From a virus: DNA of 47,198 nucleotides. The notes beneath the pieces are model-generated. The model was not told the DNA's origin. It made no database searches and saw only the letters and a list, made by a program, of their open reading frames with translations. Made by a program: the position numbers and the translations under genes. Positions 1-47,198 of this stretch are shown one piece after another; the stretch's first letter is position 1; each line of letters starts with the position of its first letter. Where the stretch lies: the IMG/VR virus record IMGVR_UViG_3300031673_000096, positions 1-47,198 of that record; one strand, written 5' to 3'.

Positions 1-216
1 CAATGAATCACCGTTTCCACCCATAAGCCGTTTTGTGGCTTTGGGCAGTTCATCGATTAGAAAATTCCTTATCGCATTACGCGGTGGCGTTTTCTTCATC
101 ACCTTCTCGTTAAAGACTGAGGCATAGCTGTTAACGAGCTGTATCAACTCGCCATCATCATCTTTGTTGAACGCAATTGTATTTACCGGCCTCACTTTTA
201 GTTCTTCTGTTTCCAT
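1..216 (-). CDS. hypothetical protein, N-terminal part (runs off the left edge)
   Basis: The reading frame is open for 72 codons from an ATG at 216 to the edge of the window, beginning METEELKVRPVNT. The start is supported by AAGGAAG four bases upstream and by a promoter at 277-305. The visible part is acidic at first and then basic (EKVMKKTPPRNAIRN). I do not recognise a family. It points away from the plus-strand genes that begin at 377, so it is the first gene of a leftward transcript. Confidence 0.7.
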   Translation of the reverse strand, partial: METEELKVRPVNTIAFNKDDDGELIQLVNSYASVFNEKVMKKTPPRNAIRNFLIDELPKATKRLMGGNGDSL

Positions 217-276
217 GCGACTTCCTTGTGCTTTTCCTTAACTCCGTAAATGTTATTACTTAACTTCATATATTAT

Positions 277-305
277 ATTATCGACAGTTTGTACGTATTT
301 GTCAA
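277..305 (-). promoter_or_regulatory. sigma70-type promoter for the leftward gene
   Basis: On the minus strand TTGACA (305-300) is followed after exactly 17 bases by GATAAT (282-277), a perfect -35 and a five-of-six -10, in a very AT-rich stretch. It would start transcription some 50 bases before the ATG at 216. The plus-strand genes to the right probably start from the same AT-rich divergent region, but I see no equally good plus-strand hexamers. Confidence 0.7.
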
Positions 306-376
306 CATAATTATTACTAAATTATTAAAAAATTATGTGTTTCCTTCCTAACTCCTTTTCCATAAAAGGTATATGT

Positions 377-673
377 ATGGCTCAAAAAGAAAGAAAAACT
401 CTATATTTGCCTTCGTGGATAGTTGAAATACTGGATATTGAGGGCGAAAAATACGATGGACCTGGCGTTGTTGTCGCCTCCATGATTTATGCTTTCAGCG
501 TCAAGAATCGAAAAGAAAAAATCAAGGTGCTACAGGATTATCGCGCTAATGAAATTACAATGGCATACGACGATGTTGTCGTTGAAGCCATTCTCGATGA
601 CATCTCTGCTGCAAAACCTCGAGCAAAGAAGAAAGATATTCAGAAGGTGCGTAAGTCCTCAAAATCCGGCTGA
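377..673 (+). CDS. small putative DNA-binding protein, ribbon-helix-helix-like
   Basis: 98 residues from the ATG at 377 (AAAAGG seven bases upstream). An upstream in-frame start at 335 has no ribosome site. The N-terminus has a short beta-strand-like segment (RKTLYLPSWIVEIL) followed by predicted helices, and the C-terminus is lysine- and arginine-rich (PRAKKKDIQKVRKSSKSG). That resembles small ribbon-helix-helix or other basic phage regulators, but no diagnostic motif is present, so the fold is inference. It is the first of four plus-strand genes pointing against the late operon. Confidence 0.6.
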   Translation: MAQKERKTLYLPSWIVEILDIEGEKYDGPGVVVASMIYAFSVKNRKEKIKVLQDYRANEITMAYDDVVVEAILDDISAAKPRAKKKDIQKVRKSSKSG

Positions 674-796
674 TTTCCTGAATTTCCAGTTCTTTTTGAA
701 AGTCAATAACGTTCTGTTTTCTTTTCATCATTTCCTCAACATTTAAGTTGAGGTGCGGTGTTATATAGTGCCGTTTGGGTGGCAGATATAACGAAT

Positions 797-836
797 AAAA
801 AAAAGGCCCGACTCTCTCTCAAAAAAATCGGACCTT
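797..836 (-). terminator. intrinsic terminator, minus strand
   Basis: On the minus strand AAGGTCCGA (836-828) pairs with TCGGGCCTT (811-803) through nine pairs including one U-G, followed by a T run (802-797). Read on the plus strand the same hairpin has a C-A mismatch and only a weak T run, so leftward transcription is the likelier target. It protects the leftward gene at 1-216 from read-through of the late operon. Confidence 0.65.
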
Positions 837-859
837 AAATTTGGAAAGGACTCCAAACG

Positions 860-1057
860 ATGGCTAAATTACGCAAAAACGTTTTGAACGTCAAGAAAGA
901 AATTGAAGAATTTGAAGAAAAACTACGAAAGCAGAAACGCAGGAGAGGACCATGGAAAGAATCGGGCATAGACTTGCCGCCTGAAGAACGGGACAAGCTA
1001 TTTGCTAAGAGGCTCGTAGATGCTGTCTTTAAGCCCAAGCCAAAGAAGAAAAGTTAA
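860..1057 (+). CDS. small, highly charged basic protein
   Basis: 65 residues starting MAKLRKNVLNVKKEIEE, with GGAAAGGA upstream of the ATG. It is a run of charged heptad-like sequence (coiled-coil potential up to about residue 30) and ends in a lysine-rich tail (KPKPKKKS). No family recognised. It is followed closely by two more plus-strand genes with their own ribosome sites, suggesting a small operon. A nucleic-acid-binding role would fit the charge but is a guess. Confidence 0.55.
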   Translation: MAKLRKNVLNVKKEIEEFEEKLRKQKRRRGPWKESGIDLPPEERDKLFAKRLVDAVFKPKPKKKS

Positions 1058-1091
1058 GGGAATTAGCCATAGTCGCTTGCGGAGATGAATA

Positions 1092-1241
1092 ATGGACAAT
1101 GAGTCCATACTAAATGCCTTGAACGAATCTGTTGACGCCCTGGGCGATATCCCGGCCGAACTATGCACAGAACAGCAGCGAGAGGCGTATCGACATTGCG
1201 TAGCCGCCAGGGATGAGGCAGGCGAAATTGTTGATAACTAA
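1092..1241 (+). CDS. 49-residue hypothetical protein
   Basis: The ATG at 1092 is preceded by GGAG at a seven-base spacing, and the frame stays open to TAA at 1239-1241. The peptide begins MDNESILNALNESVDALG and ends DEAGEIVDN; it is acidic and mostly helical in appearance, with two cysteines. It sits tightly between neighbours on the same strand (the next ATG is at 1258), which supports it as a real small gene. Function unknown. Confidence 0.5.
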   Translation: MDNESILNALNESVDALGDIPAELCTEQQREAYRHCVAARDEAGEIVDN

Positions 1242-1257
1242 GATTAGGAGAGTTAAA

Positions 1258-1773
1258 ATGTGGAAATGGTCAATATATTTAATGAAATGGGGGATTTTGG
1301 TCGTTCTGTGTTTTGCCTTTGGCTGCGAAAAATACAATTCGTATCCAGGCAACTATTCTCAAGTTGCCAGCTATTCTCGCGCTGACCCAGATGTTATTGC
1401 TGCAAAAAAACTGCTTAAAGAAAAACAAATGCTTGTGGATGAAGATACACAGTTAGAATTGGAAGTAAAGATATTATTTTTTGATATAGATTATTTTGAC
1501 AATGTCACTGAGCCTACATTCGTGTTAACTTTGAATGCGCAGGAACGGGAATTGTATCACGATATAAAAGAGGCTTATTCCGGTCCGAATGAAGTAATAA
1601 TCATGCTTGCCCAAAAAGCGGAGTCTATCTATCCAGAGGAAAAATTCACTCGACTAATTCAAATAAATAAAATATTGTTTGAGCAATCAAACAGATGTAC
1701 TGACCTTAAAGAAAGAATCAATGCTCATACTATAAAAGTTTTTGATTTCAATAGACGCTATGTAGCTAAATAA
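1258..1773 (+). CDS. putative lipoprotein (moron-like)
   Basis: 171 residues from the ATG at 1258, chosen because TTAGGAG lies just upstream and because it puts a signal peptide at the N-terminus. Basic residues and a hydrophobic core (WGILVVLCFAFGC) end in a lipobox-like FAFGC, with the lipid-bearing cysteine near residue 27. The mature part is charged and helical, with no enzyme motif. Known phage lipoproteins act in lysis (outer spanin) or in excluding superinfecting phages. The plus-strand position outside the late operon favours an exclusion or lysogenic-conversion gene, but that is inference. Confidence 0.6.
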   Translation: MWKWSIYLMKWGILVVLCFAFGCEKYNSYPGNYSQVASYSRADPDVIAAKKLLKEKQMLVDEDTQLELEVKILFFDIDYFDNVTEPTFVLTLNAQERELYHDIKEAYSGPNEVIIMLAQKAESIYPEEKFTRLIQINKILFEQSNRCTDLKERINAHTIKVFDFNRRYVAK

Positions 1774-1837
1774 AAAATCATTGTATCCGACCTTCTTCAG
1801 GGCATGGACCGCTTTAAGCCGGAAATTATCATACCGT

Positions 1838-1872
1838 GAAAATAAACGACCGGCGGAACGCCACTCCGCCGG
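1838..1872 (-). terminator. late-operon terminator
   Basis: A perfect eight-pair stem (CCGGCGGA / TCCGCCGG, 1850-1872, seven-base loop) lies just past the last minus-strand gene and is followed on that strand by an interrupted T-rich tract (TCGTTTATTTTC). It is the natural end of the long leftward transcript. The plus-strand side lacks a T tract. Confidence 0.7.
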
Positions 1873-1896
1873 CCATACTGAAAAAGAAAGGAATCT

Positions 1897-2085
1897 CTAA
1901 TTACCCTGGAGCAACTCTGTTCGTTTGACTTCCCGGGCGAGTATTTCGATATCATCCTCGACGGTATCGACATTTTTATATCCGCACTGCTGAAAATGGC
2001 CCTCTTCGGACATTACGGCTATTTCGTTCTTCATCATCGCAAGCCAGCTAAGCAATTTATTTATATGTTCTGAAGGCTCGCTCAT
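1897..2085 (-). CDS. 62-residue hypothetical protein, last gene of the late operon
   Basis: The start is taken at the ATG whose A overlaps the TGA stop of the upstream gene (ATGA, 2085-2082), the usual translational coupling. A longer in-frame extension to 2208 would overlap that gene completely and has no ribosome site. The protein starts MSEPSEHINKLLSWLAMMKN, is acidic and mainly helical, and has one cysteine. Next to the holin-like gene it may be a lysis accessory, but nothing in the sequence proves this. Confidence 0.6.
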   Translation of the reverse strand: MSEPSEHINKLLSWLAMMKNEIAVMSEEGHFQQCGYKNVDTVEDDIEILAREVKRTELLQGN

Positions 2086-2282
2086 CGCCCACCGTTCCTT
2101 AACATAACGGCGTATGTGGTCACACAGCCTATCGTAAACGTCAAAATGGAGAATGCCAACGTTGCCCATACCGGAAGCCTGTCTTGAAGTTTCGCAATAG
2201 CTTCCCACTGCATTTTATCGCTATCTTTCAGGGTCTCGATAGCCTCTTCGTGGCTCGCTACTATCGCCTCTGTACTTGCCAT
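2082..2282 (-). CDS. small single-span membrane protein, holin-like
   Basis: 66 residues with a charged helical N-terminal half (about residues 1-34) and one clear membrane segment near residues 37-60 (VWATLAFSILTFTIGCVTTYA), ending in a short basic tail (LRNGGR). The start has GGAGCG upstream. A cytoplasmic coiled coil plus one C-terminal transmembrane helix is common in small phage membrane proteins near lysis genes. A holin or pinholin role is an inference from size, topology and its place at the end of the late operon. Confidence 0.6.
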   Translation of the reverse strand: MASTEAIVASHEEAIETLKDSDKMQWEAIAKLQDRLPVWATLAFSILTFTIGCVTTYAVMLRNGGR

Positions 2283-2298
2283 TTTTTCGCTCCGCTCA

Positions 2299-3222
2299 TC
2301 AAAAATATTTCCATCGTTTCAGCAACTCGACAGTATTCTCACAATCCAAATCTTCGATCCGGCTTATCGCATTATAACCGACCCGGATTTGCCCGGCGGT
2401 CGCTTTTGCCGAGTCTAAAAGTGCGGCGATATTCGAGTCCTTGCCCGTAACATGGACCACACCGGCGCCGAAGTAGCCGATCCAGTCGTGGGAAGGCTGC
2501 AGCTTTGGCATTTCGCCTGTTGACATGGCGGCAATCATATCGCCCCATCCATCCAGAACTTCCGCCATTGCGTAGATGGCCGGATACCGCAGGCCGGTCT
2601 CGAATCCGTAGAAATAGGGCAGTCCGTCTTCTTTGCCTATGACGGTCCTGACGCACAGCGGCCCGCAGAATTTATTGGTCTCTAAAAACGGCGCCATCTT
2701 GTGCAGTGTATGGCGGTAAATAGTCGCCGTAGTCTCGATATCCCGCCTTCGCTTCGGCGGCCAGAACCACCCGATGACACTGCCGTTTCTCTCGATAGTG
2801 GAAAAAAGGCTGTTGGGAACGAGCTGGCCCATTACATACCAGGCCTGGAGACAGACTGCCGAGCCCTCTACTTCCTCATCGTCGGCCGGCATCTTGAATT
2901 GATACAGCCTGGCTATTTTAAGGCCGAACTCCCGATCGAATTGCAGGACATCGTTGAACGTACCGGCACCCCAGACATTCTTTATCCCAACAGCCGCCTT
3001 GCCGGATCCCGGCGAATCGAAGATAACAATGGTCTCATCATCGAGACCTTCATGCCAGTCGGCAACTTGAGACATTCCGCATATTGGATTTTTCCATGTT
3101 AGAAAAGGCGGTATAGTATCCGGCAGCCAGAAATCAACATAAAATCCCTCTTCGGCTATCCGTAGTGCTAAAGCCAATCCTTCACCTGATTTTGAGATTA
3201 TTCTGAATTTAGGCATTGACAT
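2299..3222 (-). CDS. phage protein with PurD-like (ATP-grasp-like) appearance, tentative
   Basis: 307 residues. The N-terminus (KFRIISKSGEGLALALRIAE) reads as a strand, a glycine-containing turn and a helix, like the Rossmann-type first domain of phosphoribosylamine-glycine ligase (PurD). Later segments with IGYFGAGV and a strand-rich C-terminus would fit the rest of such a fold, but the ATP-grasp residues cannot be verified by eye. Enzymes and decayed relatives of this type occur in phage genomes. The start at 3222 has GGAGAG upstream and overlaps the -35 box of the plus-strand promoter at 3216-3243. It lies between the giant virion gene and the lysis-like genes. Confidence 0.5.
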   Translation of the reverse strand: MSMPKFRIISKSGEGLALALRIAEEGFYVDFWLPDTIPPFLTWKNPICGMSQVADWHEGLDDETIVIFDSPGSGKAAVGIKNVWGAGTFNDVLQFDREFGLKIARLYQFKMPADDEEVEGSAVCLQAWYVMGQLVPNSLFSTIERNGSVIGWFWPPKRRRDIETTATIYRHTLHKMAPFLETNKFCGPLCVRTVIGKEDGLPYFYGFETGLRYPAIYAMAEVLDGWGDMIAAMSTGEMPKLQPSHDWIGYFGAGVVHVTGKDSNIAALLDSAKATAGQIRVGYNAISRIEDLDCENTVELLKRWKYF

Positions 3223-3283
3223 TGACCCCGACTCTCCTATAATAAAGCGAGCCGATAGGAAGTATTGTGCTTCCGACCGGCTC
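3216..3283 (+). promoter_or_regulatory. orphan promoter-hairpin element (third copy, no HNH gene)
   Basis: TTGACA (3216-3221), a 16-base spacer and TATAAT (3238-3243) form a perfect sigma70-type promoter on the plus strand. Five bases later an RNA hairpin begins: outer stem GAGCCG (3249-3254) with CGGCTC (3278-3283), and inner stem GGAAG with CTTCC. The same arrangement, with the same 16-base spacer and the same trailing TCTAA, precedes the two HNH genes at 17822 and 29286. Here no HNH gene follows: the transcript would run antisense into the giant gene. It looks like the remains of a lost or failed insertion, or an independent antisense RNA. Confidence 0.7.
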
Positions 3284-3341
3284 TAAACATAGACGTCCAG
3301 AGCATTTTCTTGATGTAATTCCTGTTTGCGTAAAATGTCAT
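3237..3341 (-). CDS. possible 34-residue peptide
   Basis: An ATG at 3341 with AGGA eight bases upstream opens a 34-codon frame (MTFYANRNYIKKMLWTSMFR at the start) ending in a TAG that overlaps the ribosome site of the next gene. It would fill the gap between the giant gene and the PurD-like gene. Most of it is antisense to the orphan promoter-hairpin, which could explain the open frame by chance, so support is weak. Confidence 0.2.
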   Translation of the reverse strand: MTFYANRNYIKKMLWTSMFRAGRKHNTSYRLALL

Positions 3342-3363
3342 CAAAATATTCCTGAAAAACAAC

Positions 3364-6300
3364 CTATTTCGTCTTCCTTCCCAATGCCATTTGGTCAATT
3401 ATAAGATTCGTTCCCGGCTTAGCTCTCGGCGTTAGGCTCATCCTGCGGTTTATCGCATTATTTATGTACCTGTCCAGGAGCAATCCTTCCGTCTTTATAT
3501 TATACTTCTTAACGTACTCATTCCACTTGGCGACCTCTTCCGGTTTGGCATCTTCCTGGGCGATTTGGTACGCCTTGTTCTGGAGTTTCTTTTTTATTAC
3601 TCCTTCGGCAATCTTCTTTTCCGTCTTATTCGCCTTGGTATTGACATCTAACAACTTATAGACATCCATGCCCTCGAAGAGGTCCTTAATACCATCGGCA
3701 CTTAGCGGCTTTTTCGATTGCTTGACGACCATTGCCATTTGCATATAAACGTGTTTACGGCCTTTCTCATCTTTGACTGTTTGAAGTTGTTTCCACAAAG
3801 ACGACAATTCCGTTCGCGCCTTATTGCGACCTTTCCTTTCAACCATTTCCGGAATGGAAGCTTTATCCGACTGGTATTTTCTATCCAGCACATCGGTGCG
3901 TTCGTAAAATCTCTGCAAGGACTGTTTCGGGGCGTAAGATTCGCGCATGAACAAAGTGCCGAGTACCGGCCAGTCGCTCAGTGTGATTTCCTTTTTGCTC
4001 GCCAGGTCAAAACTTCTGCTTACCCGGCTGTATAAACCCCCGGAATAACTATTTACCAGATATTCAAGTTTGGCGGGAGAATATCCTATCGTCTTTCCGA
4101 TCAGCTTCATCAACCTGCTCGTATAGATTTTGTACTGGTCCTCCGGCATCATCCCTTCGACGCTTGCGGGGACAATCGGCCGGCCGGCAAAGTCTCTATT
4201 GGCTATAACGTCAGCAATGGGACCCGCTACGGCCGGCCAGTCGGAGGGATTGGCCTGTCTAAGAGATTCGGATAGCATTTCCGTAACAAGTTTCGGGTCT
4301 TTGCGGTACTTCGCATCAAGGGCCGCTACCGGGGCCGACTGGAAGATATGGCCTAACTCGAATGGTACGGGAAGCCTGATAATCGTATCCGTGCCCGGTA
4401 TTCTGAAATGCAGGTAGCCGTTGCGCTCATAGGGCGGCATTTCCTTGTACCATTCTTCATCCTTTGAACGCCACCAAAGCCATATCGCCGGGATCGTCAG
4501 GGAGGCTATTGCCTTGAGCAATGTTGCCCCCGGTCGCTCTTTTAATGTTCGCAGTATCTTGTCCGGCCCCTGGATGGCGGCGTTGAAGAAAGGAATAGTC
4601 TGATTGAGAACCTTTCCTATCTGGCCGTGCCTGCTGAAATTGGTCGTCACATCCTGGGCCGCATTTAGTGCGTAGAGAGAGGCTGCCACGCTACCCTTGC
4701 CGTATTTCTCTTCGGCCGCTCTCAGGGCAGGTATGAATTCTCCGATTCTCGTTCCCGCCTCGGTGACGCCAAACAGTTCTCGCAAAGCGTCAACGGGATG
4801 TGCGACGGTATAGACCACCTTGCCCTTTATGGTAGATACAAGTATTTCCTTTTCAAGATGCTGCAGGGCCCGTCTGTCTGCAAGTATCTGGGCCGACATT
4901 TTACCGCCGAGGGCCTTGAACTTCTGGGCGCCGGGTGTCCTGAAAACGTCCGCCGCTATCCCGCCAACGGCTGAGAGCGGTCCGGCCTTTGCGTGTTTCG
5001 ATAAGACGGTAAAGGTCATGGCGTCCCGAGCGAAGTTTCTAATTAGGCCGAAAGGCGCGTTAAGTCCGGTAGCTCCGAGCCGCAATGCCCTTGTCGGCTT
5101 ACCTAAGGTAAAGTTCCAAAATTTCGGGAGCGTGTACAGATCGAGTCCCTGGATTGCCCGGTACAGGTTCGGTTCGACCTCGTAAAACTGACGCTTGCCG
5201 TCAATGACGAACGAAACGATATTGTCCTTGCCGTAGTATTGAGAGGCGTTACTGTAAACAGTCAGGATTTCATCCCAGTGTTCGAGCATTGCTGACGATA
5301 TCTCGTCCGGGTCAAGGCCCATTCGTTCGTATGCGATACGGGCTATTTCCTTCTTCAACTGCTCGGCCTCGAACTGAGTAGCCTGCGTGGGTGCAGGCAC
5401 TTTCCATATCATCCCGCCCGTACCTTTTTTATCCGCGAGCCTGGCTAAAGCAACCGCCACTTCGGTCTTATGGGCAACGCCGATAATCTTCGCCGCCTGC
5501 TGTATCATGGATTCGAACGGGTCGATGACAGCCCTGCCTGAACCCTTTCTTTTCTTAACGGCCTTGGCTGTTCCTGCTACCCCCTTACCTGCTCCCTTGC
5601 CAACATTCAACTCACCTTCAAGAAATTCTCTCATAAATGGAATATAGATCGGATTCGCCGCTTCGATAATAGCCCTGGTCTTCTTCTCCATCCCGCCGGC
5701 TTCTACGAGATAATCGAGCAGCCGATGATTCCATTCGGTAATTTCCTTGAGCGTTTCCTGCCATTGCGGATTGTCGTATTTCTCATAAGTGTAATTCGCA
5801 TCCTCGCCACTTATTCCGGGATTGAGTCCTTTTTTGTGATATATTCTTGCCTGTGCCGCTACTATCCATCGCGTGAAGGCTTTAATATCCTTGGCGACCG
5901 GCTTGACGATTTCTTTTAGCCCCTTGCCCGTTCTATTGCCTGCCAGATCGGTTGTGTAATTTTCTACGAAGAACCGGGCAATAGCACCGGCCTTATCCGC
6001 CCGGCCGACGGCTATCTGATACGGGTCCAAGTCCGCCCTCATTTCTCCTTCTTTAATACCCGACCGCCCCATTGCCCTGCGAATCGGCTCCAGTTCACTA
6101 CGGAACGCCCTTTCAGCCCACAGGCTTGATCGCTTGATCCGCTCGAACATAGTGCCTTTTGCCGGCTTCCTGCTAATCTGCGATTCTATCCGGGCCTCCG
6201 CGCCCTGCAGGCGCCAATTGGTAATCATCTTCTTTGTGATATTGAGCTTTTTGTCAATGTCACGATGGTCCGGAAGATAATCTTCGGCGAACCACTTGGA

Positions 6301-9300
6301 AACGGCGGGAGCCTTTGTTACGGCCTCGTCCCCGGTAAGATACTCTCGAATGAACTCGGCGAATCCCTCGGACTTATAACCGCCGGGCGGTTTTATCGAG
6401 CCGTACAATGCCTTGCCGAGCGCCATTAGCTCTTTTGCCATATCCGCGTTCGGCGGATTCTTACTGAGCCGGTTATTGAGAGTCCAGTCGATATGATGGC
6501 CGATTTCGTGCATGGCCGTCGTGAGTTTCCGAACGTCCTTCAAGCGAATACCGACAGCTTTAGGGTCGAACCATCCGGCGTACTTCTTATGGTGTGTCGC
6601 TACCCCCCGCATCGGAATGTTGAACGCCCTCTCGATATATGTAACGATCTCGGTAGCAGTCTGGACCTTGCCGGCGGGCTCCATTGATACCTTGATCCGC
6701 CCTGTTTCCCCGCCTACGTCGCCGATAGCCCCGCCGCCTGTGGGCTTGGGTTTGGGCTTTTCTCCGGCAATAACCTCTATGCGTGATTCCAATGCCTTTT
6801 GCAATTCTTCCGATGTCTGTCCAGTTTTAACAGGCATAGTTACTGTTCTTGTTTTGCCGTCAGGACTTGTAGTGAATATTGGTCTGTCAGGGAAAGGAAA
6901 ATAGAAATTGACTGTCTCATCACCGCGAATTGCGTGAAAGTCCAGCGCATCCATAAGAAAACGTGGATTAGCCGCGCCGAGTATCTTCCCGCCCGGCTGA
7001 ACATTTATTTCCGTATGCCCGACTTCAGGGGCAGATGCAGCAAAACCGAGCGAACCGTCTTTGTTAAGAATGATTAAGACGCCTTTGGATTCTTCGGTTG
7101 TCAACGAAGCCGCCTGATGCAATCGGCGCCACACCATAGGCAACTCGTTATTGATGGCGTTGTAGGATATTGTTATCGCTTTTTCGTTTGAAATATCAGG
7201 AATGATATCTTGCCATTTCGGGAACTTCATTCCTGATTTATCTGCTTTGCCAAGAACGCCTTTTCTTAACGATGTATTATCTGTGTATATTCCATCTTTG
7301 CCCCATTTACCTTTTGCCATGAACATCCGCCGGCCATCGGTAGTAACAAGATTATCACCTTCAACTAAAACGCCTGATATTGCATAACGACTTGTTTCCT
7401 TTGCAGTTGCTTTTTGAATCGCATAAATGAAGTCCTCTTTTTTAGTTTTGGCTTTGAAGAGTTGCTTTGTCTTGCCGATTGAAGGCTGTTTTTTCTTCTC
7501 GGACAGCTTCTTCATTGTCGCCATTTTTGCACCAATGGCGCCGAGTTCCTTCTCTTTGCCGGGCATGGCGAATAACGAGACGTCGTCCTGCGGCGATTCT
7601 ATCTCGATTTGTAAGGTGCGATATGCTTGATCGACTTGTTCGTGGGAGTATATAACCTCTGTAATTACCGATTCGCCTTCAACCATTCCAAGTTTATATA
7701 TACCAGCATGCGCAAAAGGCGTATCTCTACCTCTTTGTAAGTTTCGGGCTTCCTCGATTATTTTTGCAGCATCTTCTGGTTTCGTTGGGTCGAGTTCTCC
7801 TGTTGGTTCGAGGGAAACAGTTGGCCTTGCTTTCCTCTGCTGTTCCTCAATACTTGGTTTAGGCTCAGTAATGGTTTCTTCTTTTGTGATTTCATCTGCT
7901 TTTCCTTCTGGAATTTGTAAATCTCGAATATCATCCACAATGAATTCTTCGCCATCGGGGAATTGAATGGCCCACGAATTTGGTTTGCCACGCCAGATTT
8001 GAATATCTATAATTTCGCCAGTTTTTCCTGCTGCATGCGTCAAATGGGCAGTGGAGGGTTTGTCCACAATGCGCACTATATCCCCTACTTTTAATTTCTC
8101 CGACTTCGTAACGACTTCGGGCTGTTCGGCTTTTTCTTCGGTTGCCTTAAATGTCTCATCTTTCAGCTTTGCATCGGACCTGGCCCATGCCATCGCCTGC
8201 GATCTGGATTCAAACGTTTGCCCTCGCATTCCTACTATTGTTTCTCTGTTTCCATTCGTAACCCTTTCAACAATAAACTGATTTGCCTCTGGCTCTACGA
8301 TCTTGTAATCAATTCCTTTCGGCGTCCGTGCAGCGCCGGTTCGCTCAAGTTTGGTTGCGAATATATCGTATGGGTCTTGTGAAGGAGTTGGCTTCTTTTC
8401 TTCGGCTTCGGGGGAAACTTTTTTGATTGTATAAACAATAATATCGGAATCTTGTTTTATCTTTTCTCTTACCCCTTCAACTTCGACAAAATCCGATTTA
8501 GTAGTAGTGTGAGATTCCAATACAGAAAACCCCGCCTTTTTTGCGAGTTCTTTTATCTGTTCCGACTTCCAATAATGAATTGTTTTGCCTGCTGTTTCTA
8601 TCTTTGTATATTGATGAATTTTTGCTATTCCACCCGGTTTCAAGACTCTGTGGATTTCGCCTAAAGATTCATCTAATAGTGAACTGTGCAATGCAGCTAT
8701 AGAAAATACCGCATCAAAACTCTCATCAGGGTATTTTAATTTTTCCACATTGCCTTTTTCAAAAGTAATATTTTTTAATTTGCCTGCGTTTTTCTTTGCG
8801 GCAGAAACAGCTTGTTCTGCAACATCTATTCCCGTTGCAGTATGACCTTGTTTAGCAAGAAAAATACTATCCCGCCCATTGCCAGTTCCAATTTCTAATA
8901 TGTTCGCTTGCTTTATGCCTTCCTTTTCCAGGTCATCATTCAATTCTTTTGAAAGAGGGGACGGTTCTTTGTCTGTCATCCAATGTGGAAGCTCTCCTTT
9001 ACGATATTCCGCTTTCCATTCCTGAGTTGTCAATCCTTCAGCAAAATCTTCTACTAAATTCTTTTCTTGTGGCGTTCCTTTGATTTTTACTTCCCCTTCA
9101 GTCTTCCACGGCTGCTTTGCCTCCGGCGGAGTAACAGTCGCCGCGGCGGGCTTAACGGCGGTGGGCGGGGCTTCGGCCTTTAACGGCTCCACGACAGCGA
9201 CAGGGGCCTTCTCGTCAGTGATAGCGGGAAGCCCGGAAGTATCAACGGCCTCGGAAATGGGGGGTATTACCTCTTGCTGGCCCGGTTCCGGCTCATAAGG

Positions 9301-10398
9301 CGTCTTTCGCCCTGGCTCGGGACCGAGTATCTTTTGACCGGCATACTTCACGGCCCCCGGCGCAAGCAGTACGCCTGTTTCGATTAACATATTACGGGCC
9401 TGGAAGTCCTGCTCGAATCCCGCTGCTATACGCTGATCGAAGGTAGCATTTTTACCGGCCCCGAAGTCCTGTACGCCGAACAGTCCCCTGAGATATGTAC
9501 CTATCCGTTCTTCGCCCCACTCGCCGAGCAGGCCGTTGTATCCGACTTTCGTTCCGGCTCTTTTCCAGAACTCAGAATCGGAAATACCAATACTCTTTGC
9601 GAATTTACGCATCCCCTCCATCATCTTGCCGCCGAATGGCAGCTTTGAAACAGCCTTGCCGAATCCCGCCCCGGCAGTCTCGGACAGGTTCTCAATATAG
9701 ACATCGCCCCACGCCTTGGCTAATGCCATGCCGCCTTTTTCGCCGCGATCGATCTGGTCGATAAGGGCCGACTGTATTCTGTGCGGCTGCATCGCCGTCA
9801 TCTTTCCGGCAAACTTCAGAGCGCCCGGAACGGATTTGACTTTGCCAATTCCGCCGGCGTACATTTCGGCCATGTATGCCGGAAGATCAGCTATTCCGCC
9901 AGCGATTGAGGCCGGTATGGTTTCGCCCCTGGCTTGCTTTTCCTCGAAGTCCGTGACTATCTTTTCAAGTTCTTCCTTCGTCTCCGGCTGTTTTATCGTC
10001 AGGTATTCGCCCATCGGCATTGTGCCGTAACCCGGACCGTATTCACCCTTGCTCAGTCTTTTTTTCGCTGCCGCCGATCCCTTTTTCTCGTAATCATGTA
10101 ACGGGCTAAATGGCAGGTGGGCCAGTACATCAATGGTTCTTATACCTTTGAGTTTTTCGCCAAGCGTTTCCGGCGCCCAGGAACCCTGCGCACCCGCTCC
10201 GCGGAACACACCGCCTTCCTTTTCGGGCAGTCCGACCGACTCCGGCCTGAGCCATTGATCGGCCAGGTTAGTTAACCGAACCGGAGGGCTTCCAATTATC
10301 TCATCGAAACTCCTGACCTTCGGCTTTTCAATAATATCGTCGAAGTTCCGCAATTTCGGATCAGGACCGGATATAATATCTTCGAAAGCTCTTACCAT
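3364..10398 (-). CDS. giant polyvalent virion protein (methyltransferase, sliding-clamp-like and HExxH peptidase regions)
   Basis: 2344 residues. The N-terminus has three short repeats (FEDIISGP, FDDIIEKP, FDEIIGSP within residues 5-38). Residues about 485-660 are a class I SAM methyltransferase (motif I LEIGTGNGRD at 501-510; acidic motif TGIDVAE). Residues about 765-835 resemble an SH3/KOW fold (KVGDIVRIVD). Residues about 975-1195 resemble a DNA sliding clamp (YAISGVLVEGDNLVTTDGRR; FLMDALDF; TRTVTMPVK). Residues about 1245-1400 hold a zinc peptidase signature (HEIGHH at 1297-1302, with a downstream EGFAEF glutamate). The C-terminal third resembles large polyvalent protein associated domains (LPD38-like) and has one hydrophobic segment (IASLTIPAIWLWW). 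Such proteins are known to be injected with phage DNA. Its ATG overlaps the stop of the upstream ejection-type gene. Confidence 0.8.
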   Translation of the reverse strand: MVRAFEDIISGPDPKLRNFDDIIEKPKVRSFDEIIGSPPVRLTNLADQWLRPESVGLPEKEGGVFRGAGAQGSWAPETLGEKLKGIRTIDVLAHLPFSPLHDYEKKGSAAAKKRLSKGEYGPGYGTMPMGEYLTIKQPETKEELEKIVTDFEEKQARGETIPASIAGGIADLPAYMAEMYAGGIGKVKSVPGALKFAGKMTAMQPHRIQSALIDQIDRGEKGGMALAKAWGDVYIENLSETAGAGFGKAVSKLPFGGKMMEGMRKFAKSIGISDSEFWKRAGTKVGYNGLLGEWGEERIGTYLRGLFGVQDFGAGKNATFDQRIAAGFEQDFQARNMLIETGVLLAPGAVKYAGQKILGPEPGRKTPYEPEPGQQEVIPPISEAVDTSGLPAITDEKAPVAVVEPLKAEAPPTAVKPAAATVTPPEAKQPWKTEGEVKIKGTPQEKNLVEDFAEGLTTQEWKAEYRKGELPHWMTDKEPSPLSKELNDDLEKEGIKQANILEIGTGNGRDSIFLAKQGHTATGIDVAEQAVSAAKKNAGKLKNITFEKGNVEKLKYPDESFDAVFSIAALHSSLLDESLGEIHRVLKPGGIAKIHQYTKIETAGKTIHYWKSEQIKELAKKAGFSVLESHTTTKSDFVEVEGVREKIKQDSDIIVYTIKKVSPEAEEKKPTPSQDPYDIFATKLERTGAARTPKGIDYKIVEPEANQFIVERVTNGNRETIVGMRGQTFESRSQAMAWARSDAKLKDETFKATEEKAEQPEVVTKSEKLKVGDIVRIVDKPSTAHLTHAAGKTGEIIDIQIWRGKPNSWAIQFPDGEEFIVDDIRDLQIPEGKADEITKEETITEPKPSIEEQQRKARPTVSLEPTGELDPTKPEDAAKIIEEARNLQRGRDTPFAHAGIYKLGMVEGESVITEVIYSHEQVDQAYRTLQIEIESPQDDVSLFAMPGKEKELGAIGAKMATMKKLSEKKKQPSIGKTKQLFKAKTKKEDFIYAIQKATAKETSRYAISGVLVEGDNLVTTDGRRMFMAKGKWGKDGIYTDNTSLRKGVLGKADKSGMKFPKWQDIIPDISNEKAITISYNAINNELPMVWRRLHQAASLTTEESKGVLIILNKDGSLGFAASAPEVGHTEINVQPGGKILGAANPRFLMDALDFHAIRGDETVNFYFPFPDRPIFTTSPDGKTRTVTMPVKTGQTSEELQKALESRIEVIAGEKPKPKPTGGGAIGDVGGETGRIKVSMEPAGKVQTATEIVTYIERAFNIPMRGVATHHKKYAGWFDPKAVGIRLKDVRKLTTAMHEIGHHIDWTLNNRLSKNPPNADMAKELMALGKALYGSIKPPGGYKSEGFAEFIREYLTGDEAVTKAPAVSKWFAEDYLPDHRDIDKKLNITKKMITNWRLQGAEARIESQISRKPAKGTMFERIKRSSLWAERAFRSELEPIRRAMGRSGIKEGEMRADLDPYQIAVGRADKAGAIARFFVENYTTDLAGNRTGKGLKEIVKPVAKDIKAFTRWIVAAQARIYHKKGLNPGISGEDANYTYEKYDNPQWQETLKEITEWNHRLLDYLVEAGGMEKKTRAIIEAANPIYIPFMREFLEGELNVGKGAGKGVAGTAKAVKKRKGSGRAVIDPFESMIQQAAKIIGVAHKTEVAVALARLADKKGTGGMIWKVPAPTQATQFEAEQLKKEIARIAYERMGLDPDEISSAMLEHWDEILTVYSNASQYYGKDNIVSFVIDGKRQFYEVEPNLYRAIQGLDLYTLPKFWNFTLGKPTRALRLGATGLNAPFGLIRNFARDAMTFTVLSKHAKAGPLSAVGGIAADVFRTPGAQKFKALGGKMSAQILADRRALQHLEKEILVSTIKGKVVYTVAHPVDALRELFGVTEAGTRIGEFIPALRAAEEKYGKGSVAASLYALNAAQDVTTNFSRHGQIGKVLNQTIPFFNAAIQGPDKILRTLKERPGATLLKAIASLTIPAIWLWWRSKDEEWYKEMPPYERNGYLHFRIPGTDTIIRLPVPFELGHIFQSAPVAALDAKYRKDPKLVTEMLSESLRQANPSDWPAVAGPIADVIANRDFAGRPIVPASVEGMMPEDQYKIYTSRLMKLIGKTIGYSPAKLEYLVNSYSGGLYSRVSRSFDLASKKEITLSDWPVLGTLFMRESYAPKQSLQRFYERTDVLDRKYQSDKASIPEMVERKGRNKARTELSSLWKQLQTVKDEKGRKHVYMQMAMVVKQSKKPLSADGIKDLFEGMDVYKLLDVNTKANKTEKKIAEGVIKKKLQNKAYQIAQEDAKPEEVAKWNEYVKKYNIKTEGLLLDRYINNAINRRMSLTPRAKPGTNLIIDQMALGRKTK

Positions 10399-11258
10399 TT
10401 AGATTTCCACTTCTCGTAATACTCTTTCGCCTTCTTTTTGTCTGTCTTGGCGATAATCCGTATGTTATCTTCAAATTCTGCAATGGTTTTAGGCTCGGCA
10501 GGGGCAATTTGCGGTGCGACCTTTTTGATGCTCGGCGTTTTGAATGAAGGTGATCTCATAGCATCAGCCGGTCCGTAAATATCTATGCCGGGAGATTCTA
10601 TCCGACGCCTGGGCGGCTTTGGCGTTCCCAATAATCCCTCTAACGGCGGGAGAATATCCGGTTGCAAAAAACCCTTTTCGGCCTGCAATGCCATTTCTGC
10701 TATTGTCGGAGTCTGCCCGAGATTCACATTCGGGACAGGTGTCGGTGTCGGAAGAGGCGCCGGCGGAACATTATTCGGCCCGCGATTTAATGAGTCGATC
10801 AGAGAGTCCGAACCGCCTGCCGCGGGCAAACCGCCGTTATCCGGGAAAGGTTCGGGCCCAGGGACGCCTCCGGCTTCATTCATCTTTTTTACCAGGGCAA
10901 ACGCATCCTCTATGGAAGCACTTTCTCCAAGCATCATCTTAGCTTCCATTAACTGGTCTATAAAGCTTGGGGGCGCGAAAGAATATGCCGGTCTGCCATG
11001 AACGTCATATTTCGTTGTCATCTTTTCGCCGGGCCTGCGTTTCCCTCTCGCTTCTTCCTCCGTCATGGGCGGTCGATTGAGATAATCTTTCTGCGCCATC
11101 TGCCATACCTGCATAGCTTCTCTCATGGCACGGTCCCTATCTTCCATTGCCTGGTTGCGTTTCAACTGTTTGCCCTTCAGGAGTCCACCCATAACGCCGC
11201 CGAATATATCGCCGAATGCCTCGGTCTTACTTTTCTGCCTTACTTGTTGAATAGGCAT
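10392..11258 (-). CDS. putative ejection (internal virion) protein
   Basis: 288 residues starting MPIQQVRQKSKTEAFGDIFGG, with AAAAGGAGA upstream. A glycine-rich amphipathic N-terminus (GDIFGGVMGGLLKG) leads into a charged coiled-coil-like part, then a long proline- and asparagine-rich linker (residues about 130-225) and a basic C-terminus (KEYYEKWKSKW). No family is certain. The position between the next gene and the giant polyvalent protein, with overlapping stop and start codons, is where short-tailed phages carry their ejected proteins. Confidence 0.6.
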   Translation of the reverse strand: MPIQQVRQKSKTEAFGDIFGGVMGGLLKGKQLKRNQAMEDRDRAMREAMQVWQMAQKDYLNRPPMTEEEARGKRRPGEKMTTKYDVHGRPAYSFAPPSFIDQLMEAKMMLGESASIEDAFALVKKMNEAGGVPGPEPFPDNGGLPAAGGSDSLIDSLNRGPNNVPPAPLPTPTPVPNVNLGQTPTIAEMALQAEKGFLQPDILPPLEGLLGTPKPPRRRIESPGIDIYGPADAMRSPSFKTPSIKKVAPQIAPAEPKTIAEFEDNIRIIAKTDKKKAKEYYEKWKSKW

Positions 11259-11273
11259 CTTAATCTCCTTTTT

Positions 11274-12224
11274 TTATCGTGGAAAATTACTATACCACGG
11301 TGAAATATCGCTTGTTCCATAATAAGGTTGATTGACAGGGACACGGGATAACGTCGAAGCTAAAGATGTATCTCCGGTATTGCCCCCGCCGCCCATCATA
11401 GCCAGCATAGCCAACGAACCCAATCCGCTGGCCATTCCGCTCGTATTGGCGGGCTCAGGCATCCAGTATTCCGGCTTACTCGTTGCCATACCGACTGCCT
11501 GCTGTAGTGAATAACCCATATCCTGAAGCTGTCTTACGAAGTCCTGGTAACGTGCCGTCAGTTCGTCCTGCTCGATTTGACGCGGCAGGGTGCCTAAAGC
11601 CTGTGAAGCGGCGACTCTCGACTGTGGCACATTCTCGGCCCAGCCCATCTGGTTAAGTGCCATCGGCACGGCATTCAGACGATTCATACGCTCGTTTTCG
11701 TACAACTGGCCCAGGACCTGTGCCATCGAGCCCATCGCTCCTTCCTCAACCTCCCGCTCCTGTTCCAGGCGCCCGCCGCCGAAAAAGGCGTCCCTGCCGG
11801 AACTCCTCGCAGCTATACGATCTTTGGCCTGCTGCAATTCGCGCATAACGTTTGTGCGATATGCCTCATAATAAGGCCCGGTCGCCGGGTCATACGTCTT
11901 GCCGGATAATGTGTTTTCCAGCTCCTCTGTAGTCATACCGAACAGGTTGCTCTCGGTAGGCAATGGCTCGGAAAGATATTCGCCCAGTCCCTTCAGGCCC
12001 ATTGTCTCGTATTCGCTCATGGGCGCCGTCATCTGGCCCCCATACGGCTGGCCGGACACATCGATAAACTCCCTGCCCTTTGCCGTCAATGAGGGCAGGA
12101 GAGACCTGTAAGCCTCTATCTGCTCCGGGAGCATTAAGAGCTTTGGTTTTTCTTTCTTGCCGAATAGCGAACTGAGGCCCGCACCCGCCCCCGCTCCTAA
12201 TAACCCTACTGTTAAAGGATCCAT
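11274..12224 (-). CDS. putative DNA-ejection / internal virion protein
   Basis: 316 residues beginning with a hydrophobic glycine-alanine stretch (VGLLGAGAGAGLSSLFG, residues about 6-22), followed by a helical body (residues 110-260, many glutamates, arginines and glutamines) and a glycine- and methionine-rich segment near the end (LAMLAMMGGGG). A glycine-rich amphipathic N-terminus followed by long helices is typical of proteins that cross the envelope during ejection in podoviruses. Family assignment is by architecture and context only. AAGGAG lies upstream of the ATG. Confidence 0.6.
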   Translation of the reverse strand: MDPLTVGLLGAGAGAGLSSLFGKKEKPKLLMLPEQIEAYRSLLPSLTAKGREFIDVSGQPYGGQMTAPMSEYETMGLKGLGEYLSEPLPTESNLFGMTTEELENTLSGKTYDPATGPYYEAYRTNVMRELQQAKDRIAARSSGRDAFFGGGRLEQEREVEEGAMGSMAQVLGQLYENERMNRLNAVPMALNQMGWAENVPQSRVAASQALGTLPRQIEQDELTARYQDFVRQLQDMGYSLQQAVGMATSKPEYWMPEPANTSGMASGLGSLAMLAMMGGGGNTGDTSLASTLSRVPVNQPYYGTSDISPWYSNFPR

Positions 12225-12248
12225 TTTTTATTACTCCTTCAAATATTA

Positions 12249-12881
12249 TCACACAGTGACGAGCAAACGGTAAGTTATTTTAAGGTACTCACTGTTCGCC
12301 ACCGTCACCCAATCGACTTCTTCCGTAAAAACATCCCGCACAATAAGAATCGGGTAGCAATTTCCAGAATAATCACCCCATAGTACGACAATCGAGTATT
12401 CCTTAATCACAATCGAGCCGCCGGAAGCGTTTCTAAAGATTCGCTCTATATCGAAATAAGTATCGGCGCCGTCAATAATGGGCTCCCCGAAAAATCCGCC
12501 GCTGTACTGAAGCTCCCCGGTTCCGACCCCGTGATCTATTTTCTGATGGAGCGTATATGTAAGGGCCGTATTGGCCGCCACTCCGTCTCCTACCTGAATC
12601 CCGACGTCCTCGCCAAACTTCTCGCGGCTATCATAATAAGTATATACCCTGCTGCCGCCGAATACCTGGGGGCATTTAAGTAAATTGTAAGTTTGGTAAC
12701 TACTGGAATTGTTTCTCGGCGTCCCGCCCGTATCTATCGGATATACGTATGTACCGGTAATAAGGTTGCCGTAGAGCAGGTGGAGGAAATTTTTCACAAA
12801 ACTTTTGGACTGCCACGCCCGCGAGCTTGTGATTCCCTTTTCCGGATGAATCGTTTGCACTTGTAATTGTAATTGAAACAT
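12249..12881 (-). CDS. virion surface or tail protein, paralogue of the next gene upstream
   Basis: 210 residues, mostly predicted beta. Two segments match the protein encoded at 12884-13834: an N-terminal SFVKNFLHLLYGNL (there SFNANWMKILRYLM) and a C-terminal half of the pattern G..I.I.E...... followed by ILIVRDVF.E...V and a terminal LKITYRL (there LVIRDVKETPVSI and LTLTYTF). These shared ends mark tandem paralogues. The pattern occurs in uncharacterised phage structural proteins. It starts three bases after the upstream stop. Confidence 0.65.
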   Translation of the reverse strand: MFQLQLQVQTIHPEKGITSSRAWQSKSFVKNFLHLLYGNLITGTYVYPIDTGGTPRNNSSSYQTYNLLKCPQVFGGSRVYTYYDSREKFGEDVGIQVGDGVAANTALTYTLHQKIDHGVGTGELQYSGGFFGEPIIDGADTYFDIERIFRNASGGSIVIKEYSIVVLWGDYSGNCYPILIVRDVFTEEVDWVTVANSEYLKITYRLLVTV

Positions 12882-12883
12882 TA

Positions 12884-13834
12884 TTACGCCTCACATGCAA
12901 AAGTATATGTCAATGTTAATTCCTGCCCGTTAGCGATGGATACTGGCGTCTCCTTGACGTCACGAATAACCAAAGGACGTATAGAGTAACTACCGTAATA
13001 TGAAGCGCAGACTTTCAGACCGAACTCCGTAACGTCGATAGTTTCTCCGCAGCCGTTGGCAAAAGTCCGCGTTAAAGTTATCGTGGATACCAGGTCACCA
13101 TCATCTTCAGGGGCCGTAAAGCCGACAGTGCCGTGAACCATCATGCCGTATGACTTGATCTTATACGCCACACCGTCAACGTCCGTATCGTTGGCGAAGC
13201 CGCCGTAACCGTCACCGGTGCTATAAAGATTGAAATAATCCGGAGAGCCGTCTACAGTATCCTCAATAATGCGTTCTTTCCCGCTGAGGGCGCCGGAAGT
13301 CAGCTCAATAAAATACTGGTTATACTCATCGTTAGACAAAGGATTGCCGCCGTTGTCATATATCCGATATTGGTTTGAAAAACTCGCATGGGTAGTTCCC
13401 GTCAGGGCCGATGCGACAGGAGCAACCGAACCATTAGTAATCTGCTTTTCGAGATTGTGATCGGTGACCGCATGGGTAGTCGTGCCGGTACCGATAACCG
13501 GGCCCAATGTGGGGTTAGAGGTTTTCGTAACATTTAAGTCATTGTCTGCTACTATGCCTGCGATGTACGTCTCGCCGTCCATGGAATTGACCACATTGCC
13601 GAGGCAGTCGGCCATTAAATATCGCAGGATCTTCATCCAGTTGGCGTTGAAACTTTTGCATGGAAACTTTTCATACCCGACAAGTTTTCCTTTCCCATCC
13701 CGAACACATGCGTCTATCGTCACCCTGATGGATACATCCTCATCCTTGATTTCCCGCCTGCGCTTCAAGTCATCGAGCGTAGCAAAAACGTTTCGAGGAT
13801 GGATAATCTTTTTACTTGGTGTTAGTATTTTCAT
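12884..13834 (-). CDS. virion surface or tail protein, longer paralogue
   Basis: 316 residues. A charged N-terminus (KRRREIKDEDVSIRVTID) precedes the shared domain (FNANWMKILRYLMADCLG at about 65-82), which is interrupted by a threonine- and serine-rich insertion of about 100 residues (GTTTHAVTDHN; ALTGTTHASF) absent from the shorter downstream paralogue. The shared beta-rich C-terminus (RPLVIRDVKETPVSIANG) completes it. The ATG has AAAGGA upstream. The insertion could be a receptor-contacting or decoration domain; there is no enzymatic motif. Confidence 0.65.
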   Translation of the reverse strand: MKILTPSKKIIHPRNVFATLDDLKRRREIKDEDVSIRVTIDACVRDGKGKLVGYEKFPCKSFNANWMKILRYLMADCLGNVVNSMDGETYIAGIVADNDLNVTKTSNPTLGPVIGTGTTTHAVTDHNLEKQITNGSVAPVASALTGTTHASFSNQYRIYDNGGNPLSNDEYNQYFIELTSGALSGKERIIEDTVDGSPDYFNLYSTGDGYGGFANDTDVDGVAYKIKSYGMMVHGTVGFTAPEDDGDLVSTITLTRTFANGCGETIDVTEFGLKVCASYYGSYSIRPLVIRDVKETPVSIANGQELTLTYTFACEA

Positions 13835-13949
13835 TTTTAATGTCCTTTACGGAGACGGAAAAAGAAGATTGCATCGAAGCTCCGAGCTTCTTTTTTTCCT
13901 GCGATTGCTTTTTTGGTCTTTTTCCAAACGTATGAGTTCGCTTAATCAT
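13812..13949 (-). CDS. 45-residue basic peptide
   Basis: The ATG at 13949 has AAAGGA at a good spacing and opens a 45-codon frame beginning MIKRTHTFGKRPKKQSQEKK, ending TAA at 13812-13814, about 20 bases inside the next gene. It exactly fills the gap between two virion genes, and the stop-over-start overlap suggests translational coupling. The strongly basic N-terminal half would suit nucleic-acid or capsid contact. No family recognised. Confidence 0.45.
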   Translation of the reverse strand: MIKRTHTFGKRPKKQSQEKKKLGASMQSSFSVSVKDIKNENTNTK

Positions 13950-13962
13950 TTTATTTTTTCCT

Positions 13963-14874
13963 TTAAGATACGCTTCCTTCCACATAATCCGTCACACTCA
14001 GCGAATCGAAAACGTTGACTTCCAGAGATATTACTATCGTCACCGCATCCGTCAGGCCCACAGAATCGTTCAGATTTATAGACAAAGGAAACTTGAAACT
14101 CGAATTCATCGAAACTTCTATCTGTTTCGTCTCGTCCATCGTTATGATCGATGCGTCAAGGACACTCGCCTCCAGCTCGTGACGATAACCATTAAAGTAA
14201 TCCGTGTCGTCTATACTGTCCCTCTGTATGGAAGTCAGGCCGCCTGCCTGCACCGTATTTTCAACGTCCATACTGATAATCGAGCATTCTCTAACGTAGG
14301 CATCCATCCAGACCCTGTAGTAAATCTTACCGCCGAAGTCCGCGCCAGGCTCCTGCCACACCCATGACCAGAACGGCTTTTGATTAGCCCCGCCGGTCGT
14401 AAGGACCTGGCCGTACTGGCCCGGGATGAGTCTTTCGATATATTTGTTATCTTCCCAGTCTTCCCAGATATAAACTATCGAGCCGGTTGGCGAGGCTAAG
14501 ATATATGCCAGCAGTGCGTCAACGTAGGCCTTGATAGCGTACTCCGAGACCGCCGCATACATTGAGGCGTCAGCCAGCGATGTATCGTTCGAGAAGCCCG
14601 GCCCGTGCGCGGTAAAGGCCCTCGATGCGTCGATCAGGAAGGCGTACAGGTGGTCTTCCACATCCTGAAGGCCGGTAAGGCCTCCGTGGTCCAGCGTGCC
14701 GATCTCGATATTGATATTCTCAATCAGTTCATCGATATAGTTTTTCAGCGAGCGCATCAACTGGGCCTTGAGGTCGTCGAGAGTCCGGGTCAGCTTGCGG
14801 GCGTATCGCTGAGTCTTGGCATCGCCTATCTGCTTAGTGCCTGGGTAATTGAGTTTTTTACCTATCTCAGACAT
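13963..14874 (-). CDS. virion protein with C-terminal GLTDAV repeats
   Basis: 303 residues. The N-terminal 60 are helical and charged (LTRTLDDLKAQLMRSLKNYI), then comes a mixed region and a strand-rich C-terminus. The last 50 residues contain two copies of the 21-residue repeat found in the adhesin-like protein at 19241-22711 (LNDSVGLTDAVTIVISLEVN; VFDSLSVTDYVEG). Its ATG lies within the end of the upstream propeller gene, so the two are coupled. A tail or fibre-accessory role is inferred from the shared repeats and position. Confidence 0.6.
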   Translation of the reverse strand: MSEIGKKLNYPGTKQIGDAKTQRYARKLTRTLDDLKAQLMRSLKNYIDELIENINIEIGTLDHGGLTGLQDVEDHLYAFLIDASRAFTAHGPGFSNDTSLADASMYAAVSEYAIKAYVDALLAYILASPTGSIVYIWEDWEDNKYIERLIPGQYGQVLTTGGANQKPFWSWVWQEPGADFGGKIYYRVWMDAYVRECSIISMDVENTVQAGGLTSIQRDSIDDTDYFNGYRHELEASVLDASIITMDETKQIEVSMNSSFKFPLSINLNDSVGLTDAVTIVISLEVNVFDSLSVTDYVEGSVS

Positions 14875-17044
14875 TCAATCTCGCCCCCGCAATCTGCCAG
14901 TACATCACGGCCTTCTGAAATGAGAAGGTCTGGTCTTCCCGGGCGTTTCTGAATCGCCAGCGAATCTGCCGGAAGTCTATTCTCTTTTTGACCGTTTGGG
15001 GAAGTTCAAGCGTTGTACTGGTCGCTAAAGTTTTCAGCAGCGTCCAGCTCTTGCCCTTGTCCTTGGAGTAATATACATCCAGACTGCCGCCCGTATAATA
15101 TACATCGAGCCTTACCGACCGGTTCCGAGCATCCGGGCCGGCCGGATCGAAATCCTTCGTATCGAACCACGCATCTATTGCCGTCCCGTTGTCGTTAGTC
15201 TCTATGGTACTGTACTCGTAAACGTAGCCGTCAACGTCGCCGAACAGCAGTGTCGGCGTCATGCTCAGCAGCCTCCGGTCGCCGATCCTCCAGTTCATAT
15301 CGCGGACCTTCATCGTCAAATCGCCTATCCGCAGGGCGTTCTCGATGTAGTAGTGGCCGTAGGCCGTGAAATAGTCGGAGAATTTGTGCCGGGTCCACCG
15401 GCCGGACTGCCTGTTGAGACACCAGGCGATATCGGGATAGTCGGCATAAGTTGAGACGACGTGGAGCCAGTATTCCTTCTCATCTGCCAGGTCCACACCG
15501 AATGCCCGGTCGATCTGCTCGGTCTTGAGGATTCTGAACAGCTCCTTGCGAATGAGCTTGCCGATGTCCTCCGCCTCGATACCGTCGAAGATATAGAAAT
15601 CGTCCCATCCCAAAAAGACAATCTCCTCGCCTAAGCAGACTGCGCTTCGGCCCGAGGCGCAACCGATCTCCGGCACCTTATTATCGAAACGGAAGATATC
15701 CGTATCGTCGCTGGCGTAGCCGAGCCACAGGCTTTTATCCTTGAGAACGACCAGGTAATCGCCCTTGTACCGCAGGGCCTGCTTAATCCAGTCGCTGCCC
15801 GGCAGGTCTTTGTAGCTGGCATTACTGGTAAGCCAATTGGTAGGATCTGCGGTGTTCGGCCATCTTGCCCTCTGGTGCATCGGGTCGCCGCCCTCGACAG
15901 TATCGAGAGCCATTAGATAATCTTTGAACTGCCGAAGTAGTGCGGCCTTCGGCGGTGAGCCCTCCAGGTCCATCAGGACATTGCCGTCGTACCTCTTGAT
16001 ATTGTCCTTGCCGTTAGTGCAGCACCACCACATATCGGCCTGGTCAACTTTACGGATATGGTCGAAGCTGAAATAGTCGGTATCGTTGCCGGTGAAGCAG
16101 TCGTAAGCGTTGAAATCGTCTATCAGGATATCGCACGCCCCGAAATCCGATGTCGCCTTCAGGGCAATGGAACCCACGTTTGTCAGGTCCGAAGTCAGGT
16201 TCAGGATTCTCAAATCAAGGTAAACCTGCGTCCAGGTACCGGCGGCGAGGGCGGGAAGGTCCAGGACTCTCAGCGGCGGGGCCTTCATGGCGGCGTCGGT
16301 AAGAGAAAGCGAATCGCTCACCGATACATCCAGTACGGTCGGCGAATCGACGGCAATCTCAACACCGTCCGCCAGGCCGATGGTATCCTGAACATACACA
16401 CCGTAGGCATCAAGGCTCATTACCGGCCCATCGGAGAGAGCCAGTGAATCGTAGACGGAAACGTTAAGGGCCGAAGGGAATCCGACAGCATTCAAAACAA
16501 ACTGCAAGTCGCCGGCCGCCAGGGCGATGGATGACTTTATCCAGAAACGGATATGGTCGTAAGCGCTGATATCCCCGATGGCCTTTTCCCTGAACACAAC
16601 CTGGCCGGTCCCGAAATCGGCGCCTATCGTAATTTTGACGGAAGTTTCACCCACCTTGATGTCAGTCGTTTCGCGCGCTACCGTAACATCGGCAGAAGGA
16701 ACCCATGCCACGGGATCGTCCTCGCAGTCGTCGAGCAATACTTTCTCGGTCAGCAGGTCCCATATTGACGTACTGGAGTTCCAGCGGTAAATGTCCTTCG
16801 TCGTCATGGCCAGAAGGTACGTGGCCCCGGACATCTTCCTGAACTGGTCGAATCCCATTACAGGGCCGGACAACGGCAGGTTGGAGCCGAATGTCTTGTA
16901 TCCATGCCGTTTTTGGATAAGCCCGTCCTGAACGGAGACATTTTGACAATTACTCATTTCAACGGGCAGGATCTCGTCGCCCGCCTGCGAGTAGTTCAGG
17001 CCCCCGATCGGGGCAGGGATTAGTTCTGTAAAAGTCCTTGGCAT
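14867..17044 (-). CDS. tail/stabilisation protein, beta-propeller-like, with inserted repeats
   Basis: 725 residues. The opening (IGGLNYSQAGDEILPVEMSN) is typical of large phage proteins that form a beta-propeller at the head-tail connector or tail hub; it continues with strand-turn units rich in W, Y and D (WWCCTNGKDNIKRYDGN; LWLGYASDDTDIFRF). A jelly-roll-like section begins near residue 115 (KVGETSVKITIGADFG). It is interrupted at about residues 190-250 by three copies of the repeat shared with other virion proteins (LNVSVYDSLALSDG; VYVQDTIGLADGVEI; LDVSVSDSLSLTDA) and then resumes (PALAAGTWTQVYLDL). AGGA lies upstream of the ATG. Confidence 0.65.
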   Translation of the reverse strand: MPRTFTELIPAPIGGLNYSQAGDEILPVEMSNCQNVSVQDGLIQKRHGYKTFGSNLPLSGPVMGFDQFRKMSGATYLLAMTTKDIYRWNSSTSIWDLLTEKVLLDDCEDDPVAWVPSADVTVARETTDIKVGETSVKITIGADFGTGQVVFREKAIGDISAYDHIRFWIKSSIALAAGDLQFVLNAVGFPSALNVSVYDSLALSDGPVMSLDAYGVYVQDTIGLADGVEIAVDSPTVLDVSVSDSLSLTDAAMKAPPLRVLDLPALAAGTWTQVYLDLRILNLTSDLTNVGSIALKATSDFGACDILIDDFNAYDCFTGNDTDYFSFDHIRKVDQADMWWCCTNGKDNIKRYDGNVLMDLEGSPPKAALLRQFKDYLMALDTVEGGDPMHQRARWPNTADPTNWLTSNASYKDLPGSDWIKQALRYKGDYLVVLKDKSLWLGYASDDTDIFRFDNKVPEIGCASGRSAVCLGEEIVFLGWDDFYIFDGIEAEDIGKLIRKELFRILKTEQIDRAFGVDLADEKEYWLHVVSTYADYPDIAWCLNRQSGRWTRHKFSDYFTAYGHYYIENALRIGDLTMKVRDMNWRIGDRRLLSMTPTLLFGDVDGYVYEYSTIETNDNGTAIDAWFDTKDFDPAGPDARNRSVRLDVYYTGGSLDVYYSKDKGKSWTLLKTLATSTTLELPQTVKKRIDFRQIRWRFRNAREDQTFSFQKAVMYWQIAGARLNV

Positions 17045-17047
17045 TTT

Positions 17048-17800
17048 TCAGTATCCTATAGCTATCCAGAAAAACGGGATTGTCCCATCCATACTGTCAT
17101 TTCGGTCAATTTTGAAATTGGCGGCTGAAACCGAAGTGACCGGCAGGACACTTTGCATACCGGACTGTTTCCCGATAGTTACGCAGGCCACACATCCCGT
17201 TGGAAAGGCATCGGCAAAAGTAAAAGTTTCTTCGGTATCCAGGGTCGAATTGGCAGTCCCCATTTTTACTATAAACCCGTTAGGAATCTCGCAGCTTTCT
17301 CCGCCAATATAAGGTGAAGGGTCGAAAGCGGCCGGAATGCTGTCGTCAACATATTTCTTGTTGGCTATCATCGCGTCCGTCGTCGGTGCCGCAGAAGAAG
17401 CCATTAAGGACTCATCTGCCAGAGTAGCAATATTACTGAAAGTCTTTGCACCGGCAATGGTCTGATCGCCCGTCATCAAAACGACGTCCTGTACTTCTGC
17501 CCAGGCCGTGCCGGTCCAGTAATACTGCTGGTTTGCCTCGTCGGTAGCGATAGCGATACAACCCTTTGTAGTTGTCGCCGGTACGGGGAATGCCGATTTG
17601 AGCCCGATGTAAGACACGGTGCATTCGCCCGGCTTATGCTCCCCGACGTCCGTATGGCCCGTCTCATCGAGGTAGGCCTGGTGCTGGACGGCGAGCCGTT
17701 CCCGGACATCTTTGCGAATCTGTCTCTGGTAGTCGTCTAATTCATAGCCGAAATTATCGTCATCAGGGAATTCTTCCTGCCATGCTCGTGTTAAACTCAT
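17048..17800 (-). CDS. tail fibre protein with gp53-like C-terminal domain
   Basis: 250 residues. A charged helical N-terminus (DDYQRQIRKDVRERLAVQHQ) is followed by short phage-fibre motifs (MTGDQTIAGAKTFSN; PTTDAMIANKKYVDD, a common trimerising segment). The C-terminal domain has the pattern IPNGFIVKMG...FTFADAFPTGC...FFWIAIGY, characteristic of the phage tail-fibre gp53-like C-terminal (knob) domain that binds receptors. GGAGAAAA lies upstream of the ATG. The upstream flank holds the HNH promoter on the opposite strand. Confidence 0.8.
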   Translation of the reverse strand: MSLTRAWQEEFPDDDNFGYELDDYQRQIRKDVRERLAVQHQAYLDETGHTDVGEHKPGECTVSYIGLKSAFPVPATTTKGCIAIATDEANQQYYWTGTAWAEVQDVVLMTGDQTIAGAKTFSNIATLADESLMASSAAPTTDAMIANKKYVDDSIPAAFDPSPYIGGESCEIPNGFIVKMGTANSTLDTEETFTFADAFPTGCVACVTIGKQSGMQSVLPVTSVSAANFKIDRNDSMDGTIPFFWIAIGY

Positions 17801-17821
17801 AGTATTTTCTCCGAAATATTC

Positions 17822-17889
17822 TTGAAAGGTATTTGGAAATGTGTATAATAAGCGAGCCGCAAACGGAGATTAGGCTCCGAAAACGGCTC
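17822..17889 (+). promoter_or_regulatory. promoter and structured 5' leader of HNH gene 1
   Basis: TTGAAA (17822-17827), 16 bases, TATAAT (17844-17849). Four bases later a 36-base hairpin begins: outer stem CGAGCCG... with CGGCTC (17854-17889) and inner stem CGGAG/CTCCG. It is followed by TCTAACC and, after a gap, CTATTAAGGAG, the ribosome site of the HNH gene. The outer stem and the 16-base spacer are the same as in the copies at 3216 and 29286, whereas the inner stem differs on both sides, so pairing rather than sequence is conserved. Confidence 0.8.
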
Positions 17890-17919
17890 TAACCGCAACC
17901 AACTATTAAGGAGTTGATT

Positions 17920-18489
17920 ATGGCTGAAACAATCGTAACAAAAACATGCCGGGTTTGTAAAGAAACAAAACCAATCTCGGAGTTTTATACAGACCGAACA
18001 CACAAAGATGGCTATAAAAATATTTGCAAAAGTTGCCGTTTGCAACAATGTAAACAATATAGAAAAACCAAAGAATATAAAGATGCTCAAAAGCGATATA
18101 ATAAAAGTGAAAAAGGCAAGGCCAGAAAGAAATGGTACGACAAAAGCGAAGAAGGTAAGGCCACAAGGAAGCGGTATCGCCAAAGCGAAAAAAGCAAAAT
18201 TTCTTTTCAAAGATATCGATTTCTTCGATCTGAGTATGTTAAAGCTAAGAATGCGGTTAATAATGCAATCAGGGTTGGAAAAATTAAGCTTGTGAATCAG
18301 TGTCAATGTCAATATTGCGAAAATACAGCTCAGATATATCATCACAATCTCGGTTATGATCCCGATCATTGGTTGGATGTTATTCCCGTGTGTCGCCCAT
18401 GCCATTACATTCTTCATAATTACACTCCGAGGTTCGCACCATCAACAGGGACCATGCCTTTCTCGATGCCGCCCAATTCAAGTGATTGA
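17920..18489 (+). CDS. HNH homing-type endonuclease, inserted on the opposite strand
   Basis: 189 residues from the ATG at 17920 (AAGGAG upstream). The N-terminus has a zinc-binding region (CRVCKETKPISEFY...CKSC), the middle is a lysine-rich repetitive linker with YxKSEKGKA-like units, and the C-terminal HNH core reads CQYCENTAQIYHHNLGYDPDHW...VCRPCHYILH (cysteine pairs plus HH and H). Free-standing HNH endonucleases cut DNA lacking their gene and spread by repair. The gene sits between tail fibre and adaptor, against the direction of the operon. Its last 70 bases overlap the adaptor gene antisense, so its C-terminal tail is adaptor sequence read backwards. Confidence 0.85.
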   Translation: MAETIVTKTCRVCKETKPISEFYTDRTHKDGYKNICKSCRLQQCKQYRKTKEYKDAQKRYNKSEKGKARKKWYDKSEEGKATRKRYRQSEKSKISFQRYRFLRSEYVKAKNAVNNAIRVGKIKLVNQCQCQYCENTAQIYHHNLGYDPDHWLDVIPVCRPCHYILHNYTPRFAPSTGTMPFSMPPNSSD

Positions 18490-19142
18490 TCGTTCAGAAT
18501 TATTTCAGCCAACCGCTTGGTTGCCTTGTTTTCAAAATACTCCATTGAAGGATCTTTGGCCCATTCCAGGGCCAACGCAGTCGCTTTCCATTCGATAAGA
18601 TTATGGAACTTGGTTGTAAATACGTTTGTGTCGTCGTCTTCCACCAGAAGCGGGAGGTAAGACCAATATTCCATATCAAAAATAAATGCCTCATCGCTGT
18701 TACAGGAATGATCGGGCAAACAGAAAAGCCATATCTTGAACTGCTCGATACAGAAATGGGTCGGCTTCCCCTTGTCCAGCAGGTAAGCGAAATAAGGGTC
18801 GTCCTCGATATCGGTCTTGTGCAATTTAGTCAGCGGCACGCGGTTATCGTCGGCGTCGATAAGTTCGACGTTCTTATCCTTGCGGAACTCCCATGCTCCG
18901 GCTGTCGTGCCGTCCGGCAGGTCGTACTTGCGCTGCAAATCTATCGTGGACGCCTGGACCTCGTTGACGAGGAACGATAGGTCATGGGAAATGAGTTGCC
19001 CGTTCGGAAGGATGACCTGCCCTTCGCAGCTCCATCGGACGGCATCGTTGATCCAGCCGTTGAGCATAGCGGTCGTCAGGTTCGTAAACTGCTCGCCTTC
19101 GATATTGTCGGTAACATTAGTTATGATTTCCGAAAACTGCAT
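18420..19142 (-). CDS. head-tail adaptor protein
   Basis: 240 residues from the ATG at 19142, chosen because GGAG lies ten bases upstream; upstream in-frame starts run into the terminator. The sequence (MQFSEIITNVTDNI...LNGWINDAVRW) resembles phage adaptor proteins that bind under the portal. They typically begin with a helical segment with F and T and carry the INDA.RW-like motif, followed by a beta-rich centre and a C-terminal helix (LIEWKATALALEWAKD). A terminator just before the start implies attenuated read-through. Confidence 0.65.
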   Translation of the reverse strand: MQFSEIITNVTDNIEGEQFTNLTTAMLNGWINDAVRWSCEGQVILPNGQLISHDLSFLVNEVQASTIDLQRKYDLPDGTTAGAWEFRKDKNVELIDADDNRVPLTKLHKTDIEDDPYFAYLLDKGKPTHFCIEQFKIWLFCLPDHSCNSDEAFIFDMEYWSYLPLLVEDDDTNVFTTKFHNLIEWKATALALEWAKDPSMEYFENKATKRLAEIILNDQSLELGGIEKGMVPVDGANLGV

Positions 19143-19158
19143 TTTCTTCATACTCCAT

Positions 19159-19195
19159 AAAAAAAACCCCACACATGGCTTTGCCACGCATGGGG
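19159..19195 (-). terminator. intrinsic terminator between adhesin and adaptor
   Basis: On the minus strand a 13-pair stem (CCCCATGCGTGGC with GCCATGTGTGGGG, G-U pairs included) with a three-base AAA loop is followed by eight T residues (19166-19159). The run of T ends just before the ribosome site of the adaptor gene. It would reduce adaptor transcript relative to the upstream adhesin unless another promoter lies between. Confidence 0.8.
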
Positions 19196-19240
19196 CTCTC
19201 TTTCAAGGTATCCCAATCTCTCTATTGACTTTTTACTTAC

Positions 19241-22200
19241 TTATACTTTCGACCAAACAGCCGAACTTACTTCACCGGTCTTGCTCCATTCACAATCGCT
19301 CGCATCCGACACCGGCGTCCATTCGGCTGAGCTGCCTTCGGTCGGGGGTTGCCAGTCGGGCAATCGCACGCAGGCGACTGCATCGGCCAGACCAATGATA
19401 TCGGACACGGCAACGACAAAGGCAACACCTGGTTGAACGATATCGACCACATCGGTCAGGAGCAGAGAATCGAAAACATCCACATTAAAAACCGTCAATA
19501 AAACAGTCTGCTCGTCAATGACGGTAAGGGTATCGTAGACCGAGACTTCATAGACGGCAAACTGCTGTTCGATTGATTCCGAAAGCGATATCGTATCGTA
19601 CACATTGACCGAGAGCTCGCTCGCTTCCACAAGAGTAACATCGGCAGCGTCGTTCAGACCAAGCGAATCGGAAACGAATATTTCCAGTACTGGAACTTCG
19701 AGGCCGGTAACATCCATAACGCCTACCGAATCGGAGGCCAATACCTCAAGGACCGGCAGTTGTATCGTCGTTTCATCAGTCACGCCAACAGAATCGAATA
19801 CGCAGACTTCATAGACGGCGATCTGTGTAGTTGTAACATCCGATACGCCAATCGAATCAAAGACTGATACTTCAAGAGCCGGGATCTGGGCCGTCGTTTC
19901 ATCAGTGAGGCCAATATCATCGTAAGCAGATATCTCATAGACGGCGATCTGAACATCCGCTTCATCGCTTACTCCAATATTATCGGCAACCGACAGTTCG
20001 TAGAAATTCAACATGCCGGCCGTGGCTTCCGTCACCTGAACATTGTCATAAACATAAATGTTCAATACGGCTGCATCCTGGCGGATCGCCGTGGCGCCGT
20101 CCGTGAGCCCTATGATGTCGCCGACAGCAATTTCCAGTAACGGATAGAAAGTATCGACCGCATCGGTCAGACCAATGGTATCGTAGACTGAGACTTCCAG
20201 AACGGGCAATTCGACTACGATCTCGTCTGCCAGCCCTATACTGTCAGATACGAAAACTTCTAATACAGAGATGGATATTTCGACGGCATCCGTGAGGCCA
20301 ACTAAATCCGATACCGACACTTCCAGGGCTGGAATCTGAACAGCGTCCTCATCGCTAAGTCCTATAGCATCGGCAACGGAAACTTCTAAAACTGCAATTT
20401 CAACAGCAACATCATCACTCAACCCTATTCCGTCAGTAACCAAGGCCTCGTACAGAGACAAAGCTGCATCAACTGCCTCCGAAAACCCAATACTATCGCT
20501 AACAGAAATCTCTAATACCGGTATCTCGTTAGCGACATCATCAGTTAAACCTATCGAATCAAACACGGATACTTCCAGGACCGGTATTTCAACAGCGGTT
20601 TCATCAGCCAAACTGATACTGTCAGTGACCGAAACCTCATATAAATCCAGGGCCAAATCAACCGCATCGGCCAAGCCAATATCGTCTGAAACGAATATTT
20701 CCAGCACCGGGATTGATATATTCACATCATCCGTGAGTGAGATTTCGTCAAAAACCAAAACCTCTATTGTTGGCACAAGCAGAGTTACTTCATCAGTTAG
20801 CCCAATATCATCTGAGACTGAGACTTCAAGAATTGGAATCGAGGCGGAAGCTTCTTCGGAGGCGCCAATATTGTCAAAGACGTTTATAAATAGAGAGCTT
20901 CCAGCAACAACCTCAACATTGACAAAATCTGTTACGCCAACAGAGTCAACCCCAGACGCAAAATGTATTCCTATATTTGTATTAACTGTCCATCCCAGAC
21001 CTTCTAATGTTGCTTTATCAGTTTCGCCACCTGCTGATGGAGCAGCATTATTACCCGCCAAATCCAGCGTATTGAATGCCCCATCGACGCCACTATCCAC
21101 AATATCGGAAAGGATGTTATCGACTTGTGACTCTGTCAAAGAACAGTCATCCATGTCGACTCCGTCTATGCTTGCTGTTAGGTCAGCGAATGCACCAGAG
21201 GTCGTATCGTAATCAAACGAAGTATTATTTGCCGTGAGAAAATCAAGTAAAGGCGGCCACGTCCACTGTGAAATATCACCAGAAAGAGAAGTGTTATAGC
21301 ATTTGAAATCCACTAAACCAGTTGAATGCGTCCATCCAGATATATCTCCTGTAACAGAAGTGTTTTGCAGGTATAAATCGTAGAGAGTATTAGGAAATGT
21401 CCAACCAGAAATATTGCCAGAAACCGATGTGTCAGCGAGGCTAAGAATTTCCAGAATGGTATTAAATGTCCAACCAGAAATATCGCCAGAAACGGATGTG
21501 TTATGAATGGACAGAGTATCTAACGCAACAGGAAATGTCCAACCAGAAATATCACCAGAAACGGATGTGTTGTAAGCATAAAAGAGTTCTAAACTACTCG
21601 GTAACGTCCAACTTCCAATATTACCAGATACCGATGTGCTTTCTACTCTAAAGGTCTGAACGCTGTTCGGAAGTGACCAACCAGAAATATCGCCGGAAAC
21701 GGATGTGGTTGCAAGATTTATAATGCTTAACCCAGTTGGCATTGTCCAACCGCTGATATCACCTGAAACATTAGTGTTTTGTAAAGAAAAATAAGTTAAA
21801 TCATCTGGCAATTCCCATGACGCAACGCTTCCATACACATCATCGTTATATAAATTTATATAAGTTATAGAATCATAATCACTGCAAACATATTCAATTT
21901 TGTCGTCAGTGGATACAGATATGCTCCCTGCCACTCCAGATGTTAAACTGCTGTCGTAGGCATCGTTAATCCAAACCTCTACCGTACCGGAGGGAAAATT
22001 AAATTGTGGAGTTATGGTCGTGTCGGATGAAGCATAGACGGTCAATACGACGGCTGCATCCTGGCGGATCGCCGTACAGCCGTCTGTGAGTCCTATGATG
22101 TCGCCGACAGCAATTTCCAGTAACGGATAGAAAGTATCGACCGCATCGGACAGGCCAATTGTATCGGAAACTGAGACTTCAAGAGGCGGCGGCGTCTCAT

Positions 22201-22711
22201 ACGTCACCTCCATCGTCACGTAGTCGATATAAACGTTGGAGTTATTGCCTGTCGGTATGACAGCAAGAGCCACGCCGAAATCTGCATCCTTCACCCAGGC
22301 TGCCGTTAAAGAATTGCCCCAGAGATTGTCCGCTGCCCCTATCGTATAAATCGTCTCGCCAGTCGCTATAGCAAGTGGTATTGGCGTTGAAGCAAGGTTT
22401 GTCCCTACCTTGTTGCCGTCAACATCCAGAAGCTGCGCTAACGCAATTCCAGATGCACCAATGGTATAGTAGCCCTCAACCCTGACTGTGATACCAAGAA
22501 TTGTCGCGCCAGCCGGAACAGCACTAAAGTCGAAACCTTTAGCCTTCAACACATAAGATTCAACACCGCTATCAAAGGCGGCATCGTCAATGTAAGCATA
22601 GGCAGCGTCATTAGCCTTGATATTGTCCGGATCGATCCATGTCAAATGATCGTAGGGAGCCTCCGACGTTGTCGATGCTACTGTCGGATATTTTGCCCCT
22701 GTTGTTGCCAT
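19241..22711 (-). CDS. large repeat-rich adhesin-like virion protein with leucine-rich-repeat block
   Basis: 1156 residues. Residues 1-175 form a beta-sandwich-like N-terminal domain (VTMEVTYETPPP at its end). Two copies of a 21-residue repeat (LEVSVSDTIGLSDAVDTFYP) follow. Then come nine or so BspA-type leucine-rich repeats near residues 295-500 (unit DISGWTFPNTLYDLYLQNTS), then about 25 more copies of the 21-residue repeat (consensus LEVSVSDSIGLTDAV) to about residue 1110. A short tail is rich in W and S (SSAEWTPVSDASDCEW). Repeats of this type build extended surface structures. The start overlaps nothing and has AAAGAGA upstream. Receptor binding or decoration is the likely role; no catalytic motif is seen. 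Confidence 0.75.
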   Translation of the reverse strand: MATTGAKYPTVASTTSEAPYDHLTWIDPDNIKANDAAYAYIDDAAFDSGVESYVLKAKGFDFSAVPAGATILGITVRVEGYYTIGASGIALAQLLDVDGNKVGTNLASTPIPLAIATGETIYTIGAADNLWGNSLTAAWVKDADFGVALAVIPTGNNSNVYIDYVTMEVTYETPPPLEVSVSDTIGLSDAVDTFYPLLEIAVGDIIGLTDGCTAIRQDAAVVLTVYASSDTTITPQFNFPSGTVEVWINDAYDSSLTSGVAGSISVSTDDKIEYVCSDYDSITYINLYNDDVYGSVASWELPDDLTYFSLQNTNVSGDISGWTMPTGLSIINLATTSVSGDISGWSLPNSVQTFRVESTSVSGNIGSWTLPSSLELFYAYNTSVSGDISGWTFPVALDTLSIHNTSVSGDISGWTFNTILEILSLADTSVSGNISGWTFPNTLYDLYLQNTSVTGDISGWTHSTGLVDFKCYNTSLSGDISQWTWPPLLDFLTANNTSFDYDTTSGAFADLTASIDGVDMDDCSLTESQVDNILSDIVDSGVDGAFNTLDLAGNNAAPSAGGETDKATLEGLGWTVNTNIGIHFASGVDSVGVTDFVNVEVVAGSSLFINVFDNIGASEEASASIPILEVSVSDDIGLTDEVTLLVPTIEVLVFDEISLTDDVNISIPVLEIFVSDDIGLADAVDLALDLYEVSVTDSISLADETAVEIPVLEVSVFDSIGLTDDVANEIPVLEISVSDSIGFSEAVDAALSLYEALVTDGIGLSDDVAVEIAVLEVSVADAIGLSDEDAVQIPALEVSVSDLVGLTDAVEISISVLEVFVSDSIGLADEIVVELPVLEVSVYDTIGLTDAVDTFYPLLEIAVGDIIGLTDGATAIRQDAAVLNIYVYDNVQVTEATAGMLNFYELSVADNIGVSDEADVQIAVYEISAYDDIGLTDETTAQIPALEVSVFDSIGVSDVTTTQIAVYEVCVFDSVGVTDETTIQLPVLEVLASDSVGVMDVTGLEVPVLEIFVSDSLGLNDAADVTLVEASELSVNVYDTISLSESIEQQFAVYEVSVYDTLTVIDEQTVLLTVFNVDVFDSLLLTDVVDIVQPGVAFVVAVSDIIGLADAVACVRLPDWQPPTEGSSAEWTPVSDASDCEWSKTGEVSSAVWSKV
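19370..20960 (-). repeat. array of about 25 degenerate 63-bp coding repeats
   Basis: Each unit encodes 21 residues close to LEVSVSDSIGLTDAV plus a short hydrophobic linker (IPV, AL.L or similar). On the plus strand the units show recurring words such as GATACTTCCAG, CATCAGT and CCAATA. Units differ by several bases each, but remain in frame throughout. A further two units lie near 22070-22190, before the leucine-rich block. Confidence 0.85.
20068..20197. repeat. direct repeat A (130 bp)
   Basis: Matches 22051-22180 with about 10 differences in 130 bases. A central stretch of nearly 60 bases is identical (it starts CCTATGATGTCGCCGACAGC). It encodes the unusual unit pair containing DTFYPLLEIAVGDIIGLTDG and AIRQDAA. 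Confidence 0.9.
21230..21835 (-). repeat. leucine-rich-repeat block
   Basis: About nine in-frame units of roughly 66-70 bases, each encoding a variant of VSGDISGWTFP..L..L.L.NTS. On the plus strand they recur as TGTCCAACCAGAAATATC and ACGGATGTG words. The pattern is of the BspA / bacterial surface leucine-rich-repeat type. Confidence 0.85.
22051..22180. repeat. direct repeat B (130 bp)
   Basis: Partner of 20068-20197. The two copies are in the same orientation and enclose the leucine-rich block and about half of the 63-bp repeat array, some 1.85 kb. Recombination between them would remove the whole block in frame. Confidence 0.9.
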
Positions 22712-22720
22712 GAAATCTCT

Positions 22721-23494
22721 TTACGGGTATTGTTTCCCTGTCGAAAGGTCAATGTGCTTACAGAATATGTTCGTATCGCACAAGAACGGATACTTCTTCC
22801 GTCCAATCTTAGGCCAGCCAGACCGTTTCAAAACATTATCTTTAATAACTCGAGCGCACCAGTTAAGGTCGGAAGTGCCGCTGCCGGAAGCGAAAGAGTT
22901 CGTATCGCGGTCGTAATAGCATTTGGCCGGAGTCTCGAAGACCTTCCTTGTCTTGCGGCCGCCGACGGTTTCGTACTCCTCGCTCTCGTTCCACATCAGC
23001 TTGATAAGCGATGAATGGATCAGGAGAAATCCCGTGGGAACGCCGTCGGCCCAGACCTTGTCGCCTATTTTGAAATCTTCATAAGCGCCCGTGCCCAGGC
23101 CTCGATAGAGAACCGGCTCGGTGTAATTGCTCTTGAGGTAATACAGGCCGCTCACAACGGGAATGGTCGCTTTCTTCATATACTGATTCAGTTGCAGGAA
23201 GGCGTCGGGCGGCGCAATAACATCATCCTCCCAAAGAAGCATCCACTCGTAGCCCTGGTTGACTACATCCTCGCAGCCGAAGTTCTGGGCGTCGGCAACC
23301 AGGAAGTGCAAGGGCACGGTACAACCTAATCCCAAAGAACGGCCCCCCGCGGACCAGTTGGGGGGCGTAGGCTGCCCGTGCCGAGACATTGACCATTCCA
23401 TTCGCACAATGCCCAGGGAGGCCGTGACGATCAGTAATCTATTCCTCGGGTTCCCGTTCGCTCCGCTCTGTATCAGCTTGGCGCCGCCTATCAT
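22721..23494 (-). CDS. GT-A type glycosyltransferase
   Basis: 257 residues from the ATG at 23494 (AGGTG just upstream); an in-frame extension to 23554 overlaps the upstream small gene more deeply. A Rossmann-like opening (RLLIVTASLG, residues 19-28) is followed by the acidic sugar-nucleotide/metal motif LWEDDV (about 87-92) and a later substrate-side segment (WADGVPTGFLLIHSSLIKL). A C-terminal part with DLNWCARV and CDTNIFCKHID completes the fold seen in GT2-like and related transferases of phages. It lies next to a methyltransferase and the repeat-rich adhesin gene. The donor and acceptor are unknown. Confidence 0.7.
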   Translation of the reverse strand: MIGGAKLIQSGANGNPRNRLLIVTASLGIVRMEWSMSRHGQPTPPNWSAGGRSLGLGCTVPLHFLVADAQNFGCEDVVNQGYEWMLLWEDDVIAPPDAFLQLNQYMKKATIPVVSGLYYLKSNYTEPVLYRGLGTGAYEDFKIGDKVWADGVPTGFLLIHSSLIKLMWNESEEYETVGGRKTRKVFETPAKCYYDRDTNSFASGSGTSDLNWCARVIKDNVLKRSGWPKIGRKKYPFLCDTNIFCKHIDLSTGKQYP

Positions 23495-23585
23495 CGTCAC
23501 CTGGCTTGACAGGTGCGGGCTTGACGGTTTCGGTAATTTCGACATTGACTGCATCGGTTATTTTCACTCCGTCACTTTGAGTCAT
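23439..23585 (-). CDS. 48-residue acidic-basic peptide
   Basis: AAGGAG precedes the ATG at 23585, one of the best ribosome sites in the window. The peptide begins MTQSDGVKITDAVNVEITET and ends in a charged tail (DDDRRRQADTERSEREPEE). The ITDAVNVEI part recalls a single unit of the virion repeat. It overlaps the end of the methyltransferase gene and the start of the glycosyltransferase gene in other frames. Function unknown. Confidence 0.55.
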   Translation of the reverse strand: MTQSDGVKITDAVNVEITETVKPAPVKPGDDDRRRQADTERSEREPEE

Positions 23586-24165
23586 TTTTAACTCCTTTTT
23601 TCTTCGGTGACATTTCAACCGCATCGTCCGGCCTCTGCTTATCGAACTTCGGTTGCATTACAGGTTTTCCTTTTTTGTCTTTGCGCGGCTCCATGATGAT
23701 CTCAATGCAGCCGTTCAGAGAAAACACGCTCCTGATGATCTTCCACGGCAGGGGCTTCTTGTAACTGCAACTGTGCCACAATTGAAAATCGGGATCGAAG
23801 AACTGGAACGTCGCTTCGTTGGGGCACATATAATGCGCCGGGTGGGCTGCCTCCAGGTAACTTCCGGCATAAGGACAGCTCAAGAGCAACTGGCCATCGT
23901 GCCGGCATATACGCCACAGTTCATCCATGACCTGAAAGCGGTATTTCGGCTCTATATGCTCCCAGATATGCGACATCAAGACCTGAAAACAGCTTCTGTC
24001 GGGCACGGGCCAGGGGAACCGCTGAATGTCCCAGACGATGTCCACGCCGGGCTGCCTGTACTGATCGAGACCGACAAATCCCTTCTGTTTGAATTGCCCG
24101 CAGCCTATATCGAGCTTAATGCCGCTGGCTTTTCGGAATAACGCTTCGTTCACTCTTTTTGCCAT
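23572..24165 (-). CDS. class I SAM-dependent methyltransferase
   Basis: 197 residues from the ATG at 24165; the longer frame to 24318 overlaps the upstream gene and lacks a ribosome site. Motif I is IKLDIGCGQFKQKGF (about 17-31), followed by an acidic motif VGLDQY, a post-motif SHIWEHIEP typical of type-11 methyltransferases, and LLLSCPYAGSY. A lysine-rich C-terminus (MEPRKDKKGKPVMQPK) is unusual. Such small enzymes in glycan cassettes often methylate sugars. The context between glycosyltransferases supports that here; a protein or nucleic-acid substrate is not excluded. Confidence 0.75.
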   Translation of the reverse strand: MAKRVNEALFRKASGIKLDIGCGQFKQKGFVGLDQYRQPGVDIVWDIQRFPWPVPDRSCFQVLMSHIWEHIEPKYRFQVMDELWRICRHDGQLLLSCPYAGSYLEAAHPAHYMCPNEATFQFFDPDFQLWHSCSYKKPLPWKIIRSVFSLNGCIEIIMEPRKDKKGKPVMQPKFDKQRPDDAVEMSPKKKGVKNDSK

Positions 24166-24190
24166 CAGCCAAAATGTCCCTTCCGCTATT

Positions 24191-24664
24191 TTAGGTCGTC
24201 GAATAACGCCATTCGTATGAGCAGTTAACGCTCTGCGTGGTAGCCAATGCCGAAGAAGCGAAAGCTTTGCCTGCCAGCAGCGAGCCGGACGAATTGGCAA
24301 ACACCCCGATATTGGCAATCGTTACGGCGCCCAGTGCCCCGTCAAAGGCTACGGACATGCGGGCGGTCAAACTGTCAATAACGGAACTCTGGGCAAAAGC
24401 CGAGTAGTAATCGGAATGGCTGTCAGCAAGTTCCACATCACTGCCCACGGGGTTGCCTGTTCCACTACCAAGCCTGAGACCGGCGGCCTGGACGGATGCG
24501 GCTCCTATCGGGGCGGCGACGATGCAACTGTTCAAGCCGTAGTTGGTAATCTGGTTTTCAAACCAGCCGGAATCGCCAACTATCTTTTTCGTTTTCTTGT
24601 CCACGATTTGCAGACGTGCGAAACCCTTGATGCCAATGCAACTTGTTAATTTTTTAATTCTCAT
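24191..24664 (-). CDS. probable virion decoration or tail-associated protein
   Basis: 157 residues. The sequence (GFARLQIVDKKTKKIVGDSG...WFENQITNYGLNSCIVAAPI) matches a recurrent type of phage structural protein that starts with a strand-rich segment, followed by an alanine-, serine- and glycine-rich beta domain. AAAGGGAG lies upstream. It is shape-similar to the two paralogues at 12.2-13.8 kb (an N..TNYGL-type helix followed by a beta C-terminus ending CSYEWRYS), so it may be a third, diverged relative. No catalytic motif. Confidence 0.55.
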   Translation of the reverse strand: MRIKKLTSCIGIKGFARLQIVDKKTKKIVGDSGWFENQITNYGLNSCIVAAPIGAASVQAAGLRLGSGTGNPVGSDVELADSHSDYYSAFAQSSVIDSLTARMSVAFDGALGAVTIANIGVFANSSGSLLAGKAFASSALATTQSVNCSYEWRYSTT

Positions 24665-24735
24665 TTCAATACTCCCTTTTATGTAATTGTTAAGGCAGGT
24701 AAATACGCTTGCTTTTATTGTTTCCTTCCCGCCCT

Positions 24736-25026
24736 TTACTTTTTCTTCGGTTTGGCCTTCGGTTCTTGTTTATCCGGCTCATCCGGCACTACCCCCGGCT
24801 CTTCTCGATGCACGGCAAGCAGATGCTCCTTGAACAACTCGGGAGTCTGCCTGACCGCGCCGCACAATTTGCAGGTCAATCCCGTTTCCTTGACGGGCGG
24901 TACCGGGGCTTTCGCCGACACATCAACCTCTTCACCGGAACTCGGATCGTAATAAACACCATCCTGTTTCCAGAGGGTTCCGCTCTTTGAGCCGGCGATA
25001 TCGTAAGGTCTACTTTTGTCTAACAT
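24736..25026 (-). CDS. small protein with a classical C2H2 zinc finger
   Basis: 96 residues. The central motif CKLCGAVRQTPELFKEHLLAVH (given as C-x2-C-x12-H-x4-H, residues about 52-73) fits the C2H2 finger spacing, including a leucine at the hydrophobic core position. The N-terminus contains WKQDGVYYDPSSGEEVDV, and the C-terminus is proline-, glutamate- and lysine-rich. CAGGAG lies upstream, and its 5' end overlaps the end of the methyltransferase-GT9 gene. C2H2 fingers are rare in phages; DNA or protein binding is possible. Confidence 0.65.
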   Translation of the reverse strand: MLDKSRPYDIAGSKSGTLWKQDGVYYDPSSGEEVDVSAKAPVPPVKETGLTCKLCGAVRQTPELFKEHLLAVHREEPGVVPDEPDKQEPKAKPKKK

Positions 25027-26626
25027 TTTTCCATCTCCTGTAATATTTTTCGATTGCTTCGACTATTCTTTCAGGCTTGAGGGCTTCCATGCACTTTGCA
25101 CCATCGTGCCTTACGTTTAATGGGATAATATTGCCGTCCACAGTCTTAATCTGGGCCTTTGATACGAGGCATTCGCCGTCGTAAATCAGCCTGTGACACG
25201 GCTGGCAGTTAACCGGCGCGGACAATGCCGTGCAGTTCTTCCAGTATTTTGTCAGGTTCTCCGGCGATGAATGACTGAGAAAGACGATCTTGGGAGTATC
25301 GTAGCAGCTTGCAGCGTTGAGCACCCCCGTCTCCGGACCTACAACAAGGTCACAATATTTCGTCATCAGCATGGACTGGCGAATGGTCCAGGCGCCGGAT
25401 TTGTTGAGAGTGTTCTGATGTTTCCACGACTCCAGGATCTTGCACATCTCATCGCCGACCGTAACGATAACAATGTCCGGATGCTTCTGATGGATTGTGC
25501 CGGCCACGATGTGGGTCCAGGGATAGCATTTATGCAAACTCGAACCCGACAGCGACCAGAGAATCATAAACTTGTCTTCATTCTGCTGACGGATAATCCG
25601 GGCAAGCGATTCTTCCATATCGGTAAAATGCAGTTCCGGTAATTGGCCCTTCATATCGGGATAACCGGCGGCATCCATAGTCCTGTCCATATAATTGATA
25701 TTGCAAAGCTCGTTACGCTTTTTGTGAGAAAGATGATATTCGGCAGTGCCCTGTCGAACCAGCAGCGTTTTTTCCACGCTTTCGCAGAGATTGACGACAC
25801 GGTCGAATCCTTTGCCGATTTCCTCCCAGTACGGACCCAGCTCGGCGTTTGGAACAACGTCACGCTCCTGCAGCATGAACTCGTCTATCCAGGGACATTC
25901 CCTTAATACTTCGGCCGAGTAAGGAGTGCAATTATAAGTGATCCTAAAGCCATCGGACTTGAGTTGTCTCAAAACCGCCGTTGCCCAGACGGCATCGCCT
26001 AAAGCACCATAGCGAATAACCAGGCAAGTTTTTCCAGCCTTTTTACGGGGGAACGCCACGAAACCGTTATTGGATTTCAATGGCTCGGTCATGCAAGCCG
26101 GAAGAATGCGCCTGAGCATACCGACACGCTTTCTTACAATGATTTGGAAGCTGTATTCGTTGCTCGAATTATGTTCCGTGGCTGAAATCAGTTTGAAGTT
26201 GCCGAACTTCTTGAGAATAGCCCAAATATCGCGCCACTCAAAATCTTGTTGATGATTTGGATTCGCCCCGGCCGTTCCGACATTGGGATAAAACTTTCTA
26301 TCGGGAAGATACAGGATTAGGTATCCACCCGACTTAATCACGCGACACCACTCCCGTAGGATCGGTTCAGTACATTTGAAATCCTCGAGGCAGTGCGATG
26401 AAAAGACGTAATCGAAAACGCCATCTGAAAATATACCGAGTGCATTATCTGCCGACAGGTCCAACTTGATATCGGCCGCCGAGCCAGCAATGTCTATCCC
26501 CGTAGCTTCATCGCAGACCTTCTCATTCCCGCAACCAATGTCCAACCCTGTTCCCCGCAGATAACTTGCTACCCTGTATCTGCACTTCTGGGCCTCGTAA
26601 CCCTGCGATAATTGCGAATTCCACAT
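25010..26626 (-). CDS. methyltransferase-GT9 glycosyltransferase fusion
   Basis: 538 residues. The N-terminal methyltransferase covers about 1-170 (motif I GLDIGCGNEK at 27-36; acidic GIDIAG; SSHCLEDF). The C-terminal two thirds form a GT9 heptosyltransferase-type GT-B enzyme: the N-terminal loop RYGALGDAVWATAVLR sits near 205-220, and the C-terminal donor-side segments are MILWSLSGSS, CDLVVGPETGVLNAAS and IVFLSHSS. GT9 enzymes normally add heptose or related sugars to lipopolysaccharide. The methyltransferase could methylate the sugar. AAGGATAAC lies upstream of the ATG. The fusion inside a virion gene cluster is unusual. Confidence 0.75.
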   Translation of the reverse strand: MWNSQLSQGYEAQKCRYRVASYLRGTGLDIGCGNEKVCDEATGIDIAGSAADIKLDLSADNALGIFSDGVFDYVFSSHCLEDFKCTEPILREWCRVIKSGGYLILYLPDRKFYPNVGTAGANPNHQQDFEWRDIWAILKKFGNFKLISATEHNSSNEYSFQIIVRKRVGMLRRILPACMTEPLKSNNGFVAFPRKKAGKTCLVIRYGALGDAVWATAVLRQLKSDGFRITYNCTPYSAEVLRECPWIDEFMLQERDVVPNAELGPYWEEIGKGFDRVVNLCESVEKTLLVRQGTAEYHLSHKKRNELCNINYMDRTMDAAGYPDMKGQLPELHFTDMEESLARIIRQQNEDKFMILWSLSGSSLHKCYPWTHIVAGTIHQKHPDIVIVTVGDEMCKILESWKHQNTLNKSGAWTIRQSMLMTKYCDLVVGPETGVLNAASCYDTPKIVFLSHSSPENLTKYWKNCTALSAPVNCQPCHRLIYDGECLVSKAQIKTVDGNIIPLNVRHDGAKCMEALKPERIVEAIEKYYRRWKNVRQK

Positions 26627-26629
26627 CTG

Positions 26630-27418
26630 TTATCCTTTCGTCTTTACTCTTAATCCTGCAATTTGACTGCATTGACTGCGTATGTGTTCGATATGAGGTT
26701 TCAGATCTTCGGCGCTCGAGTCTACTTTCGGATGGCTGAGTGTCTGAAACAGCTCCCCGGTAATCCATTTGCGGGCGTAATAATCCATATCGAGAATCTT
26801 TCGTGCGCATATTTCATTCGAACCGTGCACTTTAGATACCCCGCCTTCGTGAACTCCCCGGGCCCTGACAATATTCCAGATTTGAAAACCACGCGATCTT
26901 GCCGTAAAGCAATAATCGCTGTCACTGCCGACAAGCTGCATATTCTCATCGAGCAGGCCTATCTCTCTCAGCATGGCCGTTCGCATAATCCAGCAGCAGG
27001 CACTGGCCCATCGCACCTGTGCGTTATCGCGGAAAACAGCCAAGGACCCAATTGCGGCAGTACCCAACGGGTAAGTACCCACCCCGCCGGCACATATAAC
27101 TTCATCGGGATTGACCTGAGATAATTGAAGAGGCATTCCGATTCCGCAGTCCGGCATACCGTCCATAAACTTCACCATCTCCTCGACGGCCCCTGCCTCC
27201 AGGTACATATCCTGATTGAGAATGATAATATACGGTTCCTGCGGATCGCTTTTTAAGAATGCCCGCAACCCGACGTTGACGGCCCGCGTGAAATAGATAT
27301 TCTCATCGGTATTATCGTGGATATAAACTTTGACATGAACCGTCTGTTTGCGTAAATGCTCAAGGCATTTGTCGAGCTGCTCTCTGTTTTTGAAGAATGG
27401 GATTACCACTGGAATCAT
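26630..27418 (-). CDS. GT2-family glycosyltransferase
   Basis: 262 residues from the ATG at 27418. The classic GT2 start IPVVIPFFKNREQLDKCLEH leads to the metal-binding motif LNQD (about 67-70), and later segments WIMRTAMLREIGLLDENM and GSDSDYCFTARSRGF match the acceptor-side region. A basic-acidic C-terminal helix (HPKVDSSAEDLKPHIEHI) follows. It starts four bases into the end of the GT17-methyltransferase gene, so the two are coupled. Likely adds a hexose-type sugar to a virion or host acceptor; the specificity is not readable. Confidence 0.8.
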   Translation of the reverse strand: MIPVVIPFFKNREQLDKCLEHLRKQTVHVKVYIHDNTDENIYFTRAVNVGLRAFLKSDPQEPYIIILNQDMYLEAGAVEEMVKFMDGMPDCGIGMPLQLSQVNPDEVICAGGVGTYPLGTAAIGSLAVFRDNAQVRWASACCWIMRTAMLREIGLLDENMQLVGSDSDYCFTARSRGFQIWNIVRARGVHEGGVSKVHGSNEICARKILDMDYYARKWITGELFQTLSHPKVDSSAEDLKPHIEHIRSQCSQIAGLRVKTKG

Positions 27419-28749
27419 CTTCTGCACGGCTCCCGCAAGTTCAGTAGTTCTCGCCTGTTTTCTTCCAAAAACTCGTAAGTTGGAATTATCTCTTTAGTAA
27501 ACAACTCCTGAGAGGTTTTTTCTATAACCCCAACCCCGTAATCGACATCGAAAACATACATGCCCAGGTCCGGCCTCGATGCCCTCAGCTCCGCCCAGGC
27601 CTTCCAGACATCGCCGCACCAAAGACCCTTCCTGACGTTGACAGGGCATTGAAGCCCTTCCGACGTCGGGTTGCAGTCGTGGACTACGATAAATCCGTTT
27701 TCCGTTATGAGATTAAGCGCGTTATTTATATCTCTCAAAGCCTGTTCGGCCGTATGCAGGCCATCGACAAAAATCAGGTCGAACTTTTCACCCCTGTAAC
27801 TCTCGAAGAAGTCGTCAGAAGTCATTCTGTATTTGCAATCCTCATTCGGGTCGACACCCGTCTTGTAATCGCAATTTATCTTATTGAAATTCGTTGCGGC
27901 ATTGTCTACGCCGATTTCCAGGTACCGGGACAGGTGATGTTTGCTGATTAGGTCATTGATAATATCCGTCCTCAACACGCAATAATCACCTAAGTGCGCG
28001 GAATATTTCCCAGGATTATCTCTGATACATTTCGGCAGTTCGGACAAACCTGTGAAACTGAACTCATAACCGGGCCGGCCGAACAGGTCGATACCCTCGC
28101 TTCTGCATTTCTCGATATTCTCTATGTTCGTATATTCCGGCCTGTCGCATTCCGTATGAGAGAAAGCGCAGAGTTTTTCCGCTATCCTTTCCGCACTCAT
28201 CAAGTAGGCAAAATGCCACCCGGCATTAGGTAATATTAGCCGATCTTCTTTGCCCTGCCGTAATTGCCGGGCCGATTCGTAGTCTTTGTAACGGCAGAAA
28301 GCAGGCCATATCCAATCCCTCTTTTGGCGGCAGTTAAGCCAGTAATAATAGTTGCGCATACTCAGCCTGCCGGGTAAATTGGTCATTTTTATAATCGGCA
28401 TGACATCGGCACTGACGATCTCATCGGCGTCGGTAAGGATAATTGTATCGTCGGGAAGGCATACGGTTTTCAAATAATCGTCGATAGATTCCCTCTGTCC
28501 CCATTCATTGGCCCAGGCATCCGTAGCGTGATATGCGGTATGTTGAGAGATAATATGAACGATTCTGTCTTTGTGCTTCCTGTATCGCTCGCTGTTTTCG
28601 CAGAAATACAGGGGCTTTGGCTTGCCGGTATAAGTCCTGTCGGATTCGACCAGAACGAATTTATCGACAAGGCCGGACAGCTCTTCCAGGCGAATATCCA
28701 GAAGGTCGAACTCGTCATAAAACATAAAAGTATTGTAAATTAAGCCCAT
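27415..28749 (-). CDS. GT17-type glycosyltransferase fused to a methyltransferase
   Basis: 444 residues from the ATG at 28749 (AGGAATAAAC before it); an upstream frame to 28809 has no ribosome site. The N-terminal domain has the GT17 pattern (IYNTFMFYDEFDLLDIRLEE, then VLVESDRTYTGKPKPLYF and TDADEI at 106-111). GT17 enzymes are known as N-acetylglucosaminyltransferases in eukaryotes and occur in some bacteria and phages. The C-terminal part is a class I methyltransferase (SRYLEIGVDNAA near 274-285, FDLIFVDGLHTAEQA, FIVVHDCNP). Probably transfers and modifies a sugar in the same complex. First gene of the glycan cassette after the virion gene at 28828. Confidence 0.75.
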   Translation of the reverse strand: MGLIYNTFMFYDEFDLLDIRLEELSGLVDKFVLVESDRTYTGKPKPLYFCENSERYRKHKDRIVHIISQHTAYHATDAWANEWGQRESIDDYLKTVCLPDDTIILTDADEIVSADVMPIIKMTNLPGRLSMRNYYYWLNCRQKRDWIWPAFCRYKDYESARQLRQGKEDRLILPNAGWHFAYLMSAERIAEKLCAFSHTECDRPEYTNIENIEKCRSEGIDLFGRPGYEFSFTGLSELPKCIRDNPGKYSAHLGDYCVLRTDIINDLISKHHLSRYLEIGVDNAATNFNKINCDYKTGVDPNEDCKYRMTSDDFFESYRGEKFDLIFVDGLHTAEQALRDINNALNLITENGFIVVHDCNPTSEGLQCPVNVRKGLWCGDVWKAWAELRASRPDLGMYVFDVDYGVGVIEKTSQELFTKEIIPTYEFLEENRRELLNLREPCRR

Positions 28750-28772
28750 GTTTATTCCTATAAAACATCCGT

Positions 28773-28799
28773 GCGGGAGAGACAACGCATCCCTCCCGC
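28773..28799 (-). other. hairpin before the glycan cassette
   Basis: A perfect seven-pair stem (GCGGGAG / CTCCCGC, loop of 13) lies between the stop of the decoration-like gene and the start of the GT17 gene. On the minus strand it is followed by ACGGATGTTTTAT, too weak a T tract to call a terminator. It may attenuate or protect the transcript. Confidence 0.4.
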
Positions 28800-28827
28800 C
28801 GAATGCCAAGACGAAAGGACTATTCTG

Positions 28828-29262
28828 TTACGCGAACAATCTCTGATACGTCAGTCGCAGATTCAACGGACCGACAATACACACTCCGGCATTGACCGTT
28901 TGTGTACCGGTTACATCGACCTGGAGTTCTGTATTGGCTGCTATGTCGGCACATGCGGCCGCCGTCATAGTTCCATCAACGTCAGTCAGGGCCGTATTCG
29001 TACCGATAGCGATATCGCCGAGCTGAGTAGTGCCGTTCATCAGTAGAAGGTGTGAACTCGAGACGTTCCCAGCCGTCAAAATCTGGGCCTTCATCGCCAG
29101 CAGTTTGCAACGGGCGAACAGCTCGAATTTGGAGGCATCTGTAGCCTTGGGAATCAGTCCCGCCGCATCCGACGCCGTTACCGTTGAAGTACCGCTAATA
29201 TTGGGAATTTGCATTTCAGCCGCTGCGTGATACAGCGGATCTGTGTAAACTTCGCCAGACAT
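28828..29262 (-). CDS. small alanine/threonine-rich virion protein (decoration-like)
   Basis: 144 residues from the ATG at 29262 (AGGAGAAATTAAT before it; the longer frame to 29325 lacks a site and runs into the HNH leader). The composition is rich in A, T and S with strand-like segments (ISGTSTVTASDAAGLIP; HLLLMNGTTQLGDIAIG), no cysteine cluster, and a terminal LNLRLTYQRLFA. It follows the major capsid gene, interrupted only by the HNH insertion, so a head decoration or auxiliary capsid protein is likely. Confidence 0.55.
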   Translation of the reverse strand: MSGEVYTDPLYHAAAEMQIPNISGTSTVTASDAAGLIPKATDASKFELFARCKLLAMKAQILTAGNVSSSHLLLMNGTTQLGDIAIGTNTALTDVDGTMTAAACADIAANTELQVDVTGTQTVNAGVCIVGPLNLRLTYQRLFA

Positions 29263-29285
29263 ATTAATTTCTCCTAAAAATAGGG

Positions 29286-29353
29286 TTGACTTGTTGATTT
29301 GAGGTGATACAATAGAATGAGCCACAGATGAGGTTATGACTCACCTGCGGCTC
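29286..29353 (+). promoter_or_regulatory. promoter and structured 5' leader of HNH gene 2
   Basis: TTGACT (29286-29291), 16 bases, TACAAT (29308-29313). Five bases later the hairpin starts: outer stem GAGCC (29319-29323) with GGCTC, then CAG/CTG and inner TGAG/CTCA with single A-C mismatches. It ends CGGCTC (29348-29353) followed by TCTAAACA and CTATTAAGGAG. The inner stem differs from the other two copies but still pairs. Confidence 0.8.
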
Positions 29354-29383
29354 TAAACACGACAATCTATTAAGGAGATCGCC

Positions 29384-29878
29384 ATGTCTGAGACAATTCA
29401 AACAAAACGATGCACAAGATGCAAGGAAGTTAAATCCCTTACGGAATTTTACCGAGACAAGATCAAACTTGATGGCCATAGCAGCCAGTGTAAAATTTGC
29501 AATATCAATCGAATCAAGGTATCCCGCCAAACGGAACGAGGTAGGATTATGTCCTGTAAAGTCTCGCTTCATTACCGGCAAAAACACCCCGAAAGACATA
29601 AAACCTCCCAGAAACACTATCGCCATACTGAAAAAGGCAGAACTTTCGGTCGAGTCTCCAACCTTCTCATAAGACTCTTCCATCCGGAAAAATGGAAGGC
29701 AAGAAGAGCCGTCCAACATGCCGTTCAAGCTGGCAAAATAGTTCCTGTTCATACTCTCAACTGCCAGAATTGCCAGCAAAAGGCACAGGAATACCATCAT
29801 ACTAACGGCTATGAGCCGGTGTTTTGGTTTATTGTCATTCCTCTTTGTAAACAATGTCACCGCCTTGTTCATAAGTAG
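29384..29878 (+). CDS. HNH homing-type endonuclease, inserted next to the capsid gene
   Basis: 164 residues starting MSETIQTKRCTRCKEVKSLT. The N-terminal cysteine pairs (CTRCKE...CKICN), a basic linker with RHTEKGR-like units, and the HNH core (CQNCQQKAQEYHHTNGYEPVFW...PLCKQCHRLVHK) are the same architecture as the protein at 17920, but only moderately similar in sequence. It ends five bases before the stop of the convergent capsid gene, so it fits the gap exactly. Sequence and leader place both genes in one mobile family. Confidence 0.85.
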   Translation: MSETIQTKRCTRCKEVKSLTEFYRDKIKLDGHSSQCKICNINRIKVSRQTERGRIMSCKVSLHYRQKHPERHKTSQKHYRHTEKGRTFGRVSNLLIRLFHPEKWKARRAVQHAVQAGKIVPVHTLNCQNCQQKAQEYHHTNGYEPVFWFIVIPLCKQCHRLVHK

Positions 29879-29882
29879 TTGC

Positions 29883-30857
29883 CTATTCAGCACTTGTGCC
29901 ATGAATAATATGAGGGGTCCACCCCTTGGTCGTATCCACACTATCCCCGGTCTTGCTGACCGTGTCGCACCATATACTCTTGAAGGTCGTCAGGGCCCGC
30001 CAAGCGATAGACTTGTCCCGCCCGTGGTCCTTTACCTCATAAGTAATGAGAGGCGCCATGACCGGTATCTCCATCACCGCATCGTCGCCGAAAACCACAA
30101 ACTCCCCGTAAGAAGTATTAAAAGAGTTGGAAAGGATGTGGTTCTCTTTAACGAACCGGCAGTTGTATATCTTGCCCGCCTCGTTGGTCAGTCGCTGCTC
30201 CGGCTTGGTGTACTTGTAAACATCTATCCATGCCGTATCGTCTGTGAGACCGCGGAGCGCCTTTACCGATGCGACACATACGTAGTTGCCCTCGTTATCG
30301 AAGGGCGGCACGTTCCAGATCGTCAACTGATCGCAGATGTTCTTAACGTGGTAGCTGTTAAGATTCGAAGCAGCGGTGTCCGTCGTTGTTCCGGCTGTAC
30401 CCAGGATGAATGAATCGGTGGTGGTACAGGTGTACTTTGCGAGCGTGTCCTTGAAGGCCGCTGCACATGCCCGGTCGAGCGTTTGGGCCTGGTGGTTCCT
30501 CAGCCGCTTGTGGATCATGTTGTCGATATTGAACTCCGACAGCTTTTCGATCTTGCCGGTATACGGAATAGCAAGACCGTACTCGGCAATAGTCGCCGTG
30601 CCCTGCCCGAGCACGAAGGTGGCCCTCGGCATGGTAGTGGTCTCGACAAGGGTTCCGTGAGTGCCGGGAATATCGCCGATCTTATCGAAGAGGACGATTC
30701 CGCCCTTAGACCCTGCGTTCAGCGTGTCTTCCTTGATGTTACAGAACTGGGTGAATCTCATTAACGGCTGGGATGCGTCCCAGATTTTATGTGACAATCG
30801 CGGGTTGGTCAGATAACCGCCGAGCGTGGTTGTCATCCATAATTGTTGTGATGCCAT
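29883..30857 (-). CDS. major capsid protein, N4-gp56-like
   Basis: 324 residues, beginning MASQQLWMTTTLGGYLTNPR, with AAGGAG upstream. The arrangement (LRFTQFC-like opening, LDRACAAAFKD, a central insertion of TTTDS and TAASN, then VCVASVKALRGL and a strand-rich end) matches the N4-gp56 family of HK97-fold major capsid proteins. Expected length for that family is 300-400, consistent. It lies directly after the scaffold gene, the standard order. Confidence 0.85.
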   Translation of the reverse strand: MASQQLWMTTTLGGYLTNPRLSHKIWDASQPLMRFTQFCNIKEDTLNAGSKGGIVLFDKIGDIPGTHGTLVETTTMPRATFVLGQGTATIAEYGLAIPYTGKIEKLSEFNIDNMIHKRLRNHQAQTLDRACAAAFKDTLAKYTCTTTDSFILGTAGTTTDTAASNLNSYHVKNICDQLTIWNVPPFDNEGNYVCVASVKALRGLTDDTAWIDVYKYTKPEQRLTNEAGKIYNCRFVKENHILSNSFNTSYGEFVVFGDDAVMEIPVMAPLITYEVKDHGRDKSIAWRALTTFKSIWCDTVSKTGDSVDTTKGWTPHIIHGTSAE

Positions 30858-30879
30858 TTTTAATACTCCTTAAAATCAA

Positions 30880-31659
30880 CTAAGGAGCGACCGTCTGCGT
30901 TTGTGCGCGTCTGGCTCTCCTTTGTTGGACATAACTTTCACCGGTCAATTCCGGCGTTTCCGCTGCTGTTGAAGGAGATGTCGTTCCCGATGCGGCAAGT
31001 CCGGAGGCTTTAGCGGCCGCAGCGGCCTTGACCTTGGCATCCGCCTCGGTTTTGGCACGTTCGGTCTCAGCCTCTTTCCTGCCTTCGGCCTTTAAGGACT
31101 TTATATGATCGCGGGCATTTTCAACGGCACTTTTGATACGTTCTTCCGGGGTTTCGAAAGGAGAGGTATTTTTCTCCAGGAAATGTCTAACGATAACCTC
31201 GTTAGGCCCGTTGTCGCAAACATCCGGGTACTTCGCCCTGACGTTCTGCGCAAGCAGCTCCTGCTTGAATTTCGCACTCAGATTACCGACAAGTTCTTTG
31301 ACCTGCTTTCCGGTCACGTACTCTTCGGCATCTTCTTCATCCGAGCCGGCTGCCGGCGCATTTGCGCCCGGGCCGCCGTGGAGCCTCGAATAGTCGACGT
31401 AGGGACCTATCGTATCCAAAAGCTGCTTGTTACGAGCCGCTTCCTGGGCCGTCTGGGTCAGCTTCGCCTGAAGCTCCTTCTGGCTTTCCTGAAGCTTTGC
31501 GTGCTCTGCCTTGTAGTCGGTTTGGTCCTCGGCTGCTGCCGCCGCTGCGCCTGCGCTGTCATTGTCGCCCGCTGTTTGATCCGCTTCAATTGTCCCGGCA
31601 TCTTGCTGGGGTTGGCCTGCGGATACATCGTCATTTTGAATATTCTCATTTTCTGCCAT
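30880..31659 (-). CDS. putative capsid scaffolding protein
   Basis: 259 residues from the ATG at 31659 (AAGGAGATACGAAG); an extended frame to 31752 crosses the terminator and is unlikely. It is acidic and alanine/glutamine-rich, with a long helical middle (YKAEHAKLQESQKELQAKLT), a basic helix near residue 200 (KSLKAEGRKEAETERAKTEA) and no cysteine. Charge, composition and position just before the major capsid gene are typical of scaffolding proteins. There is no protease motif. Confidence 0.75.
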   Translation of the reverse strand: MAENENIQNDDVSAGQPQQDAGTIEADQTAGDNDSAGAAAAAAEDQTDYKAEHAKLQESQKELQAKLTQTAQEAARNKQLLDTIGPYVDYSRLHGGPGANAPAAGSDEEDAEEYVTGKQVKELVGNLSAKFKQELLAQNVRAKYPDVCDNGPNEVIVRHFLEKNTSPFETPEERIKSAVENARDHIKSLKAEGRKEAETERAKTEADAKVKAAAAAKASGLAASGTTSPSTAAETPELTGESYVQQRRARRAQTQTVAP

Positions 31660-31721
31660 CTTCGTATCTCCTTTTTCTGCGCTTGAGTCCCGTTGGGATT
31701 GTTCAAGCTGATTACATATAA

Positions 31722-31767
31722 ATAAAAAACCCGCATCCAACTCGGCACACACCGAATCGAATACGGG
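31722..31767 (-). terminator. intrinsic terminator upstream of the scaffold gene
   Basis: A 16-pair stem (31730-31745 with 31752-31767, several U-G pairs) with loop CACACA is followed on the minus strand by six T residues (31729-31724). It ends transcripts from the small-gene cluster before the scaffold and capsid genes, which therefore probably need their own promoter or antitermination. I cannot place that promoter by eye. Confidence 0.75.
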
Positions 31768-31802
31768 CTTCTTTTCGCTTATCGTATCGCTATAATAGCG
31801 TT

Positions 31803-32297
31803 TTAAGTTTTAGAAAGAGCTAACTTAGGGATGTATTGGCAACTATAGTTCTGGAACTCCACCTGAAACGGTCCATTCTTACTAATCAATGAAGCGCTAA
31901 ATGACAGTACATCACCGTAATGCCAATCGAGACGCCAAAGTTCGTGTTTGCCAATCCAATAGACAGAATCCTCAGCAGCAACGAGGTCTTGGCAAACATC
32001 GAGAGTCGGCAGGGCAATCGTAGTATCATCGGGAAGACCATTCTTGCTTCTTCCACATCCACAAATGCCAATCACGTTATCCGAATGATTCGCAAAAAGG
32101 TGGAACCCTCGCCAATCCAAACTCACAAAATGCCCTTCGTTCATCAGTTCGCAACCTACCAAGCCGCGAGCCAAGGGATGGCTCTTGTTTAGCGGTGTAC
32201 CTAACAGTGGCTTTGCTACGGCCTTAGAAGTACAACCAATACCAAGCAAACCGATTGCCGACTGAAAACATCTATGTATAAAACTTCGTCTATTCAT
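31803..32297 (-). CDS. Tat-signal lipoprotein-like protein with phage PLARGLVG motif
   Basis: 164 residues. The N-terminus MNRRSFIHRCFQSAIGLLGIGC is given as RR at 3-4, a hydrophobic stretch to 21 and a lipobox cysteine at 22: a twin-arginine (RRSF) signal with a lipoprotein cleavage site (LGIGC). Next, SHPLARGLVGCELMNEG matches a motif that is frequent near LamG-like domains of phage virion proteins. The rest is beta-rich with paired cysteines (GICGCGRSK). Phage proteins are rarely sent through Tat; this may be a surface lipoprotein made from a virion-type domain. Confidence 0.6.
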   Translation of the reverse strand: MNRRSFIHRCFQSAIGLLGIGCTSKAVAKPLLGTPLNKSHPLARGLVGCELMNEGHFVSLDWRGFHLFANHSDNVIGICGCGRSKNGLPDDTTIALPTLDVCQDLVAAEDSVYWIGKHELWRLDWHYGDVLSFSASLISKNGPFQVEFQNYSCQYIPKLALSKT

Positions 32298-32494
32298 TCT
32301 TTCACCTTGCTTCTCTTCGTCATAAAGACGTCTTTAACTTGACCGTCCCGCAAATGGACCTCGACAGTTACCTGTCCCGTGAATCCCTCCCGCTCCGGCA
32401 CACGCGCCATTATCTGCTCGCCGAGCGATGTCTTGACGGCCTCGCTCCTGAGTATCGTACTGGTTCGAGACAGGCTTTTTGTTCCGTTACTCAT
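32294..32494 (-). CDS. 66-residue hypothetical protein
   Basis: The start is taken at the ATG at 32494, which overlaps the end of the upstream gene; a longer frame to 32548 lies wholly inside it. Begins MSNGTKSLSRTSTILRSEAV, with a strand-rich C-terminus (GFTGQVTVEVHLRDGQVKDV) and a basic tail. Its stop overlaps the next ATG. No family recognised; a small virion or accessory protein. Confidence 0.5.
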   Translation of the reverse strand: MSNGTKSLSRTSTILRSEAVKTSLGEQIMARVPEREGFTGQVTVEVHLRDGQVKDVFMTKRSKVKE

Positions 32495-32789
32495 GCTTGC
32501 CCATCGCTTCCTCAACAACCGATTCCCGCTCAATCTCGGCGGCCTCATCGATCGCTATATTGATTCGGTCGAGAAACTCGTTGATTGCCAGGAGCCGGTA
32601 GCGGCACTTGTTCATTTCGGCCAGGTCATTCCATTCGGTACTGATAAGTTGCTGCTCAAGACCCCGCCTGGTTTCAAGCAGGTCGGGCAGAATAATATCC
32701 TGCCAGCCCGGGGACGCTATCATGGCCCTGAGCTTACTTGCCTTTCGCAGCGATTCGTTGATTTCTTCCGGTGGCTGATTCTCGTTCAT
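32487..32789 (-). CDS. 100-residue helical hypothetical protein
   Basis: The sequence starts MNENQPPEEINESLRKASKL and is helical, acidic and leucine-rich, with a possible coiled coil at residues 40-95 (RRGLEQQLISTEWNDLAEMN). The ATG overlaps the TGA of the upstream gene. The upstream and downstream genes share the same tight start-stop overlaps. No function assigned. Confidence 0.5.
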   Translation of the reverse strand: MNENQPPEEINESLRKASKLRAMIASPGWQDIILPDLLETRRGLEQQLISTEWNDLAEMNKCRYRLLAINEFLDRINIAIDEAAEIERESVVEEAMGKHE

Positions 32790-33112
32790 TTGACTATATC
32801 CGCATTGCCTAATATATCATTTTGAGTAACCATATCTGAAATCATTGCCTTACATCTTCTTCCTAAACTTTGCCGAATGCCTTTTATTAAACAATCGTCT
32901 ATTCTGTCCCATACTGTCGCAGGTTCACCACCATTTAATATTTTATCTCTGCATTCAAGACATATATCAACAGCAGGTCGACAAGGGATGTGTTTTTCAT
33001 TATCATTTATTTGCTCTAAAACTATCGTTGTGAACCATAGCCGATAATCTCCAGATTGCCCACCCTGAAATTTCCTGCTTTCACCACATATATCACAAAA
33101 TATTTGTATCAT
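32786..33112 (-). CDS. cysteine-rich zinc-ribbon-like protein
   Basis: 108 residues starting MIQIFCDICGESRKFQGGQS. The cysteines pair as C-x2-C near residues 6-9 and again at CLEC, after CRPAVDI, consistent with a zinc ribbon. A basic arginine-rich segment (GIRQSLGRRCKAM) follows. The DNA is AT-rich compared with its neighbours, suggesting recent acquisition. Probably one of several small zinc-binding accessory proteins in this stretch. Confidence 0.6.
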   Translation of the reverse strand: MIQIFCDICGESRKFQGGQSGDYRLWFTTIVLEQINDNEKHIPCRPAVDICLECRDKILNGGEPATVWDRIDDCLIKGIRQSLGRRCKAMISDMVTQNDILGNADIVK

Positions 33113-33174
33113 TACAGGTCTCCTTGATTATTTATTCCATATAAATCTGTCACTTCATATACTGCGTGTGCCAT
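33112..33174 (-). CDS. possible 20-residue leader peptide
   Basis: GAGAGGATAAAAG precedes an ATG at 33174; the frame encodes MAHAVYEVTDLYGINNQGDL and ends TAA overlapping the next ATG (TAATG). A good ribosome site and perfect coupling argue for translation, but the peptide is very short and could be regulatory. Confidence 0.3.
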   Translation of the reverse strand: MAHAVYEVTDLYGINNQGDL

Positions 33175-33189
33175 CTTTTATCCTCTCAC

Positions 33190-33543
33190 TCATTTCAATA
33201 CTTTCTCCAGCCTCACAACAATAGCTTCGCATTCTTCCGCCAAATCATCGTTCGTAATATACCTGGCCCCGCCGAGCCAACTGAGCCGGCTGATTAAAAG
33301 ATGAAGAACCTCGTGTTTTGCATGGGACTCGGGACCTGGGTCTATCTTGGCGGAATCCTTGCTAATTTCAGTATTCAGACTTACCCTTGCGGCTTTATCT
33401 TGCTCCCAAATCGTCGCTCCTGCATATTGACCGTCCAGCTTCTCATGGAAAAAGTCTATGCGGTACTGAGTCAGGCCCAGTTCCTTCTGCCATCGCAGGA
33501 ACTCGGCCTTGAAACGCTTGAAATAAATTTTAGATGTTAACAT
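33190..33543 (-). CDS. HExxH metallopeptidase-like small protein
   Basis: 117 residues from the ATG at 33543; an alternative start at 33579 also exists, but overlaps the upstream small gene more. The motif KHEVLHLL (H77, E78, H81) matches HExxH, and a later ECEAIVVRLEKV could supply a third ligand-side glutamate. Small phage proteins of this size with HEVLH are usually minimal SprT- or metallopeptidase-like. Substrate unknown; a role in virion maturation or anti-host defence is possible. Confidence 0.6.
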   Translation of the reverse strand: MLTSKIYFKRFKAEFLRWQKELGLTQYRIDFFHEKLDGQYAGATIWEQDKAARVSLNTEISKDSAKIDPGPESHAKHEVLHLLISRLSWLGGARYITNDDLAEECEAIVVRLEKVLK

Positions 33544-33664
33544 ATAGATTTTCTCTATAGGATTCTTTGGCAATGTCATCGGCAGTACCAGCGTCTTCGT
33601 TTGGCGTATCCACTATCCAATACGGTTCTTTGTTTCCAAACGCCATTTGCCATTCAATGCTCAT
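33530..33664 (-). CDS. 44-residue small protein
   Basis: The frame from the ATG at 33664 to TAA at 33530-33532 encodes a peptide beginning MSIEWQMAFGNKEPYWIVDT. The ATG overlaps the upstream stop (TAATG). The peptide is acidic with aromatic residues (W, Y). It exactly links two other small genes, so it is likely real. No function seen. Confidence 0.5.
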   Translation of the reverse strand: MSIEWQMAFGNKEPYWIVDTPNEDAGTADDIAKESYRENLYVNI

Positions 33665-33990
33665 TATTCAAATCCCTGCTTCCTTGCCTTTTTTTCCCGC
33701 CTGGCCTTTATGGAATCTTCCTGCTTGCTCAGATCGTCCGGCATACTAATCTTGTGGACCTCGAAGGTATAATCGTACTTTTTCTTCTTGTCATTCTCGT
33801 TGCTGTTACTACTGATTCTCGTCAGCTTGATTTCGGCCTTAACGGTAATGACCTTGCCAATGTCCTTTTCGTCAAAAGAGGACACGCCGGCCACACCCTC
33901 GTCGCTGTAATAGACGGTCGGGTAGTATTTAGCTTTTTTGCCCCTGGTTGACATAGTTTCCGGCTTTTCGCCCAAGTCAATTTCTTTCAT
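33664..33990 (-). CDS. 108-residue virion-associated hypothetical protein
   Basis: Begins MKEIDLGEKPETMSTRGKKA. Strand-like segments (YYPTVYYSDEG, VITVKAEIKLTRIS, YDYTFEVHKISM) separated by charged loops suggest a compact beta domain followed by a basic tail (KARREKKARKQGFE). Genes of this kind often lie between portal and capsid in phages with the same gene order. The context supports a small structural (head) role. Confidence 0.5.
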   Translation of the reverse strand: MKEIDLGEKPETMSTRGKKAKYYPTVYYSDEGVAGVSSFDEKDIGKVITVKAEIKLTRISSNSNENDKKKKYDYTFEVHKISMPDDLSKQEDSIKARREKKARKQGFE

Positions 33991-34010
33991 ATCTTCACCT
34001 TTTTAACAGT

Positions 34011-34292
34011 TTATTCCTGCCACCATTCCTTATCGTCGGACTCTTGAGCCGTCATATTGCCGCAATTGCCACATTCGAGATTGTCAAGATCGCTTATGGC
34101 CGGCACGATAGCTGTCTGCTCGTGACTGCAAATACGACACCGTAAATCAACAACAACCCATTCCTCACTAATCCCCAAATCTCTCAGTTCTTGCGTGACC
34201 TCATCCAAATCATTGACCATGATATCATTCAAAGGTCTATTGATTTCTTTGTACGCTTCAATGACTTTGGTCTTGTTTTTGAAAAGAATCAT
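34011..34292 (-). CDS. zinc-ribbon protein
   Basis: 93 residues from the ATG at 34292 (GGGAG eight bases upstream; the earlier start at 34307 is a TTG). A helical N-terminus (KNKTKVIEAYKEIN) leads to a C-x2-C pair (CRIC) and a second pair in LECGNCG, a zinc-ribbon layout. The C-terminus is acidic (DDKEWWQE). The ATG overlaps the stop of the next zinc-ribbon gene. Confidence 0.6.
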   Translation of the reverse strand: MILFKNKTKVIEAYKEINRPLNDIMVNDLDEVTQELRDLGISEEWVVVDLRCRICSHEQTAIVPAISDLDNLECGNCGNMTAQESDDKEWWQE

Positions 34293-34441
34293 ATCTTCAA
34301 CTCCCAAACCGTCACATTATATGTCCCGCCGCACTCGCAGGCATCGTCTCCCTGCATGGGACAAATCACAGTGACCGTCTTCGTCCTGCCGCATCTCTCG
34401 CAGCGATAGGAACGAACAGTATTCGGATTCGGATCAAACAT
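34289..34441 (-). CDS. 50-residue zinc-ribbon peptide
   Basis: The ATG at 34441 (GAGGTAG upstream) opens a 50-codon frame ending TGA over the next ATG. The sequence MFDPNPNTVRSYRCERCGRT contains a C-x2-C, and the end has CPMQGDDACECGG. Two cysteine pairs in 50 residues make a minimal zinc ribbon likely. Among its neighbours it continues a series of four small zinc-binding proteins. Confidence 0.55.
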   Translation of the reverse strand: MFDPNPNTVRSYRCERCGRTKTVTVICPMQGDDACECGGTYNVTVWELKI

Positions 34442-34458
34442 TTACTTGACTACCTCAA
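34442..34458. repeat. 17-bp direct repeat, left copy
   Basis: TTACTTGACTACCTCAA occurs here and again at 34705-34721 in the same orientation. It encodes the shared C-terminal EVVK of the two genes that end in it. The two copies enclose exactly the gene at 34459-34704. Confidence 0.8.
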
Positions 34459-34705
34459 CTTGACTCGCTTCCAATCGCACGGCACAACTGTTACAGTAAT
34501 CCGTCCCATGCCCCTCGACATCATTTCCGTCCCAATAGCACCTGTAAGACTTCTTGCATCCGGGACAAGTAAAAAGTGGTTTCAACTTCCAAAAAGTTGG
34601 ACATGAAAACAATTTATGCGACCAACGCTTAAAAAAGCCCTTCTTCTTAACTACTGTAAAAAAGGTCATTTCCCCTGTGCTATTTGGATATGATTCTGCT
34701 GCCAT
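34442..34705 (-). CDS. small cysteine-rich protein bounded by direct repeats
   Basis: 87 residues. A basic aromatic N-terminal half (KKKGFFKRWSHKLFSCP) is followed by CPGCKKSYRCYW and CNSCAVRLE, again paired cysteines. The 3' end of this gene and the 3' end of the next gene upstream share a 17-base direct repeat, so the gene behaves like a small inserted unit. Confidence 0.55.
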   Translation of the reverse strand: MAAESYPNSTGEMTFFTVVKKKGFFKRWSHKLFSCPTFWKLKPLFTCPGCKKSYRCYWDGNDVEGHGTDYCNSCAVRLEASQVEVVK

Positions 34706-34721
34706 TACTTGACTACCTCAA
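34705..34721. repeat. 17-bp direct repeat, right copy
   Basis: Same sequence as 34442-34458. Removal of one copy plus the enclosed 246 bases would leave the HAD gene directly joined to the zinc-ribbon gene at 34289 with an intact stop codon. Confidence 0.8.
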
Positions 34722-35070
34722 TACCGAGTAGCATCTTGATTTGACTACAACTTGTTTCGGCAACGACAGGGGCAAATCTGAATCCCCGGTCATCAATATA
34801 TAAATCCGCAATGGGTTTATTGCCTGTCTCTGGTGGATTATGGTCGCATGAATTTATACTATCGAAATCAAAATTGTGATGTGCGAGCCATTCAAATAAT
34901 GCAGGAGTTACTTTTCTGGTTGTCCATAAAATACAACGATAGCCAGCATTTTTGAGCAACCTAACTAATTCTGCTGTTTCAGAAATAGGGTCGCCAAAAA
35001 CATCAACACCCTTCCACGTGTCATAAGTCGCACATACACCATCAAAATCAAAACATATTGTATTCTTCAT
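34705..35070 (-). CDS. HAD-superfamily phosphatase-like protein
   Basis: 121 residues. The catalytic motif CFDFDGV (D8, D10) near the N-terminus, a downstream ILWTTRK in the motif II position, and KPIADLYIDDRGFR (lysine of motif III plus DD of motif IV) fit the HAD phosphohydrolase fold. Phage versions are thought to act as nucleotidases or polynucleotide phosphatases; the substrate is unknown. The start overlaps the stop of the upstream gene. Confidence 0.75.
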   Translation of the reverse strand: MKNTICFDFDGVCATYDTWKGVDVFGDPISETAELVRLLKNAGYRCILWTTRKVTPALFEWLAHHNFDFDSINSCDHNPPETGNKPIADLYIDDRGFRFAPVVAETSCSQIKMLLGIEVVK

Positions 35071-35276
35071 TTCTGGCTTTCGTAATCATGCAGCATTTCA
35101 CAATCAGGATAATCACACAAAAACCCGTCCACGTGGCTACACCCTTCTTTTTTGTAGAGCCTACAATGACATACGGGGTCATTCGTGCTTATTAGTATTC
35201 GCCTCCAAAGCGGGTAGTAGTTCTCTCTCGCGCCCTTCATATACAAACGATATATCTTTTTAAGCCATCTTAGCAT
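35067..35276 (-). CDS. 69-residue cysteine- and arginine-rich protein
   Basis: Start at the ATG at 35276 (AAGGGAAGG nearby); an extended frame to 35387 would overlap the upstream gene by 100 bases. Begins MLRWLKKIYRLYMKGARENY, ends with CHCRLYKKEG and CDYPDCEML, with at least five cysteines. The basic N-terminal helix and cysteine pairs suggest membrane or nucleic-acid contact with a zinc site. Confidence 0.5.
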   Translation of the reverse strand: MLRWLKKIYRLYMKGARENYYPLWRRILISTNDPVCHCRLYKKEGCSHVDGFLCDYPDCEMLHDYESQK

Positions 35277-35283
35277 TACGAGA

Positions 35284-35487
35284 CTACCTTCCCTTCTTTG
35301 TCGCCTTCTTCCGGCTTCGAACATAATGCCTGAGATTGTCCTGGTCTTTCTCGGCGCCCATACGCGCCCTGATAGAGACCTCGGCACTGGCCTTGCTCGT
35401 CGAGCTACCCACTACCTCGTTGTGGTCCTTGTTGACGATCTTCCACGGCCGCTCGGCACCTTTTACGTATCGGATTTTGTATGGCAT
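35284..35487 (-). CDS. 67-residue basic hypothetical protein
   Basis: MPYKIRYVKGAERPWKIVNK opens a strand-rich basic protein ending RSRKKATKKGR. A phage-typical gene next to the portal: small, basic, with pattern VKG...PWKIVN..NEVVGSS like short beta-barrel (SH3-like) proteins. Function unknown; a nucleic-acid or capsid contact is possible. Confidence 0.5.
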   Translation of the reverse strand: MPYKIRYVKGAERPWKIVNKDHNEVVGSSTSKASAEVSIRARMGAEKDQDNLRHYVRSRKKATKKGR

Positions 35488-35490
35488 TTT

Positions 35491-35730
35491 CTATCCTTTC
35501 ACTTTCTTCTTTTTGCCCATCTTCTTGAACGTCTTGGCGAGATTCGCCTGTCTCTTGGTCTTTGTAGAAGCCTTCGAGTCGGACTTTGTCACCTTGGCGG
35601 CGTATTCCTGAACACCCATACCAGCCTTTTTTGCCTTCTTGGTAAAGGCCCCTTCCTGCATATCCATACCCTGAATCCACTTCTTCTTTTTCTGGCTCGA
35701 CTTTCTTGATTGTACATATCCTTTAGCCAT
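35491..35730 (-). CDS. 79-residue basic phage protein of the KKWIQ type
   Basis: The sequence KKKKWIQGMDMQEGAFTKKA, followed by KKAGMGVQEYAAKV and KRQANLAKTFKKMGKKKKVK, is a pattern found in many uncharacterised phage proteins that begin with a KKWIQ motif and end in a helix of the RQA.LA.T..KM form. It lies directly downstream of the portal, where this family is often found. It may be a head-assembly or DNA-binding accessory. Confidence 0.6.
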   Translation of the reverse strand: MAKGYVQSRKSSQKKKKWIQGMDMQEGAFTKKAKKAGMGVQEYAAKVTKSDSKASTKTKRQANLAKTFKKMGKKKKVKG

Positions 35731-35751
35731 ATCAAATAATCTCCTTCGGTA

Positions 35752-37737
35752 TTACCTCATTGGCGATGGTTGCGGCTGTCCTGCCGGTTGTGACGGCGCC
35801 TGGCCGGGCGGTAGTTGCGGCCTTTGTTGCTGCTGTGGCATTTGCTGCTGCATCATCATCTGTTCGGGCTCTTCCTCGCGGTGGGCCTCATCCAGGTTCC
35901 AGAGACTAAGTAGTCGCTCCCACAAATCCTTCACATCGGTACACTGCGAAAGCTGCTGGTTCGCAAGCGCCAGACTCAGGGCCTGCACGAGATATTCCAC
36001 CTGCTGTTTTTGCAGAAGCAGTAAGCTCAATCCGCCGACATTGAACTGATAGCGCTCGATGTTCTTGAATTCATCCGTAAACTGGCAGAGCATTTCATAG
36101 CTGCTCCGCAGAATTTTTCGTATCGTATTCATTTCTATCTTCCGGGCGATTACATCGAAATAACCGTGAGACTCGCTCGTCTTGATCTCGATCTCCCCCA
36201 GTGTCTTGGATTTACCGCCGGGCATCGCGGTAAGAAACTCCGTCACTGCCGTACCTTCCTGCAGCTCCCTCGTGACAAGTTCGAACACCTTGAACGCGTC
36301 GGCCGCAATCCCATGAGTGTTTACCTGGGTGACAACAGGTCCTGTTGTTCCCGGCTTGGTCTTAATGAGCTTGCCGGGGAATATGCTGTGCATCCTGGCC
36401 GGCTCAAGAAGTTTCTGCGGATCGTACTCAAGCATCATATTGACCGAGTAGTTCAGGTTGTCTATGAACATATTCAACAGGTTATTCAGCGTATACTGGA
36501 GCTTGATTTCAGCCTCGACCATTGATTTCCCTGCAAGACCGCGGTGAGGATAGGGCATGGGCACGCAAAAGTCGTATGGCGGCTTCTTATTCTTACTAAG
36601 AGGTTGTGGGTTGCCGTCGTTCCTGATGAGATACCTTTCGTTTGCGAGCATCAATAGCTGGCCCTTCTTTTTCTCCTTGCCATCCTTACTGACCACGGTA
36701 CCCCAGAACTCAAGGATCTTTACCTTTTTTGATTCCGACTTATGCTCATCGAGACCACGCCTCTTGTTCTGCTCGGCATTTTCATCCGCCTTCTGCTCAC
36801 TGGTCTCCGTGACCTTATCGATCTCATCCATATCGAAGACATGGCCATCTTTGTCGGACTTTTCAAAGCTTTCGTTGGCTTCCTTTGCAACCTCGATTAA
36901 ATCGCAGAGCAACATTTCTTTGTACTCGATAATGTAGCGGGGCGGCTCATCCTGGAACGGAAGATAATCGGGCGCGATATAGATGTGCTGTACGTCTTTA
37001 GTCTCATAGCTCAATAGTTTATTTTTAACTATCCACAGCCGTTTGATTACACCGATACCCAGCAGGCAGGCGGGCTTTATCATCTCACCGAAAGCCGATA
37101 CGAAGTTCGTCTTCTTCAAATGTGCTTTGAACCTCTTATCATCTTCTTTGCACTGCTCCTCGTATTCGTTCAACTTCTCTTCGAGTGACTTGACCTTCTC
37201 TTTCGCGGCGTCTACGGTGGCATCGGCCTGCTCTATCTTTTTCTGCTGCATCTCTACAGACTTCGGGGCCTCGGGATTCTTTGGATCCTTCTCAATTCGC
37301 TTGAGTATTTCATTGACCTTGACGTATATCTTGTGAGCAGACTCCTGGGAATGAGCCAAATCCTTTCGGGCCCGGCGGATCATCGACTTTAACGGCAGTT
37401 TGAACTCATCGTCGAGCTCGATATGGAACAGCTTCGAGGTTTGCAGCGTCGCCCGCTCGATCAGCATGGAGGCACGCTCTATTGCCATGAATAATTTTGG
37501 TATGCACGTCTTGGACTGCCAGGGCTTCTTATCCTCGTAGTCCTGCTTGTTCTGGTATATCTGCCATAATTCCTGCCATTCTTTACGCAGCGTCTTGGTG
37601 GCTTCTTCGGCCTCTTTCTTGCAGTCCGTAATCCACTTGATAAGGTATTCGCTGTCGTCGAGACTGACAACACCTTCGTCCGTGGACTTCGGCTTGGCGG
37701 CCTCTTTGTCTTCCGTTTTCTTCTTACCTTTTGCCAT
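35752..37737 (-). CDS. portal protein
   Basis: 661 residues from the ATG at 37737 (GGGA six bases upstream; an earlier in-frame ATG at 37749 is less well placed). The N-terminal third has the helical portal pattern (EYLIKWITDCKKEAEEATKT...WQELWQIYQNKQDYEDKKPW). A coiled-coil segment follows (residues about 170-200, VDAAKEKVKSLEEKLNEYEE), then the strand-rich core with PMPYPHRGLAGKSMVEAEIK and the C-terminal helices. The tail is glutamine- and proline-rich. The portal forms the 12-subunit ring at the head vertex; its partners here are the terminase upstream and the adaptor. Confidence 0.8.
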   Translation of the reverse strand: MAKGKKKTEDKEAAKPKSTDEGVVSLDDSEYLIKWITDCKKEAEEATKTLRKEWQELWQIYQNKQDYEDKKPWQSKTCIPKLFMAIERASMLIERATLQTSKLFHIELDDEFKLPLKSMIRRARKDLAHSQESAHKIYVKVNEILKRIEKDPKNPEAPKSVEMQQKKIEQADATVDAAKEKVKSLEEKLNEYEEQCKEDDKRFKAHLKKTNFVSAFGEMIKPACLLGIGVIKRLWIVKNKLLSYETKDVQHIYIAPDYLPFQDEPPRYIIEYKEMLLCDLIEVAKEANESFEKSDKDGHVFDMDEIDKVTETSEQKADENAEQNKRRGLDEHKSESKKVKILEFWGTVVSKDGKEKKKGQLLMLANERYLIRNDGNPQPLSKNKKPPYDFCVPMPYPHRGLAGKSMVEAEIKLQYTLNNLLNMFIDNLNYSVNMMLEYDPQKLLEPARMHSIFPGKLIKTKPGTTGPVVTQVNTHGIAADAFKVFELVTRELQEGTAVTEFLTAMPGGKSKTLGEIEIKTSESHGYFDVIARKIEMNTIRKILRSSYEMLCQFTDEFKNIERYQFNVGGLSLLLLQKQQVEYLVQALSLALANQQLSQCTDVKDLWERLLSLWNLDEAHREEEPEQMMMQQQMPQQQQRPQLPPGQAPSQPAGQPQPSPMR

Positions 37738-37752
37738 AGTTATTCCCATACC

Positions 37753-37790
37753 AAAAGAAAAAGGGGCACGTCAGTTTCCCAACGCGCCCC
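37753..37790 (-). terminator. terminator in the portal leader
   Basis: GGGGCGCGT (37790-37782) pairs with ACGTGCCCC (37771-37763) through nine pairs with one G-U, then a T-rich run (TTTTTCTTTT). It ends immediately before the portal ribosome site. Read-through would be needed for portal expression from an upstream promoter. Confidence 0.75.
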
Positions 37791-37795
37791 TGGAT

Positions 37796-37844
37796 AGGCT
37801 GCGATGATACCAGCATCTCGGCGGTAGCTACTCCGCCTGTGCCT
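37796..37844 (-). other. folded leader element before the portal terminator
   Basis: On the minus strand AGGC (37844-37841) and GCCT (37799-37796) enclose two hairpins, GGCGG/CCGCC (loop of eight) and GATG/CATC (loop of seven). The result is a compact three-way-junction-like fold directly upstream of the terminator. The arrangement of a folded domain, a terminator and then a gene is that of a transcription attenuator, but no known riboswitch class was recognised. Confidence 0.4.
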
Positions 37845-37877
37845 GCTTTTCTTTTGGGTGTTAAACTATATTATTCA

Positions 37878-38180
37878 TTAAGGAATCCTGGCCTTCATCT
37901 TCTTAAAATGTCGGTCTTCTTCTTTGTGACTCAAGTAATAAGGTTCACCATCGAAAGGTTTATAAATAGAATCTATTGCATCTTCAGAATAATCATCTTC
38001 GAGCGGCTCTTGAAATAATTGAGAAAGAGGATCACCATCAATGTGAAAAGGAGACCTATCTTTCTTTTCACTTGCAGTTTGTACACCATGAGTACAATGC
38101 CAACAATATCCATCTTGCGACCTCGTATCTCGTCCACAACCAAGACAATTTACCAATTTTCTGTCTTCGTTATATCTCAT
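37878..38180 (-). CDS. zinc-ribbon protein
   Basis: 100 residues. MRYNEDRKLVNCLGCGRDTR contains a C-x2-C pair and a second pair follows in GYCWHCTHG, within the first 32 residues; the rest is acidic. This is a short treble-clef or zinc-ribbon domain with an acidic tail. The gene is AT-rich and couples to the cysteine-rich gene at 38177 (ATGA overlap). Confidence 0.6.
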   Translation of the reverse strand: MRYNEDRKLVNCLGCGRDTRSQDGYCWHCTHGVQTASEKKDRSPFHIDGDPLSQLFQEPLEDDYSEDAIDSIYKPFDGEPYYLSHKEEDRHFKKMKARIP

Positions 38181-38476
38181 TTCTTGTCCTCATTGGGGCC
38201 GTTTATTCCCAGAGCTTCCTGTACGGCAGCGTCACATATCAACTCATCAGCACTTTTTTCTTTCGACTTAAATTCACCACACCAATCATAATCTCCGTTT
38301 GTGCATGGGAATACCGCGATACGTCCACTATCACCTTCTTCGCACTGGTCGGGCTGGTATAGTAACGCGTTGATAATTACAGGGCTATGGCATCTGCATT
38401 CTCCATATTTATTATCATCCTCATCCGTCCCGCCTTCTTCAAAATCCCAATATTTGCAATCTTCACATTTTGCCAT
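38177..38476 (-). CDS. cysteine-rich protein
   Basis: 99 residues. Begins MAKCEDCKYWDFEEGGTDED with a C-x2-C-like pair and has further cysteines (GECRCHSP, QCEEGD, FPCTNGDYDWCG), about nine in all, in an acidic background. It looks metal-binding or disulphide-rich rather than enzymatic. Position between terminase and portal; function unknown. Confidence 0.55.
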   Translation of the reverse strand: MAKCEDCKYWDFEEGGTDEDDNKYGECRCHSPVIINALLYQPDQCEEGDSGRIAVFPCTNGDYDWCGEFKSKEKSADELICDAAVQEALGINGPNEDKK

Positions 38477-38562
38477 AATCTATCCTGTTTTCTTTTCAAC
38501 TTTTGCCATATCGAAACATCTTCGGCTATAACCGTTTTTTAACTTGACCTGAGAAGACGGGC

Positions 38563-40017
38563 CTACTCGAACTCGCTCTTTGTCGCGTAGGACTCCACCA
38601 GGTCGTTCTCATCCGAGCCTTCGCCTTCATCATCGGGGTAAATAGCTTCATTATCGTAGCCGATCTGCGTAAGCCCCCAGAGCCCATAGACAAGACAATC
38701 TGCTCGGTTAGGGCTGTGGCCTATCCTGTCAGCCTTCTTGAGATCATCCTTTGACTCGATCTTGTAGCCTCTCGGAGTCAGCTCTAATCCGGTCTGTGAA
38801 AGTTCCTCGATGAGTATCGGATCATCAGGGATACTTGCCTGACTCTCTCGGAAAGCTATTCGGGCCGTCCACCATATCTCTGCTCGGCGATTGAAGCATA
38901 GCGGGTCTGTCAGTTCAGATCGCTCCGAGGAGTTGACGGAGATAATGTTCCTTTCTCCCGTCTTAGAAAGCCAGCTAACTACGCCGGATCCCGGCCCGAT
39001 TACGTCCACTACAATAGCCTGAGCCTTAATGTCTATCCTCATCGCCTTGCAGCGTGAAGCTATCTGGTCCGGCTGCTTGTTATTAAAGAAATCATGGGCG
39101 ATTACCTTGCCGTTCTTGATACCGTATATCACACCCTCATCCCCGCCGCCCGCCTCGGCAACCCCGCACGGATCGCAAGCCACAATTGTCTTATCTCGCA
39201 GCGTATGGTAGGAATTGCCAATCGCAGCTTTTATCCAACTGTACGGTATGACCTTTTCTTCAGTATCAATATCCTCCCAGCTATTGAGTACGAAGCGGTT
39301 GTAAATATGGGGTGAATCCTTCTGCATTCGCACCAAGTCCTGAATGAAGTCAAGCGGAAGATTTCTCTTGTTATCATACGAATTAGCCTCGTATAGATCA
39401 TAACTTCTCGGGTCGTATGCTTCCTCTACTTCTTTGTAGCTAAGGCCCGACTCCTTAGACATTCGCTTAATCTCTTCATCGCTCGGCCTTTCAGTATCTT
39501 TTATCTTCCATGTCTTCCATATCCAGTTGTGGCCCTTTGTATTTGCTATAACACAGCCATAGTGCGGTACTCCATCCCGCCTAAGCCTGCCCCTAAGCAT
39601 ATTGAACTCATTATCGGTACTGAACTCCTCCGCCTGCTCGATTACAAAGCCGCCCAAATTCATGTTTGCCAATACGTCTGAATTGTTCACCTGCTCTCCG
39701 TGCCTGAACATAAACAATGAGCCGTTTTCAAATTTTACATTTTTGTCTGATCCCACTTTCAAGCCCGTGTACTTCTCGAAGTCAGGTATAGTCGAGTCCT
39801 CAAGCCGCGTGAATTCCTTACGAACGATAAGCCATTCATTATTAGGGTACTGCTCACATTGCTTGACGGCCTTCAGGATTCCAAACATCGTCTTACCTGT
39901 GCCCCACGCCGATACCATCGCCGGGAACCTGTGCTTCGAACGTGTGAAGCCGGACTGGTACGGCCTCATCTTGATGTGCTTTACCACCTGCCCTTCGCCT
40001 TCATTTGTCACATTCAT
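38563..40017 (-). CDS. terminase large subunit
   Basis: 484 residues from the ATG at 40017 (GAGG six bases upstream; two further ATGs and a TTG lie just before it). Walker A is SAWGTGKTM (about 36-44), followed by the coupling region near ANMNLGGFVIEQAEEF. The nuclease part has acidic residues in VACDPCGV, AIVVDVIGPGSGVV and HSPNRADCLVYG, spaced as in the RNase-H-like domain. It packages DNA with the portal and cuts it to length. An Mg-dependent headful or cos enzyme cannot be told apart here. Confidence 0.9.
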   Translation of the reverse strand: MNVTNEGEGQVVKHIKMRPYQSGFTRSKHRFPAMVSAWGTGKTMFGILKAVKQCEQYPNNEWLIVRKEFTRLEDSTIPDFEKYTGLKVGSDKNVKFENGSLFMFRHGEQVNNSDVLANMNLGGFVIEQAEEFSTDNEFNMLRGRLRRDGVPHYGCVIANTKGHNWIWKTWKIKDTERPSDEEIKRMSKESGLSYKEVEEAYDPRSYDLYEANSYDNKRNLPLDFIQDLVRMQKDSPHIYNRFVLNSWEDIDTEEKVIPYSWIKAAIGNSYHTLRDKTIVACDPCGVAEAGGGDEGVIYGIKNGKVIAHDFFNNKQPDQIASRCKAMRIDIKAQAIVVDVIGPGSGVVSWLSKTGERNIISVNSSERSELTDPLCFNRRAEIWWTARIAFRESQASIPDDPILIEELSQTGLELTPRGYKIESKDDLKKADRIGHSPNRADCLVYGLWGLTQIGYDNEAIYPDDEGEGSDENDLVESYATKSEFE

Positions 40018-40480
40018 CATCATCCTCAAGAATGATTTTGACCGAGCCGCCTATTTTTACGTCTTTCTGGTCTCGCATGTCCGTTACGTTGATCGCTGTG
40101 AATTTGTACGACAGCGGAGGCGTCAGGCCGCTCAGGCCCAGGTCGATGAGCCAGTCCTTGCGGATCTCTTTGGCGCACGTAAAGGCGTCGCTAAACTCTT
40201 TATGATAAGTCGGGCTCTTCTCATTTATCCAACCGTATACATGCGAGACGTGAACATCTATTTTCTTTGCGAACTTCCTCAGCGTTGGCATCCTGGCAGG
40301 GATCAGCTTGTAATCCATCCACTTTAACGTTTTGCCGTCATTCTGGTAATGTGGAATTTCCATTTTTTCGAACGGCTCAATATCAAAGAAGTCTACGAGT
40401 ATTTGGCAGAACTTAGGCTTGTACTTTGTGGGACGGCCCTCCTTCAGCTTCTTTTTCGCAGTTTTTTTCTTCTTTGCCAT
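40001..40480 (-). CDS. terminase small subunit
   Basis: 159 residues from the ATG at 40480; a TTG seven codons earlier is an alternative start and neither has a strong ribosome site. The basic N-terminus (KKKKTAKKKLKEGRPTKYKP) precedes a helix-turn-helix-like part (MPTLRKFAKKIDVHVSHVYG), typical of small terminases that recognise the packaging site. Its end overlaps the start of the large subunit. The C-terminus is acidic (EDDDECDK). Confidence 0.8.
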   Translation of the reverse strand: MAKKKKTAKKKLKEGRPTKYKPKFCQILVDFFDIEPFEKMEIPHYQNDGKTLKWMDYKLIPARMPTLRKFAKKIDVHVSHVYGWINEKSPTYHKEFSDAFTCAKEIRKDWLIDLGLSGLTPPLSYKFTAINVTDMRDQKDVKIGGSVKIILEDDDECDK

Positions 40481-40534
40481 GACGTGAGAATGATTCGGCA
40501 ATCGGGCGTGAAATACTTAAACCGGCATGACTAT

Positions 40535-40561
40535 ACTATACCCCCCTTACCTTCACTTCAA
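40535..40561 (-). promoter_or_regulatory. weak promoter candidate for the terminase operon
   Basis: On the minus strand TTGAAG (40561-40556) and TATAGT (40540-40535) are separated by 15 bases, shorter than ideal. They lie after the terminator at 40694 and before the small terminase gene, where a late promoter is required. Confidence 0.3.
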
Positions 40562-40693
40562 AATCGCAACCGTTCTTATGTCGGCGTTTTGTTGCCGAGA
40601 GACTTTAATCGATATGCGTCAATATATGCGAGATAACAGGCGTGCTAACTATGCCTCGACTTGAGATCGTCCATCCTGCGTCAAGCTGGAATG

Positions 40694-40724
40694 AAAAAAG
40701 GGAGTCGGATTACGCCGACTCCCC
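40694..40724 (-). terminator. strong intrinsic terminator ending the early region
   Basis: A perfect nine-pair stem (GGGAGTCGG / CCGACTCCC, loop of six) followed on the minus strand by six T residues (40699-40694). It separates the 40757-41038 gene from the terminase genes. Confidence 0.85.
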
Positions 40725-40756
40725 ACCTTGAGAAAGCTGCACTGTGTTTGTGTTAA

Positions 40757-41038
40757 TTATGCTTTGAGCAGTTTCTTGATTTCCGGCTGCGTTGCCTTCA
40801 CGTATCGCTCACGCACCTTCGGATCACCGAGGTCATTTACCATTGCATACCGCAAAGTATCCCGCACCGTTGTCGTCTGACGATTTCCTTTGATGACATT
40901 AAGTACGCAGCGAGCTGTTACGATATCATCACCGCCCGCGTGTTTGCCTTCAAGATACTCTTGCAGCAAGGTAATGGCTTGTTTCTCCAGTTTTTCAAAC
41001 TGCTGTGCCCTTTCTTCAGTTATTTCCAAAATACTCAT
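40757..41038 (-). CDS. 93-residue hypothetical protein
   Basis: MSILEITEERAQQFEKLEKQ opens a helical charged protein; later segments ARCVLNVIKGNRQTTTVRDT and YAMVNDLGDPKVRERYVK are helical with no cysteine cluster. AAAGGAG lies upstream of the ATG. It is the last gene before the terminator and the first after the purine-rich repeat leader at 41039-41380, which forms its 5' untranslated region. Function unknown; a regulator of the small-terminase kind is conceivable. Confidence 0.55.
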   Translation of the reverse strand: MSILEITEERAQQFEKLEKQAITLLQEYLEGKHAGGDDIVTARCVLNVIKGNRQTTTVRDTLRYAMVNDLGDPKVRERYVKATQPEIKKLLKA

Positions 41039-41380
41039 TTTGTGCTCCTTTCGTTTGGGTTCTGTTCGTCTCCGTTCCTTTCACTTCAGCTCATGTCCAC
41101 TTGAATTCTTTACTATTCTTCTCGTGTCGTCTCCCTTCAAATCCTCACGACTCATATCCCATTGAATTCTACTCGTTTCTACTCGTTTCGTTACCACACA
41201 ACTCATATCCCATTGACTTCTACTCGTCTCTACTCGTCTCTACTCGTTTCTTTACAACTCGGGTCATGTCCGTTCCACTCCATTCCAATTGAACTCCTTT
41301 CTGGTCTCTTTACCTCTGCTCTACTCAAATCCCTTCCGTTCATTTCTTCTGGAGTTCTGTTCTGCTCCATTCATTTCCGG
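41039..41380 (-). repeat. purine-rich degenerate repeats (342-base gap)
   Basis: No gene with a good start is present. On the transcribed strand the sequence is almost purely purine-rich. It holds four or five diverged copies, 51-61 bases apart (motif starts on the plus strand near 41090, 41151, 41202 and 41262), of a unit close to GAATTCAATGGGATATGAGT, with clusters of ACGAGTAGA. It also contains Shine-Dalgarno-like stretches (AAAGGAG) not linked to start codons, apart from the one that serves the gene at 41038. Confidence 0.75.
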
Positions 41381-42007
41381 TCATTTTTTGTTTCGCTTCT
41401 TAGGAATCTTTACTGCGTCTGTGGTGAACACCTTCCACATAACAATCTCGAACCGCCCAAAGGTCGGCCCGTAGGCCCCGGCCCCACAACGGAAACCGGC
41501 CACCTCGAATAAACTCCGCACGAGGGATTCGTGAATGGTGTTTTCTGTCACCTCAACAATGAAATGAAGGCTCCACGGCATACGAATCAACGGTCTTCGT
41601 TTGATATGCCGCTGACCTTTATCATCCGGGAATGAACGCTCGTCATAGTCGTCGGGATTGAATGCGCGTTTCGGTTCGATGTAAACTTTCTGGTCATCCT
41701 CAATCCCGTGTACGAAAATGCAGGCTTCACACATGGCCTTATACTTAGACCCCTTTTTCGATTCCATATCGGAACCTAAAATAGTCGCCGCACCCCGCCG
41801 CCGGCTGTTGCCGATGAGCATCATGCGGATATTGTCCACCGGTAGATAGATTCCGATTTTGTCATGGTAACACTGCAAGGGTAACTCATCTTTCCATGCG
41901 TCCTTACCCTTCTTTTTGGCCGCGCCTCTTTCTACTTGCTCCGGGTCAAAAAATCTGTCGTGCAACATAGGGGCTAAACTCTTGACAATCGCTTCATTCT
42001 TGTACAT
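41381..42007 (-). CDS. hypothetical phage protein
   Basis: 208 residues from the ATG at 42007, which has AAAGGA nine bases upstream; an earlier ATG at 42025 lacks a site. The sequence has DGMYKN-like polar starts and later KDAWKDELPLQCYHDKIGIY, CEACIFVHGIEDDQ, RRPLIRMPWSLHFIVEV and GAGAYGPTFGRFE. Conserved-looking mixed alpha/beta content without a catalytic signature. It could be a replication or recombination accessory, but the family is unknown. Confidence 0.5.
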   Translation of the reverse strand: MYKNEAIVKSLAPMLHDRFFDPEQVERGAAKKKGKDAWKDELPLQCYHDKIGIYLPVDNIRMMLIGNSRRRGAATILGSDMESKKGSKYKAMCEACIFVHGIEDDQKVYIEPKRAFNPDDYDERSFPDDKGQRHIKRRPLIRMPWSLHFIVEVTENTIHESLVRSLFEVAGFRCGAGAYGPTFGRFEIVMWKVFTTDAVKIPKKRNKK

Positions 42008-42204
42008 TTGTGTCCATCCTTTCATTTTGAATTCTGTTCATTTCTATTTTAGTCATATCCGCTCAGTTCAACTCCTCTCAGCTCACCTCCGTTCTTATTG
42101 AATTCACCTCCTTTCTCTTCTGTTCCCGTCGTCTCATATCTCCTCTATTCCCTTCGTATTGCTTTGATTTTCATTCCAACAGTTCCTTAATTTCATTTTC
42201 ACCC
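42008..42204 (-). repeat. second purine-rich repeat leader
   Basis: Related in composition and words to 41039-41380: GGATATGA, GAATTCA, AAAGGAGGTGA and CGGAGGTGA occur on the transcribed strand. Two near-perfect Shine-Dalgarno sequences (around 42110 and 42090) are not followed by any start codon at normal spacing. Confidence 0.65.
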
Positions 42205-42540
42205 TCAAGCCTCAAGTTCTTCCGTAATATTCCCCAAATTTCCGAACATTTCCCTGTCGCTCCGCCTCATGTAATACTTAATCATCTTGGCGTGCCAGTT
42301 TTTCGAGTTCTTTTTTCTCAGCTTATTTACTACCATTGCAGCAAACTTATATGGCATAGACACGGCCACAACGGGCTCGTTTAAGTCAAGCCTAAATATC
42401 TCCACGAGCAGTTTGTGATTTGTTATGCAGACCTTGTTTATGCGTGCCTGGAGAAACTCCACCGCCTCTTTCTTGCCCTGGAGCCTGGCATTAAGCATAT
42501 CCTCCGCCGTGTACGTCTTTTGAGCATTAGCATTTACCAA
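42205..42540 (-). CDS. 111-residue basic hypothetical protein
   Basis: The start is uncertain: a TTG at 42540 has AGGGAAG upstream and minimal overlap; a GTG at 42573 overlaps the next gene more; an ATG lies at 42498. The body is basic and helical (RLQGKKEAVEFLQARINKVC; KLRKKNSKNWHAKMIKYYMR). A DNA-binding role would fit its charge. It precedes the purine-rich leader and follows two helical genes in one operon. Confidence 0.45.
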   Translation of the reverse strand: MVNANAQKTYTAEDMLNARLQGKKEAVEFLQARINKVCITNHKLLVEIFRLDLNEPVVAVSMPYKFAAMVVNKLRKKNSKNWHAKMIKYYMRRSDREMFGNLGNITEELEA

Positions 42541-42889
42541 GAAGCACTTCCCTGTTAATTCTGCCCTTCGCACTCATTGCCATATCGACGGCCTTTTCGA
42601 TCGCTTTGTGGATCCAGATGAAACAATTCCTTTGGTCATCGAGCACTAAAATCGAATTGAGCATAAATATCTGCTCCCAGGTCAGGTCCAGCAACGATAC
42701 GGTTTTGCCTGTCCAGTCAATCGCCCAGTGACAAGACAGGCATAGTTCCGTTGCTATTTCCTCAACTGCCCCCATGCCTCGCAACCTGGCAAGGCTGATG
42801 AACTCTGCGAACTGCATAAACTGCCCGAAGCTGAACCCGCAAAACGAAACAAGCTCAAGCTCGTGTTCGTTGTCAACTTTAATCTGCAT
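42527..42889 (-). CDS. 120-residue hypothetical protein
   Basis: MQIKVDNEHELELVSFCGFS opens the frame (AAGGAG upstream). Helical and hydrophobic stretches (FGQFMQFAEFISLARLRGMG; LLDLTWEQIFMLNSILVL) alternate with charges, suggesting a soluble helical bundle. Three cysteines without a regular pattern. No family recognised. Confidence 0.5.
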   Translation of the reverse strand: MQIKVDNEHELELVSFCGFSFGQFMQFAEFISLARLRGMGAVEEIATELCLSCHWAIDWTGKTVSLLDLTWEQIFMLNSILVLDDQRNCFIWIHKAIEKAVDMAMSAKGRINREVLLGKC

Positions 42890-43424
42890 GATTTTTGTCT
42901 CCTTCCAGGGCTTGCTGTGCCATGTAGCTAATATCAGTAAGACAATCTTTCAATGATTTACCTAATATACTTGGGTGCATTGTTACTTTACCGATATCGT
43001 ATATAGTACCTTTTAAGCTATCAATCTCCTCGTCTTTGGCCTTGAGGTCTACCCAGTTTTTGGTTGCTCGTTTAGTCTCCACCACACACTCATCCTCAAG
43101 TTCAAGGATTCGAGTTTTGTGTGCCTTGAGTTCGGCGGTCAGGCGGTCGATGATGTCACAGAGTTGCAATAATTCCTCATACTCATTCTTAATGTGGTTT
43201 ATTTGTAATTGCTTAACATCTTCATCATACGACTTACAAGCCCCGGCCAAAGCATCAGTAAATCGCTTCCGAATACTTTGCGTTGTCTCCGTCGGCTCGG
43301 ACTCAAGAAGTCCAAATAATTTAGTAAATGATTCCTCAATCATCCTGCCCCAACCGAGCGGCTGCATCCGGTGTGTTTTTCTCATATCATGCAGCAGTTT
43401 AATCGCTTCCTGTACTCTACTCAT
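42879..43424 (-). CDS. 181-residue coiled-coil protein
   Basis: A helical protein with heptads from about residue 85 to 145 (LCDIIDRLTAELKAHKTRIL; VVETKRATKNWVDLKAKDEE). The start has GAAAGGAAG upstream. Its N-terminus (RVQEAIKLLHDMRKTHRMQP) is basic-helical. Proteins like this act as structural linkers or regulators; no enzyme motif. Confidence 0.55.
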   Translation of the reverse strand: MSRVQEAIKLLHDMRKTHRMQPLGWGRMIEESFTKLFGLLESEPTETTQSIRKRFTDALAGACKSYDEDVKQLQINHIKNEYEELLQLCDIIDRLTAELKAHKTRILELEDECVVETKRATKNWVDLKAKDEEIDSLKGTIYDIGKVTMHPSILGKSLKDCLTDISYMAQQALEGDKNHAD

Positions 43425-43451
43425 TTGTCACTTCCTTTCAGGGCTTGCCCG

Positions 43452-43631
43452 CTAACCGTTTGGATAATTAGAACCGTGTTCCTGAACCCAACAACATACC
43501 ACATAATGAAATTTTCTATGAATTTCTTCCACCGGCAATTGTCTCGAATCATCTCGTATTCGACATTTCGCAAGCTCCAATTTTTCCATCAAGGAGTTGA
43601 TGTCTTTTTCTTCTACTGCTATTAACCTCAT
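43452..43631 (-). CDS. 59-residue small protein
   Basis: The ATG at 43631 (AAAGGTTG upstream) gives a 59-codon frame to TAG at 43452. Begins MRLIAVEEKDINSLMEKLEL and contains C23, C46 and C47 and a histidine-rich middle (EEIHRKFHYVV). Downstream of the tRNA-like sequence and in line with the other minus-strand genes. No function recognised. Confidence 0.5.
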   Translation of the reverse strand: MRLIAVEEKDINSLMEKLELAKCRIRDDSRQLPVEEIHRKFHYVVCCWVQEHGSNYPNG

Positions 43632-43653
43632 CAGTCACAACCTTTCTAAAACA

Positions 43654-43723
43654 ACGGGTAAATGGATTCGAACCGCCTCTCTCAACTGGAAGCCGAGCGT
43701 GCCGCCTGTGTCACTTCACCCGC
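43654..43723 (-). tRNA. tRNA-Gly(UCC)-like sequence, degenerate
   Basis: On the minus strand 5' GCGGGTG (43723-43717) can pair with TACCCGT (43660-43654). Between them there is a D-arm-like GTG...CAC with a GG-containing loop, an anticodon arm CTCGG / TTGAG with loop CTTCCAG (anticodon UCC, T33 and A37 present), and a T loop TTCGAAT flanked by GGCGG and CCATT. The T stem has a C-A mismatch and two G-U pairs, and the variable region is only about three bases. It overlaps the last 42 bases of the gene at 43682. It may be a phage tRNA, a decayed one, or an attachment-site relic. Confidence 0.4.
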
Positions 43724-43996
43724 TGTGGTTAATTTTCTTATCACAGCATTTAATACTTTGACATCGATACCGATATTCTCTGCATCAATGGTTTTCCATT
43801 CGCCTTTTACTCTCGCATCTTTGCCTTGTTTTGAGCGTTTTGGGAAAGGTGGAACAAAGACCATGACCAAATCATTTTGCTTTGTTATTCCCTTTTTTAT
43901 GATTCCGTGCCCATCCGGCACATTCAATTCGCAGGTCCACGGTCCGCATCCGAGGTGGTCCCATCCCTTTTTGATCGCCGTATTTTTGTTTTTCAT
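43682..43996 (-). CDS. 104-residue hypothetical protein
   Basis: MKNKNTAIKKGWDHLGCGPW opens the frame; beta-rich segments (CELNVPDGHGIIKKG; LVMVFVPPFPKR) and a helical C-terminus follow. The last 14 residues are encoded by the tRNA-like element in another frame, so the natural C-terminus may be shorter in relatives. A weak GAGAAC ribosome site. Function unknown. Confidence 0.45.
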   Translation of the reverse strand: MKNKNTAIKKGWDHLGCGPWTCELNVPDGHGIIKKGITKQNDLVMVFVPPFPKRSKQGKDARVKGEWKTIDAENIGIDVKVLNAVIRKLTTAGEVTQAARSASS

Positions 43997-44032
43997 TTCG
44001 TTCTCGAATCTCTAATTTTTCCATTAGTCAAA

Positions 44033-44071
44033 AGCAGGCCCGCCCGGTAGGAGGTGAGAGACGAGCGGGCC
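44033..44071 (-). terminator. probable terminator after the lysis-like genes
   Basis: A perfect seven-pair stem (GGCCCGC / GCGGGCC, 44037-44071) with a 21-base loop is followed on the minus strand by TGCTTTTGAC. The T tract is short, so partial termination is likely. Confidence 0.5.
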
Positions 44072-44100
44072 AACGCTTAAGATCATTCATTACTGCTCGG

Positions 44101-44316
44101 CTACTCAGGCTGTTCTGCTGTATCGCTCTCTTTTGCGCCAGCAGCTTTGTCCCAATTAGCTACAGATTCGGCCACCTGCAGGCGTGCCTGTTCGATTTCA
44201 GCATCGGTGATTTGCTCGCCGGCAAGCACCCGTTTCGCAATGTCGGCTATCTCTTTGGCGACGCCAACTCCTTCGGCCACAAATTTAAGAATCAGTAAAA
44301 TTGATTGAGTGTCCAC
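44101..44316 (-). CDS. 71-residue helical small protein
   Basis: Starts with GTG at 44316 after a strong GGGAGG. The sequence (DTQSILLILKFVAEGVGVAK) has an amphipathic hydrophobic N-terminal third and a charged helical rest (ADIAKRVLAGEQITDAEIEQ). It follows the holin-like gene by a few bases, so it is probably part of the lysis module, perhaps a small regulator. No definite family. Confidence 0.5.
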   Translation of the reverse strand: MDTQSILLILKFVAEGVGVAKEIADIAKRVLAGEQITDAEIEQARLQVAESVANWDKAAGAKESDTAEQPE

Positions 44317-44318
44317 AA

Positions 44319-44948
44319 TTAGCCTCCCTTTTGAATATTGTAATCGATTAACTTTTCAAGGACCGACTTGAAAAGTTCTATCACATCTGGTTTTGTATTG
44401 CCGGTTTTCAAAGCTTCCTGCCAGACAATCAGGTAGTTCTGCCCCGAGTGTATTAGATTCGTTATCTGTTCAGTCTCATCTGGTGTGAACTTGCCAGCTT
44501 GTTGCAATGCCGTCAGCGTGTCCACTGTTGCTGAAAACGTTTTCTGCGAAGCCAGTAGATCGGCTTTCGGATTCTCCGCCCATATACAGCCGGAAGCCAG
44601 CAGTAGAAAACAGAGAAGCAACATCAGAGATGTATTTGTCACCGCCTTTCCGTTACCAACCCGTGCCATACCTTTGAACAGATCGTAGCCGCCGCCGGCA
44701 GACAGTCCGATGAGTACGCCTGCCAATAGCCAATTCTCAATCCCCGCCAACGCAAAAGACATCAGCGCAAGCCCGATACCGAGCAGAGGAAACAGCGGCT
44801 TCCTGATCTCTGGCGTGATAATCGGCCACCTGCCGATAATTGCCTTAATGAACTCAACGGCCAGTGCAATCGGCACGGCCATAGCCATCATCATCGGCGT
44901 AATGGTCACGTCCATTCCGCCTAAACTTTGTGTCATTTCTGCAAGCAT
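44319..44948 (-). CDS. holin-like membrane protein with C-terminal lipoprotein-like part
   Basis: 209 residues. Three hydrophobic segments (about 18-38 MMMAMAVPIALAVEFIKAI; 52-72 LFPLLGIGLALMSFALAGI; 73-88 WLLAGVLIGLSAGG) resemble a small holin. Near residues 109-121 a further hydrophobic run ends in a lipobox-like LLASGC (C121), after which the chain is soluble and helical (DLLASQKTFSATVDTLTALQ). The tail from M109 would make a separate spanin-type lipoprotein if an internal start were used, but I see no ideal ribosome site for it. Thus either a genuine fusion or two overlapping products. Confidence 0.6.
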   Translation of the reverse strand: MLAEMTQSLGGMDVTITPMMMAMAVPIALAVEFIKAIIGRWPIITPEIRKPLFPLLGIGLALMSFALAGIENWLLAGVLIGLSAGGGYDLFKGMARVGNGKAVTNTSLMLLLCFLLLASGCIWAENPKADLLASQKTFSATVDTLTALQQAGKFTPDETEQITNLIHSGQNYLIVWQEALKTGNTKPDVIELFKSVLEKLIDYNIQKGG

Positions 44949-44958
44949 TTCTTTCTCC

Positions 44959-45060
44959 TTAAAAAATAGTTCTGATAATTTCCACGATCATCTCTATAAT
45001 TAACAGCCACAACGCCAGGCTGATTGTTAAACCCAATGTCCATCCCTGTAATCTGCTCAT
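44959..45060 (-). CDS. 33-residue membrane peptide
   Basis: The ATG at 45060 (GGTGAG upstream) encodes MSRLQGWTLGLTISLALWLL and ends VEIIRTIF; one membrane span from about 8 to 30. It lies just before the holin-like gene, whose ribosome site overlaps the TAA. Very short membrane peptides next to holins are often antiholins or lysis regulators. Confidence 0.45.
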   Translation of the reverse strand: MSRLQGWTLGLTISLALWLLIIEMIVEIIRTIF

Positions 45061-45097
45061 TTTTCTCACCACGAATTAACACGAATAAACTCAAATT

Positions 45098-45958
45098 TCA
45101 TTTGAACAATCCCTCCTGTCCACTTGGCCAGCATTGCTGTTTTTCGGTTTTTTTACTCCTATAGGCCGCTGGTCTGCACCATTTCCTCTGTAATCGTTTC
45201 CATGTGGGATTATCCTTATTGCCGTCGAAGAGCATTGCGAATGGTAGGAATCCATTTTCGGCGTCATAAACCCTTTCCAGCCTGCTCTCTGCCCGCTCCA
45301 GCGTATCGCCTTCAAACCCGATCAGTACATAAGCAAATCGGCCGCCAATATTAAACCCGCCGAGCAATTCTTTCGCCTTCGGCAGTTTATCCAGGCTCTT
45401 CTCAGTATCGAACGCTACAAACATAGTTCCCAGCCTGTGTACTTTTCGCAGATCCCGCAACCGCCCGACATGCCACTCCTCCAGGAAGTCAAGATCCAGA
45501 CCGCCCGGAAAGGATGCAGGCATCGGCTGTTGTGCCAGCATTTCAAAGACCTTCTCGATATGACCACGACTGCACGCCAGCAGGTTATTATCTTGAACGA
45601 TATACCCCGGCTGGATCTGTAATTCTCGTATTTTCCCTTCACGCTGCGGGACCAGGCACCACGGGCATCGCTTCGGGCAGCCCCGGGAAGAGAACGTCAC
45701 GCCCTTCTTGACGAATCGCCCAGGCACGAACTCGCCGCCCGGATCGCCAAACGCCGGACCGCCAACCTGAACATTATCGAAATGCAGCGACCAGGCCCTT
45801 GCTAATGAGTACGCAGCCTCTATGTCCCATGTAAACGTTGCGGAAACTAAAACCAACTCGCTACGCTTCCAATCTCGTACAAAAAATGGTGGACTCTTAT
45901 AGAAAGCCAGATCATCAGTCGGCGTCCACTTTGTTTTTCTCGCAAATACTCGAATCAT
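45098..45958 (-). CDS. radical-SAM-like iron-sulphur protein
   Basis: 286 residues. The cluster motif SRGCPKRCPWCLVPQREG (C94-x3-C98-x2-C101) binds a 4Fe-4S cluster as in radical SAM enzymes. Around it lie strand-helix segments (ELVLVSATFTWDIEAAYSLA; FVAFDTEKSLDKLPKAKELL; VLIGFEGDTLERAESRLERV) that fit a partial TIM barrel. The C-terminus is basic with cysteines (RLQRKWCRPAAYR). GGTGATAGC is the ribosome site. Substrate unknown; phage radical SAM enzymes may modify DNA or nucleosides. Confidence 0.65.
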   Translation of the reverse strand: MIRVFARKTKWTPTDDLAFYKSPPFFVRDWKRSELVLVSATFTWDIEAAYSLARAWSLHFDNVQVGGPAFGDPGGEFVPGRFVKKGVTFSSRGCPKRCPWCLVPQREGKIRELQIQPGYIVQDNNLLACSRGHIEKVFEMLAQQPMPASFPGGLDLDFLEEWHVGRLRDLRKVHRLGTMFVAFDTEKSLDKLPKAKELLGGFNIGGRFAYVLIGFEGDTLERAESRLERVYDAENGFLPFAMLFDGNKDNPTWKRLQRKWCRPAAYRSKKTEKQQCWPSGQEGLFK

Positions 45959-45985
45959 GCTATCACCATATAATTGTTAATAATT

Positions 45986-46068
45986 GGCGGCGGGAACAAT
46001 CCGGCGACAAGCCGGCATAGGGATTAACTTTACCAAGTAAAACTTTTTATAGCAGCGTTCCCGCCGCC
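45986..46068 (-). ncRNA. strongly folded intergenic RNA candidate
   Basis: Two twelve-base arms, GGCGGCGGGAAC (45986-45997) and GTTCCCGCCGCC (46057-46068), are perfectly complementary and enclose two further hairpins: CCGGC-GACAA-GCCGG (46001-46015) and TTTAC-CAA-GTAAA (46029-46041). An alternative AATCC/GGATT pairing also exists. The three-way-junction shape is symmetrical, so either strand could be the RNA, but leftward transcription fits the flanking genes. It matches no ribozyme or riboswitch class that I know. It might be a leader, a processing site or an origin. Confidence 0.55.
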
Positions 46069-46075
46069 GAGGCCC

Positions 46076-46099
46076 TTAATCCATTGGTTCACCTCCTTT
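46076..46099 (-). promoter_or_regulatory. perfect Shine-Dalgarno with a two-codon ORF
   Basis: AAAGGAGGTGAACC (46099-46086) is a full match to the anti-Shine-Dalgarno sequence, followed at seven bases by ATG GAT TAA (46084-46076), encoding only M-D. It lies just upstream of the folded element at 45986-46068. Either a minimal regulatory ORF that loads and unloads ribosomes, or a former gene start. Confidence 0.5.
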
Positions 46100-46135
46100 C
46101 GCTTCGTAAGTTTTTGCTATATCGGTTCTGAATCA

Positions 46136-46462
46136 TTACGCCGATTCACTGTCTTCTGTAATTTTCACCTTATCATCTTGTGGCGTAACTAACACTTCGA
46201 CACCATCGCAATGGCACTTGATTGTGCCATCCTCAAGTCTCTGTAGGTGCTCCTCTTTGATTAGTTCCAGAAGTTTTCTCTTCAATGTGACTTCATTCGC
46301 CAGTGCTTGCTGCCTTAACCTTACAGACTTTTTGTATTCCCTTCCTATCTGAGCGATCTCTTTTGAATGTTCCGGTGATACATCCATCAGGGGCATCTGC
46401 TCTCCTACCGGAACTTCTGACTTTTCAACTTCGTTTTGCATTGCCAATTTCTTCCTTGCCAT
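46136..46462 (-). CDS. 108-residue charged helical protein
   Basis: Starts MARKKLAMQNEVEKSEVPVG after GAAAGGAAG. A helical middle (KEIAQIGREYKKSVRLRQQA) precedes a short strand-rich end with CHCDG. The last 35 residues (GTIKCHCDGVEVLVTPQDDK) resemble single-strand binding or SSB-adjacent phage proteins, but without a firm match. Function unknown. Confidence 0.5.
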   Translation of the reverse strand: MARKKLAMQNEVEKSEVPVGEQMPLMDVSPEHSKEIAQIGREYKKSVRLRQQALANEVTLKRKLLELIKEEHLQRLEDGTIKCHCDGVEVLVTPQDDKVKITEDSESA

Positions 46463-46478
46463 GTGACACTTCCTTTCT

Positions 46479-46952
46479 TTAATTTTGTTTATTCATTTGG
46501 TAACAAATCACTTGACTCACCAAGCTATCGGGTACTTCAAAAAAACCCTGCCTGCCTTTATATGGAATCGGCCCTATTTGTTTTAAGTTAGAAAACAACC
46601 ACGCATATCTTTTGGGCCTATAATCTCCAAAAGCATACTCATATCCACATGGTGTATTTTCTTCTGTTATTTCAATACATCGTTTTAACTCGCCAATAGC
46701 AACAATACAGCCAAGAGGTAGAATTTCTTTCAACATATCATCATAATAGAAGCAGCCTGCTTTATTAGGTCTATGTCGTTGCAGAACAGTTACAAATGGT
46801 GTGTTTCTAACAATATCAGAATCCCATTTTCTTTTAGCTGCATGAATAGCAACTGGCCCTCTGATATTTGTTTTCCAACTCCGTGTTTCAATTTGTTTTT
46901 CGCCAAGCGCTAATAGTGTAGCCCACGGTTGCCATAAACTAATACATTTCAT
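46479..46952 (-). CDS. ASCH-domain protein
   Basis: 157 residues. The opening CISLWQPWATLLALGEKQIE is the hallmark of the ASCH domain (a PUA-like RNA-binding fold), followed by RSWKTNIRGPVAIHAAKRKW and, near the end, RYAWLFSNLKQIGPIPYKGR. ASCH proteins bind RNA or nucleosides and occur in phages as possible modifiers or decoys. GAGGTAC is the ribosome site. AT-rich compared with the virion genes. Confidence 0.75.
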   Translation of the reverse strand: MKCISLWQPWATLLALGEKQIETRSWKTNIRGPVAIHAAKRKWDSDIVRNTPFVTVLQRHRPNKAGCFYYDDMLKEILPLGCIVAIGELKRCIEITEENTPCGYEYAFGDYRPKRYAWLFSNLKQIGPIPYKGRQGFFEVPDSLVSQVICYQMNKQN

Positions 46953-47008
46953 TTTTGTACCTCTGGTGCGTCAAGTGATTTAATGCCATTCATTTTCAAA
47001 TAATATTT

Positions 47009-47104
47009 CTATACCGAAAAGGCGAACGTTGGGGTCTCTTGTTTTTTTGTCTCGGCTAACTGTCTATCGGCCTGAATGTGTAGTTCATCTGCAACCTCTG
47101 ACAT
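47009..47104 (-). CDS. possible 31-residue peptide
   Basis: An ATG at 47104 gives a 31-codon frame (MSEVADELHIQADRQLAETK at the start) that overlaps the end of the HNH gene by 20 bases and lies before the ASCH gene. AGAACC-like spacing is weak and no homologue is recognised. It could equally be non-coding leader. Confidence 0.25.
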   Translation of the reverse strand: MSEVADELHIQADRQLAETKKQETPTFAFSV

Positions 47105-47198
47105 AGGTTTTAAGAATATATCTGGCGTATTTAATCAAATCAGAAACACGTTGGCCTTTAGGGTGAACATTACACCATAATTCAAGATTTTTAGGGTT
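47085..47198 (-). CDS. HNH endonuclease, C-terminal end only (runs off the right edge)
   Basis: The last 37 codons are visible. NPKNLELWCNVHPKGQRVSD, followed by LIKYARYILKTY, is the standard C-terminal tail of free-standing phage HNH endonucleases (pattern NP.NLELW...HP.GQRV..LI..A..IL..Y). The catalytic part lies outside the window. It is on the minus strand, unlike the two HNH genes at 17920 and 29384, and its tail type differs from theirs. Confidence 0.65.
   Translation of the reverse strand, partial: NPKNLELWCNVHPKGQRVSDLIKYARYILKTYVRGCR

Follow-up and report, generated by a model that had tools for sequence, protein, structure and literature searches.

The two HNH endonuclease genes of the stretch of DNA analysed here, a virus record of 47,198 nucleotides (hereafter the window), very probably each carry over their start a SymR-type antisense RNA gene encoded in cis, the predicted product of which is read from the opposite strand. 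This reading draws on the strand on which the structure evolved, the position of a reverse promoter, base-pair covariation, homology to SymR, the layout of the genes and the spread of the element over unrelated genes. SymR has been known as a single small family of enterobacteria, linked to one toxin; the RNA family is known, and its partner genes are new and diverse.

Elements and genes in the window

The 47-kb window belongs to a tailed phage whose structural genes (head, connector and tail families) are located on the minus strand, and HNH genes 1 and 2, on the plus strand, are inserted against flanking minus-strand genes. A DNA methyltransferase-like gene (phrog_27561; 27415-28809, minus strand) lies close to structural genes. 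The string GAGCC-N-GGCTCTAA occurs exactly three times in the window (3249, 17854 and 29319), against a chance expectation of 0.01, and the three sites are referred to as copy 1 (about 3216-3283, decayed, with an HNH remnant behind it), copy 2 (HNH gene 1) and copy 3 (HNH gene 2). The features are as follows:

3216-3243, plus strand: sense promoter of decayed copy 1 (TTGACA-16-TATAAT)
3249-3283, minus strand: terminator hairpin of decayed copy 1 (covariance model match 3235-3337, E 2.8e-5, outside the seed)
3297-3404, plus strand: C-terminal remnant of a third HNH gene, of which only ...PEHFLDVIPVCVKCHQNIPEKQPISSSFPMPFGQL and the stop are left
17822-17849, plus strand: sense promoter of HNH gene 1 (TTGAAA-16-TATAAT); read on the minus strand, it provides the T-rich stretch that follows the antisense terminator
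17850-17925, minus strand: predicted SymR-type antisense RNA 1, about 75 nt, its 5' end placed close to 17925 on the model of the annotated SymR
17854-17889, minus strand: SL2, terminator hairpin of predicted antisense RNA 1, identical with the 5' hairpin of the initial annotation
17891-17925, minus strand: SL1, 5' hairpin of predicted antisense RNA 1, in which AGCC (17925-17922) closes with GGUU (17894-17891); anti-Shine-Dalgarno in the loop
17920-18489, plus strand: HNH endonuclease gene 1, 189 aa, phrog_2340
17932-17940, minus strand: putative antisense extended -10, TGT TACGAT (sense ATCGTAACA), within HNH gene 1
29286-29313, plus strand: sense promoter of HNH gene 2 (TTGACT-16-TACAAT)
29315-29389, minus strand: predicted SymR-type antisense RNA 2 (MFE -39.6, z -8.5)
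29319-29353, minus strand: SL2, terminator hairpin of predicted antisense RNA 2, with 14 uninterrupted pairs on the minus strand and two A-C mismatches on the plus strand
29355-29389, minus strand: SL1 of predicted antisense RNA 2, the closing helix of which, AGAC/GUUU, differs from AGCC/GGUU by a double compensatory change
29384-29878, plus strand: HNH endonuclease gene 2, 164 aa, phrog_2340
29396-29404, minus strand: putative antisense extended -10 (weak), TGT TTGAAT, within HNH gene 2

All three copies have a promoter of the form TTGAnn-16 nt-TAnAAT followed after 4-5 nt by a hairpin, exactly as the initial annotation had described, and its observation that the inner stems differ while pairing is kept (GGAAG/CTTCC, CGGAG/CTCCG, TGAG/CTCA) was borne out; the pairing of the hairpin is complete only on the minus strand. 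Decayed copy 1 (3216-3404) retains the promoter and the hairpin but has lost by deletion the start codon, the reverse promoter and the greater part of the HNH gene. Covariance model R1 matches antisense RNAs 1 and 2 at 17841-17951 and 29305-29415, respectively, both sequences belonging to its seed, which matches its own model by construction. A further match at 19151-19248 was dropped, as its sequence looks like a common terminator and no gene starts after it.

Strand of the structure, closing helix and reverse promoter

If selection acts on the RNA pairing of one strand, that strand tolerates G-U pairs, which are seen as A-C on the other. The stem arms of 117-119 non-redundant copies were aligned in a strand-neutral manner; the copies come from bacteria and from other viruses and were obtained by pattern searches with some columns fixed. 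On the sense strand, flanked A-C combinations outnumber G-U 109 to 21 in SL2 (p 1.6e-15) and 71 to 2 in SL1, a hairpin outside the initial annotation (p 6e-19), while in low-scoring control sequences the figures are 67 and 51 (p 0.17). Since A-C on the sense strand corresponds to G-U on the antisense strand, and this holds for both hairpins, the structure evolved on the minus strand. The minimum free energy is lower for the antisense than for the sense strand in 115 of 117 copies (mean -32.6 vs -23.5), and the spacer forming SL1 is more structured than its shuffled versions. The minus strand of copy 3 forms two long hairpins of 13 and 14 uninterrupted pairs (antisense -39.6, z -8.5; sense -22.2, z -2.8); for copy 2 the values are -32.3 on the antisense and -24.0 on the sense strand.

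SL1 is shut at its base by a closing helix. RNAalifold paired AGCC, with which the antisense RNA begins, with GGUU before the terminator in 117 of 117 sequences, so that this helix links the bases that follow SL2 on the plus strand to codon 2. When the base X of CTAA[X]C was compared with the first base of codon 2 by a pattern leaving both free (sets with forced CTAAC/GCT columns were left out), C was matched by G in 105 of 106 copies, A by T in 8 of 10, G by C in 6 of 6 and T by A in 10 of 11. A pattern with codon 2 free and any base except C after CTAA gave 30 stretches, and among copies departing from C-G at this helix the antisense strand folds better in 28 of 28; on the sense strand the same helix contains an A-C mismatch. 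Copy 2 (C-G), copy 3 (A-T) and E. coli symE (T-A) all obey the rule. Over the whole structure of 21 pairs, 91.5% are paired as compared with 69.1% after shuffling, and the covariation is 0.560 vs 0.145 for shuffled and at most 0.119 for slid versions, with 15 pairs changed on both sides.

A second conserved block, ATGGCTGAnnnnATTCTA, is present within the gene and corresponds to a reverse-strand -10 (TAGAAT), and ATGGCTGAnnnnATTCTAnC stands at a fixed distance behind the hairpin in most copies. The distance from the first G of GGCT to ATTCTA is 10 or 11 nt; because these two registers represent two reading frames, the block does not reflect a protein constraint. Its minus-strand variants (TACGAT, TATAAT, TAAAAT, TATGAT) vary as -10 boxes do. 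In a set of 96 copies found without use of the second block, an antisense TAnnnT stands at offset 10/11 from GGCT in 63, and at any other offset in 0-5. In L129, L164 and L206 the start codon is displaced and the position of GGCT is unchanged, and GGCT is therefore a nucleic-acid signal. The antisense -35 is weak, as is the -10 of copy 3 (TTGAAT), and other letters interrupt the run of T that follows the terminator (GCTTATTATA).

The initial annotation had proposed a functional covarying RNA tied to a mobile endonuclease gene, which stands, and had taken it for a 5' hairpin of the HNH mRNA evolved on the sense strand, which does not, since only on the minus strand are the stems complete and tolerant of G-U. 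As an mRNA structure the hairpin would stabilise the transcript or time its translation. It is indeed located at the expected transcript start after a sigma70-like promoter, a weaker fold is also present on the sense strand, and precedents exist in T4, in which translation of homing endonucleases (I-TevI, segB, mobE) is held back by hairpins sequestering the ribosome-binding site (PMC2988022). The passages of that review consulted here name hairpins, promoter choice and autorepression. The restraint is there exerted by intramolecular mRNA structure and promoter choice, in contrast to what is proposed for the window, and these passages describe no antisense repressor RNA. With A-C mismatches on the sense strand where the antisense strand has G-U, in both hairpins, with the antisense strand folding better in 115/117 copies and with a reverse -10 fixed inside the open reading frame, the sense-strand reading was rejected and is considered very improbable, although a side effect of the hairpin on the stability of the sense mRNA is possible.

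Kinship with SymR and proposed action

Every part of the element is in place in E. coli symE/symR: the annotated 5' end of SymR is the A of AGUCAU, which faces codon 2, the -10 of SymR is TAGAAT, its own closing helix is AGUC/GAUU and it folds into the same two hairpins. As in symE/SymR (RF01809), with its reverse -10 CATTCTA in the open reading frame, the RNA start lies opposite codon 2, two hairpins are formed, and the Shine-Dalgarno sequence and the start codon are covered. The predicted RNAs of the window correspond to an RNA of about 77 nt with two hairpins, the second at the 3' end; they lie opposite the 5' leader, Shine-Dalgarno sequence and start codon of the target, and the putative -10 falls within the target reading frame, as judged by position (TAnnnT, 63/96). 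Homology to SymR is detectable. Model R2, the seed of which contained no SymE-linked copy, found E. coli symR at E 1.1e-7 and seven SymE loci at E 2.7e-8 to 1.8e-10, and for this reason the phage elements and SymR are regarded as one family. The Rfam symR model, RF01809, matched one SymE locus, L231, on the antisense strand, with 44.1 bits and so short of its gathering cut-off of 61, and gave no match in the window and none in the phage copies; this model covers a small part of the SymR-type family. Unlike symE/SymR, the targets in the window are HNH proteins (phrog_2340) and not the AbrB-fold SymE, and the LexA box CTG-N10-CAG, present at symE, is absent from the three window promoters.

In the proposed mechanism, a minus-strand promoter in the first HNH codons would give rise to an RNA of about 75 nt starting at codon 2, composed of two hairpins and terminating at SL2 and the T-rich tract that follows, the reverse complement of the sense -10. 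Such an RNA would be complementary to the endonuclease mRNA over its entire 5' leader, Shine-Dalgarno sequence and start codon and would display the anti-Shine-Dalgarno in the loop of SL1; by pairing with the mRNA it would, by analogy with SymR, keep the ribosome from the Shine-Dalgarno sequence and start codon, and a presumably harmful endonuclease would be made only when sense transcripts exceed the antisense RNA. Transcriptional interference may contribute, the reverse promoter facing the sense promoter, and read-through from the operon, against whose direction the genes are inserted, would supply extra antisense RNA. Control of endonuclease translation by the element, as suggested in the initial annotation, is probable, with the strand corrected in view of the minus-strand -10 inside the HNH gene and the match of the whole element to SymR. 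In E. coli a silent change of CATTCT to CACTCC (two changes) abolishes SymR (Kawano et al. 2007, PMC1891008), and SymE is repressed by SymR also in trans (PMC1891008). SymR repression is independent of RNase III and Hfq there, and consequently downstream decay steps cannot be assumed for the element.

Among other systems, RalR/RalA of the Rac prophage consists of a DNase, a phage-type nuclease, restrained by a small antisense RNA. Window proteins P0001 and P0002 both weakly match the Lar-like family phrog_5558. Reverse promoters within the gene, together with antisense RNA, hold back the EcoRI endonuclease (PMC3874152), but EcoRI is a restriction enzyme and not of the homing type, and no two-hairpin RNA of the SymR type is described for it (PMC3874152). 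Among the open-access papers searched, none describes homing-type endonucleases as controlled by antisense RNA; as subscription papers lay outside this search, such absence is not proof.

If the proposed reading is true, antisense silencing would be a general way for mobile nucleases to persist quietly in genomes, the origin of symE/symR would be hinted at, a covariance model would find mobile nucleases of unknown families, and the shut-off of a free-standing homing endonuclease inserted against an operon would become directly testable. More tentatively, the hairpins may diversify so that copies sharing a genome, or brought together by co-infecting phages, avoid silencing each other, in which case the portable cassette of unrelated selfish nucleases would embody an RNA-based incompatibility like that of plasmid antisense RNAs, a possibility that is regarded as rather doubtful.

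Spread, target genes and presumed mobility

A loose pattern scan of IMG/VR yielded dozens of clear copies amid many matches, most of them due to chance, and tighter scans yielded abundant matches. The element is also carried by bacterial genomes (10 of 100 in one order), Acidovorax and Eoetvoesiella genomes (L383, L384) among the carriers, and confinement to this phage, named in the initial annotation as grounds for abandoning its proposal, was not observed. The outer stem varies too (GAAACC/GGCTTC, GGGCC/GGCCC). Among 106 downstream proteins the families represented, with overlapping counts, were HNH_3 (25), HNH (14), HNH_5 (13), AP2 (10) and NUMOD3 (6), and more rarely GIY-YIG (3), endonuclease VII (3), SymE (3), integrase (1) and others; 104 of the 106 fell into 20 single-linkage clusters at E 1e-5. 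Many hits lie upstream of HNH genes, a point raised in the initial annotation, but the element is not restricted to them and also precedes other gene families. One target, behind the element at L164 9044-9152, is a TnpB (OrfB_IS605 and Cas12f1-like TNB), in which GGCT is kept and the start codon lies further upstream. Similar-looking genes follow the element at L206 10013-10121 and L129 9637-9746.

Small proteins with no Pfam match or left unscanned, some with apparent signal peptides, stand behind the element in Sphingomonadales, Methylobacterium and others (L161, L375, L429, L346, L367), including targets in Alphaproteobacteria. A cluster of 13 small cysteine-rich phage proteins (MAVVNSKDGCSSCIYF...; L309, L216, L246, L284 and relatives), the representative of which matched no Pfam family, is likewise found behind it, as are a tyrosine integrase and an SNF2-type helicase (L315, L314). 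Two or three copies per contig are present in L501 and L502, the latter, of 4.8 kb, having three element-bearing HNH genes.

A compact conserved RNA tied to nucleases, TnpB included, might also be a cofactor or guide resembling omega-RNA, in which case the minus-strand RNA would be real and would not act as an antisense repressor. This is very hard to reconcile with the same fold standing before HNH, GIY-YIG, SymE, integrase-like and small unknown proteins, with an RNA that always spans the Shine-Dalgarno sequence and start codon and has an anti-Shine-Dalgarno in its loop, and with SymR being a repressor (PMC1891008). A DNA inverted repeat serving as operator or as binding or homing site of the endonuclease, for which its place next to the promoter and the autorepression by I-TevI in the part of the T4 literature consulted might speak, is scarcely credible, as the stem sequence differs in each copy and is common to unrelated protein families, and a duplex repeat predicts neither the A-C/G-U strand bias nor the helix between leader and codon 2; this reading, as well as a recombination site and a resemblance to a tRNA D-arm, was dropped for want of support.

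The element was also recovered independently of its motif. Thirty relatives of the HNH proteins were collected on protein grounds only. The element is present in 13 of them, in each case precisely at the start codon, and it is therefore not an artefact of the motif search; these 13 include L462, the window's own phage, which like L005 is 100% identical to the window and hence not independent. The remaining 17 of the 30 lack the element, which means that the nuclease family does not need it. A protein search of IMG/VR with P0001 alone found nothing. The named phage collection contained no DNA relative of the window, with a weak match only at a GIY-YIG gene of Gordonia phage ODay, and the four named-phage relatives of phrog_2340 that were examined, whose genes run in operon direction, have no element. 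Nearly all the element-bearing relatives found by protein run against adjoining long open frames. In a related phage (L060) the site of copy 2 is empty, and in the same related phage (L464, 278-2565) the homologue of window gene 25010-26626, intact in the window, is interrupted by an HNH gene that carries the element. The window and the L060/L464 phage thus have reciprocal empty and occupied sites, a pattern of occupied and empty alleles in related phages such as free-standing homing endonucleases show, and these sequences suggest that the genes may be mobile by homing.
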